In this document: one piece after another, positions 1-64,000 of the stretch | How the letters are laid out: every line of letters starts with the position of its first letter | How positions within the stretch are numbered: position 1 is the first letter of the stretch | Program-made: the position numbers and the translations under genes | Source: Hydrogenobacter hydrogenophilus | GTDB taxonomy: Bacteria > Aquificota > Aquificia > Aquificales > Aquificaceae | Length of the DNA stretch: 64,000 bases | Reading direction: 5' to 3' | Assembly: GCF_900215655.1 (NCBI RefSeq) | Contig: NZ_OBEN01000001.1 | Span: 372,001-436,000, forward strand | Notes under the pieces: generated by a model | The model's database searches: none | What the model was told of the DNA's origin: nothing | Seen by the model: the letters and a program-made list of their open reading frames with translations, nothing else

Positions 1-155
1 CGCTTTTGGGATAATTGAGTTTCAATGGTTAGAAATGGCAACTTTTCAGCCCCTTTTTGGGAACTGAAGATTTCCGAAAATTAACTTCATTTGAAAAGGG
101 TACCCCTTTTAGCAAAGTGTTGATGTATAATGTTTTTCTAAAATACCCTTTTGGG
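1..155 (+). promoter_or_regulatory. CRISPR leader region (putative)
   Basis: No gene is visible here. The stretch is AT-rich and lies immediately upstream of the first repeat in the orientation in which the repeats end in ATTGAAAG, the usual 8-nt crRNA tag, so it is the expected leader side. A TATAAT lies at 126-131 without a good -35 at 17 bp. An inverted repeat (AAAAGGG/CCCTTTT) lies at 94-110. A CTTTTGGG-like motif recurs near 3-10, 51-62 and 147-156. Leader function is inferred. The window edge hides anything further upstream, and no cas gene is in view. Confidence 0.45.
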
Positions 156-379
156 GTTTCTAATGTACCGTGTGGAATTGAAAGAAGTTTTTAGATGTTT
201 ATCTCAGACCACTTTTTCCTGTTTCTAATGTACCGTGTGGAATTGAAAGATGGATATAACGGAACTGATAGCAAAAGTTTTGGGTGTTTCTAATGTACCG
301 TGTGGAATTGAAAGGCTCTGTCTTTGTAGCGAGAGAAAATCATGTTGTATGTTTCTAATGTACCGTGTGGAATTGAAAG
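156..379 (+). CRISPR. CRISPR array, 4 repeats and 3 spacers
   Basis: Four identical 29-bp repeats start at 156, 221, 286 and 351. Each begins GTTTCTAATG and ends GGAATTGAAAG. The three spacers (185-220, 250-285, 315-350) are all exactly 36 bp and unrelated to each other. The terminal ATTGAAAG matches the 5' handle typical of type I-B/III-type repeats, so the likely transcription direction is plus. No degenerate terminal repeat is seen inside the array, and all copies are identical. No cas genes occur in the 64 kb, so any processing machinery must be encoded elsewhere. Subtype cannot be set from the repeat alone. Confidence 0.96.
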
Positions 380-382
380 TGG

Positions 383-394
383 GGAATTGAAAAG
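383..394 (+). repeat. partial CRISPR repeat end after the array
   Basis: Three bases after the last full repeat, GGAATTGAAAAG repeats the last 11 bases of the CRISPR repeat with one extra A. It could be the remnant of a terminal repeat or a slip duplication. The match is short, so chance is possible, but its position directly at the array end makes a remnant plausible. Confidence 0.4.
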
Positions 395-418
395 AGTAGA
401 GTTGACATGAAAGAAAGG

Positions 419-1444
419 TTAAAAGAGTAAAAGCTCAAGTAGGTCTTCTACATGAACGCCTGGCATGTCTGCCTTCTTTAAAAACTCTTCTATCTTATAT
501 CTTACTTGGTCTAAACTTGCACCCTTTAACTCTTTCTCAAGATCCTTGATGGCATTTTTCGGCACAAGAGTGAAATCTCCGTATATGCTAACATCTTCTA
601 TTATATTTTCTTTGATGTAAACTTCTGCTTTTATTAATCCGCCTTTCACTTTCTTAACTGCATTTTTTACATAAACTCCCTCTCTTATCTTTAAAAATTT
701 GTGCTTTCTGCCCGTATCTTCAAAAAGAACATTTTCTGAGGTTAGATGTTGCATCAGCTCATCCGCAAGGTGCAAAACTTGGTTGTTTATTTCTCCTTCG
801 CCTTCAAATTCTATAAGCTTGGAAAACTCTTCTACCAGTATGTTTTCCACCTCTTGGTAGGAAAAGCTTTTATGTGTTTCCTTTTCCACCCATGTGATAT
901 TTTCTTCAAGACTCTTATAAAGTTTATCTCTGAATTTTTCCTCCTGAACTTTGAAAAGTTCTGACATAAGTTTGGTATTAAACTGCAAAAGAACATTCCC
1001 TACAAAAACAAAGCTATCACCTATATCGGCTGCACCCTGACCGCTTATTTTTTTACCGCTTTTGACTACAAGGTCGTTTATGGGTCTGTAGAATACCTCT
1101 ACTCCAAGCCTTCTGTAGGTTTCTATAACTGGCTTAGAGAATTTTCTGTAAGCGTCCTCTACTTTAAAAGGTGCCTGTTTTTTGGGAAGTATAAGCTGAT
1201 AAAAAACCTGCCCTTGGGATAGCAGGACCGCTCCACCTCCCACTTCTCGCCTAATGATGGGTATGTTCAAGCTTTTGCACCTTTCGTAGTCTATTATATC
1301 CTCTGTCTTATCAAAGTACCCAACGCTCACATATGTGTCCGCCGGTTCTGTGATAACAAGACCTCTGTATCCAAGGCGTGCCATAGCGTGAAAAAGAGTT
1401 ATGGATCTTAGATTTCCCTGCTTACCCAGTCTGTATATTTTCAT
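419..1444 (-). CDS. lplA: lipoate-protein ligase A family protein
   Basis: 341 residues, the usual length of a two-domain LplA. The biotin/lipoate ligase catalytic domain shows RREVGGGAVLL near residues 65-75 (lipoyl-AMP binding loop) and NDLVVKSGKKISGQG near 123-137, where the second lysine of GKKIS matches the catalytic lysine of Escherichia coli LplA. The last ~90 residues (from about 255) resemble the lipoate ligase accessory domain. It would activate lipoate with ATP and load it on lipoyl domains (GcvH, E2 subunits or sulfur-oxidation LbpA). It overlaps the upstream dehydratase gene by 4 bp, so the two are cotranslated. A second, fused lipoate ligase lies at 53682. Substrate preference cannot be read from the sequence. 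Confidence 0.9.
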   Translation of the reverse strand: MKIYRLGKQGNLRSITLFHAMARLGYRGLVITEPADTYVSVGYFDKTEDIIDYERCKSLNIPIIRREVGGGAVLLSQGQVFYQLILPKKQAPFKVEDAYRKFSKPVIETYRRLGVEVFYRPINDLVVKSGKKISGQGAADIGDSFVFVGNVLLQFNTKLMSELFKVQEEKFRDKLYKSLEENITWVEKETHKSFSYQEVENILVEEFSKLIEFEGEGEINNQVLHLADELMQHLTSENVLFEDTGRKHKFLKIREGVYVKNAVKKVKGGLIKAEVYIKENIIEDVSIYGDFTLVPKNAIKDLEKELKGASLDQVRYKIEEFLKKADMPGVHVEDLLELLLF

Positions 1445-1761
1445 TCTGGCTTTTTAGATATCCTTTCTATCTCCTTTGCCAAATTGAAGTCTCTATCTGT
1501 AATACCGTCTGCTTCGTGTGTTTTGAGCTTTACTTTGAGTTTTTTAAAAGACAGCTCCAAGTCGGGATGATGCCAATAAACTTCCGCTAAGTAAGCTATG
1601 GCATTAGCGAGAAAAATAGTCTCCTTCCAATTTTTGGTATGGAACTCTCTTACTATATAGCCTTCTTGGTATTGCCAAAGGGGAAGCTCTTGACTGAGTT
1701 TGGACAATATCTGTGCAGGTGTGTAGGTTTTTAATTCTCTTTCTTCTGACACGCGGGACAC
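1441..1761 (-). CDS. 4a-hydroxytetrahydrobiopterin dehydratase (PCD/DCoH family)
   Basis: 106 residues, the family length. The signature YWHHPDLELSF near residues 62-72, followed by VKLKTHEADGIT and the DFNLAKEIE helix, is the pterin-4a-carbinolamine dehydratase active-site pattern (HHP...H). The family dehydrates 4a-hydroxy-tetrahydropterins. No aromatic amino-acid hydroxylase is visible here, and in many bacteria PCD homologues occur without one, with a suggested link to molybdopterin. The 5' end overlaps the Fur-family gene by 31 bp. A later in-frame start cannot be excluded, but no Met lies between residue 1 and the conserved core. Confidence 0.88.
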   Translation of the reverse strand: MSRVSEERELKTYTPAQILSKLSQELPLWQYQEGYIVREFHTKNWKETIFLANAIAYLAEVYWHHPDLELSFKKLKVKLKTHEADGITDRDFNLAKEIERISKKPE

Positions 1762-2165
1762 ACTCCGTATATGTGTAGAGAGTACTTTTCCACTTTGTAG
1801 CCTTCTAAATGCTCAGGTGCCTGCCAGTTTATGTCTAATTGGATATCTTTTATAGCACCACACTTAGTGCATATAAGGTGGTGATGGTCTTCTACATTTG
1901 CATCGTATCTAACAGAGCCTCCCCAATAGGCTACCCTCTTGACAAAACCGAGGTCTTCTAAGGTTTCAACAGTTCTGTAAACTGTAGCAAGTGATACAAA
2001 AGGATATCTTTTTTTTATCTCGTTGTAAACCTCTTCAACTGTGGGATGATCCTCTCTATTTAAAAGCACTTCGTAAACTGCAACCCTTTGGGGTGTAATC
2101 TTGAGCCCCATGCTCTTGCACTTATCTACGAACCTCTCAAGCTCTCTTCTTACATCCTTTACCAT
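1731..2165 (-). CDS. Fur/PerR family metalloregulator
   Basis: 144 residues. The N-terminal winged helix (KITPQRVAVYEVL, then VSLATVYRTVETLEDLGFV as recognition region) is typical of Fur proteins. The dimerisation half has DHHHLICTKCG near residues 92-102 and CPAC near 135-138, giving the CxxC...CxxC structural zinc site. The DANVEDHHH run resembles the PerR/Fur regulatory metal site. Whether it senses iron, peroxide, zinc or manganese is undecided. It heads an apparent operon with the dehydratase and lplA. A -35/-10 pair (2199-2204/2176-2181) sits so close to the ATG that the mRNA may be almost leaderless. Confidence 0.9.
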   Translation of the reverse strand: MVKDVRRELERFVDKCKSMGLKITPQRVAVYEVLLNREDHPTVEEVYNEIKKRYPFVSLATVYRTVETLEDLGFVKRVAYWGGSVRYDANVEDHHHLICTKCGAIKDIQLDINWQAPEHLEGYKVEKYSLHIYGVCPACQKKEN

Positions 2166-2175
2166 AGTATGTTAT

Positions 2176-2204
2176 AATATAGAGCATTTAAAAAAAATTT
2201 GCAA
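2176..2204 (-). promoter_or_regulatory. fur-operon promoter
   Basis: On the minus strand TTGCAA (2199-2204), a 17-bp AT-rich spacer and TATATT (2176-2181) precede the ATG at 2165 by only 10 nt. No Shine-Dalgarno is present. Predicted from consensus match only. Confidence 0.6.
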
Positions 2205-2221
2205 CAGATAGAAGATTCTTG

Positions 2222-3883
2222 CTACTGCTGTAGAAAGAACTGTATTACCTGCTGAGGATTACCCTGAGCCATTATTTTACCATCCTTGAAGGCAAGCACG
2301 CGATCACACAAGAGTATGTTAGAAAACCTATGAGCTACCAAGATGATGGTTTTATCTTTGAAAAACTCAAAAATGTTTTTTAGAACTATTTGCTCCGTTT
2401 TGACATCCATAGCAGAAGTGGCTTCATCAAGGAAGATAATATCAGGGTTTTTTAAAAACAGCCGTGCAAGGGTAAGTCTCTGCATTTCTCCACCCGAAAG
2501 ATTCCTACCACCTTCTTCCAGAGGCTCATCAAGACTCTTTACAAAATCACATGCAGAAAGCTCAAGAGCCCTTTTTATCTCCTGGTCGTTAGCGTCAGGT
2601 TTTGCTATCAATAGGTTTTCTCTTACACTACCTGCAAAGATAAAAGGCTGTTGCGTAAAAAAGCCTATGCGTCTTCTAAAGCTTTCCTTATTTATCTCTT
2701 TTAGTTCAACCTCGTCGTACTTTATACTTCCCTCGTAGAGCAATAGTCCTGCAAGAGCTCTCAAAAAGGTGGTTTTTCCAGAGCCTGTATGACCTATAAT
2801 ACCTATTTTTTCTCCCTTTTTGATCTCTAAATTTATACCTTTTAGCAATATCTCTGGTCCAAGTTTTATCCTCAAGTCTCTTATGTTTATACCTTCCTTT
2901 AAACCTTGGAAGGTAATGTCCCCGGAAGTTTCCTGAGGTATGTGCAAAAGCTCCCTTATTCTTGTTAGTATGGGTATGCTTGCTTTGACCTCCATCAAGC
3001 CCTTTTGAACTTCTGTGAGAGGTTGATGTATTAAAAACAGCGCGGTTATGTAAGATACAAAGTCGCCGGGAGTAAGATCTCCCTGTATTACTCTGACTCC
3101 ACCGTAAAGGATTATAACGGAAACAACAAGGTAACCCAGAGCAAAGTTAAAAACTGAGTTGGTAGTGGAGTATAGTGTAGACTTCATACCTGCCTTAAAA
3201 ACTCTTTCATTAAAATCTTCAAACCATCTGAGAAACCTTTGTTCGGAGGAGAAGGTTTTAATGTTTTCGTAACCCTTCAAAACATTTGTCAGACTCTGTG
3301 TCATCATACCTACATTTTCCTGAAGCCGTCTTATGTATTTGCCTTTCTTATGACCAAAGTATCTTACAGCAAAAGCCAAAAGGGGTAGTAAAACTCCCAA
3401 TAGGGTTGTGAGTAGCCAATCTCTGTAGAAAAGCACACCAAGTAGTGCTACTACTGTAATAGGATCTCTAAAAAGCTTAGGAAGGTGGTCTCCCAATAGA
3501 GATCTGTAAGCTTGCATATCCGAGATGAACCTGGTTATTATGTCTCCTGAAGAGTTTTTGGAAAGAACACCGTACTGCGCTTTTAGAAGCCTATTAAAAA
3601 CCTCCTTTCTGGTTTTCTTTACTTCAAGCTCTGAGTAAAGGTTTATAAATATAGAAGCAAGAAAGTTTCCCAGCTGGTTTAAAAAGGCAAAGGCCAGCAA
3701 GAAAAGAACTACCTTAATAAGCTCTTGGTAGTTTTTAACTAAAAATACGTTATTGACAAGGTTTTTTACTACCAAACTTATACCTGTAGTCCCGGCAGAC
3801 TCAAGCAGTGATCCCAAAAGCGCAAAAAGAATAAGATACCAATAGGACTTCAATCTTAGAAGAAGCCACTTTACATTATCCAT
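2222..3883 (-). CDS. ABC transporter, fused membrane and ATPase domains (MsbA/LmrA type)
   Basis: 553 residues, the length of a type IV ABC half-transporter. An N-terminal six-helix exporter domain (about 1-310) is followed by an ATPase domain with Walker A GHTGSGKTT, signature LSGGEMQR, Walker B DIIFLDEATSAMD and a switch histidine in VAHR. The family functions as a homodimer that exports lipids or hydrophobic compounds. The substrate is not evident. Its start codon lies only 24 bp from the divergent start of the small membrane protein at 3908, so the two genes share a very compact control region. Confidence 0.9.
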   Translation of the reverse strand: MDNVKWLLLRLKSYWYLILFALLGSLLESAGTTGISLVVKNLVNNVFLVKNYQELIKVVLFLLAFAFLNQLGNFLASIFINLYSELEVKKTRKEVFNRLLKAQYGVLSKNSSGDIITRFISDMQAYRSLLGDHLPKLFRDPITVVALLGVLFYRDWLLTTLLGVLLPLLAFAVRYFGHKKGKYIRRLQENVGMMTQSLTNVLKGYENIKTFSSEQRFLRWFEDFNERVFKAGMKSTLYSTTNSVFNFALGYLVVSVIILYGGVRVIQGDLTPGDFVSYITALFLIHQPLTEVQKGLMEVKASIPILTRIRELLHIPQETSGDITFQGLKEGINIRDLRIKLGPEILLKGINLEIKKGEKIGIIGHTGSGKTTFLRALAGLLLYEGSIKYDEVELKEINKESFRRRIGFFTQQPFIFAGSVRENLLIAKPDANDQEIKRALELSACDFVKSLDEPLEEGGRNLSGGEMQRLTLARLFLKNPDIIFLDEATSAMDVKTEQIVLKNIFEFFKDKTIILVAHRFSNILLCDRVLAFKDGKIMAQGNPQQVIQFFLQQ

Positions 3884-3898
3884 TAGCGGAAATATTTT
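3870..3898 (+). promoter_or_regulatory. promoter of the 3908/ribBA operon
   Basis: TTTACA (3870-3875), 17 bp, TATTTT (3893-3898), then ATG at 3908 after 9 nt. The -35 lies inside the first codons of the divergent ABC transporter gene. No Shine-Dalgarno precedes the ATG, so the transcript is likely leaderless. Confidence 0.55.
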
Positions 3899-3907
3899 AA
3901 TTTAAAC

Positions 3908-4117
3908 ATGGTAAAGTATATAGTATACCTACTTTTGTCTTTTCTTATTATAGATCATGTATGGACTCACTTTGGTCCCAAGATAATAAACTCAATAGCC
4001 TCTGAACTTGCAGGTAAAGAGACAAAGGTGGTGGAAGAAGGTCAAGATAAGAAGAGTATTTTGGACAACGCTTGGGATAAACTTATAGAATTAAAAGAAA
4101 AGCTAAGCAGGAGGTAA
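3908..4117 (+). CDS. small single-pass membrane protein, unknown function
   Basis: 69 residues. An N-terminal hydrophobic segment (about residues 2-18, [13 protein letters not shown]) is followed by a charged, Lys/Glu-rich tail that looks helical. I recognise no family. It ends 4 bp before ribBA, whose Shine-Dalgarno (AGGAGG) lies in its last codons, so the two are surely cotranscribed. A -10 box 9 nt upstream of its ATG and the coupling support it as a real gene rather than an uncoded leader. Confidence 0.65.
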
Positions 4118-4121
4118 GGCT

Positions 4122-5333
4122 ATGGAGGATTTTAAGTTTAGCAGTGTTGAGGAGGCAATAGAAGACATAAGGGAAGGCAAGATGGTTATAGTGGTTGATG
4201 ATCCAAGCAGGGAGAACGAGGGGGACCTTGTAATGGCTGCTGAGAAGATAACTCCAGAAGCCATAAACTTTATGACCAAGTATGGGCGAGGTCTTGTGTG
4301 CCTTACTCTAACACCAGAAAGATGCGAAGAGCTTGATCTTTACCCTATGGCTACAAGGAACACAGACCCTAAAGGTACATACTTCTGTGTATCTATTGAC
4401 GCTCATCCAAGATTTGGTACCACTACAGGCATATCCGCTTACGACAGAGCCATCACCATAAAACTTGCAATAAGCCCAGATGCAAAGCCATCTGATTTTA
4501 TCCGTCCGGGACATGTGTTTCCTTTGAAGGCAAAACCCGGTGGCGTGTTGGAGAGAGCAGGGCACACAGAAGCATCTGTAGACTTAGCAAAGCTTGCTGG
4601 CCTTTATCCTGCAGGAGTAATATGCGAGATTATGAACGAAGACGGAACTATGGCAAGGCTACCAGACCTTATAAAGTTTGCAAAAAGGTTTGGGCTCAAG
4701 ATAATAACCATAGCGGATCTCATAAGATACAGACTTAAGAGAGAGAGGTTGGTTGTCAGAGAAGCTACCGCAAACCTTCCCACAAGGTACGGATTTTTCA
4801 AAATACACGCATACAGGCATATGCTTACTGGAGAGGAACAGATAGCTCTTACCATGGGGGAGTGGAAAGAAGATGAGCCAGTGCTTGTGCGCGTGCATTC
4901 AGAATGTCTTACAGGTGATGTCTTTAAGTCTCTAAGGTGTGATTGTAGGTCTCAGCTTGAGACCGCTATGGAGATCATAGCCAAAGAGGGTAAAGGTGTT
5001 TTGGTATATATAATGGGACACGAAGGAAGAGGCATAGGTATAGTCAATAAGATAAAGGCTTACCAGCTACAGGACATGGGTTATGATACGGTGGAAGCCA
5101 ACGAAAAGGTAGGCTACCCAGCGGACTTAAGAGACTACGGTGTGGGGGTTCAGATCCTTTTAGACTTAGGTGTAAGAAAGATGCGCCTTTTGACCAATAA
5201 TCCCAGAAAGATAGTAGCTTTAGAAGGATACGGGCTTGAGGTAGTAGAAAGAGTCCCTCTAAAAATAGACCCTTGTGAACACAACCAAAAATACTTAGAA
5301 ACCAAAAAGTCCAAACTTGGGCATCTACTTTAA
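4122..5333 (+). CDS. ribBA: bifunctional 3,4-dihydroxy-2-butanone-4-phosphate synthase / GTP cyclohydrolase II
   Basis: 403 residues. The RibB half (1-~200) contains [12 protein letters not shown] and RPGHVFPL...[10 protein letters not shown], the metal and ribulose-5-phosphate site. The RibA half (~205-403) carries the zinc cysteines C262, C273 and C275 (SLRCDCRS) and [12 protein letters not shown]. It supplies both starting molecules for riboflavin: the four-carbon unit and the pyrimidine from GTP. Lumazine synthase (ribH) lies separately at 51202. The 3' end overlaps the convergent histidine-kinase gene by 9 bp. No FMN riboswitch is visible upstream. Confidence 0.97.
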
Positions 5334-6311
5334 GGGTAAGAAAACCCTGAACCTGCTACCTTCTCCTTCTTTACTCTCCACCTGCACCTTTCCGCCGTGT
5401 GAGAGCGCTATGTGCTTAACTATAGAAAGACCCAAACCTGTGCCTCCCACCTCCTTTGACCTAGAGCTGTCCACTCTGTAAAACCGCTCAAACACAAAAG
5501 GTAAATGTTCCTTTGGTATACCTATACCTGTATCGGAAACTTCTATAACAGCATAGGTATCTTGTATGTAAGCATTTACTACCACTTCACCGTTCATTTT
5601 GTTGTACTTTACCCCATTATCCACAAGGTTCAAAAGTAGAAGAGTTAGCTTTTCTTGATCCGCATAAACTTTAAAGCTTTTATCCACACGGTTTATAAGT
5701 TGGACTTTTTTATCCTGTGCCATTTCCATAATGTCATCAAATACAAGCTCAACTACCTCCCACAGATTTACACTTTCTTTTCCAAGCTTTTCTTCTCCTG
5801 ATTCAAGTTTTGTAATGATTAAAAGGTCTTCCACTAAGCTCTTCATATCCTCGGACCTTCGCAAGGCTCTTTCTAACATGTTCTTCTTTTTCTCGTCTTG
5901 CTCTTCCTCTATGAGAGTTTCAAGAATGCTCTTTATTATGGTTATGGGTGTTTTGAGCTCGTGCGACACATTGGCTATAAACTCCTTTTTTGATCTTTCG
6001 TATCTTTTAAGCTGTGTGATGTCCGTTATCCTTAAGAGTATGCCGTCCTTTGCAGGAAACAAGTCCACTGAATACCCTACATCTTCGTGTTCCACCAATG
6101 TCTTTATCCTTTTCTTTTCCGCTATGCATTCCGCTATGGCGGACACAAAGGAAAGCATATTGAAACACTCGTAATATGGCTTTCCCTCCCAATCCTTTTT
6201 AAGTATGCCTCTCTTTATCATAAAGTCATTGGCATAAACTACCCTTCCGGATATGTTTATGACCGCATAGCCTTCATCTACTTCTCTTAGGAAATCACTG
6301 AGAATGCTCAT
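5325..6311 (-). CDS. PAS-domain sensor histidine kinase (PhoR/WalK-like), soluble
   Basis: 328 residues. A PAS domain (~1-100, [17 protein letters not shown]) precedes a HisKA domain with the phospho-acceptor H117 in [14 protein letters not shown], and a HATPase domain with N box [11 protein letters not shown]1 DTGIGIP, F box FERFYR and G2 GGTGLGLSI. No transmembrane helix is seen, so the signal is probably cytoplasmic or comes through a partner. The ATG follows the metE stop codon directly, and no response regulator is adjacent. It could be coexpressed with metE by readthrough. The partner regulator is unknown; the OmpR-type regulator at 42235 has its own kinase. Confidence 0.9.
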
Positions 6312-8618
6312 TTACACAGTAGCGTACTTTTCCCTTAGCTCCTGTGCCACCTCCACCATATTTTTCAAAGATGGCACTACCTCTTCCCACCTTCTTGTCT
6401 TTAGACCACAGTCTGGGTTCACCCAAAGGAGCTCTTTTGGAAGCACCTTCATAGCTCTTTCTAAAACAGACCTTATGCTTTCCTTTGTAGGTACAGCTGG
6501 AGAGTGTATATCATACACACCTATACCTATCTGCCTGTCCCATCCTTTGAATTTTTCAAAGGCTGATATGATCTCACCTTTGCTCCTTGAAGCCTCTATG
6601 GATATGACATCAAAATCCATTTGGTATATGTACTCCATAACATCGTTAAACTCGCTGTAGCACATGTGAGTGTGTATCTGGGTTTGTGGATTTGCTCTGG
6701 AGCACAGTCTGAAAGCCTTTACCGCCCAATCAAAGTACTCGTCCCAGTCCTTCCTCTTTATGGGTGCACCCTCTCTGAAGGCAGGTTCATCTATCTGTAT
6801 GATCTTAATGCCTGCCCTTTCAAGGTCTTTAACTTCTTCAAGAAGAGCCAAGGCTATCTGATAGGCTATCTCTTTTTTGGGAATGTCTTCTCTGTAATAG
6901 CTCCAGTTGAGTATGGTTACGGGTCCTGTGAGCATACCTTTTACGGGTTTTTCCGTCAAAGACTGAGCGTAGGTGATCTCATTCAGAGTCATAGGTGAGG
7001 GTCTATACACATCTCCGTAGATGATGGGAGGCCTATACACCCGTGAACCGTAAGAGAGTACCCATCCGTGTTTGGTGGTTGCTATACCTTCTAACTTCTG
7101 GGCAAAGAACTCCACCATGTCTGTTCTTTCAAACTCACCGTGAACCAACACATCAAGACCTATCTCTTCTTGAACTCTTATTACATGCTGTATCTGTTTC
7201 TTAATAAACTCTTCGTACTCTTTTGGAGACACCTTGCCGGCGGTATAGGAAGCCCTTATCTTTCTCACTTCTTCCGTCTGGGGGAAGGAACCTATAGTGG
7301 TGGTTGGAAATGTAGGCAGGCGCAGAATCTCCTGTTGGAGCTTTATCCTCTCTTTGTAATCTAACTCCCTCTGAAAGTCTCTTTCTGTAAGGGCGTTTAC
7401 TCTTCTTCTTACCTCTTGGTTCACTCCAAAAGGCACACTCACTATGTTTTCTACTTTTTCTACCATCATACGGGCTTGCTGGTCTCCCTCTATAGCTCTT
7501 TTTATGAGGTTTAGCTCCTGAAGTTTCTCTTTGGCAAAAGCCAGACGCTCTTTTAAACTGAGCGAAGTCAAACCTTCTATCTGAACCTGATGCACAGGAA
7601 GGTCTTCCTCGGGCTGTGTGCTAACTGGCAGATGAAAGAGGGGACAGGAGTTGGATATGATTAAATGCTGGGCATATTTTAAGAGCTCCTCAGCGAGCCT
7701 TATCTTTTCCGTAAGGCTTGCTCTCCAAACCTGCCTGCCGTTTATTATACCCGCTATGAGCTTTTTGTCAGAAGGAAATCCGTGCTTTCTTATATTTTCC
7801 AAATTCTCTCTGTTGGATACAAGATCAAGACCAAGAGCCTTAACTGGCAGGTCTACGAACCTTTTGTAATCAGATACGCTATCGTAGTAAGTCATTACAT
7901 ATATGTCCGCATGCTCACTCAGTCTTTTGTACATCTCATGCACAAGGTCCCACTCCTGGCTTTCCATTTCGTAGCATAGTGCGGGGTCTTCAAAGAGTAC
8001 TACCTTTGCTCCCTCCTGCCTTAGCTGTTTTAAAACTTCCTCATAAACGGGCAGTAGTGCCAAAAGATAACGCTCCAGATCCTCAAACCTTTCTATCTTG
8101 GAAAGGTGATATACAGGAAGAGGTGAAGATCCTTTGACTAATGCTTTGGAAAGCTTCAAAAAGGTGTAGGGTGAGATGATCTTGGGCAGGGTTTCTATGC
8201 CTTTGCTTTTGAAGTAAAGATATTCTTCAAGAGGGTAGTTTTTCAAGAGTTTAAAGTCTGTACCTTCAAGTTCTGGCACCAGGTAGTGATAGTTGGTGTT
8301 GAAGTATTTGGTCATCTCCAACGCTTGAGATCCACGCGCCATCTCAAAGTATGTACTGAGGCCTTTGAACTCTCCAAATCTTGAAGGGACAGCTCCTACC
8401 ATTATAGCGGTATCTAACATAAAGTCATAGTAAGAAAGCTCGTTGGAAGGAAAAAGGTCCACAGTGTCTTTGTATAGTCCCACCATCCAGTCTCTGAGTG
8501 CATTAATTCCCTTTATAAGGTCCTCTTCAGAGATTTTCCCCTTCCAATAGTTTTCTAAAAGGTTTTTGAACTCTCTCTTTTCTCCCAGCTTAGGAAACCC
8601 ATAAGCCAAAGTCTCCAT
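6312..8618 (-). CDS. metE: cobalamin-independent methionine synthase
   Basis: 768 residues from the ATG at 8618, the full MetE length. The C-terminal catalytic barrel carries [46 protein letters not shown] and [10 protein letters not shown] with the zinc ligands His, Cys, Glu and a final Cys in [11 protein letters not shown]. It methylates homocysteine from methyltetrahydrofolate polyglutamate. I chose the ATG over an in-frame TTG one codon upstream because AGGAGG (8627-8632) is properly spaced. A -10 box lies at 8640-8645. No SAM or cobalamin riboswitch fits in the short upstream region. Confidence 0.96.
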
Positions 8619-8626
8619 CAATTAAA

Positions 8627-8645
8627 CCTCCTATCAAATATTATA
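8627..8645 (-). promoter_or_regulatory. metE -10 box and Shine-Dalgarno
   Basis: Minus strand: TATAAT at 8640-8645 and AGGAGG at 8627-8632 before the ATG at 8618. No convincing -35 is seen at the right distance. The TATAAT overlaps the start of the divergent tRNA-Ala promoter region. Confidence 0.5.
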
Positions 8646-8647
8646 GC

Positions 8648-8676
8648 TTGACTAAAAAAAGCTTTTAAGATAATAT
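8648..8676 (+). promoter_or_regulatory. tRNA-Ala promoter
   Basis: TTGACT (8648-8653), a 17-bp spacer, and TAATAT (8671-8676), ending 17 bp before the mature tRNA 5' end. This is a good sigma-70-type match. Confidence 0.65.
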
Positions 8677-8693
8677 AAGTATTGAAAGCTGTA

Positions 8694-8769
8694 GGGGCGG
8701 TAGCTCAGTTGGGAGAGCGCCTGCTTGGCGTGTAGGAGGTCGGGGGTTCAAGTCCCCTCCGCTCCACCA
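8694..8769 (+). tRNA. tRNA-Ala (anticodon GGC), CCA encoded
   Basis: A full cloverleaf folds by hand. The acceptor GGGGCGG pairs with CCGCTCC (one G-U). The D stem is GCTC/GAGC. The anticodon stem CCTGC/GTAGG has loop TTGGCGT, giving GGC. The T arm is GGGGG-TTCAAGT-CCCCT. Discriminator A8766 is followed by genomic CCA at 8767-8769. It ends exactly one base before the stop codon of convergent tyrA. The G-U in the acceptor is at 3-70, the tRNA-Ala identity pair. Confidence 0.97.
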
Positions 8770-9621
8770 TTAGTTTATCTTTTCTCTACAGTTCTTGGCA
8801 CTAAGTAGATAATCTGTGAGTTCTTGTAAATTTCCGCTTTTTATGAGCTCCTTGAGGTTTTTAAGGGACATTTCAAAAGCTTCTATGGCTTTTAGAACAT
8901 TTTCCCTGTTTTCTAAGAATATGTCTCTCCACATGATAGGGTCTGATCCCGCTATACGTGTAAAGTCTTTAAAGCCTCCACCTGGGTACTTAAAAAGGTC
9001 CACACTATCTTTGCTCAAGTTTTTGATGGCATCTATGAGGGCAAAGGCAACCGCATGGGGAAGGTGAGATACCGCTCCAAACACATAGTCATGCAGAAAT
9101 GGGTCCATCTCTTCTACCAACGCACCAAGAGACACCCACATGTTTTTTATCTTCTCCAAAGCTTTGGGTGATGTCCTCTGTGTTGGTGTCAGAATACATC
9201 TTTTACCCTTGAAAAGGTCCTTGTTGCTGTTTTCTACACCTGACTTTTCCGTGCCTGCGATGGGATGGCCCCCTACAAAGTTTTCCCCCAAATACTCTTC
9301 CAGCATATAAACCAACCTACCCTTTACGCTTCCGAGGTCTGTTATAAGACTATCCTTTAGGTCAAGAGAAGAAAGCTCCTTTGCAATGCTTTCAAAAGTT
9401 CCCACAGGTGTGGCGAGCATTATAAGGTCAGGTTTAAAGAGAAGAAGGTTATTCATCTGCACGCTTCCTTTATCTATAACACCGAGCTGGATAGCTTTAT
9501 CAATGGCATACGGGTTTATGTCAATTCCCAAGATCTCACAGTTGGGAAAAGATTCCCTAAAAGCCAAAGCAAAAGATCCTCCCATAAAGCCCACACCTAT
9601 TACACACAACCTTTTAAACAT
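8770..9621 (-). CDS. tyrA: prephenate dehydrogenase
   Basis: 283 residues. The N-terminal Rossmann fold (VIGVGFMGGSFALAF) binds NAD(P), and the all-helical C-terminal half dimerises. Active-site segments GGHPIAGTEKSGVENS (about 119-134) and VSHLPHAVAFAL (about 185-196) hold the catalytic histidines known from Aquifex TyrA. It oxidatively decarboxylates prephenate (or arogenate) toward tyrosine. There is no fused chorismate mutase or ACT domain, so feedback control would act through the catalytic domain. It overlaps pyrC upstream by 8 bp and faces tRNA-Ala. Confidence 0.95.
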   Translation of the reverse strand: MFKRLCVIGVGFMGGSFALAFRESFPNCEILGIDINPYAIDKAIQLGVIDKGSVQMNNLLLFKPDLIMLATPVGTFESIAKELSSLDLKDSLITDLGSVKGRLVYMLEEYLGENFVGGHPIAGTEKSGVENSNKDLFKGKRCILTPTQRTSPKALEKIKNMWVSLGALVEEMDPFLHDYVFGAVSHLPHAVAFALIDAIKNLSKDSVDLFKYPGGGFKDFTRIAGSDPIMWRDIFLENRENVLKAIEAFEMSLKNLKELIKSGNLQELTDYLLSAKNCREKIN

Positions 9622-10888
9622 CTTGATAAACTACCTTCCCTTCAAAGATGGTGTAAAGCACTTTCCCTTTGAGGGTCTTTTTCCACAGGGGTGTGTTTTT
9701 GGACTTAGAATGGTTTGTCTTTTCGTCAAGAATCCACTCTCTTTCTGGATCAAATATGGTTATGTTGGCTTTTGAACCCACCTTTAGAGTTCCGCATCCT
9801 TCTAATTTGAGTATCTGTGCAGGTCTGCATGACATTAGATTTATCACATCTTTTAAGGTTATGTGTCCTTGTCTTACCAGCTCCAAAGCCATAGGTAAAG
9901 CGGTCTGCAAACCTATCATGCCTGGTTTTGCATTCTCTATCTGTCTTTTTTCCCAACTCGCATGGGGTGCGTGATCTGTTGCTATGCAGTCTATTATACC
10001 CTCTTTTAAAGCGGATATGAGAGCATCTCTGTCTTCTTTTCTTCTCAAGGGTGGGTTCACCTTAGCAGAAGAGCCTGACTTTAGGATCTCCTCCTCTGTA
10101 AATACAAGATGGTAAGGGTTCACTTCGCAAGAGACTTTAGCACCCTTCTCTTTAAAGTACCTTATTAGTTCCACGCTTAGAGCACTACTAAGATGCTGTA
10201 TGTGAATGTGAGAGCCTGTATGGTAAGAGAGTATCAGGTCTCTTGCCACAAGTATATCTTCTGCCTCGGGAGGTCTTGAAGAGATACCTAAAAGAGCGCT
10301 CACATACCCTTCGTTTATGTGTCCATATGCAAGACTGTCATCTTCGCAGTGGTTCATAACAATAAGTCCCAACTGTCCTGCAAGTTCTAAAGCTCTCTTC
10401 ATGAGTTTGCTGTCCATAAGGGGACTTCCATCATCTGTGAGGGCAACGCACCCCGCAGACTTAAGAGCGTAAAAGTCAGAGAGCTCTTTCCCTTTCCTAC
10501 CCTTTGTAAGAGTTCCAGAAGGTAAAACTAAGCACAGACCAACAGTCCTTGCCTTGCTTATTATGTACTGAGCGACCTCTGGCCTATCTATGGGTGGATT
10601 TGTGTTGGGCATACACACCACAGTGGTATATCCTCCTGCCACCGCGCACTTGCTTCCACTCTCTATGTCTTCTTTGTAAGTTTGTCCTGGGTCTCTAAGA
10701 TGCACATGCAGGTCTATAAAGGAAGGACACACAATTAGTCCAGATGCGTCTATCACCTGAGCTTCAAGCTCAAAAAGATCCTCACCTATAGCCTTTACCT
10801 TTCCCTTTTCTACAAGAATGTCTCCTATAATGTCAATGTTATCAGATGGGTCTATGATCCTTCCTCTCTTTATGAGCAGTTTGGACAT
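9614..10888 (-). CDS. pyrC: dihydroorotase
   Basis: 424 residues, a class I dihydroorotase of the amidohydrolase superfamily. It has the metal motif DLHVHLRDPGQTYKED, then GGYTTVVCMPNTNPP, NHCEDD, HIQHLSS and ATDHAPH with the catalytic aspartate. It cyclises carbamoyl-aspartate to dihydroorotate in UMP synthesis. In Aquifex the homologous enzyme acts in a complex with PyrB, but pyrB is not in this window. The 5' end overlaps the CDF gene by 47 bp. The Met-Ser-Lys-Leu start fits the usual family N-terminus. Confidence 0.96.
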   Translation of the reverse strand: MSKLLIKRGRIIDPSDNIDIIGDILVEKGKVKAIGEDLFELEAQVIDASGLIVCPSFIDLHVHLRDPGQTYKEDIESGSKCAVAGGYTTVVCMPNTNPPIDRPEVAQYIISKARTVGLCLVLPSGTLTKGRKGKELSDFYALKSAGCVALTDDGSPLMDSKLMKRALELAGQLGLIVMNHCEDDSLAYGHINEGYVSALLGISSRPPEAEDILVARDLILSYHTGSHIHIQHLSSALSVELIRYFKEKGAKVSCEVNPYHLVFTEEEILKSGSSAKVNPPLRRKEDRDALISALKEGIIDCIATDHAPHASWEKRQIENAKPGMIGLQTALPMALELVRQGHITLKDVINLMSCRPAQILKLEGCGTLKVGSKANITIFDPEREWILDEKTNHSKSKNTPLWKKTLKGKVLYTIFEGKVVYQDV

Positions 10889-12023
10889 CGCTAAAATTAT
10901 AAGCTACCTCGGATATAGCCAAGTACGGGTTTTTCTCTTGGGTTTCCCAAACAAAGGCACCGCACCTGCTTATGATCCATTTGGCTTCTTTACTTTCTGG
11001 ATGATGCCCACAGAGTATTATGGAAACACCCTTTTCCATAAGGAACTGTGCGAGTTTCTGTTCGTTTTGTGGAAGGTCTTTTATGAGCTGGAGCTTTTCA
11101 CCTTTTTTGAAGAGCATGAGTTTTTGAGCACTAAAGCTTTCACTCACTTCCCCCTTCTCGTTTAAAAGCACTCCCAGGGTAGTCTCTTGCTTAGGTTCGT
11201 AATGAATGAAAACCATCTCAAGCTGTGGTACCTCTGCCTTTAGCTTCTCTTCTATTCTATCTACAATACTGTGCATCTGTAAAAAGTCCCTCCCTGAAAC
11301 CACTAAGGTAATATCTGCAAAGAGCCTGCCACCAGAGGACCTAACAAATAGATGCTTTATCTCCAGCACCTCATCAAAGCTCAGAATGATCTCCCTTATC
11401 TTGCTCAGGGTATTTTGGTCTGCAGAAATGTCTAAAAGCACAGAAACTTCTTTTTTGAGTATGCCAAGAGCGGTGTAAGCTATGAGGGCAGAAACTCCTA
11501 ACGCAAAATACCTGTCCAGCTCATATCCAGCGTAAGAACTCAGAAAGCTCATAAGCACCAAAGAAGAACCAAAGGCATCAGTGAGCGTATGATAAGAGTC
11601 TGCAACAAGCACAGGAGAGTTTAGCTTTTTGCCTGCCCTTCTTTCTAAAAAGGAAAGAATTAAAGAGCTAAGAAGAGAAAAGCTTATGACACCAAGCCCC
11701 ACAGCCATATACTCTTTTCTTATAACTACCTGTGAGCCAAAGGCTCTCTTGAATATCTCCACACTTGCAAGAAGCAAAAAGATGGCTATAACAATAGAAC
11801 CCACATTTTCCAGCTTGTAAAGACCGTAAGGAAATTTCTCACTCTTTTTCTCAGAAAACCTGAGGGTAAGGTAGGTGATCACAGAGGCAAAGGAGTCCGA
11901 AAGGGAATGAAACGATTCACCTATCATAGATAGACTGCCTGTTAGCAAACCTGCTATGATCTTTGCTAAGGCTTGAAGCGTGTTTATACCCAGTGATAAT
12001 AAAGCCCAATGCTCCTTTTTCAT
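10842..12023 (-). CDS. cation diffusion facilitator with C-terminal NifX/NifB-like domain
   Basis: 393 residues. The CDF membrane part (~1-205) has the site A motif HSLSDS near 38-43 and site B HTLTDAFGS near 145-153, followed by a CDF cytoplasmic domain (~206-285, LFVRSSGGRLFADITLVV). A further ~105 residues (KQETTLGVLLNEKGEVSESFSAQKLMLF cut short here, to the LCGHHPESKEAKWIISRCGAFVWET part) resemble the dinitrogenase iron-molybdenum cofactor-binding fold. It exports divalent metal (Zn, Fe, Mn, Co) by proton exchange. The added domain might sense or bind a metal cluster; that part is inference. It overlaps neighbours on both sides (pyrC 47 bp, radical SAM 4 bp). Confidence 0.85.
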   Translation of the reverse strand: MKKEHWALLSLGINTLQALAKIIAGLLTGSLSMIGESFHSLSDSFASVITYLTLRFSEKKSEKFPYGLYKLENVGSIVIAIFLLLASVEIFKRAFGSQVVIRKEYMAVGLGVISFSLLSSLILSFLERRAGKKLNSPVLVADSYHTLTDAFGSSLVLMSFLSSYAGYELDRYFALGVSALIAYTALGILKKEVSVLLDISADQNTLSKIREIILSFDEVLEIKHLFVRSSGGRLFADITLVVSGRDFLQMHSIVDRIEEKLKAEVPQLEMVFIHYEPKQETTLGVLLNEKGEVSESFSAQKLMLFKKGEKLQLIKDLPQNEQKLAQFLMEKGVSIILCGHHPESKEAKWIISRCGAFVWETQEKNPYLAISEVAYNFSDVQTAHKERKDHRPI

Positions 12024-12961
12024 CTGTTAAAGGGTATTTTAGCACCTTGATGGGTATTTCGCCTTTTTAGTTCTTCTATTATGGCATTTATAACTTCTTG
12101 TTTTTTAGCATAAGTGCAGTATTCTGGAGCTATAAGCCTTTCTGGTTCCACCTCTCCCGTTAAGCGATGGATCACCACATGAGGCGGTAGGATCTCTATC
12201 ACATCTACCGCTCTTTTTGCATACTCCTCAAGGCTCAGCACACCAAACTCACCCCTTAGGTACTGCTCTGCCATCTTGGTGTTCTTTATGATATGTAGGG
12301 GATGTATTTTCACACCGTCTATTGGAAGGCTTGCCAAAAGCTTTCCTGTTTCCAACATGTCCTCTTGGTCCTCAAAGGGAAGACCCAATATGATGTGAGC
12401 GCACACTTTGAGGTTTCTTCTTTTGGTCCTAAGGACCGCATCCACAAAGTCAGAAATTCCATGAGCTCTGTTTATGAACCTCAGAGTCCTAAAGTTGGCG
12501 CTTTGCAAGCCGTATTCTACCCAAACTTCTAAACCCTTCAGGATATAGCTCTCTAAAAGATCCAGCACCCACTCGGGCGCACAGTCTGGGCGCGTCCCCA
12601 CATCTATACCCACCACCTCATCAAACTCAAGAGCGGTATCGTAGATGGATTTCAGGTAATCCTTCTCTCCGTAAGTGTTGGAGTAAGACTGGTAATACAC
12701 GAAAAATAGTATGTTTCTGCCATAGCGCTCCTTGGCTCTCTTTATACCCTCCTCTATTTGCTGGCGCAGAGGAACATGGGGTTCTAAGTGTGCAGGCCTT
12801 GTACCCGAAAAGCAGTAGGTACAACCCCCCACAGCCTTAGTGCCATCTATATTGGGACAGGTAAAGGGCAGAGCCACCGTTATCTTCTGCACCCTTTTGC
12901 CATAGCGCTCTTTTAGGTAGTCCTTCAGAGAAAAGTAAAAGCTTCTTTCCAAAGTTTGCAT
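12020..12961 (-). CDS. radical SAM protein, YhcC/TIGR01212 family
   Basis: 313 residues. The cluster cysteines sit in the family-specific spacing: TCPNIDGTKAVGGCTYC near 34-50, where the first Cys and the CTYC pair bind the 4Fe-4S cluster. Further conserved features are YYQSYSNTY, GTRPDC and HIILGLPFED. The family is widespread and has no firmly assigned reaction that I can state. It lies between the GspJ-like gene and the CDF gene on the same strand, overlapping the latter by 4 bp. Confidence 0.88.
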   Translation of the reverse strand: MQTLERSFYFSLKDYLKERYGKRVQKITVALPFTCPNIDGTKAVGGCTYCFSGTRPAHLEPHVPLRQQIEEGIKRAKERYGRNILFFVYYQSYSNTYGEKDYLKSIYDTALEFDEVVGIDVGTRPDCAPEWVLDLLESYILKGLEVWVEYGLQSANFRTLRFINRAHGISDFVDAVLRTKRRNLKVCAHIILGLPFEDQEDMLETGKLLASLPIDGVKIHPLHIIKNTKMAEQYLRGEFGVLSLEEYAKRAVDVIEILPPHVVIHRLTGEVEPERLIAPEYCTYAKKQEVINAIIEELKRRNTHQGAKIPFNR

Positions 12962-12971
12962 AGTAAATAAT

Positions 12972-13460
12972 TTAAAAAGGTCTCAAAAATATGGAAGAGG
13001 TGGGGACCCTGTTGTATTGCACCAGCAAGTCTATGCGTTTTCCATCGTAAAACAGACTCACAATGTTTTTCGCGCTGTCAAACCTCAGCTCTGGGCTTCC
13101 AGGCGCACGCAAGTGTCTTTTTAAGTATACGATAGAAGGGTCGTAGGGGTTGGACTCTGTGTAGGTTATGGCATCTTTCTGTGCTTGCAAGCTAACCATC
13201 ACATAAGGAGCGGAAATCCCAAAGGTAGTGTAGTAGCGGAGCGTATCTCCCTGTAGTTCTAACTCTCTGCAGTTGCTGAGCTCCTTCTGAAGTAAGAAAA
13301 CAAGCTCATAAAGCCTCCTCTTCTGGTCGTATTCCTCAAACCTCTTTCTTACCTCCTGCACAGACCCATAAACAGACACCAGGCCAAGCACCACCAAAGT
13401 GGATATAGCCACGGATATGAGAAGCTCTATCAGGGTGAAGGCATTATTCCTGCCAAGCAT
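12972..13460 (-). CDS. prepilin-like protein, GspJ-type minor pseudopilin
   Basis: 162 residues. The N-terminal class III signal is MLGRNNA|FTLIELLIS, with Ala rather than Gly at -1 and Glu at +5, followed by a ~20-residue hydrophobic helix. The globular part is GspJ/PulJ-sized. It is last in a string I-K-J that matches the order and type of the type II secretion tip complex. Assembly would be at the inner-membrane pseudopilus after peptidase cleavage and N-methylation. Sequence identity to named GspJ proteins was not tested. Confidence 0.8.
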   Translation of the reverse strand: MLGRNNAFTLIELLISVAISTLVVLGLVSVYGSVQEVRKRFEEYDQKRRLYELVFLLQKELSNCRELELQGDTLRYYTTFGISAPYVMVSLQAQKDAITYTESNPYDPSIVYLKRHLRAPGSPELRFDSAKNIVSLFYDGKRIDLLVQYNRVPTSSIFLRPF

Positions 13461-14241
13461 CCAGCACCTCGCCGTAAGAGGTAACTATAAAGTCCATCTC
13501 GTCGTAATAAGGCTCGTACTTTACTACCTTTACGCGATAATACATAGGCAGTGGTGTGTACACAAACCTGAGGGATATGTAGAGCCTTGAAGGACCCAAG
13601 AGGTTCTGGAGCCACTCGGGGTTTATGTAGCCCACTACCTTTATCTGCTCTTCCACAGACTTAGCCTCGCTCTCCGTAAGACCAAGAGCCAACAGCACAG
13701 GCTCAGGCGCGTAGTTTATGTTGGTAAGGGTTGCCACTGGTGTTAGGTAATTTTGGAGTTTTTCGTAGGTGTTTCTGTCCATACCATCCACATAGAAAAG
13801 CTCCGTGATGGAAAACACATCTCTGTAAGGTGCTGGTGTTCCTTGCTTAGACACACCCCTACCCAAAAAAGCCATAATGTTCTGGGAAAGCTCTACAGCC
13901 CTCTTTTCCTCTACACCTAAACGCATCATAAGGCTTTTAAGAATTTCTGAGTTGGCAAGAGGCAGACTTATCTTAGCTTCCTCTGGGTATATATATATCC
14001 TGTACTTGCGGTTTGAGATGTAGTATGGTATGGGACTTTTTATCCTTAGTAGAGACGGGTTCTTTTGGACAGTGTTCACACCCAACACCGCCAAAGCTCT
14101 TGCCTCATAAAGAAAAGTCCAGTTGTCCACAAAGTGGGAAGTTCTCATGTAGCTGTATCTGAGCTGGTAAAGGGTAAAGAAGACTAAGCCAGAAAGCAAA
14201 GTGACCATCCAGAGCACATATACGATAATACTCCCCCTCAT
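13444..14241 (-). CDS. GspK-like pseudopilus tip protein
   Basis: 265 residues from the ATG at 14241. The start MRG|SIIVYVLWMV lacks the Glu5 of other pilins, which is characteristic of GspK, and the length (larger than the other minor pseudopilins) also fits. The middle has the helical saposin-like region seen in GspK (LGVEEKRAVELSQNIMAFLGRG, in short segments). I prefer this start because it forms an ATGA overlap with the upstream stop. An in-frame upstream Met would overlap the neighbour by 70 bp. It overlaps the GspJ-like gene by 17 bp. Confidence 0.82.
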   Translation of the reverse strand: MRGSIIVYVLWMVTLLSGLVFFTLYQLRYSYMRTSHFVDNWTFLYEARALAVLGVNTVQKNPSLLRIKSPIPYYISNRKYRIYIYPEEAKISLPLANSEILKSLMMRLGVEEKRAVELSQNIMAFLGRGVSKQGTPAPYRDVFSITELFYVDGMDRNTYEKLQNYLTPVATLTNINYAPEPVLLALGLTESEAKSVEEQIKVVGYINPEWLQNLLGPSRLYISLRFVYTPLPMYYRVKVVKYEPYYDEMDFIVTSYGEVLDAWQE

Positions 14242-14573
14242 CTGGGAGACAGCATAAAGCTGTAGCCGTTCATTAGGTATATGCGCCAGAGTCCCAAATC
14301 CTGTGAACATGCATAATAGTTAAACCCAGCGTAGGACATAAGGTCGCAGGTGTAGTTCTCCACAGACCTTCTATCCTGAAGCACCGCAGAGTTAGTCCTC
14401 TGAGCAAAGGCTATACTCTGTATCTGTGAGACCAGCTCCAAGTCTCTTTCTTGTCTCTTCATAGCGTAAATTCTCTGTGTTATGAGAGATAGGCTCTGCT
14501 GTATGAAACCTATGGCTAAGATGGATATGGTGAAGGCCACGAGGACCTCCACCAGCGTGAAACCTCTTACCAC
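14238..14573 (-). CDS. GspI/GspH-like minor pseudopilin
   Basis: 111 residues from a GTG at 14573. This gives the leader VVRG|FTLVEVLVAF with Glu5 and a hydrophobic helix. The GTG overlaps the upstream stop by 7 bp, as expected for coupling. An ATG at 14618 would add 15 residues and overlap the upstream gene by 52 bp, and I consider it less likely. Two cysteine-containing segments near the C-terminus (TCDLMS, YYACSQD) may form a disulfide. It is a partner of the following GspK- and GspJ-like proteins. Confidence 0.75.
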   Translation of the reverse strand: MVRGFTLVEVLVAFTISILAIGFIQQSLSLITQRIYAMKRQERDLELVSQIQSIAFAQRTNSAVLQDRRSVENYTCDLMSYAGFNYYACSQDLGLWRIYLMNGYSFMLSPR

Positions 14574-16330
14574 TGAAGCGCCGTTCGGCCCGGGACGGTT
14601 TCTATAGCCCACTTCCAATTACCCTTGATGTAAACCCAATAGCTTCTTACTTTCTTCTCCGTTATCTGTCTTTTACCCTCTGGTACCGGTACATTACCTA
14701 TTGCAGGTGGTAGCGTGTAGGTGTAGTCGCAGTAGACAACAGCTATGTTGGTGTTTCCTACCACCTTACCACTGCACTTATAATCCTTGAACTTTATCTT
14801 AAGTGTTTCGGCGTTCTTCTTGAAAACATCCAAAGAGTATTGCTTTTGTCCCACTGGGTCAAAGAAGGAATACACGCAGTCAAGGTCGTCCTTTACCTGA
14901 CACTCTGCAAACTTCTTCAGAGCCTTTTCAAGCCTATCCTGTTTTTCTCCTTTATCTTCTATCTTGTAAGGGTTGTTCAAGGCATCCGCCTTTATGTCCC
15001 TTGCTCTCAAAAACCAAGTTCCCTTCTTGTCATCTTTTACCAAATAGTAAACCCTAAAGATACCCTTGCCCAGATACAGCGCCTTGCTAAAGTAAGAGGT
15101 TTCTACCCAAGGCTCTTCCAAAGGACCAAAGGAAACCGTTTTTCCATCCTTTACATAAACAGCCCAGAGCTGGGGTAGGAGGTATCTGCGATCAACAAAG
15201 ACATCAAGCACGCCATCTTCTGAGACAGCCGCAGAGGAGAATATCTGTGCATATATGTAGTCGTTGTCTTTGTCTTCCACAGCTTTTTTAAGCTCACCGC
15301 CGTCCCAAGAGTAAACAAGGTTTATACGCTTGCTGAGCTCTTCCCCATCTGCCTTATAAACATCTTGCCCCTTGGGAGGGAGGTTTACGGAGAAGAAAAC
15401 AGGCACCTTCTCGTTTACCACCGCTGGCTGTATGTATGTGTATACGCGTTCGTATTCCTTTTCTACAGTTGCGTAAGGTTTTTCAAAAGGGTCTTTGTAA
15501 GCCAAAAAGGTGAGCTTGTACTTTCCGTAAACATCCGCAGGGTTGTTTTTGGGAAGCCTCCACATGAAAAGGTAAAGCTTTCCATCTGTCTTTTCCACAT
15601 AGGGCGTGTACTGGTAGCCTTCCTCAAACTTAAAAAGGACCACCTCTGCGTTGTCCTTTAGCCTCCTTGCCCTGACCTCTTTATCCGTAGTGTAAATAAC
15701 AGAAAAGCCGTTTTTAGGGTCATAGAAGGGCGTATATACATCAAGGTTTGCTGCTATGTTAGCGGGCCTGAGGATGGTTTCCTGTGGAAAGGTTTTTCCT
15801 CCGTCAGTAGAAAGGGCGTAGGCAACACCATAACCGTTGCTCTCGTCAGACCAAACCAAAAGCACACTCCTTTTCCCATCCGTCTCTATCATAGGCTTTC
15901 CTATGGATTCGTTGGTGGAGGACACGAGGGTGTACTGAGGGTTTTCCCCCTTTAGGTTGGTTTTTATGAGTATTACCTTCTTAGTCCTTGGCTCTCCAAG
16001 GTACCTCACCCACTGGGCTACATAAAGAGTATCTCCCTCTATCTTGTAATCAAGCCCGTCAAAGGCACCACCTTTGAACCTATCCACTATAGGCTTGTTG
16101 ATGACCTTGTCTGATCCGTCTGCGTAGAGGTGTATGTATCCGTCCCCGCCGTAGTATAAAAAGGCATAAGAGCCCTCTTTGTTAAGCTCCTTTATTGGTA
16201 AAAATTGGTTTAGAGGTATATTGAAAGGGATGTTTAGCTCTTTGAAATCTTGCGTTTTTAATACATACTCTTTTTTTACACAGCCGGAGAGTAAAGCCAA
16301 AAATAATACAAAAATGTAAAGTCTTTTCAT
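14567..16330 (-). CDS. beta-propeller lipoprotein with BNR-like repeat and C-terminal NTF2-like region
   Basis: 587 residues. A lipoprotein signal peptide (MKRLYIFVLFLALLSGC, Cys17) anchors it in the envelope. The body is built of repeated beta strands with at least one Asp-box (YALSTDGGKTFP, about 168-179), as in sialidase-type propellers, but I see no catalytic set and do not call it a sialidase. The last ~130 residues (from CQVKDDLDCVYSFF) look like an NTF2/SnoaL-type small domain. It is translationally coupled to the pseudopilin genes downstream and may be an outer component or substrate of that system. Function unknown. Confidence 0.7.
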   Translation of the reverse strand: MKRLYIFVLFLALLSGCVKKEYVLKTQDFKELNIPFNIPLNQFLPIKELNKEGSYAFLYYGGDGYIHLYADGSDKVINKPIVDRFKGGAFDGLDYKIEGDTLYVAQWVRYLGEPRTKKVILIKTNLKGENPQYTLVSSTNESIGKPMIETDGKRSVLLVWSDESNGYGVAYALSTDGGKTFPQETILRPANIAANLDVYTPFYDPKNGFSVIYTTDKEVRARRLKDNAEVVLFKFEEGYQYTPYVEKTDGKLYLFMWRLPKNNPADVYGKYKLTFLAYKDPFEKPYATVEKEYERVYTYIQPAVVNEKVPVFFSVNLPPKGQDVYKADGEELSKRINLVYSWDGGELKKAVEDKDNDYIYAQIFSSAAVSEDGVLDVFVDRRYLLPQLWAVYVKDGKTVSFGPLEEPWVETSYFSKALYLGKGIFRVYYLVKDDKKGTWFLRARDIKADALNNPYKIEDKGEKQDRLEKALKKFAECQVKDDLDCVYSFFDPVGQKQYSLDVFKKNAETLKIKFKDYKCSGKVVGNTNIAVVYCDYTYTLPPAIGNVPVPEGKRQITEKKVRSYWVYIKGNWKWAIETVPGRTALQW

Positions 16331-16361
16331 GAAATTATAACCTCAAGGGTTTTAAAGCGGA

Positions 16362-16379
16362 GGAGGGGAAGACCCCTCC
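16362..16379 (-). terminator. hairpin between the secreted-protein gene and the lipoprotein gene
   Basis: Minus strand: GGAGGGG-TCTT-CCCTCC-type perfect 7-bp stem with a 4-nt loop, starting 13 nt after the stop of the secreted-protein gene. It is followed by TCCGCTTTAAAA rather than a strong U-run. It could be a weak terminator or an mRNA-stabilising 3' end that lowers expression of the downstream pseudopilin genes. Confidence 0.5.
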
Positions 16380-16391
16380 AGCAGAAAGGTT

Positions 16392-17345
16392 TTATTCGGT
16401 GGTGTACTGCAGAGGATGAAGAGGTGTTACCGCATAACCGTAATTGGGGTTGGACTCTACCTTAAAGACTATAGCATTATTAAAGGGATCACTATTCACT
16501 AAGTGGAACCATCCACCCTGTTTAGCAAATATAGTGCCTGCTTGGCAGTTGAGGTTGGATATAAAACCTGTGGTAGGAGCAGAAGAAGGCGCACATACGG
16601 GCCACAGCGTCACACACTGGTCGCTCAGACTTATATTGTCGCTAAATTGGCGCTCTATCCTGTCCCACCATGCATTATTAGTTTTGTTCAGGGTTATGAA
16701 CACACTGTAGGGTGCGTCAAACACACTATTAATGGTGTTTACACCCACTGCGTAAACATAGGGGTTGCTGTCGGGGTTAGCAAAGCTCATAAACTTAGTG
16801 GTTTGGCCGGGGACTAGTCCGGTATTAAGAAAAGCAACAGCACTATTTAGAGCGGTATGGTTGAGGTCAATGGACCTCTGGGCGTAGAGGAACCTAAGCC
16901 CTGCGTTGTAAGATATGGTTTCTACCGCAAGCCCTGCTGTACCAAGAGAAACAGCAGCTGCACTTTCTGTTGCTACCGCCATAAAGCCAAAGTAGGTGGT
17001 TGCACCCACAACTGGAGCGTATGCACCCCCCGTAGTGTCACCGTAGATAGTACCAGGGGTGTTGGTAGTGCCGTCAACGAAAAAGCTGGTAAGGTCGTTT
17101 GGAGAGGTCGACACAATACCGTCTGTATGCAGGCATGCTCCAGTGGTAACTGCAGGCTTGAGGTTGTAGGCTATGTGAAGGGTATTAAGTGTACCGCCGT
17201 CGTATACATAGCTAACTATAGTTTGCCAACCGTTGCCTACTGCTATGAAAGGGATCATAACTGCCTTTGCCTGAGCGACCTGCTGGGCACCAAAAAGGGC
17301 CATACTTGCCAGTGTTGCTGCTGCGAGCTTTTTGTCAGCTCTCAT
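16392..17345 (-). CDS. secreted/surface protein of unknown family, probably abundant
   Basis: 317 residues. The ATG at 17345 is chosen because a longer frame would start at a GTG lying inside the Shine-Dalgarno AAGGAGGTGG (17351-17360). A Sec signal peptide (MRADKKLAAATLASMALFGA...AQAKA) would be cleaved near residue 28. The mature part is Ala/Thr/Val/Asn-rich with few charged residues and a few Cys, like surface-layer or pilus-associated proteins. I recognise no family. It is driven by a perfect -35/-10 pair (17404-17409/17381-17386), which suggests high expression. It sits between maf genes and pseudopilin genes. Confidence 0.75.
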   Translation of the reverse strand: MRADKKLAAATLASMALFGAQQVAQAKAVMIPFIAVGNGWQTIVSYVYDGGTLNTLHIAYNLKPAVTTGACLHTDGIVSTSPNDLTSFFVDGTTNTPGTIYGDTTGGAYAPVVGATTYFGFMAVATESAAAVSLGTAGLAVETISYNAGLRFLYAQRSIDLNHTALNSAVAFLNTGLVPGQTTKFMSFANPDSNPYVYAVGVNTINSVFDAPYSVFITLNKTNNAWWDRIERQFSDNISLSDQCVTLWPVCAPSSAPTTGFISNLNCQAGTIFAKQGGWFHLVNSDPFNNAIVFKVESNPNYGYAVTPLHPLQYTTE

Positions 17346-17380
17346 GATTTCCACCTCCTTAAAAATTTTAGTTGCTTACC

Positions 17381-17409
17381 ATTATAACTTACCTTTTTGG
17401 GCTTGTCAA
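17381..17409 (-). promoter_or_regulatory. consensus sigma-70 promoter of the secreted-protein gene
   Basis: Minus strand: TTGACA (17404-17409), exactly 17 bp, TATAAT (17381-17386). All twelve positions match consensus. The start would fall near 17374, leaving a ~30-nt leader with a strong Shine-Dalgarno. Confidence 0.85.
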
Positions 17410-17426
17410 GAGTTTTTCCTTTTTTT

Positions 17427-19403
17427 TCATTTTCCTTTCATAATGATATGTGTGCTATTTTCCAAAAAAGGTTCAAGGACCTGGCTTAATTTCTGTGCGC
17501 ACTCTTTTAGGTAATCCCTTATCACTTCGTGTATGCCTTCTGGCACCTTACCTTCTTGATGTGCCAAAAACAGCACCAAGTGCTCCAGCTGGAGGTATCC
17601 ACCCCTTAGCATACTCCAAAGGGGGCTAACATCTCTTCTTTCGTAAAGCCACACAAAGACCGCGTTTAGGGTGTAGGCAAGCTCATGTAGGTCCCTGGGC
17701 TGTTTTGAAAGAAATTCGTGCGCTACTTTTTGGAGTTCTTGAGCTTCTTTAAGTAGAGTGTAAGCTTTTTGATGTATTGTGTTGTCTTTTAGGTAATCCT
17801 TTGAGAAGTTAGAGTTAATAAGCTTTATAGCTTCAGTTTTTTTGAAGTTCCTGAGAGTTATCTCACCTACCTTTATGGGTATAGTCCCCTCTATCTTCGC
17901 ACCGTCAGAAGTGTTGTAAACCTTAACACCTTTTGTCATTTTCAAAAGGTCCTGTATCATAGACCTCGCCCACAAAAGCAAACCGTTAGTGTACACCTTC
18001 CCTCCAAAGTTCCCCTCAAGCTCGTACTCCTGCACTTCCTTCTCCTTGTAAAACTCAGTGCCTTCTTTGAGCGCCACGTTCCCCCTCGCGTGGTGCTTCT
18101 TGGGGTCCTTATAACCCATGTCCGTGCCAAATAGGTATATCTCTTTGAATCCCATGTGTATTGCCAAAGATAACCCACCATTTACCACGGTAGGGTTAGA
18201 GTAGCCTATCCTTGGTATGTCAGGTGGAAAAAGACTACTTCCAGCGTCGTTGGGCTTTAGCCACATGAGGCTCTCTTTGAAAAGGTCCGCAACGGGTGGA
18301 TACATGGGGTTGTTGTACATGGCGGTTAGCTCTTTTAGGTAGTCCGTGCTTGCACTTTTGATGAGGGCATCGTATGTCATCTTGGTTCTTTCTATTTCCA
18401 CATGGAAGTCTGGCTTTATACCCTCCTCGTAGAGGGTTCCTATGGAGCTTCCACAGGAAAATATTACCGCTCTGTGTTGGCTTTGTTTGATAAAGTCAAG
18501 GGCGTATTCAAGGGATGGACCTGCACCTATGACAAATGCTACTGCGTCTGAAGGCACTGTTTTTTTACCGTAAAAGAGCGGTAGCTCTCTCTTTATGTTC
18601 TCTATTGTGTACTCCAAAGACCACAGCTCGTCTTGGAAGAACCCCCAACCCATAGATATCTCTTGTATGCGATCGCTGAAGGCTTTGCCCACCTGCTCGT
18701 AAAAAGGACCAAAGAGGTGTATGAATACGGGGCTCCAGTAAAGGAGGGGAGTGTTGTAGAGGTATCCTATGCTGTAGACCATGTGCTTGGCAAGCTCTTC
18801 TGGGTCATCTCCTACAAAAAGCACTATGGCCCTTCCTTCGCAGGAGTAATGGGCTAAGAGCTTTTCCCAGTTTGCGGTGTAGAGGCTGGTTTTGAAGACC
18901 TCAGGGTCTTTTTCCACCACAAAGAGGTACTTTATGTCATAAGTATCTGTAAGAAGCTCCAAGTGGTATCCAAAACCTAACCCTACACTAAAGAGAGCTC
19001 CTATGTGCTGTCCATCTTTTAGCTCCTGTGATACCATATCTCTGAGCTTGTCTAGCTGTGGTTCTACCCCAAAAAGGTCAATAATTTTGCCCTTGTATTT
19101 ATGGTCCAGTATCTTCTCAGGGTTTTCTCTGTTTGTAGAAGGTATCAGGTAAAAGCCTTCTTTCTGTTTTTTAAAGTTCTCAAGCTGTATCTGTGCTACG
19201 GCGCGTGGGTCTGCGTTATAGACCCTGCTTCCTTCCATCACTAAGTCTATCTCGCCGTTCTGTCCTACATATATACCGCACTTTATTTTTCCTTTCCTGT
19301 TTACTAAGTCCATCAGATGGGGTGCGTAGCGCTGTATAGCTATTAAGTTTTTATCTTTTCTTCTTCTCATAAGCTCTATCTGGAGCCGTTGGTCTTTTAT
19401 CAT
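17427..19403 (-). CDS. Maf/DUF115-type glycosyltransferase, copy 1
   Basis: 658 residues. The architecture matches motility-associated factor proteins: an N-terminal domain with GLGFGYHLELL (about 162-172), a central MptE-like DUF115 domain (about 255-538) with VIGAGPSLEYAL and LFGTDMGYKDPKKHHARG, and a helical C-terminus. Members transfer nonulosonic acids such as pseudaminic or legionaminic acid to flagellin in other bacteria. No flagellar gene is here, and a pseudopilin heads the operon, so another surface protein could be the acceptor. The central 852 bp is nearly identical to copy 2 while both flanks are strongly diverged. It starts 4 bp after the stop of copy 2. Confidence 0.88.
   Translation of the reverse strand: MIKDQRLQIELMRRRKDKNLIAIQRYAPHLMDLVNRKGKIKCGIYVGQNGEIDLVMEGSRVYNADPRAVAQIQLENFKKQKEGFYLIPSTNRENPEKILDHKYKGKIIDLFGVEPQLDKLRDMVSQELKDGQHIGALFSVGLGFGYHLELLTDTYDIKYLFVVEKDPEVFKTSLYTANWEKLLAHYSCEGRAIVLFVGDDPEELAKHMVYSIGYLYNTPLLYWSPVFIHLFGPFYEQVGKAFSDRIQEISMGWGFFQDELWSLEYTIENIKRELPLFYGKKTVPSDAVAFVIGAGPSLEYALDFIKQSQHRAVIFSCGSSIGTLYEEGIKPDFHVEIERTKMTYDALIKSASTDYLKELTAMYNNPMYPPVADLFKESLMWLKPNDAGSSLFPPDIPRIGYSNPTVVNGGLSLAIHMGFKEIYLFGTDMGYKDPKKHHARGNVALKEGTEFYKEKEVQEYELEGNFGGKVYTNGLLLWARSMIQDLLKMTKGVKVYNTSDGAKIEGTIPIKVGEITLRNFKKTEAIKLINSNFSKDYLKDNTIHQKAYTLLKEAQELQKVAHEFLSKQPRDLHELAYTLNAVFVWLYERRDVSPLWSMLRGGYLQLEHLVLFLAHQEGKVPEGIHEVIRDYLKECAQKLSQVLEPFLENSTHIIMKGK
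17788..18639 (-). repeat. homogenised block in maf copy 1
   Basis: This 852-bp block matches 19730-20581 base for base except at 18481, 18492, 18560, 18567 and 18584. All five differences lie within ~105 bp at the 5' (gene-sense) side, leaving 17788-18480 identical. Similarity stops abruptly at both ends. This is the signature of recent gene conversion or a partial duplication. Confidence 0.95.
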
Positions 19404-19407
19404 GGCT

Positions 19408-21318
19408 TTAGTATTTTATCTCCTTTAGCCTTTCGATGCATCTTTCTACAAATTGTGTGTAAAGATTTAGTAGCTCTTTGCCCTTTTCTATAGCTTGGTT
19501 TTCCGGCATCCTGCACACTGCGGACAACAAAGAGTAAGAGAAGTTCAAAAAGGCTGGTCTGAAAAGGTTCATAAAGGGAGAGCCTGCATACCTCCACTGT
19601 TCCAAACCCACTTGAGAAACAAAGCGGTAAAAGTCATCGCTGTTTTTCACCTCAAAGCCTTTGAGAAACTCTAAGTAGGCTCGTGATTGGTCTAAGAGTT
19701 TTTTTATCTTCTGGTCTATGTTTATACCCTTTAGGTAATCCTTTGAGAAGTTAGAGTTAATAAGCTTTATAGCTTCAGTTTTTTTGAAGTTCCTGAGAGT
19801 TATCTCACCTACCTTTATGGGTATAGTCCCCTCTATCTTCGCACCGTCAGAAGTGTTGTAAACCTTAACACCTTTTGTCATTTTCAAAAGGTCCTGTATC
19901 ATAGACCTCGCCCACAAAAGCAAACCGTTAGTGTACACCTTCCCTCCAAAGTTCCCCTCAAGCTCGTACTCCTGCACTTCCTTCTCCTTGTAAAACTCAG
20001 TGCCTTCTTTGAGCGCCACGTTCCCCCTCGCGTGGTGCTTCTTGGGGTCCTTATAACCCATGTCCGTGCCAAATAGGTATATCTCTTTGAATCCCATGTG
20101 TATTGCCAAAGATAACCCACCATTTACCACGGTAGGGTTAGAGTAGCCTATCCTTGGTATGTCAGGTGGAAAAAGACTACTTCCAGCGTCGTTGGGCTTT
20201 AGCCACATGAGGCTCTCTTTGAAAAGGTCCGCAACGGGTGGATACATGGGGTTGTTGTACATGGCGGTTAGCTCTTTTAGGTAGTCCGTGCTTGCACTTT
20301 TGATGAGGGCATCGTATGTCATCTTGGTTCTTTCTATTTCCACATGGAAGTCTGGCTTTATACCCTCCTCGTAGAGGGTTCCTATGGAGCTTCCACAGGA
20401 AAATATTACCGCTCTGTGTTGGTTTTGTTTGATGAAGTCAAGGGCGTATTCAAGGGATGGACCTGCACCTATGACAAATGCTACTGCGTCTGAAGGCACT
20501 GGTTTTTTGCCGTAAAAGAGCGGTAACTCTCTCTTTATGTTCTCTATTGTGTACTCCAAAGACCACAGCTCGTCTTGGAAGTAGCCAAACCCTGCTATGG
20601 GTGACTTGTTGGATTCCCAAAACTTTTTAGATCCTTCCAATAAGATATGATCGTACCTGTGAAGGTATATATGGAAGTGAGTAAGCAAAGCAGGGTTATA
20701 GTAAACTGCCAGGTGATCAAGAAGACCTGCAGCCAATAACTCTGGGTCTTTATGTAAGTAGAAACTTATTATCCTCTCTTTCCCATCGTATACGTTTAGG
20801 ATCTTCTCCCAGTCAAGTGTGTATAAAGTAGGCTTTATAAGTTCCACATCTGTTTCTACAAGTATCAGCTGTTTTATATCGTAATGTTGAGTAAAAAAAT
20901 CTATATGAAATCCAAGTCCCACACCAAAAACAAGTACAGTTCCTATGCTTTTCTGAGTCTTACAACTCTCTGACAAGTTTATTGATGTAAGACTCTGTTT
21001 TAGCTTTTGGGAAAACCAGCCATCTATGGTATCTTCAGGAAATTCGTACAAATGGAAAGGTGTGCTAAAGCTGTTAGGTTTTTGTAGGTATTCTTCAAAC
21101 TGCCTTTTGGTATTTGTGTAAGCATCACCTCCATAGATGGGCTTTCCATTCACTAAAAGCTCCCACTTGCCTTTTTGATAAATTACCCTGCAGTCTACTT
21201 GACCTTTAAGGTTAAGAAAGTTATAAAAATGGGGTGAGACTTTTTGAAGGTATTCCAAATTTTTACGCTTTATGCCTTCTATATCATAATCAGAAGTCAA
21301 GAATTGTGTAATATTCAT
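19408..21318 (-). CDS. Maf/DUF115-type glycosyltransferase, copy 2
   Basis: 636 residues from the ATG at 21318, which follows GGAGAGGAG. A longer frame would begin at a TTG in front of that ribosome site. The N-terminal domain has GVGLGFHIDFF, corresponding to GLGFGYHLELL in copy 1, and by eye only about a quarter to a third of N-terminal residues agree. The DUF115 core (about 246-529) is almost identical to copy 1. The C-terminal helices differ. Function as for copy 1: transfer of a sugar acid to a surface protein is likely, acceptor unknown. The start overlaps the upstream pseudopilin gene by 29 bp. Confidence 0.88.
   Translation of the reverse strand: MNITQFLTSDYDIEGIKRKNLEYLQKVSPHFYNFLNLKGQVDCRVIYQKGKWELLVNGKPIYGGDAYTNTKRQFEEYLQKPNSFSTPFHLYEFPEDTIDGWFSQKLKQSLTSINLSESCKTQKSIGTVLVFGVGLGFHIDFFTQHYDIKQLILVETDVELIKPTLYTLDWEKILNVYDGKERIISFYLHKDPELLAAGLLDHLAVYYNPALLTHFHIYLHRYDHILLEGSKKFWESNKSPIAGFGYFQDELWSLEYTIENIKRELPLFYGKKPVPSDAVAFVIGAGPSLEYALDFIKQNQHRAVIFSCGSSIGTLYEEGIKPDFHVEIERTKMTYDALIKSASTDYLKELTAMYNNPMYPPVADLFKESLMWLKPNDAGSSLFPPDIPRIGYSNPTVVNGGLSLAIHMGFKEIYLFGTDMGYKDPKKHHARGNVALKEGTEFYKEKEVQEYELEGNFGGKVYTNGLLLWARSMIQDLLKMTKGVKVYNTSDGAKIEGTIPIKVGEITLRNFKKTEAIKLINSNFSKDYLKGINIDQKIKKLLDQSRAYLEFLKGFEVKNSDDFYRFVSQVGLEQWRYAGSPFMNLFRPAFLNFSYSLLSAVCRMPENQAIEKGKELLNLYTQFVERCIERLKEIKY
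19730..20581 (-). repeat. homogenised block in maf copy 2
   Basis: Partner of 17788-18639 at a constant offset of 1942 bp, with five substitutions in 852 bp. The reading frame is preserved in both. Confidence 0.95.
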
Positions 21319-21616
21319 GGTTTTCTCCTCTCCCAAACCAACATTCTCTTAGCTCTCCGTTTGGATATATATAGCATCCTCCTTGAAAAGGAAGCTCTAC
21401 GCTTTCTCCTATAGAAGACCTTATCGTCTTACCATCGCCTATAAGCTGTATGACCTTGTTTTTTTTCATTGACAAATTTAGATTTTTGAGTATGAAAGCT
21501 TTTAGCAGATCTTTTTCTCCAAACAGGTTTCTTTGAATTACAGGCAGAATTACCAAAGTTAATAATGCAGTTATGGTTATAACCAGTATAACCTCCAGCA
21601 AAGTAAAGCCTTTCAT
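21290..21616 (-). CDS. small type IV pilin-like protein heading the maf operon
   Basis: 108 residues. The leader is the minimal MKG|FTLLEVILVITITALL with Glu5 and a long hydrophobic helix, followed by a short globular part with two Cys (GGCYIYPNGELRECWFG) that could form a small disulfide loop. It is too short for a major pilin of usual size, so a minor pseudopilin (GspH/FimT-like) is likely. The frame overlaps maf copy 2, implying coexpression. A TATAAT at 21626-21631 lies 9 nt before the ATG with no Shine-Dalgarno. Confidence 0.8.
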   Translation of the reverse strand: MKGFTLLEVILVITITALLTLVILPVIQRNLFGEKDLLKAFILKNLNLSMKKNKVIQLIGDGKTIRSSIGESVELPFQGGCYIYPNGELRECWFGRGENHEYYTILDF

Positions 21617-21625
21617 ATAAAGTGT

Positions 21626-21631
21626 ATTATA
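21626..21631 (-). promoter_or_regulatory. -10 box of the pseudopilin-maf operon
   Basis: TATAAT on the minus strand, 9 nt before the ATG at 21616. No clear -35. It suggests a leaderless transcript. Confidence 0.45.
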
Positions 21632-21680
21632 ACTGAACTATTGTCAGGTTTCTTCACACATACCTATTAGAATACTCTGT

Positions 21681-22226
21681 ATGAGTGATACACAGCTTAT
21701 TAAGCGCATAGCCAAGGGGGACCAGGAAGCTCTTAGGGAGCTCATAAACATTTATAAAGCAAGGCTTTTTTACTACGCTTATGGAATTTTGAGGGATTAC
21801 GAAGATGCGCAGGAGGCGGTATCGGAAACCTTCTTTCAGGTCTGGAGGTCTGCCAAGAACTTCAGGGGGGATTCTAAGGTGAGCACTTGGCTCTTTGGCA
21901 TCACCAGAAATGTGATGAGAAACATGCTAAGAAAGAGGACAAAGGAAGTAAAGACTGTGGAGATTATGGAGCATGACGCAGTTTATGAGAATGACCCTTG
22001 GGAACCCGAAGATGTGGAGGTGCTAAAGAAGGCTTTAGAAAGGCTTTCACCCGCTCACAGGGAGGTTTTGCACCTTGCCTTCTACGAGGAGCTTTCTTAC
22101 GAGGAGATATCCCAAGTACTGGGTGTGCCTGTGGGAACTGTAAAGACGCGCGTGTTTTACGCAAAGAAAAAACTTTTAGAACTTATAAAGGAGATCAGGG
22201 ATGAAGAACTTAAAAAGAGCTTTTGA
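21681..22226 (+). CDS. ECF-type RNA polymerase sigma factor
   Basis: 181 residues with sigma region 2 (~10-80: ARLFYYAYGILRDYEDAQEAVSETF in short form, FQVWRSAKNF, WLFGITRNV) and region 4 (~120-175: LSPAHREVLHLAFYEELSYEEISQVLGVPVGTVKTR helix-turn-helix), joined by a short linker without region 3. It would direct polymerase to a stress or envelope regulon. The next gene overlaps by 26 bp and encodes a small membrane protein, the usual place for an anti-sigma factor. A TAGAAT (21668-21673) lies 7 nt before the ATG. Confidence 0.93.
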   Translation: MSDTQLIKRIAKGDQEALRELINIYKARLFYYAYGILRDYEDAQEAVSETFFQVWRSAKNFRGDSKVSTWLFGITRNVMRNMLRKRTKEVKTVEIMEHDAVYENDPWEPEDVEVLKKALERLSPAHREVLHLAFYEELSYEEISQVLGVPVGTVKTRVFYAKKKLLELIKEIRDEELKKSF

Positions 22227-22590
22227 GGAGCTTTACAAAGATGTAGAACCACCCAGGGAGCTTGAGTATGCAACACTTTTGAAGATGGAGAGATATAAAA
22301 GGAAGAGGCTTTTTAGGATTTTGGCTTTAGAGTCTGTCTTTCTTTTCCTTCTTCTGTCTTTTTTTGTGTATGAAAAGCTAAAGCCTGCGGAATACACTAC
22401 TATGGGTTTGCAAGGAGTTCAAGTTAAACTGATAAAAGATGTGAGTTTTTTAAAGGTTTCTCAGGACCTTGAAACCGCAAGCTTAAAAATAGAAGGTCCC
22501 TACGCGGATAGAGTCTTTTTACTCAAAGGAAGAGAGGAAGATGTGCAGAACTTTTTAAGAAGGGCGGACTACCTAAAGAGCCTTGATTGA
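22201..22590 (+). CDS. small membrane protein, putative anti-sigma partner
   Basis: 129 residues. A cytoplasmic N-terminus (~1-36, KRAFEELYKDVEPPRELEY) is followed by one transmembrane segment (~38-58, ILALESVFLFLLLSFFVY) and an extracytoplasmic domain of ~70 residues. This layout, and the 26-bp overlap with the ECF sigma gene, fit an anti-sigma factor. No HxxxCxxC zinc motif (ZAS) is present, so family membership is not shown. The gene ends 1 bp before the convergent RND efflux gene. Confidence 0.65.
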   Translation: MKNLKRAFEELYKDVEPPRELEYATLLKMERYKRKRLFRILALESVFLFLLLSFFVYEKLKPAEYTTMGLQGVQVKLIKDVSFLKVSQDLETASLKIEGPYADRVFLLKGREEDVQNFLRRADYLKSLD

Positions 22591-22591
22591 A

Positions 22592-25500
22592 TCATCTGAA
22601 TATGTCCCTTTGAACTTCTTCTGCGGAGGGGATCACAGCAAGCTTTTTGACCTTTGATGCGTAATACATGACTGGGATAAGCACAAGCGTCAGTGTTGTG
22701 GAACCTATGGTGCCAAAGATGAGAGATATGGCAAGGCCGTTGAAGATGGGGTCAAAGAGTATCACAAAGGCACCTACTATGACTGCAATGGCGGTAAGTA
22801 GTATGGGGCGCGTCCTTATGACTCCCGCTTCGACTACTGCAAGATGTGGCGCTACACCGTCTCTTATTCTCTCTTCCGCAAAATCCACGAGAAGTATGGA
22901 ATTTCTCACTATTATACCTGCAAGGGCTATAAAGCCTATCATGGAGGTGGCGGTAAAGAAAGCACCAAGCAGTAAGTGTCCGGGCACTATACCCACAAGG
23001 GTAAGAGGAATGGGTGCCATGATGATACCGGGGATCTTAAAGTCTTTGAACCATCCCAAAATAAGCACATACATCACAAAGAGGGCAACTCCAAAGGCAA
23101 GTCCCAGGTCCCTAAATACTTCTAATGTTATGTGCATCTCACCGTCCCACTTTACGTATATACCGTCCTCTATGAGGGGCAAAGACATCCAAAGCTCTTT
23201 TACACTACCGTAGGGGTTGGGAAGGTTCAAAATCTTGTTTCTTACATCAAGTATGCCATAAAAGGGTGCTTCCTCTCTTCCTGCCACATCACCTATCACA
23301 TAGACCACCCTTCTGAGGTTTTTATGGTATATGGTTTTTGGCACCGTATCCTCTTTTATTTCAACTAATTCAGAAAGGGGCACAAGCCTGCCATCTCTTG
23401 TGGGTATCTTTAGGTTTTTGAGTATGTCCATAGTCCTGTAGCGCTCGTCAAACCTTATCACTATGGGCACGTGCTCCGTGTCTGTGTTTTGAAGTATTCC
23501 CACCTGATATCCACCTATAATGGCTTTTAGTGTGTAGACAAGCTCTTCTTTATTTAGACCTGCGAGCTTGAGTTTGTCTTCCTTGGCTACAAGCCTTATC
23601 ATAGGTGCAGGGTCTTCTAAGTATATGCCTTGGTCTGTTATAGACGGGGTTTCTTTAAAGACTTTCAGGACCTCTCTTGCGAACTTTTCTTGCTCCTTTA
23701 GGTCTGGACCGTATATTTCAGCCACTATGGGTGAGAGCACTGGGGGACCAGGTGGCACTTCTACCACCGCCACATACTTAGCACCGTATTTTTGTGCTAT
23801 CTCATGTACCGCTGGTCTTATTCTTTTTGCAAAGTCGTGAGACTGCTCAGACCTTTCGTGCTTGTTTATTAGGTTTACCTGCAAGTCCGCCATATTACTG
23901 CTCTGTCTTAGATAGTAGTGTCTTACAAGGCCGTTGAAGTTAAAGGGAGATGATGTACCCACATATATCTGGTAGTCTGTAACGATGCTCTGTTTTGATA
24001 TGTAATCACCTATGGCTTTGGCAACCTCTAAGGTCTTCTCTAAGGGTGTGCCTTCCGGCATATCAAGGACTATCTGGAGTTCACTCTTGTTGTCGTAGGG
24101 TAGCATCTTGACTACTACAGCCTTGGTGATAAAGAGGCCAATAGACAGCATAAGCAAGGACAAGGTGAAGAGGTAAAAGGCGTACCTTTTGGGTTTGCTT
24201 GTGATCAAAGGCACCATGATCTTGGAGTAAACCTTCCAAAAGGTGGTTTGTCTTATGTCCACTTCTTGCTTTTGGTGTTCTTGATGGTGTTTTAAAAATC
24301 TGTAAGAAGCCCAAGGGGTTACTATAAAGGCAACCAGAAGGGAAAAGAACATGGCAACAGATGCGTTTATGGGTATGGGTCTCATGTAGGGTCCCATAAG
24401 ACCGCTCACAAAAGCCATGGGCATAAGAGCGGATATGACAGTGAATGTAGCCAGTATGGTAGGGTTTCCTACCTCGTCGGTAGCTCTTACCACAGCCTCT
24501 CTTGGTGTTTTTGCAAGCTTTAGCTCAAACCATCTGTGTATGTTTTCTACAACTACTATGGCGTCATCTACGAGAATACCTATAGCGAATATGAGAGCAA
24601 ATAGAGTTACCCTGTTGAGAGTAAAGCCATACATCTCGCTCAAAAACAGAGCTATGGCAAGGGTTATAGGCACCGCTATACCTACCACCAGAGCGTCTCT
24701 CACACCCAAAGCAACCGCTATAAGTAAGATCACAGAAAAAGTAGCAATAAAGAGGTGTTCTAGAAGTTCATCCGCCTTTTCCTTTGCGGTCTCACCGTAG
24801 TTTCTTGTGATGGTAATGTTTACATCTTTGGGTATGATCCTTCCCTTTAGGTGGTCAACAAGGTTCAAAACCTCTTCTGCTACATTTACCGCATTAGTAC
24901 CCTTCCTTTTGGACACTGCTATAGTGACTGCAGGGTAGAGTTCTCCTTCCTTTGCGTCCTTTATGCCCTTCTCCCCTGCCTTGGGTCCAAATCCCATGAG
25001 CACATAGTCTTTTATCTCAGATGGACCATCCACTACCGTTGCCACATCTTTGAGATAAACAGGTTTGCCATTAACTACGCTTACAAGCAGGTTTTCCACA
25101 TCTTCCTTTGACCTTAGGAACTCGCCCGTTCTTATCTTATAAACCTTTCCTGCCTGCAGTATGTTCCCGCTCACCTCTTGCGCGTTGGCAGTTTTTATCA
25201 CCTGAGCTATGTATAAAGGTGAGACACCATAAGCTAACATTCTCGCAGGGTCAAGGATCACCCTTATTTCTCTTGGCTTTCCTCCCACCAAAAAGACATC
25301 CGCTACATTGCTTACCTTTTTTATCTCGTTCTCTACTGTTGACGCTATCCTTCTGAGACTGTACCAGTCGTAAGATTTTCCCCACAGGGTGAGGGTGAGT
25401 ATGGGTACATCGTCTATGGACTTGGGTTTTATAAGAGGTGGGAGCACAACTCCGGGGGGTGCCAGGTCCATGGCGGACATCATCTTGGTGTTTAGGTCCA

Positions 25501-25828
25501 CCAGAGCCTTCACTGGGTCTGTACCCACATAGAACCTTGCGGTGACTATGGCACCACCTTCTGAGGATGCAGAATATATGTACTCAATGTCTTTGAGCTC
25601 CCAAAGCTTTTTCTCAAGAGGTATAACTACCCTTCTTTCTACTTCTTCGGGAGATGCACCCGGATAGCTTATGAATATATCTATCATAGGCACCACTATC
25701 TGTGGCTCTTCCTCTTTTGGTGTGGTTATTACCGCAAAAAAGCCTAAGGCTAAGGAGACCAATATGAGTATGGGTGTTAGCTTGGAGTCTATAAAGTAGT
25801 TGGCAAGTCTTCCCGCAAGCCCGTACAT
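22592..25828 (-). CDS. RND-family efflux pump, inner-membrane transporter
   Basis: 1078 residues, a full-length RND transporter with helix 1 near 16-35, two periplasmic loops, and helices 2-6 and 8-12. The helix-4 region has FAIGILVDDAIVVVENIHRW, carrying the paired aspartates of the proton relay. It pairs with the periplasmic adaptor 1 bp upstream and the TolC-like channel. The family covers drug (AcrB) and metal (CusA/CzcA) pumps. I see no methionine-rich metal pathway that would decide between them. It is last in a three-gene operon driven from a promoter inside murF. Confidence 0.93.
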   Translation of the reverse strand: MYGLAGRLANYFIDSKLTPILILVSLALGFFAVITTPKEEEPQIVVPMIDIFISYPGASPEEVERRVVIPLEKKLWELKDIEYIYSASSEGGAIVTARFYVGTDPVKALVDLNTKMMSAMDLAPPGVVLPPLIKPKSIDDVPILTLTLWGKSYDWYSLRRIASTVENEIKKVSNVADVFLVGGKPREIRVILDPARMLAYGVSPLYIAQVIKTANAQEVSGNILQAGKVYKIRTGEFLRSKEDVENLLVSVVNGKPVYLKDVATVVDGPSEIKDYVLMGFGPKAGEKGIKDAKEGELYPAVTIAVSKRKGTNAVNVAEEVLNLVDHLKGRIIPKDVNITITRNYGETAKEKADELLEHLFIATFSVILLIAVALGVRDALVVGIAVPITLAIALFLSEMYGFTLNRVTLFALIFAIGILVDDAIVVVENIHRWFELKLAKTPREAVVRATDEVGNPTILATFTVISALMPMAFVSGLMGPYMRPIPINASVAMFFSLLVAFIVTPWASYRFLKHHQEHQKQEVDIRQTTFWKVYSKIMVPLITSKPKRYAFYLFTLSLLMLSIGLFITKAVVVKMLPYDNKSELQIVLDMPEGTPLEKTLEVAKAIGDYISKQSIVTDYQIYVGTSSPFNFNGLVRHYYLRQSSNMADLQVNLINKHERSEQSHDFAKRIRPAVHEIAQKYGAKYVAVVEVPPGPPVLSPIVAEIYGPDLKEQEKFAREVLKVFKETPSITDQGIYLEDPAPMIRLVAKEDKLKLAGLNKEELVYTLKAIIGGYQVGILQNTDTEHVPIVIRFDERYRTMDILKNLKIPTRDGRLVPLSELVEIKEDTVPKTIYHKNLRRVVYVIGDVAGREEAPFYGILDVRNKILNLPNPYGSVKELWMSLPLIEDGIYVKWDGEMHITLEVFRDLGLAFGVALFVMYVLILGWFKDFKIPGIIMAPIPLTLVGIVPGHLLLGAFFTATSMIGFIALAGIIVRNSILLVDFAEERIRDGVAPHLAVVEAGVIRTRPILLTAIAVIVGAFVILFDPIFNGLAISLIFGTIGSTTLTLVLIPVMYYASKVKKLAVIPSAEEVQRDIFR

Positions 25829-25829
25829 C

Positions 25830-26945
25830 TTACCCTCCTACCTTACACCCATCGCAAGCTCTTTCTACACCTTCTATCACTATATCTTCGCCACCGCTTA
25901 AGCCAGACAAGACTTCCACCATATTTCCTCTTTTTTCGCCGAGCTTTACAAATCTGAGCTCTAAGGTTTTGTCCGGTTTTACCACCCACACTCCAGTAAA
26001 GTCAAACCTCCTCAATATAGCGCTTTCTGGCACAAGCACCGCGCTTAGTGATTCTGGCATTAGCAGTTTGGCATACATACCGCTCTTTAGGTTGTTATCG
26101 CTGAGTGTTAGCTTTACTCTAAAGGTCCTTGTTGCTGGATCAACAGAGGGAGAGACCTCAGAAACCCTGCCTTGTACAGTCTTGTTTAAGGCTTCCACAT
26201 AGACGTCGTATGTGTCTCCAATGCGCACCCTTGACATGTACTTTTCTGGTAGATTAACTTCGAGTTTGTAAGGTGGTTTTTCTACTATTAGCAGTGGAGT
26301 GCCCGGAGTTGCAAGATCTCCTACATCCACTCTCTTTTGGGACACATACCCGTCAAAAGGAGCTCTTATAGTGGTGTACTCAAGAGCAGAAAGGACAGCT
26401 TTCTTCTGAAATTGTGCTGCACTTATACCTGCCTTTGCCTGTTCCAACTGAGCCTTTGCAGACTCATACTGTGCCTTTATTTGGTCAAACTCCTGTTGTG
26501 TTATAGCGTTTTCCTTAAGAAGGGATTGGTATCTTTCGTAAGTTTTTTTAACCGCTTCGTAATTGGCAAGCGCGGACCTATAGGCATACTCAGCCTGTTT
26601 TACCTGCTCACCTACCGCATTAGCCTGAGCCAGTATGTCAGAAGCATCTATGGTCAAAAGCACTTGTCCCCTTTTGACCATTTGTCCTTCTTTGACCCTT
26701 ACGCTCGTTATCCTTCCTGCCACTCTTGTGGATATCTCTGCGGTATTGTCTGCAACCACATTACCCACATAACCCACAAAAACTTCCTGCACTTTTTCCG
26801 CTTTGCCTATTTTTAAACCGCTTATTAGCTTTTGCTCCCTTTCTACTTGCCCACTTTTCTCCTTGTGAGTAAAGACCCCCGCAAGCCACAGCACTACCAA
26901 GGATATGACCACCAAAAAGCCTATATATTTGAGATACCTTCTCAT
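25830..26945 (-). CDS. RND efflux periplasmic adaptor (HlyD/MFP family)
   Basis: 371 residues. An N-terminal membrane anchor (YIGFLVVISLVVLWLAG) precedes the lipoyl-like half motif (GRITSVRVKEGQMVKRGQVLLTID, in parts), a coiled-coil hairpin (~95-165) and beta-barrel (SPSVDPATRTFRVKLTL). It bridges the pump to the outer-membrane channel. Four-base overlap with the TolC-like gene and 1-bp spacing to the pump show one operon. A C-terminal CDGC motif is notable and could bind metal or form a disulfide. Confidence 0.92.
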   Translation of the reverse strand: MRRYLKYIGFLVVISLVVLWLAGVFTHKEKSGQVEREQKLISGLKIGKAEKVQEVFVGYVGNVVADNTAEISTRVAGRITSVRVKEGQMVKRGQVLLTIDASDILAQANAVGEQVKQAEYAYRSALANYEAVKKTYERYQSLLKENAITQQEFDQIKAQYESAKAQLEQAKAGISAAQFQKKAVLSALEYTTIRAPFDGYVSQKRVDVGDLATPGTPLLIVEKPPYKLEVNLPEKYMSRVRIGDTYDVYVEALNKTVQGRVSEVSPSVDPATRTFRVKLTLSDNNLKSGMYAKLLMPESLSAVLVPESAILRRFDFTGVWVVKPDKTLELRFVKLGEKRGNMVEVLSGLSGGEDIVIEGVERACDGCKVGG

Positions 26946-28255
26946 CTTTCTACCTCCCTTATGAGCCCTGCAGAGTAAAGCAAGTTGGCGTAAGCTTTCT
27001 GACAGTTATTCAGTGCCTGAAGCTTTTCAAATCTTGCTCTGTCAAGTTCTGTTTGTGCATCTAAGAGATCCACAATACGAGCAAGCCCTGTTTTGTATCT
27101 TAGTTCCATGGTTCTGACCACCTCTTGGCTCTGTTTTATCCTCTCCTCTGCGGATCTCAGAGAGTAGAGAGCATTCTGGTAGTCAGCGTAAGCTTTATCT
27201 ATTTCAAAAAACACAGATGCCTTTAAAAGTTTGAGTCTTTCCTCTAAGGCTCTTTTCGTCTCAAGGTATGACTGAGCTCTCCTGAGTGTGGAAAGGCCCG
27301 TGTCAAAACTCCAAGAAATACCAGCACCCACCATATAACCACTACCGTCAGAGCCAAAAGGTGCACTCTTGCTGTAAAGAGAGTAAGAACCAAAGGCATA
27401 AACTTGAGGTAAGTTGTCAGAAAGAACTACTCCATACATACCTTCTAAGACTTTTATCCTTTCCTGCAGAGCCTTTATGTCCTGCCTTCTTTCAAGAGCC
27501 ATATCTTTTAACTTTTCCACACTGACAGCAGGGCAGGTCTCCACACTGACTACATCAAAATCACCAAGTTCTGTGTTAGTTATGAGCTCAATGGCTTTTT
27601 TGGACACACGGTAGTTGTTTTCAGAAGCTTTTAGGTTTTCTTCCGCCTTTGAGAGGTAAACCCTTGCCCTTAGAACATCAGACAACAGAGCTGTTCCTAC
27701 TTTGTACATGCTCTCTGCAAGCCTTACATGTTCCTGAGCGTCTTTTAGTACCTGATGGCTTACCTCTACAGAGTTCTTTGCCAAAACTGCATCCATGTAA
27801 GCGTGATAAACCTTCAGGACTACCTCATCCTTCTTCCTCTCATAATCTTCCTTTACAGCGGAAAGGTTATGAAAGGCGGTCTTTTCCATAGCCTGAATCT
27901 TTCCACCGAGCCACAGGGGTACCTCTATGCTGAGCTTGGTTTCAAAGTTGTTTATGGCTGGTGGGTTGTTAAGCTTGGAAGGTTGGAAATCTTCTATTCC
28001 AAAGCGCTCTTGGTTTAACTTACTCATAAAAGCATAAACAGGTATGTCAGTTCTTGTAAAGATCTCTTCTAACTTTATCTTAGGAAAGTAGCTACCTTTG
28101 ACCGATTTGAGTTCTAATTCCTTTGCCTTTATATCGCTTTTAAAGGCTCTTATTTCAAGGTTGTTTTCCAAAGCTATACTAATGGCAGACTCAAGGGTCA
28201 GCTCCTTTGCAAAAGCTCCGCCTATTAAGGCAAGCATTAGAAGAAGGACTTTCAT
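26942..28255 (-). CDS. TolC-family outer-membrane efflux protein
   Basis: 437 residues from the ATG at 28255. This start gives a clean signal peptide (MKVLLLMLALIGGAFAKEL), whereas an upstream Met at 28297 would run through the murF end and the promoter. The body shows the duplicated OEP fold with long amphipathic helices (SMYKVGTALLSDVLRARVYL and ELRYKTGLARIVDLLDAQTEL, the paired repeat motifs). It forms the trimeric outer-membrane channel for the RND pump. No Shine-Dalgarno precedes the ATG. The promoter -10 is 9 nt away, so the mRNA is probably leaderless. Confidence 0.9.
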   Translation of the reverse strand: MKVLLLMLALIGGAFAKELTLESAISIALENNLEIRAFKSDIKAKELELKSVKGSYFPKIKLEEIFTRTDIPVYAFMSKLNQERFGIEDFQPSKLNNPPAINNFETKLSIEVPLWLGGKIQAMEKTAFHNLSAVKEDYERKKDEVVLKVYHAYMDAVLAKNSVEVSHQVLKDAQEHVRLAESMYKVGTALLSDVLRARVYLSKAEENLKASENNYRVSKKAIELITNTELGDFDVVSVETCPAVSVEKLKDMALERRQDIKALQERIKVLEGMYGVVLSDNLPQVYAFGSYSLYSKSAPFGSDGSGYMVGAGISWSFDTGLSTLRRAQSYLETKRALEERLKLLKASVFFEIDKAYADYQNALYSLRSAEERIKQSQEVVRTMELRYKTGLARIVDLLDAQTELDRARFEKLQALNNCQKAYANLLYSAGLIREVER

Positions 28256-28264
28256 TAGGAATTC

Positions 28265-28293
28265 ATTATATTCTAATCTTCTTAATCCGTCAA
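28265..28293 (-). promoter_or_regulatory. efflux-operon promoter inside the 3' end of murF
   Basis: Minus strand: TTGACG (28288-28293), 17 bp, TATAAT (28265-28270), 9 nt before the TolC-like ATG. The -35 overlaps the last codons of murF and the -10 lies just beyond its stop (28282-28284). Confidence 0.8.
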
Positions 28294-29598
28294 CCATCGC
28301 AAAAACTCCTCCATCTTCATACCTCTTGAACCTTTTATAAGCAAAACAGTTCCCTCCTTTAGCTTACTTTTTAAGTATTTTATGATATCTTCCTTTGAAA
28401 AGCTATGATAACAGTTTTTGCCATATTGCAGGCACTCTTGGTAGGCAAAAAGCATTTCATTTCCGTAAAACAGGCACTCATCTATGTTCAACTCAGCACA
28501 CCACCTTCCTACCTCTGCGTGATGCTTTTTAGAGAACTCACCCAACTCCAACATATCTCCCAAGAGCGCTATTTTGTAGCCTTGGAACATGGATAAGGAC
28601 TCAAGAGCCTTTCTGACAGATAGGGGATTTGCGTTGTATGTGTCATCTATGATGAGAAGCCCATCCTTTTTTATGAGGTTAAAGCGTTGCTCTACAGGTT
28701 TAAACTCTGCCAGGTGTGAGGATAGCTCCTTCCAGTCGTATCCTAAGGCTTTCAAAACACCAATAGTGCAGAGGGCATTTTCCATCAAAGCAAGGCTTGG
28801 AACAGAAAGCTCAATCTTGATCCCTTCTACACTAAAGCTTATTTTTTCCTCTGTGAGATAAATATCCTTTGCCTGTATGTCTCCTCCTTCTCCAAAGGTT
28901 ATTACCTTTGTAAGTTGGTAGCAGTGTTGCACATACTTGGGGATCACAGCCCAATCCTCTTGGGTCATACCTTCAAAAACCTCACCGTTGCCCAAGATCA
29001 CATCGTCCAAACAGCCAAAAGTCTCAAGGTGCTCTTCACCTATTGCGGTTATGACCCTTACATGAGGCTTTACCAACTCTACAAGGTTTTTGACATCACC
29101 CTTTTGGCTTGCTCCCATCTCTATAACCCAAAAATGGCAGTCCTCTTGGAAGTTTGCCATAGATAGAGGAACACCTACCTGAGAGTTATAATTCTTAGGC
29201 GTTTTGCACACTTTACCCTTTTTAGAAAGCACAAAGGCTACCATCTCCTTTGTGGTAGTCTTACCAGCAGAACCTACTACTCCTATAACTTTGCCTTTAA
29301 AATGCTTCCTTTTGTATTCCGCTATTTTTCTAAGAGCAAGGAAGGTATCCTCTACAAGCACAGTGAACTTCCCTTTAGGAACATCTATCTCTTTGCAAGT
29401 TATTACACCCACCGCCCCTTTTGAAAAGGCATGGTGTATAAAGTCATGGCCATCATGTTTGCTTCCTCGCAAAGCAACAAAAACCTCACCCTCTTTTATT
29501 TCTCTACTGTCTGTACAAAAGCCCACAAAAGCCCTATCTTCTCCGTAGAGTTTTCCACCACACACATAGGCAAGCTCTTTTGCGGTCAAAGGCTTCAT
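28282..29598 (-). CDS. murF: UDP-N-acetylmuramoyl-tripeptide--D-alanyl-D-alanine ligase
   Basis: 438 residues with the three Mur ligase domains: N-terminal UDP-binding, central ATPase with GVVGSAGKTTTKEM (P-loop) and VIEMGASQKGD, and the C-terminal Rossmann-like domain with DDTYNANPLSVRKAL. It adds D-Ala-D-Ala to UDP-MurNAc-tripeptide, the last cytoplasmic step of the peptidoglycan precursor. No other mur/mra gene is adjacent, so the dcw cluster is dispersed, as in Aquificales. A TATATT 8 nt before the ATG suggests a leaderless start. The efflux operon promoter lies in its 3' end. Confidence 0.95.
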   Translation of the reverse strand: MKPLTAKELAYVCGGKLYGEDRAFVGFCTDSREIKEGEVFVALRGSKHDGHDFIHHAFSKGAVGVITCKEIDVPKGKFTVLVEDTFLALRKIAEYKRKHFKGKVIGVVGSAGKTTTKEMVAFVLSKKGKVCKTPKNYNSQVGVPLSMANFQEDCHFWVIEMGASQKGDVKNLVELVKPHVRVITAIGEEHLETFGCLDDVILGNGEVFEGMTQEDWAVIPKYVQHCYQLTKVITFGEGGDIQAKDIYLTEEKISFSVEGIKIELSVPSLALMENALCTIGVLKALGYDWKELSSHLAEFKPVEQRFNLIKKDGLLIIDDTYNANPLSVRKALESLSMFQGYKIALLGDMLELGEFSKKHHAEVGRWCAELNIDECLFYGNEMLFAYQECLQYGKNCYHSFSKEDIIKYLKSKLKEGTVLLIKGSRGMKMEEFLRWLTD

Positions 29599-29606
29599 AT
29601 ATGAGT

Positions 29607-29643
29607 AATATAACTTTAAAGCTAACCGCGTAGGTGTTATTAT
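29607..29643. promoter_or_regulatory. divergent -10 boxes of murF and the MoxR-like ATPase gene
   Basis: Minus: TATATT at 29607-29612, 8 nt before the murF ATG. Plus: TATTAT at 29638-29643, 7 nt before the ATG at 29651. Neither gene has a Shine-Dalgarno. The -35 elements are not convincing. Confidence 0.4.
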
Positions 29644-29650
29644 TTAAAGA

Positions 29651-32476
29651 ATGAAGTTTTTTGAAAAGATCTTTCAGGTGAAAAAGGATAAGAAGGAAAC
29701 AGATATTAGAATAAAACTGCCCGATAAAGAGCTCGTACTTTCCAGAGATGACCTTTTGGAGAGAGATGCGGATGCACGCGTAGAGGAGTTTTGGATAGAG
29801 ACTATAGGTGTGTCAGAAGATGGCTACTGGGTTCTTGTAGGCAGAAGGCATGGCATAATACAGTTTTATGACTGGAAAGGCAAGCTACACAGACTGCCAG
29901 CAAGACCTCCCGCACAGGTAATTACAGATATAGTTTTTAAAGGTAATTACCTGGCACTTCTTACACCTCCCTATCTGCTCATATACTACATGACAGACAA
30001 AAGGAAGCCAGAAACTTGGAAAAGCATAAAGCTCTCTCAGGAAGGCATAAGACCTTCTTCTGGACTTGACATCAGAAGAAACCTCTTAGCCTTTGGTGTT
30101 GTTGGTGAGAGAATATACACCATAGAGCTTACAGGGGACATGAGTTTAGAAACTATAGAATTTGCCGGCACATTCAGTTATAGCTCTGCTAATATAGGAC
30201 AGCTTGAGGTTATAAAGATACTAGAAGATGGTAGATTTCTGTTATCTGGAAGTTCTGCCTTAGCTCTGTACGACAAAGGTGGCAATCTTCTAAAGGTCTT
30301 ACCCTATTCCGCAAAAAAAGCCCTGTGTCTCAAAGGCAGTACAGCCATCATAGGATACGAAAATAGCATTATTTTTTATGACCTTACGGAGTATAAGGAA
30401 AAAGAAAAAGTGGAAGTTCCTCTAAAACCTTCCCAGTTGGACCTTTCTCCTGACGGAAGGTTTTTGTTCATAGCAGATGCGGAAGAAAACAAGCTTGGCA
30501 TACTTGATACTGATACATTCTCTTATCTTCAAACCGTTGAGGGTTTTGGCTACTCTGTTGTAAGGGTCAGTCCCGATGGAAGCATATACACCTGCGCTTA
30601 TCAAGATGACGGAGAAAAGAGGTTTTATTACCTTGTTAAGCTATCTTCTAACCTTTCGGACTTTTACTACACTGAGGACAGGAAAAAACAGATCATAAAA
30701 AATGCGGAGAGCTCTTACAAAAACCTTCAGAAAAGGTTAGCTTCTTTGAGCAACGAGGATGGTATAGAAAATCTCAAAGAGTATAAGGAACTTCTGTCCT
30801 TTGATGCACCCATAAGAGAGGTAAGGGAGATAATAAACAGGGCAGAAGAAGACATAAAAAGGGCAAAGGTAAATCTTTTTATAAAAACCTTAAAAGAAAA
30901 GCTCTCAAAGGGAGAGTTGGAAGAGAAAGACCTCAAAGATACGGAAGAGTGGATAAAGAATTACGAAGGAGAAGAAAGACAAAAGCTCGAAGCCCTAAAA
31001 CAAGAAATACTGGAACATTTCAACAGAACGGTAAGAGATCATCTTAAAGAGGTATCCTCTGCCCTAAAGGATGTTGAAATTACGGATTTGGCTTTTGCGG
31101 AAGGCATACCGCAAGTAAAGAAAGCCAGAGAGTACTTTTTGCGCCTACCAAGGGACATACAAAGACAGGCACAGGAAGAGCTCACCAAGATCCTTCAGGA
31201 AAGTGTCCTAAAAAGCAGGCTTTTGAGATATAGGTTAAGAGTAGAGGATCAGTATGTATTTTTCGGTAGTGAAAAGATAGAAAAATTCACAGGAGAAAGA
31301 AGAAAGCTACCTTGGAAAATCCAGGCAGAAGAAAAGTACTATTCAGAGGGACAGGCTTATGTAAGAATAGTTTTTGAAAGATCAGACGGGATAGTGAGAG
31401 AGCCCAAGAGGTATTCCAACATAATAAGAGCGGAAGAACTCAAGCATCCACCAGCATGGGTGAGGTCTTACCTAAGACACCTAAACGGACTTTTCTCCTA
31501 TCAGGAGTATAGATTGCCCCTCTTTGTGGCATATGAGGAAACACCTTGGTTTGTCCAAAACCTTGAGAAGTTTACTGCTCTTGTAAAAGAACAGCTCAAA
31601 TATCAAGAAGGTATCTTGATATTAGAGGGAGATGCTGGTGTAGGAAAGAACTTTCTCGTAGAGGTTTTTTCTGCGCTTACGGGCAGACCTCTATACATAA
31701 TTCCCTGCAACTCCAAGATGGAACGAGAAGACATAACCTTTATGTACGAGTTTGATCCCAAAAGAGGAACTAAAAAGGTTTATTCAGACCTTGTGAAGGC
31801 TCTACAAACACCCGGTGCAGTCATTTACTTTGACGAAATAAACACTCTTCCTGCGTCTCTTGTAAAGATGTTTAATCCTCTGTTTGACTACAGGAGGTAC
31901 ATGGTGCTCTCATCTGGAGAAGTAATAAAAGCAAGGCACGATGTTTTACTTATAGGTGGCATGAACCCTCAAAATTACTTAGGAGTTTCTGAGCTACCTC
32001 AGGATATAAAGTCCAGGGCTGATGTGCTTTACATAGACTATCCTCCTTTTGAAGGAGAAGGAGGTTTCTACTATCCAGACGAAGCTCTGATACTAAAGGA
32101 TCACGTGGAGGGTCTACAAAGTTTATCCACTGAGGAATTTACTTACCTTTGGTACTATGTAGTGAATGCTGTAAAAACGGAGCTTGGAGAAAAAGTCCTG
32201 AGTCCAGATAGGGAAGAAAAGGTGCGCATGCTTTTTGAGCTTCTCAGCATAGCCAATGCCATAAGGAACGCTTATAGAGCCTATCAAACACAAAAGTCTG
32301 AAGAGCCTGTAGAGTTCGTTTTTTCCATCAGGGATACCATAAGGTGTGCAAGAAGGATTGAAAGATACAAAAGTGCCAAAAAAGCGGTCCTGGAAACCAT
32401 ACTTCCCAAGGTTAGCTCTCCCCTTGAAAGGGAAATCATAAAGGACATAGTGGACAGAACAGTCAGCAGTGTTTGA
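29651..32476 (+). CDS. beta-propeller/coiled-coil/MoxR-like AAA+ ATPase fusion
   Basis: 941 residues in three parts. Residues ~40-335 form WD40/PQQ-like blades (repeated segments such as LDLSPDGRFLFIAD and VVRVSPDGSIYTCAY). Residues ~340-525 are charged helices, probably coiled coil. Residues ~630-880 are an AAA+ domain: Walker A GDAGVGKN (660-667) with Asn in place of Ser/Thr, Walker B VIYFDEIN (D728, E729), and a MoxR-type sensor-1 segment (IGGMNPQNYLGVSELPQDIKSRAD). MoxR ATPases remodel or load cofactors into partner complexes, usually with a vWA protein. None is adjacent here. The propeller may replace the partner-binding role. No signal peptide, so cytoplasmic. Confidence 0.8.
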   Translation: MKFFEKIFQVKKDKKETDIRIKLPDKELVLSRDDLLERDADARVEEFWIETIGVSEDGYWVLVGRRHGIIQFYDWKGKLHRLPARPPAQVITDIVFKGNYLALLTPPYLLIYYMTDKRKPETWKSIKLSQEGIRPSSGLDIRRNLLAFGVVGERIYTIELTGDMSLETIEFAGTFSYSSANIGQLEVIKILEDGRFLLSGSSALALYDKGGNLLKVLPYSAKKALCLKGSTAIIGYENSIIFYDLTEYKEKEKVEVPLKPSQLDLSPDGRFLFIADAEENKLGILDTDTFSYLQTVEGFGYSVVRVSPDGSIYTCAYQDDGEKRFYYLVKLSSNLSDFYYTEDRKKQIIKNAESSYKNLQKRLASLSNEDGIENLKEYKELLSFDAPIREVREIINRAEEDIKRAKVNLFIKTLKEKLSKGELEEKDLKDTEEWIKNYEGEERQKLEALKQEILEHFNRTVRDHLKEVSSALKDVEITDLAFAEGIPQVKKAREYFLRLPRDIQRQAQEELTKILQESVLKSRLLRYRLRVEDQYVFFGSEKIEKFTGERRKLPWKIQAEEKYYSEGQAYVRIVFERSDGIVREPKRYSNIIRAEELKHPPAWVRSYLRHLNGLFSYQEYRLPLFVAYEETPWFVQNLEKFTALVKEQLKYQEGILILEGDAGVGKNFLVEVFSALTGRPLYIIPCNSKMEREDITFMYEFDPKRGTKKVYSDLVKALQTPGAVIYFDEINTLPASLVKMFNPLFDYRRYMVLSSGEVIKARHDVLLIGGMNPQNYLGVSELPQDIKSRADVLYIDYPPFEGEGGFYYPDEALILKDHVEGLQSLSTEEFTYLWYYVVNAVKTELGEKVLSPDREEKVRMLFELLSIANAIRNAYRAYQTQKSEEPVEFVFSIRDTIRCARRIERYKSAKKAVLETILPKVSSPLEREIIKDIVDRTVSSV

Positions 32477-33590
32477 GTGCTTCTCTAAGTTGGGAGAAAA
32501 AGAATTCAAGATCACTCTGGGAATACCTTAAGCTCACCGTAAGCCTGAGCCGTGCCTTACCTAAGGGAACTGTGGGATACCTGATAGCCTGAAGGAGTAT
32601 GCCCCTTTCAAGAAGGTAATCTCTTAACTTTACAGCCCTTTTCTCATCATAAACCATCAGAGGTATTATGGGAGTGTGGTGAAAGCTCACTTCTAAGCCT
32701 ACTTCCTTTAGGTTTTCAAATATAAGTTGCGCAAAATTTCTAAGGTGTCTTACCCTTTGGGGTTCTTTTTGTATAATCTCTATAGATTTTTCTGCGCCTG
32801 CGCACAAGCAAGGAGGCAGGGAAGTGGAGAATATGAGACTTCTTGCCTTGTTTATCAGGTACTCACAGAGCACCTCAGAACCACACACAAAGGCACCGTA
32901 AGAACCAAGCGCCTTTGAAAGGGTGCCCATGATAATCATAAACTCTTCCCAGCTTTCGGAAAATTCTTCCAAGCCCCCTCTTCCTGTAGCTCCCAAAACA
33001 CCAGTGGCATGAGCTTCATCAAGATAGAGCATACACTCATAGTCCTTTGCCATTTTTTTGAGAAGCCTTATATCAGCAACATCTCCATCCATACTAAAGA
33101 CGGTATCGCTCACTATAAGACACTTATGAAAATTGCCTCTGTTTACTCTAAGTAAATTCTCCAAATGCTCGTAATCCCTATGTTTGAATATGAGAACCTT
33201 GGCTTTTGAAAGCCTGCAAGCATCTATAAGACTGGCATGGTTTAGCTCATCACTTAGGATAAGATCACCTTCTCCTGCCAAAGATGGAATCACACCCAAA
33301 TTGGCAAGGTATCCAGAGCCAAAAAGCACACACTTGGGAACTTTTTTAAACTCTGCGAGCTTTTCTTCCAGACGCAGATGGTATTTAGTGTAGCCAGAGA
33401 CAAGCTGAGACGCTCCAGAGCCTACTCCATACTCTTTTAGAACTTGTGCTACCGCTGATATCACTTGGGGGTGATCTCTCAGAGCCAAATAGTCGTTGGA
33501 ACAAAGGTCCAAAAGTCCCTCTTTTAACTTTCTTACTCTGTAAAGGTGGGTGTGTTTTATCTTCTCAAGCTCTTGTTTTATCCAATCCAT
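32463..33590 (-). CDS. bioF: 8-amino-7-oxononanoate synthase (AONS family)
   Basis: 375 residues, a PLP-dependent alpha-oxoamine synthase. It has the N-terminal CSNDYLALRDHP, GSGASQLVSGY, YLDEAHATGVLGATGRG (the PLP-binding Asp) and GTLSKALGSYGAF with the Schiff-base lysine. It condenses pimeloyl-thioester with alanine for biotin. Glycine C-acetyltransferase is the main alternative within the family. No other bio gene is visible. It starts 3 bp after the stop of the DsbC-like gene and overlaps the convergent ATPase gene by 14 bp. Confidence 0.9.
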   Translation of the reverse strand: MDWIKQELEKIKHTHLYRVRKLKEGLLDLCSNDYLALRDHPQVISAVAQVLKEYGVGSGASQLVSGYTKYHLRLEEKLAEFKKVPKCVLFGSGYLANLGVIPSLAGEGDLILSDELNHASLIDACRLSKAKVLIFKHRDYEHLENLLRVNRGNFHKCLIVSDTVFSMDGDVADIRLLKKMAKDYECMLYLDEAHATGVLGATGRGGLEEFSESWEEFMIIMGTLSKALGSYGAFVCGSEVLCEYLINKARSLIFSTSLPPCLCAGAEKSIEIIQKEPQRVRHLRNFAQLIFENLKEVGLEVSFHHTPIIPLMVYDEKRAVKLRDYLLERGILLQAIRYPTVPLGKARLRLTVSLRYSQSDLEFFFSQLREALKHC

Positions 33591-33593
33591 AAA

Positions 33594-34337
33594 TTAGTTT
33601 ATAAGTTTGTTAAGATCCTCCTCCGTAGGCACGCCAGATTGCATCTTCCCGTTCATTCCTATAAAAGTGGGTGTTCCGTTTACTCCAAGCTGGCTCAAGA
33701 ATTGGAGGTTTTCACTGACCTTCTTTTTGCCATCCTCACACTGGTTTTTTGAATCATAGCCTTTTACAAGCTCGTTCCAACCCTTCTTATCACAAACAAG
33801 AGCGACAGACTTTCCAAAAGCGTCTGGATGTATGGGAAGAGGAAACAGGATCACTTTTACCTGCACATTGTTCTTCTTTGCCCACTCCTCTATGATGGGT
33901 TCACTCTTCTTACAGAAGGGACAGTCTGGGTCTGTTATGTAGTATATGAACTTACTGCCCTGTCCGTAGGTAAAGTTTACATGTTTTTCAAGCTCTTTGA
34001 GTAAGTCATTGGAGACCTTCATAAACTCCTGCTGTCTTTCTCTTGTAATATTCTTCTTGTCTTTAATACTTATGAGATTTCCCGCTATGACATATTGAGC
34101 GTTGCTGTCTGTGTAAAACACTATAGGTTGAGCACCAACCTTTACCACCACCTCACAAAGACCACTTATATTACTCACGTTTGAGACGGATTCAACAGTA
34201 AAGTCCTGAGGTATGAGATCCTTTACCGCATTTTTCACTGTGTCTTTGCTGGGGCACTTTGCAGACCCTGTGCCACACCCTTGTGCAGACATAACCGCTA
34301 ACACACCCAGCGCTAAAAAGCCAAATTTTTTTATCAT
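33594..34337 (-). CDS. DsbC/DsbG-like thiol-disulfide isomerase, probable lipoprotein
   Basis: 247 residues from the ATG at 34337, which follows AGGAGG. A longer frame is only the antisense of the divergent gene. The signal sequence (MIKKFGFLALGVLAVMSAQGC) ends in a possible lipidation Cys. An N-terminal dimerisation-like domain (~30-110) is followed by a thioredoxin domain with DPDCPFCKK as the CxxC active site and VNGTPTF as the cis-proline loop. Extra Cys pairs (LVCDKKG, NQCEDG) occur. It would shuffle disulfides in periplasmic proteins, and several Cys-containing pilus proteins occur in this window. Confidence 0.88.
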   Translation of the reverse strand: MIKKFGFLALGVLAVMSAQGCGTGSAKCPSKDTVKNAVKDLIPQDFTVESVSNVSNISGLCEVVVKVGAQPIVFYTDSNAQYVIAGNLISIKDKKNITRERQQEFMKVSNDLLKELEKHVNFTYGQGSKFIYYITDPDCPFCKKSEPIIEEWAKKNNVQVKVILFPLPIHPDAFGKSVALVCDKKGWNELVKGYDSKNQCEDGKKKVSENLQFLSQLGVNGTPTFIGMNGKMQSGVPTEEDLNKLIN

Positions 34338-34361
34338 ACTGTTTGTTCCTCCTTGTGTAAA

Positions 34362-34381
34362 ATTATAACAGGTAATATAAT
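34362..34381. promoter_or_regulatory. divergent -10 boxes, dsbC-like and HTH/tamB
   Basis: Minus: TATAAT at 34362-34367, with AGGAGG before the ATG at 34337. Plus: TATAAT at 34376-34381, with AGGAGG before the ATG at 34402. Both genes have a normal short leader. Confidence 0.5.
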
Positions 34382-34401
34382 AAATAACAGGAGGGAAAAA
34401 C

Positions 34402-35037
34402 ATGATAGAAGTAAAGCCTGTAGAACAAGATCTGGAAGCTCTCGTGTCAAGGGTCTTTCTGAAAGCCATTGACCTGCTTGGTGGTTTTTCAAAGCTCGTG
34501 GAATACAGAACACTCACATGGCTACCATCGTTGGTCAGAGCGTCTTATGCGGTAGTGCTAAGAGAAGAATACCTAAAGACAGAGCAGGAGATAGCACAGA
34601 TAGTTGGACTAACAGGGCAGACAGTGAGGAACATACTAAGAGCGGACCCTACTATCACCATGGAAAAGATAAAAAGACTTGAGGAGCTTGTTCAAGAGGA
34701 AAAAAAGGAGATGAAAGTGCATACAGCTGGAGGGCTTGCCAAGTTAGCCTACAAGCTTATAAAGGAGGGTCAAGAAGAGTCCAAGATCTTTATGGATTAC
34801 TGTGAAAGAGTAGCTCACGCTCTTGACATACCGTGGGCTTACATGACACTAAGAAGACTAAAGGGTGTGGACTTTCCCATAAACTCACCTGAAGGAATAA
34901 AGGAAAAACTTTCTGGCGTATTCATAAAGGGAAGACCTGCAGAAGAGGTAATCTCTCAGATAGAGTATCCCATTAAGAATCCTGCAGAGCTTCTCCACAA
35001 GATAAAGGAGAATCTGAAGATGCACGGTATTGAATGA
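34402..35037 (+). CDS. HTH-domain protein, putative regulator
   Basis: 211 residues. Residues ~55-80 (YLKTEQEIAQIVGLTGQTVRNILRADP, in parts) form a clear helix-turn-helix with the turn at GLTGQTV. The remainder is helical and charged. It resembles a small family of regulatory-domain proteins known from thermophiles (TIGR03879-like, from memory). That assignment is tentative. It has a strong AGGAGG, and its stop overlaps the start of tamB (ATGA), so the regulator and the envelope protein are made together. Confidence 0.65.
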   Translation: MIEVKPVEQDLEALVSRVFLKAIDLLGGFSKLVEYRTLTWLPSLVRASYAVVLREEYLKTEQEIAQIVGLTGQTVRNILRADPTITMEKIKRLEELVQEEKKEMKVHTAGGLAKLAYKLIKEGQEESKIFMDYCERVAHALDIPWAYMTLRRLKGVDFPINSPEGIKEKLSGVFIKGRPAEEVISQIEYPIKNPAELLHKIKENLKMHGIE

Positions 35038-38000
35038 AATATGTAGGGTATTTCCTGCTTTTACTTTTGCTAATTTACTTTTCTTTGGTAAAGCCTTACC
35101 TTTTACTAAAGGGTGTGCATGTAGAAACAAAAGGCTTGCATTGGGACATTAAAAAAAGGAGTTTTGTTATTGACAGTTTTTTAATCTACATACCAAAGGT
35201 GCACAACAGTTCTATTTTTGTGTATATAGGATCATTGAATTTAAATCCACAAGAAGTCCGTGTAGGTGAAGTAAGCGTGATTGAGGTAAGCAAAGAGATT
35301 TCAAAAGAGCCTTTTGATTACGATTTTACTAACTTGGTAAAGCTTGCTGAGAGAGTAAACCTTCGTGTTGGGAAGGTTTATGTTTCCATAAACTCCCTTC
35401 CTTATAATGAAAGCGTTACTGTGTTCGTGAAAGATGCAGAGCTAAAAAATGCTGTTTTAAGGTCCTACGGAGGGGCAAAAGCTGTTTATATGGAAGGATC
35501 GCATTATCACGAGCTTTATGTATTTTTGAAAGAGGCTCACGCGAAGGACGGGATTTTCTACATAGATCAAGCTCATGTTTTGAGCTCTTCTTACGCTTTT
35601 AGCCTTAGTGCGCAGTGGAAGGGCAAAAAAGGGTACTTTAACGCTACTGGCTACATAAAAGGCTATGAGGGTAAGGACTTGATACTTCCTGATCTTCAGG
35701 TGTTCGCATCTGGAAATTTAAACTACGTTTCTATCAATACAAACTTTACCGCAAGTGCTCCTTACCTTCTGGTTAAAGGCAGGAGTTTGGGTAAACTCTT
35801 TGGATCAGGTGTCTTCACTCAGACTTTTAAAGAAAGCAAAAAACTCAAAGGTCATTTTACAGCAGGAGAAACCTACGTGAGTTTTAACTACACCATGTAT
35901 CCAGAAAAGATTCTTCAAGTGAGATTTACCAACTTTCCCTTGGACAATAACATGCTAAAAACTCAGATCCCCCTTAGCTCAAATCTGTCAGGTTTTGCAG
36001 TGGTTTACCCAAACAAAAAGAGTCTTTCTCTTAGGGGTTTTTCTGACGACCTTTTTTTTATTGATAGAAACTTTAAGGGTTTCCACATAGACCTCTCCCT
36101 TGATTACAACAAACAGGTAGGCAAGGTAGAGCTTTCCGTTAGCTACCCTACAAGGATAAGCATCTTTGGTTCTTTTGCAGGAAAAGATTTTGATGGAAAC
36201 ATACAAACTTACATGTTTCCTTACTCTTATGGAAGTTTTTCCACTTACTTAAACTATGCAGGAAGCTTAAGGTATGTTAGAGGTTTTTTTTACAGCTCGG
36301 GTGTTGGAAAGCTTATAAGTCCCGTATACAAGAGTACACCTTTAGGGGATTTATCCTTTAACTTGAACTTAGGCGGTAATGACTACCGCATTGAGTTTTT
36401 TTCAAAAGGTTTGAAAGGAGAGGGAGAGGGATCCATCAAGGATAAAAGTTTTACGGGCACCTTATCTTTCAACGGGTACTCTGTAAGTTATGCTGGTGCT
36501 TTTGGAGAGGACATAGAAGGTGAGATGCGGATTAAAGCTTTACCTTCTAACCTTTTAATAACAGGGCATTTGCAAGGAAGTGTAAGAAAAGAAGACTTAA
36601 TTGCTCATGTAAAAGTGCGGTTTGACCTTCTCAAAAGGGACACATGGAATGGTCAGTTTTCTGTTAACTTTGAAGACATAAAGAAAGGTCAGCTTTACAT
36701 ACCCAGCGGAGATATAAAGGGCTATGTGGAAGGAAATTTGCTTAAAGCAGAATACTCTTTCAAGTATGCAAAAGGCACTTTAAAGTATTACTTAGTGGAC
36801 GGATCTTTGAGTTCTTTGGGAAGATTGACCTTTCAGAAGGGAGACTTTTCCTTGATGGGAAATTACCATCTTGCCAAGAGAGCAGACAACTTGGTCTTGG
36901 GTCTGACAGGTCAGGGCACCTACAAAACCTATATTTTTCCTGTCCATCTTAGCTTTGAAAAGTCTCAAGAAGAGCTAAAGGGAGAGCTCAAAGGCTTTTC
37001 TTTGAAGATAGGGCTTTTTAATGTAAGCTTTTCAGATAGTCTTCTAAAGGGTTCAGAAGACAGAGGAATTTTGAAATTGGGAGGACTGTCTGTAAGGGTT
37101 AATTCTGAAAAAATCATAACTTTTCAAAGCTCCGAAGGGCAAGTGGATATAAAGAACAGAAGCGTAGTTATACCCAATATAAACATTGACGGAGCACTCA
37201 GAGGCGTGATAAGTTTATCTTACCAAAAGGGTGAATTAAAAGTATCTTCGCACGGGGATATAGACTTAGACCGAATTTCTGGACTTGTAAAGAGCAGATT
37301 ACTTGCATATGCAAAAGGAAGGCTCAGCTACACCTTTGAGAAAAGCACAGATAGCCTATTGGTAAAGGTTTTTTCCCAAGAAGATGTGGAGCTGCGTTCT
37401 CGTTTTTTAGCCTTACCTTTGAAAGGTCAGATGTATGCTACATATGACAACAAAGTAGGAAAGGGTTTTGCCCACTTTAAGGGTGATGGAGGGGATATAA
37501 AGCTCACCCTTTTTGGTGATGGCAAGTTGCTAAGCGTTGGCTTTAGCACACAGCAGATACCTGTACTATATAGGTCAGAAAACGTGAGATTCAACGGCTT
37601 TACAAGGGCTGAGGGGAACATAACTACCAATTATAGGAGTGTGAACATAAAGGCTAATGTGGACATATGGGGAAATCTTAACATAAAAAAGCTTGAAAGT
37701 AAGGAGCAGGACAAACCCCAAGCCTACAAACTCATTACTTTAGACATAAAGCTTTCTACTCCTGAGCCTTTGAAGGTCCATCTTCCAGAAGGATACTTAT
37801 ACACTTACGCAGAGGGCAACTTAGGAGGAAACCTTTACGAGCCTGATTACCATATAAAACTCAACCTAATGGGTGGCAGCTTAGTGTACTTTAACAAAGA
37901 GTTTAACCTAAGAGAAGGAAGTGTATTATTAAGCCCTAAAGAAAATAGCCTGAATGTCACCCTGCTATCACCAACACCTGATTACAACATTATTATAGAC

Positions 38001-38438
38001 ATAAAAGGAGATATCAACAATCCCAAAGCCTTTGTAAGGTCTGAACCTCCAAGGGATACCAAAGAGGTGCTTACGAGCTTAATACTCGGTGGTGGAGTAG
38101 GTGAAGGCTTATTTTCCCTTTCTTCTGCTTTGATAGCAAGGTTTCCTGAGTTTAGTAAACTTTTAGAGGGTGTAAGGAGTGCAGTAGGAACTGATGTTAA
38201 AATAAACATCTCACCCACTACCAGTTCCACAGGTGAGGCTGCTATAAGCACGAAGGTTTCAAAGGATATTACCAACAGACTGAACATAGAATATCAGCAA
38301 AGTACCATAAAAGACCCAAAAGAAACTTACGGGAGTGCAAATCTGCGGATAACTCCTAACACATCTACAGGAGTAAGGATTTACTCTAACAATGCGCAAG
38401 AATACAAAATAAGGTTCAGAAAGAAGTTTGATTTTTGA
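35034..38438 (+). CDS. tamB: TamB/YdbH-like (AsmA-superfamily) envelope protein
   Basis: 1134 residues. One N-terminal transmembrane anchor (YFLLLLLLIYFSLV) is followed by a very long run of beta strands, as in the groove-forming lipid-transfer proteins. The C-terminal ~250 residues match the TamB domain: a glycine-rich EGNLGGNLYEPDYHIKLNL section, SPTPDYNIIIDIKGDINNPKAFVRSEPPRDTKEVLTSLILGG (in parts), and SKDITNRLNIEYQQS. It would span the periplasm and carry phospholipids or assist outer-membrane assembly. No TamA is adjacent. The 3' end overlaps the convergent phosphatidyltransferase gene by 23 bp. Confidence 0.87.
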   Translation: MKYVGYFLLLLLLIYFSLVKPYLLLKGVHVETKGLHWDIKKRSFVIDSFLIYIPKVHNSSIFVYIGSLNLNPQEVRVGEVSVIEVSKEISKEPFDYDFTNLVKLAERVNLRVGKVYVSINSLPYNESVTVFVKDAELKNAVLRSYGGAKAVYMEGSHYHELYVFLKEAHAKDGIFYIDQAHVLSSSYAFSLSAQWKGKKGYFNATGYIKGYEGKDLILPDLQVFASGNLNYVSINTNFTASAPYLLVKGRSLGKLFGSGVFTQTFKESKKLKGHFTAGETYVSFNYTMYPEKILQVRFTNFPLDNNMLKTQIPLSSNLSGFAVVYPNKKSLSLRGFSDDLFFIDRNFKGFHIDLSLDYNKQVGKVELSVSYPTRISIFGSFAGKDFDGNIQTYMFPYSYGSFSTYLNYAGSLRYVRGFFYSSGVGKLISPVYKSTPLGDLSFNLNLGGNDYRIEFFSKGLKGEGEGSIKDKSFTGTLSFNGYSVSYAGAFGEDIEGEMRIKALPSNLLITGHLQGSVRKEDLIAHVKVRFDLLKRDTWNGQFSVNFEDIKKGQLYIPSGDIKGYVEGNLLKAEYSFKYAKGTLKYYLVDGSLSSLGRLTFQKGDFSLMGNYHLAKRADNLVLGLTGQGTYKTYIFPVHLSFEKSQEELKGELKGFSLKIGLFNVSFSDSLLKGSEDRGILKLGGLSVRVNSEKIITFQSSEGQVDIKNRSVVIPNINIDGALRGVISLSYQKGELKVSSHGDIDLDRISGLVKSRLLAYAKGRLSYTFEKSTDSLLVKVFSQEDVELRSRFLALPLKGQMYATYDNKVGKGFAHFKGDGGDIKLTLFGDGKLLSVGFSTQQIPVLYRSENVRFNGFTRAEGNITTNYRSVNIKANVDIWGNLNIKKLESKEQDKPQAYKLITLDIKLSTPEPLKVHLPEGYLYTYAEGNLGGNLYEPDYHIKLNLMGGSLVYFNKEFNLREGSVLLSPKENSLNVTLLSPTPDYNIIIDIKGDINNPKAFVRSEPPRDTKEVLTSLILGGGVGEGLFSLSSALIARFPEFSKLLEGVRSAVGTDVKINISPTTSSTGEAAISTKVSKDITNRLNIEYQQSTIKDPKETYGSANLRITPNTSTGVRIYSNNAQEYKIRFRKKFDF

Positions 38439-38937
38439 GTGCCTTTATACCTCTAAAACCATAGTCTATCCAAGACAGGAACACAAAAAGAAGACAAACC
38501 TCCGAAAGGAAAAGGTTAAAAGTATTAGACTCGTAAAGTATACACAATAAAACACTCAAAGATAAAGCTAAGGTGGTCATCTTTCCAATAGGGCTTGGAG
38601 AAGGTACGCTTTTGAATCTTAACCAAAGCACTAAAGCACCAAAAATTATGAAAAAGTCCCGAGCAAGCAAGCTAAGGAACACAAAAGGATTTAGTCTTTT
38701 AAGTTCAAAACTGCACAAGTAAAAGGCTGTGAGCAAAAAAACTTTGTCTGCGAGCGGATCTAAGACCTTTCCTACTTTTGTCTCTACATGCCATCTTCTC
38801 GCCAAAAAACCATCCAAGGCGTCAGTCAAAGCTAAGGAAAAGAAAAACAGAGGAAGATATTTGTAGTCTATGTGAAGCATGATAGGTGCAAGCACAAGTC
38901 GCAGTAGGGATATAAGGTTAGGAAGATTACTTATCAT
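38416..38937 (-). CDS. pgsA: CDP-alcohol phosphatidyltransferase (PgsA-like)
   Basis: 173 residues, multi-pass membrane protein with the CDP-alcohol phosphotransferase signature D-G-x2-A-R-x8-G-x3-D-x3-D: DALDGFLARRWHVETKVGKVLDPLADK. The size fits phosphatidylglycerophosphate synthase, which makes the precursor of phosphatidylglycerol. The exact alcohol acceptor is not proven. It overlaps yceD by 4 bp. Confidence 0.88.
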   Translation of the reverse strand: MISNLPNLISLLRLVLAPIMLHIDYKYLPLFFFSLALTDALDGFLARRWHVETKVGKVLDPLADKVFLLTAFYLCSFELKRLNPFVFLSLLARDFFIIFGALVLWLRFKSVPSPSPIGKMTTLALSLSVLLCILYESNTFNLFLSEVCLLFVFLSWIDYGFRGIKALKNQTSF

Positions 38938-39419
38938 TTATAAAGGAGTTTTTTAAGTACAGAAAACCTATGATCCCCTTTTGTCTCTTCCTCTACTGGG
39001 ATACCTCTACACTCAGGGTCGCACAGAGGCTTTATGGGTATACTTAGTATAATCTGCTCTCTTACTAGGTCTACAAGATTAAAGTTCTCCTCATCTTCAA
39101 AAAAAGAGACTTCAAGATCCTTAGGTTTTATTTGGATCACATCCCTCGTAGGGTAAGGTTCAATTTTTATGTTTTCGGAAATGTTCATGTCTTTGTTAAA
39201 CACAGACAGACACCTGCTACATTCAAGGGTTATACTTCCTTCTATATTCATATGCACTCTGTATCCACCCTTTTCTTTTGTGATTTCTACAAACACATCT
39301 ATAGGTTCTATCAGCTCTCCCATATCTGCAGGCAGACGCACCTCCTTAGGAGACAACCTGTAAAAACCTGTAAATTTGCTTCTCCTTTTGAATATCTCTT
39401 TGAGGTTCAATACAACCAT
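38934..39419 (-). CDS. yceD: YceD/DUF177 family protein
   Basis: 161 residues. It has the family pattern with ECSRCLSVF (~75-83) in the middle and DLVREQIILSIPIKPLCDPECRG near the C-terminus, giving two CxxC-type pairs that may bind zinc. YceD affects 23S rRNA accumulation and usually precedes rpmF. Here the next gene is pgsA-like instead. A TATTTT 8 nt before the ATG with no Shine-Dalgarno suggests a leaderless mRNA. Confidence 0.82.
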   Translation of the reverse strand: MVVLNLKEIFKRRSKFTGFYRLSPKEVRLPADMGELIEPIDVFVEITKEKGGYRVHMNIEGSITLECSRCLSVFNKDMNISENIKIEPYPTRDVIQIKPKDLEVSFFEDEENFNLVDLVREQIILSIPIKPLCDPECRGIPVEEETKGDHRFSVLKKLLYK

Positions 39420-39427
39420 AATAGTTT

Positions 39428-39433
39428 AAAATA
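39428..39433 (-). promoter_or_regulatory. -10 box of yceD
   Basis: TATTTT on the minus strand, 8 nt before the ATG at 39419. No obvious -35. Confidence 0.35.
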
Positions 39434-39468
39434 CTTCTGCGGGAGAAAAATTTCAAGGAGGTTCTTTG

Positions 39469-40446
39469 ATGAATGTAGTGGCTATAGGTGGAGGTACTGG
39501 ACTTTCCAGTCTTCTGAGGGGGCTCAAAAAGGAGGTGGGGGAAAGGATAAAAAATCTGTCCGCTATAGTTACCGTTGCAGATAGTGGCGGAAGTACAGGA
39601 AGACTCAGAAAGGCTTACCATCTGCCGGCACCTGGGGACATAAGAAACTGTATAACTGCACTATCAGAAAGCGAGGAAGTTATGCAACAGCTCTTTCAAT
39701 ATAGGTTTAAAGGGGAAGAGTTAGAAGGACACGCTTTTGGAAACTTATTTTTGGTAGCTCTATCTGACATTACAGGTAGCTTTATGACTGCTATAAAGAT
39801 AGCCTCTCAGATCCTAAGAACCAAGGGAGACATTATCCCAGCAACCCTTGATAACATACATCTGTGCGCAGAGTTTTCTGATGGAAAGATAGTGGTAGGT
39901 GAGGAAGAGATAACCAACTACGGTAAAGAGAAAAAAGCGAGAATTAAGAAGATATGGATAGAACCGGAGAATACCCTTACACCCATAGAAGCAATAGGTA
40001 GGATAGAGTCTGCGGACATGATAGTTTTTGGTCCTGGAAGTCTTTATACGAGCATAATACCTAATCTTCTGATAAAAGATATAAGACAGGCTGTTGAAAG
40101 ATCAAACGCTTTAAAAGTTTTTGTAGTCAACGCCATGACACAACCTGGGGAAACGGATGGCTTTACCGCTTATGACCATCTTGCAACTTTTCTGGAACAC
40201 TCTGGCATAAAAAAAGTGGATACGGTCATAGTAAACACCAAGATGCCGTCAAATTCTATACTTAAAAGATATTTAGAAGAAGGACAAGAACCAGTAATTC
40301 CCGATATAGCAAAAATAGCTAAAGAAGGCTTTAATGTTTTTGCAGAGGACCTCATAGGTGATAAAGAGGATTTTGTAAGGCATGACCCAGACAGGTTGGC
40401 GGACCTTCTTATGAGAGTATATTACAACTATGCGCTTCTTTCTTAA
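39469..40446 (+). CDS. yvcK: YvcK/CofD-like family protein (gluconeogenesis factor)
   Basis: 325 residues from the ATG at 39469 after AAGGAGG. A TTG one codon earlier is less likely. Typical motifs are [43 protein letters not shown] and [15 protein letters not shown]. Bacterial YvcK proteins bind UDP-sugars and influence carbon flux and cell-wall synthesis. They are not F420 enzymes despite homology to CofD. The usual partners rapZ (yvcJ) and whiA are absent. It overlaps nadB by 17 bp. Confidence 0.92.
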
Positions 40447-41935
40447 TTTTGATACATCAAAACTACCTGAGGAGAGCGTAGATGTTTTAGTATGTGGTAG
40501 TGGGATCGCTGGGCTTACTACGGCCATAACCTTGACAGAGCTGGGGATAAAACCTGTTATCCTTACAAGAGGTAGGGGAAACACTTACTACTCTCAAGGT
40601 GGAATAGCGGCTTGTGTGCATCCCCAGGATAGTCCCTTTTTGCATTTTATAGATACTCAAAGAGCGGGCAGAGGTTTATGTGATGAAAAAGCTCTTTCCG
40701 TGCTTGTTGATGAAGGTATTCAGAGAATATGCGATTTAGAAAGGTGGGGGGTAAGTTTTGACGCGGATACAACCGTAGAAGGTGGACATTCCTTTCCGAG
40801 AGTGCTAAAAGTAAGAGACTACACGGGAAGAGCCATATACTCAGCCCTTTACAAAAAAGTGGAAACCTTAGGCATTAGGGTAATTACCGGTGAATTACAA
40901 GAGATCATTGCAGAAGATAAAGTGCAAGGTGTTCTTTATTATCATGATGGTTTGAAATTTTTAAGAGTAAAAGCTTTGGTACTTGCTACTGGAGGAGCAT
41001 CAAGCATGTTCCTTTACACATCAAACCCTGTAAAAGTCAGAGGGGACGCCATAGGTATAGCCATAAGGTGTGGCATAAACATTAAAAACCCAGAGTTCGT
41101 CCAGTTTCATCCTACTGTTGTAGAAGGAACTAACCTGCTTATATCAGAAGCTGTAAGGGGAGAAGGTGCTTTGCTAATAGATGATAAAGGAGAGAGGTTT
41201 ATAAACGAACTTGAACCAAGAGATGTAGTAGCAAGAGCCATATACAAGAAGCTAAAAGAAGGGAGGAAAGTTTTTTTAGATGCCAGACACATGGGGGAAA
41301 AGTTTTACCATAGGTTTCCTACTATAACGGACTTTTTAAAGGAGAGAGGGCTTGATCCAACAAAAGACCTTATCCCTGTAGTTCCCGCAGCGCACTACTT
41401 TATAGGTGGTATAGAGGTAGACCTTTACGGAAGGACATCTATTGCGGGAGTTTATGCAATTGGGGAGTGTGCATGCACAGGAGTTCACGGAGCTAACAGG
41501 TTAGCATCCAATTCGCTACTGGAAGGTGTAGTTTTTGGTTATAGAACCGCCTACAGAATTTACCACGATATGAAATTCCTTTCTTTTAGCAGATCCCACT
41601 TTAGAAGTGAGCGAAAAGTTTCTCAAAGACCTTCCTACCAATTTTTTGACCTCAGAAAACTCATGTGGGACGCCTGCGGTTTAGAAAGGGAAGAGGAGGA
41701 GTTATCCCAAGCTATAAAAACATTAACAGAATGGCTAAAAGGCTATCAAAACTGGGATGATACTATAGAAAACAGAGAGCTTTTTGACATAAGCCTTGTT
41801 GCCCTTTCCACTCTCAAAGGTGCTCTCAGAAGAAGGGAAAGCAGAGGTGTGCATTTTAGAAGAGACTATCCTTACGAGAGGGAAGAGCTAAGAAAGGATA
41901 GCATAATAGGAATTGAAGAATTACTTGAACTCTAA
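40430..41935 (+). CDS. nadB: L-aspartate oxidase
   Basis: 501 residues. The FAD-binding N-terminus ([17 protein letters not shown]), the substrate loop [26 protein letters not shown] and the [12 protein letters not shown] motif are those of NadB rather than succinate dehydrogenase. There is no separate iron-sulfur subunit nearby, and the helical C-terminal domain is present. It oxidises aspartate to iminoaspartate, the first step to quinolinate and NAD. nadE, the last NAD step, is at 47261. In anaerobic or microaerobic organisms fumarate can be the acceptor. Confidence 0.95.
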
Positions 41936-42211
41936 CTTCTGCACAGGTGATATGTACACAACACAATCATTACTCAACAAACTTTCAAGTTGGGAATGTG
42001 TAAGAGTTAAAACCATCACCTTCCCTTGAATCACTTTTACCTTATACCTCTTTTTTATTTCATCTTGACAGTCTGCATCTTGCAAAAGCACCTTAAAGTC
42101 TCTTTCACCTTGATAGCCCTCCGAGTATAGAACTCTTGCCTTTGGATCAAGCTTTTTAGTCATGCTTGCACACGCAAATAATAAAAGGACAATAACCAAC
42201 AAATACCTCAC
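41921..42211 (-). CDS. small putative lipoprotein
   Basis: 96 residues from a GTG at 42211. The signal [17 protein letters not shown] has a lipobox LFAC. The mature part is ~80 residues with two Cys ([16 protein letters not shown]) and no family I recognise. It shares the palindromic -10 box ATTATAAT with the divergent response-regulator gene, so the two may be linked in control. It overlaps the convergent nadB end by 15 bp. The start is short of support beyond the -10 spacing (7 nt). Confidence 0.6.
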
Positions 42212-42218
42212 ATGAGTT

Positions 42219-42226
42219 ATTATAAT
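42219..42226. promoter_or_regulatory. palindromic bidirectional -10 box
   Basis: ATTATAAT reads the same on both strands. It gives TATAAT at 42221-42226 for the plus-strand regulator gene (GTG at 42235, 8 nt away) and at 42219-42224 on minus for the lipoprotein gene (GTG at 42211, 7 nt away). Both genes lack a Shine-Dalgarno. Confidence 0.6.
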
Positions 42227-42234
42227 ATAAAGTT

Positions 42235-42882
42235 GTGAAAGTGCTTCTTGTGGAAGATGACAAACTTCTGGGGGAGTCGCTTAAAGTATACCTTCAAGAG
42301 CATGGAATCCAAGTGGATCACATCTACGATCCAAGGGAAGTTTTTGGATTGCTGGAGTTTTCCATTTACGATGTGATAGTTTTAGATCTTATAATGCCTC
42401 ACATACCAGGGGAAAAGCTTCTAAGGGATCTAAGAACAGTAGATAAGAAAACACCCATACTAGTCCTTACCGCAAAGAGCCGTATAGAGGATAAGGAGAA
42501 CTGTTTTAACGCAGGAGCAGATGACTACATAGTAAAACCTTTTGAACCAAAGGAACTTCTCTTGCGACTGAAGGCTCTCTACAAAAGGAAGGTTGGGAAT
42601 ACCCTTTTGAGAATAGGCTCAGTTGATGTAGATTTTGAGAAGGAAAAAGTGTGGGTAAGCGGTAAACCAATAAACTTATCAAAGAAGGACTGGCTACTTT
42701 TCAAGTTTCTCGTAGAGAATAGGGGTAGGTTTGTATCCTCTGAGGAGATACTTAACTATGTATGGGGAGGACAAGCTGTAGGTGATGAGGTGGTAAGGGC
42801 TCACATAAAAAATCTCAGAAAATTACTGCCAGAAGGTTTTATCATCTCCATGAAGGGAAGGGGATACAAGGTTGAAGCTTGA
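42235..42882 (+). CDS. OmpR/PhoB-family response regulator
   Basis: 215 residues from a GTG. The receiver domain (~1-118) has acidic pair EDD, phospho-acceptor D in VIVLDLIMP (about residue 51), T in VLTAKS and K in VKPF. The C-terminal winged helix (~125-215) has WLLFKFLVENRGRFVSSEEIL and VVRAHIKNLRKLL...GRGYKVE. It is coupled to the kinase gene by an 11-bp overlap. The input and regulon are unknown. The divergent lipoprotein gene is a plausible target. Confidence 0.93.
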   Translation: MKVLLVEDDKLLGESLKVYLQEHGIQVDHIYDPREVFGLLEFSIYDVIVLDLIMPHIPGEKLLRDLRTVDKKTPILVLTAKSRIEDKENCFNAGADDYIVKPFEPKELLLRLKALYKRKVGNTLLRIGSVDVDFEKEKVWVSGKPINLSKKDWLLFKFLVENRGRFVSSEEILNYVWGGQAVGDEVVRAHIKNLRKLLPEGFIISMKGRGYKVEA

Positions 42883-43852
42883 AAACCTTAAATTTTTGTT
42901 TTACTTTGCTCTTACCATCACTGTAGCTCTTGCCATCTTGAACATCCTCCTGTTTTATAAGCTAAAAGGGTTCGTAGAGCTAAGCATTTATCAACAAGCC
43001 TACACTCATTACATGGCTTACCTGCTATCTGAAAGAACATACAGAGGCGATGAGAACTTTTGGGTAGGTGAAAAATACAAAGAAAAAACCTTAAGCTACG
43101 CCTTCAAGGACCCTGCTAACCCTGATGGGTACATATACGTGAGTGTAAAGCCCAATTATGCCATGTCCATTATAGAAGATTTTTTTAAAAGCCTTCTGCT
43201 TATAGAGTTCGGAGTCGTATTTTTCTTCTTGTTGGTGTTTGAGCTTATCATAAGTAAAACCCTTGATAAATTAAAAGAGCAAGAAGAGTGGACTAAAAGC
43301 CTTGTAGCATCAGTGGCACACAAGTTCGGAAACTTTCTTTCTATTCAAAAGGTAAACCTTGCTGTTCTAAAAACTAAGTTGAAAGACCAGAGCGCGCTAA
43401 ATAGGTTAGAGAAGAGTATTTTAAAAGTTGAAAAGGATATGAACCTTATAATTCACTTGCTCCGAGAAGAGAAACACATAAAAAGAGAGTGGATCAGAAT
43501 TGATAAGCTCATACTTGAGATATTAAGAGATTTTCAAGAGGACCTTCAGGAAAAAAAGGTTATATTCAAACCTACAGAAACTTATGTATATGCAGACCAA
43601 GTAGACATGATGGACATACTTTACAACATAATAAGCAATGCCATTAGGTATTCAAAGAGCATCATCCACATAAAAATCTACAGAACCCAGAAAGGAATCT
43701 GTCTTGTATTTAGAAATGACATGGGAGATCCTCAAGCTCATGGACTTGGTGTTGGTACCAAACTTGTAGAAAGCGTGGTTAAAAGACATGGGGGCAAAAT
43801 GCACATACGGATAAAAAAGTCTTATACAGTAGTAATTTACTTCTTAAAATAA
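42872..43852 (+). CDS. membrane sensor histidine kinase with atypical motifs
   Basis: 326 residues from a TTG inside the regulator gene. Two transmembrane segments (~8-28 and ~105-130) flank a ~75-residue external sensor. The phospho-acceptor region reads SVAHKFGNFLS instead of the usual SHELRTPL. The ATPase domain has an N box NIISNAIRYS and a G2-like HGLGVGTKLV, but the G1 segment (DxGxG) and the ATP lid are very short (NDMGDPQAH). It is likely still the partner of the adjacent regulator. Activity may differ from classical kinases. Confidence 0.85.
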   Translation: MKLENLKFLFYFALTITVALAILNILLFYKLKGFVELSIYQQAYTHYMAYLLSERTYRGDENFWVGEKYKEKTLSYAFKDPANPDGYIYVSVKPNYAMSIIEDFFKSLLLIEFGVVFFFLLVFELIISKTLDKLKEQEEWTKSLVASVAHKFGNFLSIQKVNLAVLKTKLKDQSALNRLEKSILKVEKDMNLIIHLLREEKHIKREWIRIDKLILEILRDFQEDLQEKKVIFKPTETYVYADQVDMMDILYNIISNAIRYSKSIIHIKIYRTQKGICLVFRNDMGDPQAHGLGVGTKLVESVVKRHGGKMHIRIKKSYTVVIYFLK

Positions 43853-43864
43853 GGTCAGCCAATC

Positions 43865-45444
<1,580 letters not shown>

Positions 45445-45458
45445 AGTTCTTACCTCCG

Positions 45459-46289
45459 TTATTCTACTTCTTCCGCACCCTTATCTATGTATTCGTACTT
45501 TTCGGACATTTCCATGGCTTTTTCAAAGAGTGCTTTTTCTTCTTCCTCTATGGTGATAACTCTTCTTCTTACCGCTTCTGTGGGTACTTCCTCTCCAAGT
45601 CTTTCTCTCCTTTGTTTTCCTTCAATAACAGCATCCGCTATCTTGGAAGTAAGAAGCTTTATAGATTTTATGGCATCATCGTTGCCCGGCACTGGATAGT
45701 CTATCACATCAGGATCGCAGTTGGAGTCTGCTATGGCTACTACTGTAATGCCCAGTTTTTTGGCTTCTTGCAAGGCTATGTGTTCCCTTACTGTATCAAC
45801 TATCCAAATGATGTCTGGAATTCTTTCCATATTTAGGATGCCACCGTATAGTTTGCGTAAACGCTCCATCTTTCTCTTCATTACGCGAACTTCCTTTTTG
45901 GGCAAAACATCAAAAACCCCTTCCGCTTCCATCCTTTCAAGAGTTTTCAGTTTTAGAATACTTTTCTTGACTGTCCTGAAGTTAGTAAGAAGTCCACCTA
46001 CCCACCTTTCGTTTACATAAGGTACTCCCGCTCTTTCTGCCTCCTCTTTTATAACGTCCTTTGCCTGTTTTTTTGTGCCCAAAAACAGGATCTCTGCACC
46101 TTCTGCTACTCTGTCCGCAACAAAGTTATAAGCTTGTTCCAGATAGACTACCGTCTTGTTAAGGTCAATTATGTGTATTCCGTTCCTGACACCGTAAAGA
46201 AAAGGTGCCATCTTGGGATTCCACCTACCTTTGGAATGTCCAAAGTGTACTCCTGCCTCAAGCAGGTCTCTCATAGAAATCACTGCCAT
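45459..46289 (-). CDS. rpsB: ribosomal protein S2
   Basis: 276 residues with [19 protein letters not shown] (S2 signature), [26 protein letters not shown] and [14 protein letters not shown]-like [20 protein letters not shown] (in parts). The acidic tail (~245-276) is longer than average. AAGGAGG precedes the ATG. The 5' leader contains a structured element (46296-46366), which may mediate autoregulation by S2 and cover tsf as well. Confidence 0.96.
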
Positions 46290-46295
46290 ACTATA

Positions 46296-46366
46296 ACCTC
46301 CTTGGGTTTTGCCACCCTTTTCCGTACCCTTTCGGGCAACCCAAATGGAAAAGGTGCGGTCTTATC
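46296..46366 (-). promoter_or_regulatory. rpsB leader RNA, hairpin with possible pseudoknot
   Basis: Read on the minus strand: CACCTTTTCC (46356-46347) pairs with GGAAAAGGGTG (46323-46313, one bulged G). Inside is a GCCC-GAAA-GGGT hairpin (46337-46327) with a GNRA loop. UUGGGUU (46344-46338), in the outer loop, can pair with AACCCAA (46308-46302), which directly precedes the Shine-Dalgarno AAGGAGG. This would form a pseudoknot next to the ribosome site. Autoregulation by S2 is known in other bacteria. The link here is inference. Confidence 0.65.
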
Positions 46367-46372
46367 CTAAGT

Positions 46373-46401
46373 ATTATAGCATGTCTTTGGTAAAGCGATA
46401 A
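46373..46401 (-). promoter_or_regulatory. rpsB promoter
   Basis: Minus strand TATAAT at 46373-46378, preceded at 17 bp by a weak TTATCG (46396-46401). The -10 overlaps the hslO stop codon (46374-46376). The predicted start leaves a ~75-nt leader containing the hairpin. Confidence 0.5.
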
Positions 46402-47219
46402 ATCCTACCACAGAACTTACAGACTACCTCCGCAGGACCTTCGCTGAAGATTTCTTCAAGCTCTTCTTCTTCAAGCAAAAACAAGGTTGACCTGGCTATT
46501 TCTTCGTTGCAAGGACAATAATACTCTACCTCTTTAAGTCCTATGAGTCTTGGTTCTTTGCCTTCAAGCATATCGCACGCCATATCTTCTGGGCGTGCAT
46601 GCATGTTAATGGTTCTTTTAATTATTTCTTCCACAAACCTGATGGATTCTTCTTCTGCCCCACCTAATACTTGCACGAGATATCCACTTGCGGTTCTTAC
46701 AACTCCTTCTTGGTCAAAATCTACAAAGATGTCCAAGGCAGTTTTTACCTGTTCAGACTGTTCAAAGTAGTAAAGCAGGTTGTCCTTTAGGTTATCGCTC
46801 ACTATGGGAACTATGCTTGTATAAGGTGTGCCAAGCCTTAGCTCTTTTACCACGGTAAGAGTGCCCGTCCAAGGTCTCTGCAAGCTTCCTTCAACAAATC
46901 CCCTTACCTTTCCGGTGGCGTCCGCTTCTGCAACCATAACCCCATCCTGAAGGTTTAGTTTTACGAGCACCTTCTGGTTTGTGGCGTGCTTAAGGGAAGA
47001 AGTAAGCAAAAGAGCAGATACAAGGAGAGATCCCAAAGCCTGCGCACTTTCTTTATCAAGACCATGTATCCTTGTTGCTGTCTGCACGCTCTTTGTAGCT
47101 CTTACTGTATATACCCTTAGGGCTTCAAGTCTGGGAACTGCTATAACCATATAATCTCTATCCTGGAAGTATCTTTTGATGTCTTCCAAAGTCTGTTGGT
47201 TTAGCTCTTTATAGACCAT
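46374..47219 (-). CDS. hslO: Hsp33 redox-regulated chaperone
   Basis: 281 residues. The N-terminal chaperone domain is followed by the redox zinc site CPCN (near 235) and CKFCG (near 268), the CxC...CxxC switch. Oxidation releases zinc and activates holdase function, so this is an oxidative-stress chaperone in the cytoplasm. A TATTAT 7 nt before the ATG without a Shine-Dalgarno suggests a leaderless start. Divergent from nadE. Confidence 0.94.
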   Translation of the reverse strand: MVYKELNQQTLEDIKRYFQDRDYMVIAVPRLEALRVYTVRATKSVQTATRIHGLDKESAQALGSLLVSALLLTSSLKHATNQKVLVKLNLQDGVMVAEADATGKVRGFVEGSLQRPWTGTLTVVKELRLGTPYTSIVPIVSDNLKDNLLYYFEQSEQVKTALDIFVDFDQEGVVRTASGYLVQVLGGAEEESIRFVEEIIKRTINMHARPEDMACDMLEGKEPRLIGLKEVEYYCPCNEEIARSTLFLLEEEELEEIFSEGPAEVVCKFCGRIYRFTKDML

Positions 47220-47226
47220 GAATTTA

Positions 47227-47251
47227 ATAATAATTTAAATTTGGCTATAAT
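47227..47251. promoter_or_regulatory. divergent -10 boxes of hslO and nadE
   Basis: Minus: TATTAT at 47227-47232, 7 nt before the hslO ATG. Plus: TATAAT at 47246-47251, 9 nt before the nadE ATG (47261), with TTAATA at 16 bp as a weak -35. No Shine-Dalgarno for either. Confidence 0.45.
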
Positions 47252-47260
47252 AGTGTCTTT

Positions 47261-48958
47261 ATGGAAGATCACATAAACATCACTTTGGCACAAATCGAGA
47301 CTACAGTAGGCGATTTGGAGCTAAACGCAAAAAAGATACTAGAAGTGTGGGATGCAGTAGATGAAAATTCTCATATAGTAGTATTTCCTGAACTGGCTCT
47401 GTCCGGATATCCTCCCGAAGACATGCTTTTAAGGTGGGATTTTTTGCAGGAATGCAGAAGACAGCTTGAATTTATAGTAAATGCTTCTAAGAAGTTCAAA
47501 GCAGTTGGAATAATAGGGACTCCTTTTTACGATGGTGATCTCTACAATTCCGCAGTGGTTATAAAGGGTGGTCGCATGCTATGTGTTTATCACAAGCACT
47601 TTTTACCCAATTACTCAGTTTTTGACGAGAAAAGGTACTTTAAAAAAGGAGATGAGGGTGTTATCTTAGAGCTAAATGGGGCGAAGATAGGACTGTCCAT
47701 TTGTGAAGACATATGGTATCCAGATGGTGTTGAAAGGACATACGCTCTTGCGGGGGTGCACATTCTTGTCAATATTAACGCTTCACCTTACCACGCGGGT
47801 AAATACGCATATAAGGAAGCTTTCTTGAAGGCGAGGGCAGAGGACAATCTTTGTTATGTAGTTTATGTAAATATGGTAGGAGGCCAGGACGAACTTGTCT
47901 TTGACGGTAGAAGTTTGGTAATTGATCCCACTGGTTTGATATATGCAAGGGCAAAAGCTTTTGAAGAGGATGTGCTTACAGTCAGTTTTGAGCCTAAAAA
48001 GGTGAGTAGAAAAAGACTTTTGGATGTGAGACTCAGGGAACAAAAAGCGCATTACCATGTGATTTCTTACCCTATAGAAATGTCCAAAAGGTGCCCTTTT
48101 TACACTCCAAGGGTAGAAAAAAGTCCCCAAGGTGAGGAAGAAATATATACCGCCTTGAAGACTGGCTTAAAAGCTTATTTTACAAAAAACCACTTTAACA
48201 AGGCAGTTATAGGGCTTTCTGGTGGCATAGACTCCTCCTTGACCGCTTGTTTAGCTGTGGATGCGTTGGGAAAGGATAAAGTAGTAGGTGTTTTTATGCC
48301 ATCGGCATTTACATCACAAGAAAGCAAGGAAGATGTTTTGGAGCTTGCTGAAAATTTAGGTATAGAGCTTTACGAGTTTCCCATAGACAGTATCTTTAAA
48401 AAGTTCAGGGAAGTTCTAAAAGTTGATGACTTTAGTGTAGCAGATGAAAACCTTCAGGCGCGCATAAGGGCAAATTTACTCTTTTACCTTTCCAATAAAT
48501 ACGGGTGGCTCGTTTTGGCTACTTCTAACAAAAGCGAGGTGTCCGTAGGATACACTACCATTTATGGGGACATGGCAGGTGGCTTTGCTCCTTTAAAGGA
48601 CATTTACAAAACCCTTGTTTATAAGCTGGCTTTCTACAGAAACTCCATAAAAGAAGACATACCAAGAAGAGTTTTTGAAAAACCCCCTTCTGCTGAACTC
48701 AGACATGGACAAACAGACCAAGACACCTTACCACCTTACGATCTTTTAGACCGTATTCTCACGCTTTACATCGAAGAAGGACTTTCCCAAGAAGAGATAG
48801 TGAAAAAGGGCATGGACGTGCAAACGGTAAAAAGGGTTATAAATATGGTAAAACTTGCAGAGTACAAAAGAAGGCAGGCACCAGTGGGTATAAAGATCAC
48901 ACAAAGAGCTTTTGGTAAGGACTGGAGAATGCCTATAACTAACCTGTGGAGAGAATAA
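47261..48958 (+). CDS. nadE: glutamine-dependent NAD+ synthetase
   Basis: 565 residues. The nitrilase-type glutaminase domain (~1-270) has Glu in FPELALSGYPPEDML, Lys in YHKHFLPNYSVFDE and Cys in LSICEDIWYPDG. The synthetase domain (~290-565) has the PP-loop AVIGLSGGIDSSLTA, LATSNKSEVSVGYTT and KPPSAELRHGQTDQD. It amidates deamido-NAD using glutamine. The stop lies 2 bp before argD, giving an operon with argD and hisA. Confidence 0.97.
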   Translation: MEDHINITLAQIETTVGDLELNAKKILEVWDAVDENSHIVVFPELALSGYPPEDMLLRWDFLQECRRQLEFIVNASKKFKAVGIIGTPFYDGDLYNSAVVIKGGRMLCVYHKHFLPNYSVFDEKRYFKKGDEGVILELNGAKIGLSICEDIWYPDGVERTYALAGVHILVNINASPYHAGKYAYKEAFLKARAEDNLCYVVYVNMVGGQDELVFDGRSLVIDPTGLIYARAKAFEEDVLTVSFEPKKVSRKRLLDVRLREQKAHYHVISYPIEMSKRCPFYTPRVEKSPQGEEEIYTALKTGLKAYFTKNHFNKAVIGLSGGIDSSLTACLAVDALGKDKVVGVFMPSAFTSQESKEDVLELAENLGIELYEFPIDSIFKKFREVLKVDDFSVADENLQARIRANLLFYLSNKYGWLVLATSNKSEVSVGYTTIYGDMAGGFAPLKDIYKTLVYKLAFYRNSIKEDIPRRVFEKPPSAELRHGQTDQDTLPPYDLLDRILTLYIEEGLSQEEIVKKGMDVQTVKRVINMVKLAEYKRRQAPVGIKITQRAFGKDWRMPITNLWRE

Positions 48959-48960
48959 GC

Positions 48961-50088
48961 ATGTATGTGATGCAAACTTACGCAAGGCTTCCTATAAGTT
49001 TCGTAAGGGGTGAAGGAGTGTACCTTTTTGATAAGGAGGGTAATAAGTATATTGACTTGGTAGGAGGTATAGCGGTTAATGTGCTTGGTTATTCAGACCA
49101 AGACCTTATAAATGCCATATGCGAGCAGTCCCAAAAGCTTATACACGTATCTAATCTTTTTGAAAACCCGTGGCAAGAAGAGGTAGGCAGGCTTCTTGTT
49201 GAAAGGTTCTGGACAAAGGGAAGAGTCTTTTTCTGCAACAGCGGTACAGAAGCTAACGAAGCTGCGATAAAACTCGTAAGAAAGTACTTCAGAGAAAGAG
49301 GTGAAAGTCGCTACAGGATCATAACTTTTTATAACAGCTTTCACGGAAGGACTTACGGAAGCATGTCAGCAACTGCTCAGGAAAAAGTGCACAAAGGGTT
49401 TGAGCCACTACTTGATGGTTTTGATTACGCCATTTACAACAACTTTGATTCTGTTATTAACTTGCTCAATAAAGCTACTGCGGGTATTATGGTGGAAATA
49501 ATTCAAGGAGAAGGTGGTGTAAGAGTTGCACACTATGAATTCCTTCAAAAGATCCAACAGCTGTGCAAGGAAGAAGGTTTGCTTCTTATAGTGGATGAGG
49601 TACAAACGGGCATGGGTAGGACTGGTAGTTTTTTTGCATACGAACACTTTGACTTAAAGCCTGACATAGTCACTCTTGCAAAAGGTCTGGGGGGTGGCTT
49701 TCCCATAGGTGCTCTTATAGCGCGCGAAAAGGTGGCAGAAGCCTTTTCTGTAGGTTCTCACGGTTCAACCTTCGGAGGAAACCCCTTGGCGTGTGCGTGT
49801 GCAAAGGTAGTTATAAACAAAGTATCTACGCTTTTAGACCATGTAAAAGACACAGGAGCATACTTTAAGAAGGGTCTTGAAAACTTAAACAGAGGAAAGG
49901 TGAGAGGTATGGGGCTCATGTTGGGATTGGACTTGGAAAGAGACTGCGGGCCTATAGTAAAAAGAGCCTTAGACTTAGGACTTGTAATTAACTGCACAGC
50001 AGGAAGCGTTTTGAGATTTGTTCCTCCCCTGATTATACAGAAAGAGCACATAGATAGAGCACTCTTTGTGCTTGATAAGTTGGTGTAA
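48961..50088 (+). CDS. argD: acetylornithine aminotransferase
   Basis: 375 residues from the ATG at 48961, preceded by GGAGAG in the nadE end. A GTG at 48946 would overlap nadE. It is a class III PLP aminotransferase with FCNSGTEANEAAIKLVRKY, ITFYNSFHGRTYGSM, DEVQTGMGRTGSFFAYEH and the lysine in TLAKGLGGGFPIGA. It makes N-acetylornithine from the semialdehyde in arginine synthesis. In many bacteria it also serves the lysine pathway. Ornithine or GABA aminotransferase is less likely given the length and motifs. Confidence 0.92.
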   Translation: MYVMQTYARLPISFVRGEGVYLFDKEGNKYIDLVGGIAVNVLGYSDQDLINAICEQSQKLIHVSNLFENPWQEEVGRLLVERFWTKGRVFFCNSGTEANEAAIKLVRKYFRERGESRYRIITFYNSFHGRTYGSMSATAQEKVHKGFEPLLDGFDYAIYNNFDSVINLLNKATAGIMVEIIQGEGGVRVAHYEFLQKIQQLCKEEGLLLIVDEVQTGMGRTGSFFAYEHFDLKPDIVTLAKGLGGGFPIGALIAREKVAEAFSVGSHGSTFGGNPLACACAKVVINKVSTLLDHVKDTGAYFKKGLENLNRGKVRGMGLMLGLDLERDCGPIVKRALDLGLVINCTAGSVLRFVPPLIIQKEHIDRALFVLDKLV

Positions 50089-50097
50089 AATATTGCT

Positions 50098-50805
50098 GTG
50101 GATCTGAAAGCTTTTATTATCCCTGCTATAGACATAAAAGATGGTAAATTGGTAAGGCTTTTCAAGGGAGACTTTGAGAAGTCAAAGGAATACGGACTTT
50201 CACCTGAAGATGCAGGAAGGCTCTTTGAAGAAGCGGGTTTTAAAAAACTGCACTTGGTGGACTTAGACGGAACCCTTGAGGGAGTTCCCCAAAATCTTCG
50301 GACTATAAGAAAGTTAAGGAAGGTATTTTCCGGAATTATACAGGTAGGCGGAGGCATAAGAAACACAGACACTTGTAGATTGCTTGATGAAGAAGGTATA
50401 GACCTCTTTGTTGTGGGGACTGTTGCAGTAAGAGAGCCAGAAGTTTTTGAGAAGATGGTAAGCACCTTTCCCGGCAGAGTGATTCTGTCTGTAGATGCAA
50501 AGGGTGGTAAAGTTGCCATAGGTGGATGGAAAGATAATACACCGCTGAGCCCTGAAGAACTTGCTAAGCGCTACGAAAACACATCTCTGTGGGGATATCT
50601 CTACACTAACATAGACAAAGATGGAAGCCTTGAAGGTGTAGACCCAGGAATATACATAAGTTTCAAAAGGTTTGCGAAAAAACCCCTTTTGGCATCTGGT
50701 GGCGTTTCATCCTTAGAAGATGTAAAGAAGCTCTTGGGTGTTGCAGACGGCGTCGTTATAGGAAAGGCTCTTTATGAGGGCAAAATAGACCTTACGACTC
50801 TTTAG
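50098..50805 (+). CDS. hisA: HisA, ProFAR isomerase
   Basis: 235 residues from a GTG. It is a TIM barrel with two half-barrel phosphate sites (GGGIRN near 84 and ASGGVSS near 201) and the catalytic Asp in PAIDIKDGK (about residue 11) and in TNIDKDGSLEG. It isomerises ProFAR to PRFAR in histidine synthesis. HisF would have a different C-terminal motif. Other his genes are not here. It overlaps the convergent nusB end by 14 bp. Confidence 0.95.
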   Translation: MDLKAFIIPAIDIKDGKLVRLFKGDFEKSKEYGLSPEDAGRLFEEAGFKKLHLVDLDGTLEGVPQNLRTIRKLRKVFSGIIQVGGGIRNTDTCRLLDEEGIDLFVVGTVAVREPEVFEKMVSTFPGRVILSVDAKGGKVAIGGWKDNTPLSPEELAKRYENTSLWGYLYTNIDKDGSLEGVDPGIYISFKRFAKKPLLASGGVSSLEDVKKLLGVADGVVIGKALYEGKIDLTTL

Positions 50806-51205
50806 AAAGTTTTGCCACCTTACCTAGGATGCCGTTTACAAACTTTGCAGGCTCTTTACCTGCATACTTTAGTGTAAGCTTTACATAGTCATAAATGGTT
50901 AGGTTAAGTTTTTTTGTACCTATAAAAAGGATCTCTGCAATAGCTACGCGAAGTATGTTTCTCTCTATGTATCCCAGCCTGTCTATATCCCATTCTTCGC
51001 TGAACTGAGATATTACGCTATCTATTTCCTTCGCTTTTTGTATGTAAGTCCTTACCAATTTCCTTATATACCTCCTGTGTTCTGGATGTTTTATGTTGTT
51101 AGATTGTATGTATTCTTCCATAAGCTGTTCTAAGTTATCCCCCTTTATATCCCACTGATACAGTATTAGAAAAGCGTCTCTCCTTGCTTTCTGTTTGTAT
51201 ATCAT
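50792..51205 (-). CDS. nusB: transcription antitermination factor NusB
   Basis: 137 residues, all helical. The N-terminal arginine-rich RNA-binding segment [14 protein letters not shown] and the C-terminal pattern [16 protein letters not shown] and [20 protein letters not shown] are typical. It works with NusE (S10) in rRNA antitermination. The ribH-nusB order with a 4-bp overlap is common in bacteria. Confidence 0.96.
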
Positions 51206-51666
51206 CTAAGACTTTTCAAAAGGTTTGCCATCTCTATGGCAGAGAGTGCTGCCTCCCAACCTTTGTTTCCGTGCTTCGTTCCTGCTCTCTCTATAGCTTG
51301 CTCCAACGAATCTGCGGTAATGATCCCAAAAGATACAGGTTTCCTCACCTCAAGGCTAATAAGAGCCAGACCTTTGGAAACCTCGCTGGCTATGTAATCA
51401 AAGTGCGGTGTCTGCCCCCTTATAAGAACACCCAGAGCTATGACTGCATCTATGTCTTGTTTTAGAGCCATCTCTTTGGCAATAAGAGGTATTTCCCAAG
51501 ACCCTGGCACTCTTGCAATATGTATATTATCCTGTGAACCTCCGTGTCTGACGATGCAATCTACAGCGGACTCAATAAGTCTGTCTACCAAAAGGTGATT
51601 AAACCTACTGGCAACTATACCAAACCTTATGCCTTCTGCGCTGAGCATACCTTCATACTTCTTCAT
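51202..51666 (-). CDS. ribH: 6,7-dimethyl-8-ribityllumazine synthase
   Basis: 154 residues with [48 protein letters not shown] (catalytic His) and [21 protein letters not shown]. It joins the ribBA four-carbon product to the pyrimidine intermediate. The Aquifex enzyme forms a 60-mer capsid, and this length is compatible with it. It overlaps panC by 14 bp and nusB by 4 bp. Confidence 0.97.
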
Positions 51667-52522
51667 AACTGAGCCTCCAGTTATCTATTAATCTCGTATT
51701 CCCTATCCATACCGCTACCAGTATTCTATCTCCCTGAGAAACCTCACCTTCCTTTATATTGAAATCCTCATCTACTATTTCCACATAGTCTATTTTCTTC
51801 ACATGAGGATGCTTACTTATGTACTCCCTTATTGCCTGTTTTAGATCGTTGGCGTTGGTGTTTCCTGCTTTAAAGAGTTTTTGTGCTATAAGAAAAGACC
51901 TATATATGGAAAGAGCAGATTCCCTTTCGTTCTCTTTCAGATAAGTGTTCCTTGAACTTAGAGCGAGTCCATCTTTGTCTCTCACTGTAGCCACAGGCAC
52001 GATCTCTACTGGATAAGATAAGTCTTTGACCAATCTCTGGATAAGTTTCAGCTGCTGAAAGTCCTTCTCTCCAAAATAAGCCCTGTCGGGATGTACTATG
52101 TTAAGAAGTTTAAGCACAACCAAAGCAACACCGCTAAAATGCCCAGGACGAAAGGCACCTTCAAGTACATCGCTTATTCCTTCAACCTCTATTCTTACTT
52201 TTGGTTTTTCTGGATACATCTCTTCGTCAGTGGGGGCAAACACTACATCCACTCCTGCTTCTTCACACATGGCTAAGTCCCTTTCTAAGTCTCTCGGATA
52301 GCGTTGGTAATCCTCCTCGGGACCAAACTGAAGTGGGTTTACATAGATACTAACAACAGTAATTTCATTTTGTAGCTTGGACTTCTTTATAAGTTCCATG
52401 TGTCCTTCGTGCAAATATCCCATAGTAGGAACAAGTCCTATACTATGGGCATTTCCCGCAGAATTTTTTATATCTCTTATAAAATTTTTTACATCCTTGA
52501 CTTTTCTGAATAGTGTAGGCAT
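51653..52522 (-). CDS. panC: pantothenate synthetase
   Basis: 289 residues from the ATG at 52522, preceded by AAAGGAGAG. A longer frame at 52567 would run through the promoter. Motifs: [15 protein letters not shown] (HxGH), [28 protein letters not shown] and [10 protein letters not shown]. It condenses pantoate and beta-alanine with ATP. First gene of panC-ribH-nusB. Divergent from the recO-like gene, whose ATG lies just 35 bp away. Confidence 0.96.
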
Positions 52523-52547
52523 TCCATCTCTCCTTTGAGGGAGTAAA

Positions 52548-52576
52548 ATTATAACACATGTTTTCAAAAGGTAAAG
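52548..52576 (-). promoter_or_regulatory. panC-ribH-nusB promoter
   Basis: Minus strand TATAAT (52548-52553) with TTTACC (52570-52575) at 16 bp as the -35. The -35 lies inside the first codons of the divergent recO-like gene. A short leader with a Shine-Dalgarno follows. Confidence 0.5.
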
Positions 52577-53127
52577 TAATAGTACTCAAAAGGCTAATCG
52601 TGAGCGATGAGGACCTCCTTGTAAAAATTTACGGTTGGGGTGGAATCATGAACCTATTCGTAAAAGACGGCGCTGTAGGCAATTACTTAGGTGTGTTTGA
52701 ACCTTTTAACCTGCTTGAACTTACATACAAACAGTCAGGAGAAATAGTAGTTCCCCTGGACGTAGGCAGTGTGGAGTACTTATCTTATTTAGCCTTAGAA
52801 GACTACGAAAGGTATGTCTGGATGTGTGGTCTTACAAACTTTTTCCTCAGGTGGATAAGGCATTATGACCAGCAGTTGTTTAACATATTCCTTACCTACC
52901 TATCCGCTAAAGTCACAAACAAGAGCGTATTTTTTCTGAAATTTAAACTGGAGATTCTCAAAGCTATGGGACTTTATAAAGACATCATTTTTGAAAAAGA
53001 CATAAGACAAGCAGTCAAAACTATTGCAGAAGGTTCTTGGATTCTCTTGGAAAGAATAAAACTAAGCAAAGGTATAGCGCAGAAGATAGACAGTGCTATA
53101 GAAACTCATCTGGAACATTCTCTGTAG
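52558..53127 (+). CDS. recO: RecO-like DNA repair protein, short form
   Basis: 189 residues against ~230-250 for typical RecO. The N-terminal OB-fold region reads like RecO (VIVLKRLIVSDEDLLVKIYGWGGIMNLFVKDGA, in parts; PFNLLELTY), followed by helices (YERYVWMCGLTNFFLRW, KFKLEILKAMGLY). The four-Cys zinc finger of RecO is absent. RecO loads RecA on SSB-coated DNA with RecR. The assignment is moderately sure. The start lies 4 nt after a sequence TATAAC and lacks a Shine-Dalgarno. It overlaps the convergent rfaE2 by 22 bp. Confidence 0.68.
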   Translation: MFSKGKVIVLKRLIVSDEDLLVKIYGWGGIMNLFVKDGAVGNYLGVFEPFNLLELTYKQSGEIVVPLDVGSVEYLSYLALEDYERYVWMCGLTNFFLRWIRHYDQQLFNIFLTYLSAKVTNKSVFFLKFKLEILKAMGLYKDIIFEKDIRQAVKTIAEGSWILLERIKLSKGIAQKIDSAIETHLEHSL

Positions 53128-53588
53128 GAGGATAGTATCCTGTCTATTATCTTACTTGTGGATACGTTGAAGAAAAACTCTATTCTCTCCACCCTTCCTC
53201 CGTAAGACAACACCGTATCCGCTCCTACTATTTCTTCTGTTTTCCAATCAGAGCCCTTCACTAAAATGTGGGGTTTTATAAGTTTTATGATCTTCTCGGG
53301 TGTATCTTCATGAAAGATTACTACATAGTCAACTGGTTTTAAACTGTCCAAAAGATATGCCCTCATACTTTCTGGGATAATGGGTCTTTTCTCTCCTTTT
53401 ATCCTCTTAACAGATTGGTCGGAATTTATGCCTACCACCAACACATCTCCCAACTCTTTGGCTCTTCTTAGGTAGTAGGCGTGTCCCGCATGCAAAATGT
53501 CAAAACAGCCGTTAGTGAAAACTATCTTCTTTCCCTTCTTTTTCTCGTTTTCAATTACCTCTAAAAGCTCTTCCAAACTTAGTATCAT
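53106..53588 (-). CDS. rfaE2: D-glycero-beta-D-manno-heptose 1-phosphate adenylyltransferase (HldE C-domain type)
   Basis: 160 residues of the nucleotidyltransferase fold with FTNGCFDILHAGHAYYLRRAK (HxGH), VVGINSDQSVKRIKGEKRPI and VKGSDW. The stand-alone enzyme makes ADP-heptose for the LPS inner core. In many bacteria it is the C-terminal half of HldE. The kinase half (rfaE1) is not here. Glycerol-3-phosphate cytidylyltransferase is an alternative, but VKGSDWKTEEIVGAD favours RfaE. Confidence 0.92.
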   Translation of the reverse strand: MILSLEELLEVIENEKKKGKKIVFTNGCFDILHAGHAYYLRRAKELGDVLVVGINSDQSVKRIKGEKRPIIPESMRAYLLDSLKPVDYVVIFHEDTPEKIIKLIKPHILVKGSDWKTEEIVGADTVLSYGGRVERIEFFFNVSTSKIIDRILSSYRECSR

Positions 53589-53681
53589 AGTGTTGAATAT
53601 GCTATCACAAAAATGAGACTAATCATAAAGACTTTAAAAAATACTTTATAAAATTTGATTTTACGGCAGGAGGTATGCAAT

Positions 53682-55865
53682 ATGTGGAGAGTTGTATATA
53701 CAGGACAAAGGCCCCACTACGAAAATATAGCCCTTGACAGGGTTATGCTTGATCTAAAGGCTGAGGGGAAAATACCTAACACTATAAGGTTTTTGCAATT
53801 CAAACCCGAGTGCGTCCTTGTAGGTTTCCATCAGTCAGTAGAGGAGGAGGTAAGGACAGAGTATACCCAAAGAGAGGGTATACAGGTTGGAAGGAGAATA
53901 ACAGGAGGAGGAGCCATATACTTTGATGAGCTTCAGATAGGTTGGGAAGTTATAGCGGACAGAAGGGACATAAAAGGGGGTAGCTTTGAGGAGATCACAG
54001 CAAAAATATGCAATGGTGTGGCAAGGGGACTCAGAAAGCTGGGAATAAACGCAAGCTTCAGACCCAGGAACGACATAGAAGTAGAAGGTAGAAAGATATC
54101 AGGAACGGGTGGTGTTTTTGAAGGAAGTGCCTTCCTTTATCAGGGGACACTGCTTGTGGACATGAATGTAGAGAGAATGCTTAAATCTCTTCAAATACCT
54201 GTTGAAAAGCTAACATCCAAAGGCATAAAATCAGCAGAGGACAGGATAGAGTGGGTCAAGCGCCTTTTGGGATACATTCCCCCAAAGGAGGAAGTCTTTT
54301 CTGCTATACTGCAAGGTCTTGCTGAGGAGCTGGGAATCACTTACAGCTGGGGGGATCTTACAGATGAGGAGCTAAAGCTCATGGAGGAAAAAAGGGATTA
54401 CTTTGCCAGCGAAGAGTGGATATACCATGTGAAGTCCTCTGCAAAGGACAGTGATGTGCTCTTTGGTATACACAGATGTCCGGGTGGTACTTTTAGGGTA
54501 TCCGTAAAGTTAGATACAAAGACTAAGGTATTAGAGCAAGTCATCATAAACGGAGACTTTTTCGTAAAACCTCAGAGACTCATCTACGACCTTGAAGCTT
54601 ATCTGAAACACACGCCACTGCAAGATGTGGAGAAAAGGATAAGAGAGTTTTTTGAAGGAAGGGATTGGGAAGCTTTGAACCTAACTGTGGATGATTTTAT
54701 AAATGCTGTAATGTTTCCCATTAGGAAAGCAGAAGGCTTGGATTTAGGTCTTGAAAAAAAAAGGCTCAATAACATAATAGCCAGTATAGGTGGTGGGCTA
54801 AAAGAAAATCTGCAAAAAGCTAAGGTCATGCTCCTTCCTTACTGTGCTAAGCCCAGATGGTGCGATTATAGACACCTTGATGATTGTGGAGAGTGTGGGG
54901 GATGCAGTGTAGGAGATGCTTACAGGTTAGCTTATCAGAAGGGTATGATACCCATAACTATAACATCCTTTGAGCTTCTAAGAGACACTCTTTTGTGGTG
55001 TGCACAAAACGGCTACACATACATAGGCCATTGCTGTTATGAGTTTTACGAAAAGAGGTACGAGATATTTTCCAAGGCTTCTGAGCAAGGTGCTAATGGT
55101 GTTCTCTTTGACATAGTAGGTACTACTTGCTACAGCTTGGGTGTAGAAGAAGAAGAAAAGGCTTATCACGGAGAATTTACCGTTGAACTGGATTTGATAA
55201 AGGAAGATATGTACAGGGTAATGTCCCTAAAGCCAGATGTGGATACTCAGACCCAAAAGGTAAAAAGAAGAAACTTTGACTTTTCTCCAAACTTTGTGGA
55301 TTTCAAGCCTTCTTATTACAAGAAACCTAAGGCGGTGCCTACACCTGAAGAGGACATGACAAGAACCTCCATGCAAAAGGAAGTATTCAAAGGTGAAGCC
55401 ACCATCGGTGATCAGTCTGTGTCTTTTAGGTCTGCGGTGGAATTGCTCGTCAAGTGGATAAAGTCTGCAGAAAACCCCACTGTGGTGATAGGTCCTCTGC
55501 TCTTTTGGGATTGGCAGGAAGAAGAACTACTACAGAAAGGCAGAGTGCTAAGAGAGATCATAGAGAAGGTGGGAAGGTTTAATGTGAAAGTGCTCCCAGA
55601 TTACAGACCCAAGCTTAAAAAGTACGACCCTTCAGTAGAAATGGATCCGCCTAATCCTCATCACGCAATACTTCACGGAAAGCACGACCTTACCATATTG
55701 GTAGGAGTTCATTGCTACAGAACTGACTTTGTAATAAGGCTCCTAAAAAAGCACACTGATACAAAGGTAGTTGCCCTATGCGGTCTTTATGGACATCCAT
55801 CCGCGGACCTCTCCACAAGCTTTACAGATGCACAAAAGCTTGAAGAGATCCTCAAGCTACTTTAA
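53682..55865 (+). CDS. lipoate ligase / DUF116 / CODH-epsilon-like three-domain fusion
   Basis: 727 residues from the ATG at 53682 (AGGAGG 8 nt upstream; a Met 9 codons earlier would sit before the ribosome site). Residues ~1-240: LplA catalytic domain with RRITGGGAIYFD (71-82) and GRKISGTGG with catalytic-type K138. Residues ~240-330: ligase accessory domain. Residues ~350-510: DUF116-type domain rich in Cys (LLPYCAKPRWCDY, CGECGGC at 402-408, GHCCYEF, GTTCYS), able to hold a metal cluster. Residues ~585-727: a Rossmann-like domain resembling the CO dehydrogenase epsilon/beta-family (NPTVVIGPLLFWDW, ILVGVHCYRTDFVIR). Role in specialised lipoate metabolism is inferred. Confidence 0.8.
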   Translation: MWRVVYTGQRPHYENIALDRVMLDLKAEGKIPNTIRFLQFKPECVLVGFHQSVEEEVRTEYTQREGIQVGRRITGGGAIYFDELQIGWEVIADRRDIKGGSFEEITAKICNGVARGLRKLGINASFRPRNDIEVEGRKISGTGGVFEGSAFLYQGTLLVDMNVERMLKSLQIPVEKLTSKGIKSAEDRIEWVKRLLGYIPPKEEVFSAILQGLAEELGITYSWGDLTDEELKLMEEKRDYFASEEWIYHVKSSAKDSDVLFGIHRCPGGTFRVSVKLDTKTKVLEQVIINGDFFVKPQRLIYDLEAYLKHTPLQDVEKRIREFFEGRDWEALNLTVDDFINAVMFPIRKAEGLDLGLEKKRLNNIIASIGGGLKENLQKAKVMLLPYCAKPRWCDYRHLDDCGECGGCSVGDAYRLAYQKGMIPITITSFELLRDTLLWCAQNGYTYIGHCCYEFYEKRYEIFSKASEQGANGVLFDIVGTTCYSLGVEEEEKAYHGEFTVELDLIKEDMYRVMSLKPDVDTQTQKVKRRNFDFSPNFVDFKPSYYKKPKAVPTPEEDMTRTSMQKEVFKGEATIGDQSVSFRSAVELLVKWIKSAENPTVVIGPLLFWDWQEEELLQKGRVLREIIEKVGRFNVKVLPDYRPKLKKYDPSVEMDPPNPHHAILHGKHDLTILVGVHCYRTDFVIRLLKKHTDTKVVALCGLYGHPSADLSTSFTDAQKLEEILKLL

Positions 55866-56414
55866 TACAAAGCACACAAAACTTCCTGCAATAGGTAGTG
55901 TAAAGTTGTCATCTAACCTCAAAGGAAGGAGCTCTACTGTAGCACCTACTAAAGAAACTACCAGAGCCCTTTCAACCCCAAGAAGAAAGTAAAGCACTAA
56001 GAGAGTAGAAAAGAAAAAAGCTAAAGAACCTTCTAAGGTTTTTCCCCAGAGCATTATCCTTCCCATTTTAGTACCTATAAGACTGGAAAAGGCATCACCC
56101 ACCGCAAGAAGTAGCACACCTATAATAGCACACTCTCTTCCAAATAGTAAAAAGCTAAGAGCAATGCCCAAGTTAGCCCACAGAGCCTGAATACCCGGCT
56201 TTTGTAGGTTCTTTTCTCTTTCAAAGTAAAACACGATGCGATAAAGCGTGGAAAAAAACTTTATTCCTATTCTGTTGACCAAAAGCAGGTTTAGGATGAT
56301 GACCATCAAGAAGCTAAGAATAACAAGCCATGTAGGGAAGAACTTCAAGGGTATAAGCCACAAGCTTATGGCTAAAAGGTGAAAAATTTTCCTCCTAATT
56401 TCAAGGTTCAGCAT
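55857..56414 (-). CDS. CTP-dependent diacylglycerol/polyprenol kinase family membrane protein
   Basis: 185 residues, multi-pass. The pattern RRKIFHLLAISLW at the N-terminus and GDAFSSLIGTKMGR...GKTLEGSLAFF in the second half is that of the SEC59/DGK1/VTE5 superfamily related to CdsA. Such enzymes phosphorylate dolichol, diacylglycerol or phytol with CTP. The substrate here is unknown. It overlaps the convergent fusion gene by 9 bp and the CBM48 gene by 7 bp. Confidence 0.82.
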   Translation of the reverse strand: MLNLEIRRKIFHLLAISLWLIPLKFFPTWLVILSFLMVIILNLLLVNRIGIKFFSTLYRIVFYFEREKNLQKPGIQALWANLGIALSFLLFGRECAIIGVLLLAVGDAFSSLIGTKMGRIMLWGKTLEGSLAFFFSTLLVLYFLLGVERALVVSLVGATVELLPLRLDDNFTLPIAGSFVCFVLK

Positions 56415-56695
56415 ATAACCACACTGTCAGTGGAGCCATAGGGGTTTGGTACATAGCGGTCCGCTTGCGGATCATTTTCCCATATATGACCGTCTATAAG
56501 ATACTTAAACCTATACTCTCTGCCTTTTTTTAGTCTCTTAGTTATCCAAAAACTGCCATCTCTTTTACTTTTCATGGTTTCTGGAGTCCAGTTGTTCCAC
56601 TCTCCTACAATCTCCACCTTGCTCGCTTTCTCAAACTTGACATTGAAGGTCACTACACAAACCCCCTGTTTTTCCAAGTAAGTTTTCTTGATCAT
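56408..56695 (-). CDS. stand-alone CBM48/AMPK-beta-like glycogen-binding domain protein
   Basis: 95 residues from the ATG at 56695. A longer frame would contain the Shine-Dalgarno AAGGAGG inside its codons. The whole protein is one E-set/CBM48 domain: FNVKFEKASKVEIVGEWNNWTPETM, then RLKKGREYRFKYLIDGHIWENDPQADRYVPNPYGSTDSVV (in parts). Isoamylase N-domains and AMPK beta share this fold and bind alpha-glucans or mediate protein contacts. No enzyme domain is attached. It may target a partner to glycogen. Confidence 0.85.
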   Translation of the reverse strand: MIKKTYLEKQGVCVVTFNVKFEKASKVEIVGEWNNWTPETMKSKRDGSFWITKRLKKGREYRFKYLIDGHIWENDPQADRYVPNPYGSTDSVVIC

Positions 56696-56708
56696 GGCAT
56701 GAACCTCC

Positions 56709-56972
56709 TTATTTTCTACTTCCACAGAGGTATTTTACACCCTCCTCTGTTTTTGCCCAGTGGCGCGTCCCTGCTGGAACTTCTAACATATCACCAGCTT
56801 TTAGGTGATAGACTCCCTTTTCTGTGCCTATGATTATGGAGCCTTCAAGGACAAGCCTTACCTCATCCTCCTGATGTGTGTGCCAACCATAGTAGGTCCC
56901 TGGGGGATCTTCCCACAGGTATATGTTCTTGTAGCCCAATTCTTTGAGTTTCCTTTTTGCATCTTGTAGCAT
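56709..56972 (-). CDS. small cupin-domain protein
   Basis: 87 residues from the ATG at 56972, one base after the dut stop. A TTG start at 56993 is also open but overlaps dut. A single cupin barrel with GWHTHQEDEVRLVLEGS (metal-binding HxH and Glu) and KAGDMLEVPAGTRHWAKT (second His). Function beyond metal binding is not evident. Coupling to dut and the CBM48 gene suggests one operon. Confidence 0.82.
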   Translation of the reverse strand: MLQDAKRKLKELGYKNIYLWEDPPGTYYGWHTHQEDEVRLVLEGSIIIGTEKGVYHLKAGDMLEVPAGTRHWAKTEEGVKYLCGSRK

Positions 56973-56973
56973 C

Positions 56974-57414
56974 TCACACACCCGTTGAGCCAAAACCGTT
57001 AGGACCCCTTTCCGTGGGTGTCAGTTCCTGCACCTCTTCCAGCAGGACCCTGACCACTGGACATATCACCATCTGAGCTATCCTGTCTCCTCGCCTTACG
57101 ACAAATTCTTCCTGGCCTAAGTTTATAAGCACTACCTTTATCTCTCCCCTGTAGTCCGCATCCACTGTACCCGGAGAGTTAAGAAGGGTAATGCCGTATT
57201 TCAGAGCTAAACCACTCCTTGGTCTTATTTGAGCTTCAAAACCTTCTGGTAGTTCTATGGCTATACCCGTAGGTATGGCTTTCCTTTCCATGGGTTTTAT
57301 GATGACTGGCTCTTCAACAGCAGCCATAAGGTCAAACCCCGAGGCGTACTCTGTTGCGTAGTAAGGTAGAGGAAGGTCCTTTGCGTGTGGTAATCTCTTT
57401 ATCCTCACCTTCAT
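56974..57414 (-). CDS. dut: dUTP diphosphatase
   Basis: 146 residues from the ATG at 57414. A longer frame would be translated from the tRNA-Thr 3' end. All five trimeric dUTPase motifs are visible: [43 protein letters not shown] and the C-terminal GPNGFGSTG that closes over the active site. It hydrolyses dUTP to dUMP. It lies 11 bp after tRNA-Thr on the same strand, so dut mRNA may arise by processing of the pnp-tRNA transcript. Confidence 0.95.
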
Positions 57415-57425
57415 ATCATCCCTCA

Positions 57426-57497
57426 AGCCGGCGGTGGGACTTGAACCCACGACCTAGGCATTACGAGTGCCTCGCTCTGCCACTGAGCTACGCCGGC
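57426..57497 (-). tRNA. tRNA-Thr (anticodon CGT), CCA not encoded
   Basis: Minus-strand cloverleaf: acceptor GCCGGCG pairs perfectly with CGCCGGC. The D stem is GCTC/GAGC. The anticodon stem AGGCA/TGCCT has loop CTCGTAA, giving CGT. The T arm is GTGGG-TTCAAGT-CCCAC. The discriminator is T (57426) and the following bases are not CCA, so CCA must be added enzymatically, unlike tRNA-Ala here. The pnp reading frame enters this gene and stops at TAG 57454-57456. Confidence 0.96.
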
Positions 57498-59574
57498 TTT
57501 CATCTAAACCTATATTGGTTAGCTTTGCCCTTCCTTGCTCATCCACTTCCAGCACCTTTACCTTTATAGTATCCCCTACACTGAAAGCTGTTCTTACGTC
57601 TTTTACATAGCCTTCCATCTTGCTAACATGCAAAAGCCCTATCTTACCCGGCATTAGCTCCACAAAAACACCGTAAGGTTCCACCCTGGTTATCTTTCCT
57701 TCGTAAACCTTTCCTACCTCTACATCCTTTATGAGGTTTTCTATCATCTCCTTTGCGGAATCTATGGCAGACTTGGATGGTGCAGTGAGTGAAACCTTTC
57801 CACCCTCAAGCACCCATACGGTGGTACCTGTTTTTTCTTTTATTTCCTTGACAGTTTTACCACCAGGACCTATGATGAGCATGGTTTTCTCTTCAGGTAC
57901 TGTTATGATCTCTATCCTGGGTGCGTTGGGTGGTAGCTCTTTTCTTGGCTCTGGTATAGCTTGATACATCTTTTCTAAGATGTAAAGTCTTCCCGCTTTT
58001 GCTTGCATAAGAGCTTCTTTCATTATCTCCTTTTTGAGTCCCTTTATCTTTATGTCCATCTGTACGCTGGTGATACCGTCCTTTGTGCCAGCTACCTTAA
58101 AGTCCATGTCTCCAAGCTGGTCTTCATCCCCCAATATGTCCGAAAGGATCACATAGCTATCACCTTCCATTATAAGACCCATGGCTATGCCTGCCACATG
58201 CTTTTTTATGGGTACGCCCGCATCAAAAAGGGCTAAAGAAGCTGCACACACAGTAGCCATAGATGTGGAACCGTTTGACTCAAGTATGTTGGATACTACC
58301 CTTATGATGTAGGGGAAGTCTTCCTCTGAAGGTATTAGGGGTTCTATAGCCCTTTCCGCCAAAGCTCCGTGTCCTATTTCCCTCCTCCTTGGGGGACCCC
58401 ACGGTCTTGCCTCTCCCGTAGAGAAGGGAGGAAAGTTGTAGTGAAGCATAAACCTCTTGAAAACTTCTCCTTCGTAAATACTCTCTACAAGCTGAGCTTC
58501 TTGTGGAGAACCAAGCGTAACCGTTGCAAAGGCTTGCGTTTGACCCCTTGTAAATATGGCACTTCCGTGAGGCCTTTCAAAAGGTCTTATTTCTATGCTA
58601 ATAGGTCTTATCTCGTCAGGCTTTCTGCCGTCTATTCTTCTACCTTCCTTTAGAACCATCTGTCTCATAAGCCTGCTAATAAGCTTCTTGTAGTGGTATG
58701 AGAGCTTGAAGTGAAGTTCCTCAGGTATCTGGTGCAGTTCTATGAACTCTTTCAGTATGGCGGAGGTTCTTTCTTTTCTCTGCCTTTTGTCTTGTATTTC
58801 AAAGGTTTCAAGTAAGAGCTTAGTGCAGTATTCTTCCAAAAGTTTCTTTATGTCTTGAGGTATCTCAATCCCCTCAAAAGTCATCTTTTCTACACCCGCT
58901 TTGCTCCTTAGCTCTTCCTGAGCTGATATAAGGGACTGACCTATATCAAGACCAAAGTAGAGAGCATTAGCGAAGGTTTCCTCATCTACTTCCTTTGCAC
59001 CACCTTCTACCATAACTATACTGTCTTTGCTTACCGCTAAAAGAATTTCCATATCCGCCTTTTGTCTCTCTTCGTAGGTGGGGTTTGCGACGAACTTCCC
59101 ATCTACCCTACAGATTCTGAGCCCAGCTATAGGACCATCAAAGGGTATTCTTGATATGTGAAGAGCAGCGGATGCACCTGTTATTGCAAGTGCATCAGGA
59201 TCATACTTGTCATCTGCAGACAGAGTAAGAGCGGTTATTACAACATCGTGAAAAAACCCTTCGGGAAAAAGAGGTCTTATAGGCCTGTCTATTACCCTTG
59301 AGACGAGAATTTCCCTTTCTGTAGGTTTGCCCTCGCGTTTTACAAAACCTCCGGGAATTTTGCCCCATGCAGAAGCTTGTTCTCTGTAATCAACAGAAAG
59401 AGGCATAAAGTCTATGTTTTGCTGTGGTTCTTCGGAAACTACTGCAGTAACTAATACAGCAGTTCCCCCTTGCCTTACAACCACCGCTCCGTCTGATAAC
59501 TTGGCATAATGGCCTGTTTCTATAATCAGTGGGTCTTTGTCTTCCTCCAGCTTAGCGATAACTCTGTGCATCAT
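57454..59574 (-). CDS. pnp: polyribonucleotide nucleotidyltransferase
   Basis: 706 residues. Two RNase PH domains with the linking helical domain (second core has [13 protein letters not shown] and the [23 protein letters not shown] segment, quoted in parts), then a KH domain ([17 protein letters not shown]) and an S1 domain ([20 protein letters not shown]). It degrades RNA 3'-5' with phosphate. The conserved S1 domain ends at about residue 690. The final 14 codons ([14 protein letters not shown]) and the stop codon are supplied by the tRNA-Thr gene. Start overlaps the rpsO stop by 4 bp, the classical rpsO-pnp operon. Confidence 0.96.
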
Positions 59575-59843
59575 CTCACCTTTAGACCAAGCTTTTGGAC
59601 AATCTCCAAATACCTTTTGTAGTCAGTAGCTTTAAGGTACTCTAAGTGTCTCCTCCTTGCGTGTATCATGGCAATAAGTCCTCTCCTTGAATGGACATCT
59701 TTTTTGTTTTTCTTCAGATGTTCTGTGAGTCTGTTTATTCTCTCGGTAAGTACCGCTATCTGCACTTCTGGAGAACCTGTGTCTTTTTCGTGTCTCTGAA
59801 AACTCTTTATGATCTCTTGCTTCTTCTCTTTTGGCAATGCCAT
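59571..59843 (-). CDS. rpsO: ribosomal protein S15
   Basis: 90 residues, the full family length. It shows the four-helix protein with [37 protein letters not shown] and [20 protein letters not shown] (in parts), the rRNA h20/h22 binding surface. A strong GAAGGAGG precedes the ATG. In other bacteria S15 represses its own leader. No clear pseudoknot is visible in the short leader here. Confidence 0.97.
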
Positions 59844-59866
59844 CTTTTACCTCCTTCAAACTTAAT

Positions 59867-59872
59867 ATTATA
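59867..59872 (-). promoter_or_regulatory. rpsO-pnp promoter -10
   Basis: TATAAT on the minus strand within ATATATAATATT, about 24 nt before the rpsO ATG with the Shine-Dalgarno between. The -35 (TCAGAA, 59890-59895) is weak. Confidence 0.45.
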
Positions 59873-59874
59873 TA

Positions 59875-60183
59875 TCAACCACCACCGTATTCTGACTGCT
59901 CTATCTCTGTAGTAAACTCTTCTATCATGGCAGTTATCATGCTTGCCACTTCTTTTATGTCTTTATCTAAGTAATACTCAAAAAGTTCTATCTTTCTTTC
60001 GTGAAAGTGCTCATCATTTATGTAGTATCTTATAAGCACATAAGGTATCTCTTTTTCGTGATGGAAGTTGGGCTCACCTGGCAGGATCACGTTCACCTCA
60101 ATGTCAGGATTAGTGCTGTAGCTGTTTTCAAAGTAGTCTTTAAGTTCCTTAAGTTTTTGCTCATATTCTCGCCAGTTTTTCAT
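59875..60183 (-). CDS. conserved-looking small protein, unknown function
   Basis: 102 residues, acidic (YEQKLKELKDYFENS, KDIKEVASMITAMIEEF), with one beta-rich middle stretch (IPYVLIRYYINDEHFHERKIELFEYYL, in parts) and a C-terminal GGG. No signal peptide, no Cys. I recognise no family. It lies between the pilus operon and rpsO on the same strand. An uninterrupted frame with typical codon use supports it as a gene. Confidence 0.65.
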   Translation of the reverse strand: MKNWREYEQKLKELKDYFENSYSTNPDIEVNVILPGEPNFHHEKEIPYVLIRYYINDEHFHERKIELFEYYLDKDIKEVASMITAMIEEFTTEIEQSEYGGG

Positions 60184-60203
60184 AGATTTTATTTTACACC
60201 TTT

Positions 60204-60743
60204 TTATGGTGTATAGACCGCCTCTATGCGTGCGTTATGCAGACCTTGTGGATCATTTACTTCCGATATTATGGAGAATATGAAACCTTTGTTGCCGGGT
60301 GGCAGTTTGCTGTAAGCCACACCTGTGATGGCATAACCAGAAGGTGGTCTATAACCCGCAAAGCACACTCTTACATTATTGTTAAACACACCCGAATAGC
60401 CCTTTAGCCTAAATTGAAGGCGTATATTACAACAACAGTTGTAGGTTAAAGACCCGGAAGAAGGACATGGTGGAGTTCCATCGGGACAGGACTGATTGTA
60501 AACTATCCTGTCAAAAACATCGCTGGTTATGGCGTAGTTTACCCCAGATATGGCAGCTTCCCTTGCGGAGGAATAAGTTCTTACCGCTTCAGCGCTTTCA
60601 AAGAGTCTTGTTAGCATAAAGTACAAACCACCCAAAACAATTAGCACTATAACCGCAGTTATAAGTGCGGATATAAGGGCTACACCTCTTACCTTATGTA
60701 CCTTATGTTTTTCAATGGTATGTCCACCTCTACCGTTGACCAT
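60204..60743 (-). CDS. PilX-like pilus tip protein
   Basis: 179 residues from the ATG at 60743, which is preceded by TTGGAGG at ideal spacing. A longer frame at 60791 lacks this. After a ~20-residue leader comes VRG|VALISALITAVIVLIVLGG without Glu5, then SSAREAAISGVNYA, the PilX/GspK-like pattern (PF14341-type). Cys-rich segment NCCCNIRL and SCPDGTPPC suggest disulfides. It is last of the pilus tip operon and overlaps the PilW-like gene by 55 bp. Confidence 0.78.
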   Translation of the reverse strand: MVNGRGGHTIEKHKVHKVRGVALISALITAVIVLIVLGGLYFMLTRLFESAEAVRTYSSAREAAISGVNYAITSDVFDRIVYNQSCPDGTPPCPSSGSLTYNCCCNIRLQFRLKGYSGVFNNNVRVCFAGYRPPSGYAITGVAYSKLPPGNKGFIFSIISEVNDPQGLHNARIEAVYTP

Positions 60744-61603
60744 CTGTAATACCTCCAATCTGCTGATGGAATGGGTACGGGTCCTCCACAATTTGCGCCA
60801 AAGTTGTTTATGTTTGCCTGAGTGCTTTGTCTTGAACCCACCTGCATCATTATGCAGAGTCTTATACCATAAAGGTTATTTATGTCAGAATTAGGTACGT
60901 AGTCCAAATAACCTTGGCTTGTTATGTACCTTACCCTAAAAGCTCCTACGCAATCCACGAGGGGTTGAGGCGAGTCCGAACCAACCCCCTTAAAAAGGGT
61001 AAGTGTTCCGTTAGCGCATAGCTTGGACGCGTTGGAGCTTGTGTTAAGGTAATACCGCGTGACAAAGTCTGCAGGATAGTTATACACATCTACATAAAAT
61101 ACCAGAGCACTGGCACAGTCTGAGGTTATGTCTCTTTTTGATATGGGTTCAAGACAGATAACTTTTGAGGTGTCTGTGGGTAGCCCCCAGTTTGCGCTTG
61201 AGCAAGGTCTAAAAAGATAATCTCTTGCCTGTGTGGTGATGTTTTTGTTTTGGTCTGTTATTCCCCAACATCCTATGGAAGTGTCCTGTCTTGTGGCAAG
61301 GCTAAGAAAGTCTATTTCACTACCGTTTATTGCTACGACTGCGTTGGAGTTTCGGACATCAGAGAGATTTGTGCCGTTATTTAAAACTACGAGCCTGCTT
61401 CTATCTATACCAAAACCCACCGTTGAGAGCTCCATCACCAAGTTAGAGACTATGAACTGCACATCTTGCTCTTGCTTTGCTACTAATGCCTGAGATGTGC
61501 CCTTTTGGAATATGTCCCTGAAGGCATAAAAAACTCCCCCTGAGATAATAAGGAGTATGGCAATGCCTATTAAAAGCTCCACAAGGGTAAATCCTTTCCT
61601 CAT
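60689..61603 (-). CDS. PilW-like minor pilin
   Basis: 304 residues with leader MRKG|FTLVELLIGIAILL (Glu5) and a long, Cys-containing C-terminal part (IGCWGITDQ, RPCSSAN, DCASALV, LCANGTL). Size and position between the PilV- and PilX-like genes fit PilW. It would join the priming complex of the type IV pilus with PilY1. Overlaps PilV-like by 4 bp. Confidence 0.8.
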   Translation of the reverse strand: MRKGFTLVELLIGIAILLIISGGVFYAFRDIFQKGTSQALVAKQEQDVQFIVSNLVMELSTVGFGIDRSRLVVLNNGTNLSDVRNSNAVVAINGSEIDFLSLATRQDTSIGCWGITDQNKNITTQARDYLFRPCSSANWGLPTDTSKVICLEPISKRDITSDCASALVFYVDVYNYPADFVTRYYLNTSSNASKLCANGTLTLFKGVGSDSPQPLVDCVGAFRVRYITSQGYLDYVPNSDINNLYGIRLCIMMQVGSRQSTQANINNFGANCGGPVPIPSADWRYYRWSTVEVDIPLKNIRYIR

Positions 61604-62193
61604 GGCTTCCTCTTTATAAGAAGACTGCTTTCGTACTTGTAGCGCCTGTCTATAGGGCTAAAGTACCATGCGGTTATTCCGTAAGCTCTGCCCATTTCCG
61701 CACCACCCGTAGCGGTAATGGTTGCCACGGTTAAAGCGGTATAAACCCTTCTATTACCCACAAGGCTGTAGGTGGTAGGATGCGGATAGTTATTGCAGGT
61801 TAAGTTTGCTATGGTTGGTCCTACCCAAAGCCAACTTGCGGTGCTCAAAGGAGCACTGCTGTAGTTATTGTTATTTCCGCTGTAAGGATCGTAAAAGTCG
61901 GGTATGCCATCGCCATCACTGTCTATGTTTTCAAAACTACACTGATTAGTGGAAAGATCGCATACCGCACTTCCAAAAGAGTATCCCACAGGTGAGCACG
62001 AAGCATTATAAGGCAGGCTTTCCAAGTATCCACTCCAGTCTTTCACCGCTTTGTCCATAAGGTCCTTCATCCTCGCATCTATAGAGAACTGTATGTACTT
62101 GATAAGCCCAGCCAGAAAGCCTATCATCACAAACATCAGGATCAGCATAGCTATGAGAAGCTCTATAAGGCTAAAGCCCTTATTGGGTTTCAT
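61600..62193 (-). CDS. PilV-like minor pilin
   Basis: 197 residues with leader MKPNKG|FSLIELLIAMLILM (Glu5). The C-terminal domain contains SDGDGIPDFYDPYSG, a thrombospondin-type-3/EF-hand-like calcium loop, plus Cys pairs (NASCSPVG, SAVCDLSTNQC). Calcium binding by the pilus tip is therefore possible. Overlaps the FimT-like gene by 14 bp. Confidence 0.8.
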   Translation of the reverse strand: MKPNKGFSLIELLIAMLILMFVMIGFLAGLIKYIQFSIDARMKDLMDKAVKDWSGYLESLPYNASCSPVGYSFGSAVCDLSTNQCSFENIDSDGDGIPDFYDPYSGNNNNYSSAPLSTASWLWVGPTIANLTCNNYPHPTTYSLVGNRRVYTALTVATITATGGAEMGRAYGITAWYFSPIDRRYKYESSLLIKRKP

Positions 62194-62659
62194 ACCTTAT
62201 CCTCCCAAACCTGTCAATGTATACTGTCCTTTTGCTTCCCGCACTGTTTTGCAAAACTACCGAGCACATACCAAGGCCGCAGGTTGAATTTCTCGGATAG
62301 CCCTTTTTATCAAAGGTGATAGTGTTGCAACCGCTTGCAGGCAGAAGGCTCACCCCGGGTTCCGCATTGAAGACCCTAATCCCTTCACCTGCGTCAAACT
62401 GGCAGTTATAATTATCATCTCTAAAAAGCGTGTAAGTATTACCCGAGATAAAAACACCCCAAGTCCTCTGTCCCCTTCCTGTCATAGCGTATAAACGTGC
62501 AGTTTCGTAAGCGCTCATAAGACCATCTGTTGTGGCTTTTAGTCGCTGGTTTAGGACCAAGTTTCTTAGCCACAAAAAGGCAAAGCCAGAGAGTATCAGA
62601 AGGATTACTATGGTTATAAGAAGTTCCGTAAGAGTAAAGCCTTTTACTTTTCTATCCAT
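62180..62659 (-). CDS. FimT/GspH-like minor pilin
   Basis: 159 residues with leader MDRKVKG|FTLTELLITIVILL (Glu5), then the GspH/FimT-like pattern (ARLYAMTGRGQRTWGVFISGN and a C-terminal beta-sheet domain with RTVYIDRFGRIRYE). Cys pairs (DNYNCQF, SGCNTI, STCGLGMC) are present. Order FimT-PilV-PilW-PilX after PilY1 is consistent with a type IV pilus tip module. Overlaps the pilY1 end by 16 bp. Confidence 0.82.
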   Translation of the reverse strand: MDRKVKGFTLTELLITIVILLILSGFAFLWLRNLVLNQRLKATTDGLMSAYETARLYAMTGRGQRTWGVFISGNTYTLFRDDNYNCQFDAGEGIRVFNAEPGVSLLPASGCNTITFDKKGYPRNSTCGLGMCSVVLQNSAGSKRTVYIDRFGRIRYETQ

Positions 62660-64000
62660 AGCAAGAACCTACCTTCGTAATTTGAAGTTGCTTGTTGGGG
62701 AACTTTAACTATAACACCCGTAGAGACTTGCAGGAAGGCTTGGAACTCTTTACCAGAGCCTGCGGTGATCTGGAAGGGCTGTCCGAAGGGTGGCACACCC
62801 CTGCCTATGTCAACAGACTGCTGTACTTGATTACCTACGATCGCATAAGGAGATAGCACAGTAGGTCTTGGGAAGGGTGTTCCACTCTTGTAGTAAAGAG
62901 AATAAAGCTTTGAGCTTCCCTCCATAGCGCACATGTCCTGAGGTAGCACCGCAGAAAGTACATTTACCACACCACCAAACACCATAGGCTGGGAGTAGAT
63001 AGCCTCATTGTTTAGCCTTATGTACCATCCTACAGGAACCTCTGGAGGTATAGTACCTTGGGCATCTGTCACCACCGTTCTTAGCCCGCATCCACTTGAG
63101 TCGCATATGCACATCTGGCTATATGATGTAGGCGTAATTGCCGTAGTTTGTCCTGTAACATCAGTGAGTGCACTTAGAGTTGTTGATCCAGTGCTGTTCC
63201 AGTATAGGTCCTTAAATCCCACAAGGTAGTTGGTGTAGGTTATATTTTTGTCTGCGTTGCTCAGATACTTACCCGTACCAAAAAAGACCCAGAAGTTTCC
63301 GTTTTCATCAAGAGTGTAGTTTGGCGCTCCAAAAACTGGTGCAGGAGAGGAGCCAAAGCTAAAGGCTTGGCTCACTGTCCAACTGCTGAGGTTTAGCCTG
63401 TAGAGAGCTCCAAACACACCCCCCGAAGATCCACTGCCGTAAACCCCAAAGTATGCCACATCATCAGTGTAGTCGTTATTTACATCCACAGGCATGATAT
63501 CTCCTATTGCTACACTGGCACCGCTTACCGGGACATTTACAGTTCGTGCCAAGCTACCATCATTCAGGTTAAAGACAAATATCTTTGCGTTGCTGATGTA
63601 GGTTTCCCCTGTGTTGCTGTCTATGTTTGTAGGACCACTACCTACAAGCACATACCAGTTGTTGCCCACCTTTGCCACCGCTGGGAAGGAGAGGGTAAGA
63701 GTGTTGTCAGGGAGTTGCTTTTCCCAGAGGAGAACAGGTTGTCCGCTAAGGTTGTTGTTTAGCCAGTCTGTTAGGTCAAGCACAAACACAGAGGAGCTAA
63801 AGGTTCCTGCAAGAGTGTCTATAGATTTACCACCAAAACCCATAGCACCTACAAGAATGGTGCGCCACTGATTGTTTATCTTTGCATCAAGGATCATCAT
63901 CCTGTAGTCCACAGTGGGCACATGGCAGTAATTGGGGTTTCCATACCACAGAAGGTAAGGTATGGCGGACTTAGGGACAAAAGCAAACTCCTCTTTTCCT
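62644..64000 (-). CDS. pilY1: PilY1-type pilus adhesin/assembly protein, C-terminal part
   Basis: Partial. The frame stays open to the window edge (first visible codons read GKEEFAFVPKSAIPYL, the conserved start of the PilY1 beta-propeller), so the GTG at 63921 is not the start. About 452 residues are visible, with repeated blades (ILVGAMGFGGKS, VFVLDLTDW, YVLVGSGPTN, VDVNNDYTDDVAYFG). DVNNDYTDD is the calcium-binding loop known in PilY1. It works at the tip of type IV pili with the minor pilins encoded directly downstream. Confidence 0.88.
   Translation of the reverse strand, partial: GKEEFAFVPKSAIPYLLWYGNPNYCHVPTVDYRMMILDAKINNQWRTILVGAMGFGGKSIDTLAGTFSSSVFVLDLTDWLNNNLSGQPVLLWEKQLPDNTLTLSFPAVAKVGNNWYVLVGSGPTNIDSNTGETYISNAKIFVFNLNDGSLARTVNVPVSGASVAIGDIMPVDVNNDYTDDVAYFGVYGSGSSGGVFGALYRLNLSSWTVSQAFSFGSSPAPVFGAPNYTLDENGNFWVFFGTGKYLSNADKNITYTNYLVGFKDLYWNSTGSTTLSALTDVTGQTTAITPTSYSQMCICDSSGCGLRTVVTDAQGTIPPEVPVGWYIRLNNEAIYSQPMVFGGVVNVLSAVLPQDMCAMEGSSKLYSLYYKSGTPFPRPTVLSPYAIVGNQVQQSVDIGRGVPPFGQPFQITAGSGKEFQAFLQVSTGVIVKVPQQATSNYEGRFLLWIEK

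Follow-up and report, generated by a model that had tools for sequence, protein, structure and literature searches.

A conserved run of nine adenines between the lipoate ligase and DUF116 domains of an Aquificaceae gene, a candidate slippage site for two products

A single open reading frame of Hydrogenobacter hydrogenophilus, located in the 64,000-nucleotide stretch of DNA analysed here (the window; contig NZ_OBEN01000001.1, positions 372,001 to 436,000), joins a lipoate:protein ligase to a cysteine-rich DUF116 domain and to a domain resembling a CO dehydrogenase (CODH) subunit. Ligation of lipoate requires neither of the added parts, which raises the question of why they are attached to the ligase and whether one protein or two are made from the gene. 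A previous sequence-only reading of the locus suggested a redox- or metal-gated lipoylation enzyme, or a bifunctional one that builds or modifies lipoate. The explanation that we consider probable as a whole is a two-product gene, in which slippage on a run of nine A's (A9) would separate a plain ligase from a longer protein carrying a docking module and a redox or sulfur module.

The frame is open over its whole length and its start, MWRV, is kept among homologues. The three-domain architecture was confirmed by Pfam and NCBIfam profiles and by its wide occurrence in the family, and residues 350-510 matched DUF116 and residues 569-724 matched CO_dh, as the sequence-only reading had predicted in outline (the features are collected in Table 1). 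The ligase part carries the catalytic motifs RRITGGGAIYFD, PRNDIEV and KISGTGG, and thus combines an LplA/B catalytic domain having RRxTGGG and KISG with an LplB domain, the combination expected of an Lpl(AB); the match to NF053749 (48 bits) is below the 65-bit cut-off, yet it is full-length. When the full-length protein was modelled with AlphaFold2 (mean pLDDT 79.7), this part matched solved lipoate ligases.

Table 1. Features of the locus, in window coordinates.
Feature	Position	Strand	Basis or remark
Whole gene, Lpl(AB)-DUF116-CO_dh	53682..55865	+	727 aa in genomic frame
Lpl catalytic domain, residues 12-213	53715..54320	+	PF21948 (LplA-B_cat), E=6e-44; motif alignment; PDB ligases
LplB accessory domain, residues 265-341	54474..54704	+	NF053749 (NCBIfam LplB), E=8e-13; PF10437 (Lip_prot_lig_C)
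A9 run, proposed slippage site	54754..54762	+	only A/T run of at least 9 in the window
DUF116 domain, residues 362-507, nine Cys	54765..55202	+	most conserved part of the protein
TAA stop reached if one A were added in RNA (or by a -1 ribosomal shift)	54770..54772	+	sequence after A9
TAA stop of the third frame (RNA with A8 or A11)	54775..54777	+	sequence after A9
CO_dh/PORdelta-like domain, residues 569-724	55386..55853	+	PF02552, E=9e-36; paralogues in the same genome adjoin PFOR/OGOR genes
Second, unfused Lpl(AB) paralogue	419..1444	-	26% identical, motifs intact

The DUF116 assignment is borderline by score: the Pfam match (PF01976) covers residues 377-427 with E=6.5e-5, and reaches 22.9 bits with the whole protein and 25.3 bits in the genome search against a curated cut-off of 25. 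The free-standing homologue of g7 scores 36.5 bits against the same profile. The cysteine cluster that had been pointed out, CGECGGC, is indeed present at residues 402-408, and together with the further cysteines makes up a conserved CxxCxxC-containing set at positions 388, 394, 402, 405, 408, 440, 451, 452 and 483. All nine are invariant in 28 homologues, and eight are still invariant when g7 is added. In the homologue alignment 64% of the residues of the DUF116 part are invariant, and the least conserved parts are the linker before CO_dh and CO_dh itself. Both the CxxCxxC with further cysteines and a predicted alpha/beta domain are common to DUF116/COG1852 proteins (archaeal arCOG02078, PMC5898192), from which the domain described here differs in having no N-terminal TM helices, in being fused to a lipoate ligase and in its borderline Pfam score. 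The cysteine-bearing stretch 388-407 was modelled with low confidence by AlphaFold2; a Foldseek search with the DUF116 model gave no matches at E below 0.001, and no solved relative turned up when the PDB was searched by HMM with this domain.

The CODH-like nature of the C-terminal domain held at the level of the family, with PF02552 scoring 123.6 bits against a curated cut-off of 21 bits, but not at the level of CdhB, the epsilon subunit of CODH/ACS, as the protein reaches only 17.7 of the 101.2 bits required by the equivalog TIGR00315; PF02552 is what the two have in common. In the same genome, CO_dh paralogues adjoin the genes of pyruvate and 2-oxoglutarate:ferredoxin oxidoreductases (PFOR and OGOR) and correspond to the PORdelta/FORdelta subunits. 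These are known from the five-subunit enzymes of A. aeolicus as proteins similar to the CODH/ACS epsilon subunit, with a role that is unknown (PMC10052474). The domain is closer in kind to PORdelta/FORdelta, having PF02552 and 31-33% identity with the pair encoded by the same genome, than to CODH proper. Unlike PORdelta/FORdelta, which are separate subunits encoded with the PFOR/OGOR genes, it is the C-terminal domain of an unlinked gene.

The distribution of the gene was assessed in 136 Aquificota genomes. It was present, whole or in parts, in 55 of the 64 genomes of the window's family, Aquificaceae. Nine genomes lack it: the four of genus g10, without exception, and five with completeness below 90%. 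A scan of contigs in a genome collection gave 38 loci, all of the Aquificaceae type and practically all from contigs named Aquificaceae or Aquificota. Since the architecture recurs in these 38 contigs and 55 genomes, it is not a product of chance. In family f2 and beyond the gene was not found in the 136 genomes, where only CO_dh paralogues occurred; PORdelta proteins have been stated to be exclusive to Aquificaceae (PMC10052474), and PORdelta-like CO_dh proteins occur in family f2 genomes as well. One contig carrying an Aquificaceae-type gene, L024, is labelled Acidobacteria bacterium J001; the genome search places it in the window's family, and the name of the record seems to be wrong. Within the phylum, DUF116 was found solely in this gene. 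As g7 has A9 and DUF116 without the CO_dh part, DUF116 is the core of the addition, with CO_dh either added later or lost in g7. No conserved neighbours were found around the gene in 19 genomes, and the genomic context therefore gives no indication of function. In a Thermocrinis MAG the gene is broken (L032:7992-9990): its ligase part contains a further A9, and the DUF116 cysteine cluster has been deleted.

The junction between ligase and DUF116 is marked by the A9 run. Its length is exactly nine in 42 of 44 distinct sequences, a scoring that excluded g4/Hydrogenobaculum, with A10 and A8 found once each; further A9 junctions in L010, L025 and the g7 sequence L082 bring the total to 45 of 47 sequences of the family. 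The run is read in several codon phases (GAA AAA AAA AGx, AAA AAA AAA Gxx and GAT AAA AAA AAA CTx), and so keeps its length although it encodes different residues from case to case. Stops follow in both other frames within about 3-11 codons of A9 in the family sequences; in the window, use of the stop at 54770-54772 would give a predicted 363-aa Lpl(AB) ending in EKKKAQ. An end in EKKGSIT is the predicted alternative for the short product, which would have a mass of about 41 kDa, compared with about 80 kDa for the fusion.

Codon choice at the junction departs from that in the rest of the gene. Pairs of lysines at the junction are written AAAAAA in 61 of 63 cases, compared with 50 of 239 elsewhere in the gene, and the lysine codons of the remainder of the gene are AAA in 34%. 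When synonymous codons were resampled, the per-genome probability of an A9 was 0.036 (geometric mean), a value not to be multiplied blindly over genomes that are related. A count over 716 kb of Aquificaceae DNA gave 2815, 869, 199 and 47 runs of 5, 6, 7 and 8 A or T, respectively. Runs of at least nine numbered 36: the junction accounted for 34, L032 had one at another place in this gene, and one was intergenic. Genome-wide, A9 is rare without being confined to the junction: the window's own genome contains 12 A9/T9 runs. A few of the others lie inside longer ORFs and are possible further slippage sites.

In eight genomes the ligase and DUF116 are in different frames and form two overlapping reading frames. 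The fused or split state changed 7 times on a tree of 45 rows, and at least six of the changes are forced by well-supported branches. Every split genome needs the same correction, one A added or a -1 shift. A9 is retained in g7 and in six of the seven splits outside g7, and those six lost either a base next to the run or a single A from an A10; a split with A8 was seen once, in L033. Two sister taxa with separate assemblies, L035 and L039, share their split (clade support 99/97). In six of the eight split genomes no start codon precedes Met383, and the 18 codons between A9 and Met383 are conserved, most of their differences falling at third positions. Provided that the splits are genuine, these codons can be translated only by frameshifting, since they are conserved and in those six genomes have no upstream start.

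The plainest account of these data would be a constitutive three-domain enzyme, with A9 as a lysine-rich linker and the splits as assembly errors. In its favour, every split genome is a draft MAG, the gene is in frame wherever the genome is a single contig, indels are a common error in homopolymers, and two to three lysines are conserved at the junction. However, the junction lysines are AAA in nearly all cases, compared with 34% in the remainder of the gene, and runs of nine are almost absent elsewhere. A deletion error in A9 should leave A8, and six of the seven splits outside g7 have A9; to obtain them by error a true A10 would be needed, which was seen once among the in-frame genomes. Together with the split common to the clade of L035 and L039 and the natural split with A9 in g7, this makes assembly error unlikely as the cause of the splits, and we regard the constitutive enzyme as very doubtful. 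Phase variation, in which replication slippage on the run would toggle the fusion between cells, also has a homopolymer inside a coding gene and frame states differing between related genomes to build on. It was rejected as highly improbable, because the run is mostly nine in both states, so that the switch is not in its length; a housekeeping cofactor gene would also be an unusual target.

The main rival to slippage at the level of RNA is -1 ribosomal frameshifting, which could yield two products in the manner of E. coli dnaX. The A9 run contains an in-phase A_AAA_AAA/G heptamer, with A_AAA_AAA as the site on which the ribosome would shift, and the -1 shift would also restore every split genome. 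On the other hand, seven A's would be enough for the heptamer and the length is fixed at nine, the usual threshold for transcriptional slippage (PMC1088944). No stable RNA structure was found in the 60 bases after A9 (mean z 0.03, 45 sequences), and tRNA-Lys UUU and CUU are both present; T. thermophilus is alike in both respects, and the presence of the two tRNA-Lys species is a condition tied by the review PMC5009743 to slippage rather than to ribosomal shifting. For these reasons, and as in T. thermophilus, RNA-level slippage is favoured and judged likely from the sequences, while ribosomal shifting appears unlikely. Whichever step is responsible, the conclusion that the gene makes two products, Lpl(AB) alone and the fusion, is the one we would predict with most confidence, as very likely.

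The proposed mechanism follows dnaX of Thermus thermophilus, where RNA polymerase slips on nine A's and tau and gamma result in roughly equal quantity, about 50% of the product being the short form (PMC1088944). There, too, stops follow A9 in both other frames (PMC1088944; PMC5009743). The gene described here resembles dnaX in a conserved run of at least nine A's within coding sequence, at a product boundary, with close stops in both other frames, and in its occurrence in a thermophile with two tRNA-Lys species. It differs in gene and function, and in that the run is conserved across a family in which the genomic frame switches between lineages; slippage here is a prediction from sequence. As on dnaX, RNA polymerase would slip on A9 where the ligase meets DUF116; transcripts that keep nine A's would be read through to Lpl(AB)-DUF116-CO_dh, and those with other numbers (not 9 + 3n) would end within a few codons to give stand-alone Lpl(AB). 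In the out-of-frame genomes the roles would be reversed, the templated mRNA giving Lpl(AB) and one added A giving the fusion.

What the long product might do is suggested by Hydrogenobaculum, which has no A9 at the junction. RRxTGGG, PRNDI and KISGTGG have all been lost from its fused ligase, whose identity to that of the window is 29-31%, compared with 94% for DUF116 and 70% for CO_dh. Beside an L002-type gene, Hydrogenobaculum also has an unfused Lpl(AB) in which every motif is intact and which is 43-47% identical to the fused ligases as against 26% to the other paralogue. Read most simply, gene duplication would have replaced slippage in this genus, providing a free ligase and a fusion. As the fused ligase lost its motifs while an intact separate ligase exists, the fusion probably does not need ligase catalysis and its task is likely to be other than ligation. 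The fused ligase retains these motifs in most genera, where the fusion may be an active ligase as well.

The same observations bear on a redox- or metal-gated ligase, in which DUF116 and CO_dh would regulate or power the ligase in cis. The intact motifs of most genera and the predicted metal binding of DUF116 (PMC5898192) agree with it, but Hydrogenobaculum has kept DUF116 nearly unchanged next to a ligase without motifs, and g7 does without the CO_dh part; we find such gating doubtful. Of the gated or bifunctional enzyme originally proposed, the connection with lipoate assembly remains plausible, whereas the view of a single product is opposed by A9, by the split frames and by Hydrogenobaculum.

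Which pathway the gene serves was approached through its co-occurrence with lipoyl carriers. The window's own genome encodes LipA and five GcvH-like proteins, of which one is GcvH, encoded next to gcvPA, and two are LbpA from the sHdr operon, besides two others. The sHdr operon contains LipS1 and LipS2 beside the two LbpA and no ligase gene, which makes the gene a candidate for the missing sLpl(AB). It shares the catalytic and LplB domains, the motifs and the co-occurrence with LipS1 with Lpl(AB)/LplA ligases, including sLpl(AB) of the sHdr-LbpA-LipS1/S2 pathway (PMC10332631, PMC6067878), and differs from them by the DUF116 and CO_dh extension and by its place outside the sHdr operon. The anticipated co-occurrence was found with lipoyl carriers and LipS1. 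Neither the gene nor LipS1 is found in g10 or family f2, and g10 keeps the sHdr subunit HdrB2; the gene thus goes with the LipS1/S2 route and not with sHdr as such, so that the suggested link with lipoate assembly or sHdr/LbpA is still plausible but sHdr itself, being present in g10 without the gene, is a less specific partner than LipS1. The LipS1 correlation amounts to one or two evolutionary events and serves as a lead only, and for the link of the gene to LipS1/S2 the case is evenly balanced.

Two further observations concern the same group of proteins. Orthologues of the second ligase of the window (419-1444) are full Lpl(AB) in g1, g2, g3, g10 and g11; in g4, g6, g8 and g9 about 260-285 residues are matched, apparently without LplB, a reduction from ligase to a LipM-like form within one family. 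On contig C3 of the window's own genome, L103:9823-10347 (minus strand) encodes a GcvH/LbpA-like protein with an N-terminal leader of the MISRRDVLKVFLSLS type, flanked by a 2-hydroxyacyl-CoA-dehydratase/activase-like pair on one side and a formate-dehydrogenase-like operon on the other; it is possibly an exported lipoyl carrier.

On the two-product reading, the short product would be a lipoate/octanoate:protein ligase of the ordinary kind, which probably works in the LipS1/S2 route that yields lipoyl-LbpA for sHdr sulfur oxidation. The main task of Lpl(AB) within the long product would be docking on the carrier protein; both this docking and RNA-level slippage in vivo are what we infer from the sequences. 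The DUF116 part, with its eight or nine conserved cysteines, is probably an Fe-S module, which together with the PORdelta-like domain might act on the carrier-bound lipoyl or octanoyl group or supply it with electrons or sulfur. Such a redox or sulfur role of the fusion on the carrier is proposed tentatively. With somewhat less than even confidence, the family-wide slippage A9 and the ligase fold as docking module for DUF116 and PORdelta can be suggested to make up a new component of the LipS1/S2 or sHdr system.

No earlier account of two-product recoding at this gene was found in the literature searched. No paper pairing DUF116 with lipoate was found in the literature on DUF116, lipoate was not mentioned in the top-ranked papers on slippage and frameshifting, and the gene was not mentioned in Antonov 2013, Baranov 2005 or the searched part of Atkins 2016.

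An A9 run fixed throughout the family while the genomic frame flips would, if true, be an unusually clear evolutionary demonstration of transcriptional slippage. The classic cellular case is dnaX of T. thermophilus, and to our knowledge few bacterial genes have conserved, functional slippage of this kind. If the reading is true, annotation pipelines misjudge the gene in both its states, as a frameshifted pseudogene in the split genomes and as a plain fusion in the others. The prediction can be tested with existing cultures of H. thermophilus, A. aeolicus and Thermocrinis. DUF116, a family of unknown function, gains a biochemical context that is open to testing, and the gene points to an unknown partner of the lipoyl-carrier proteins in these hydrogen- and sulfur-oxidising autotrophs.
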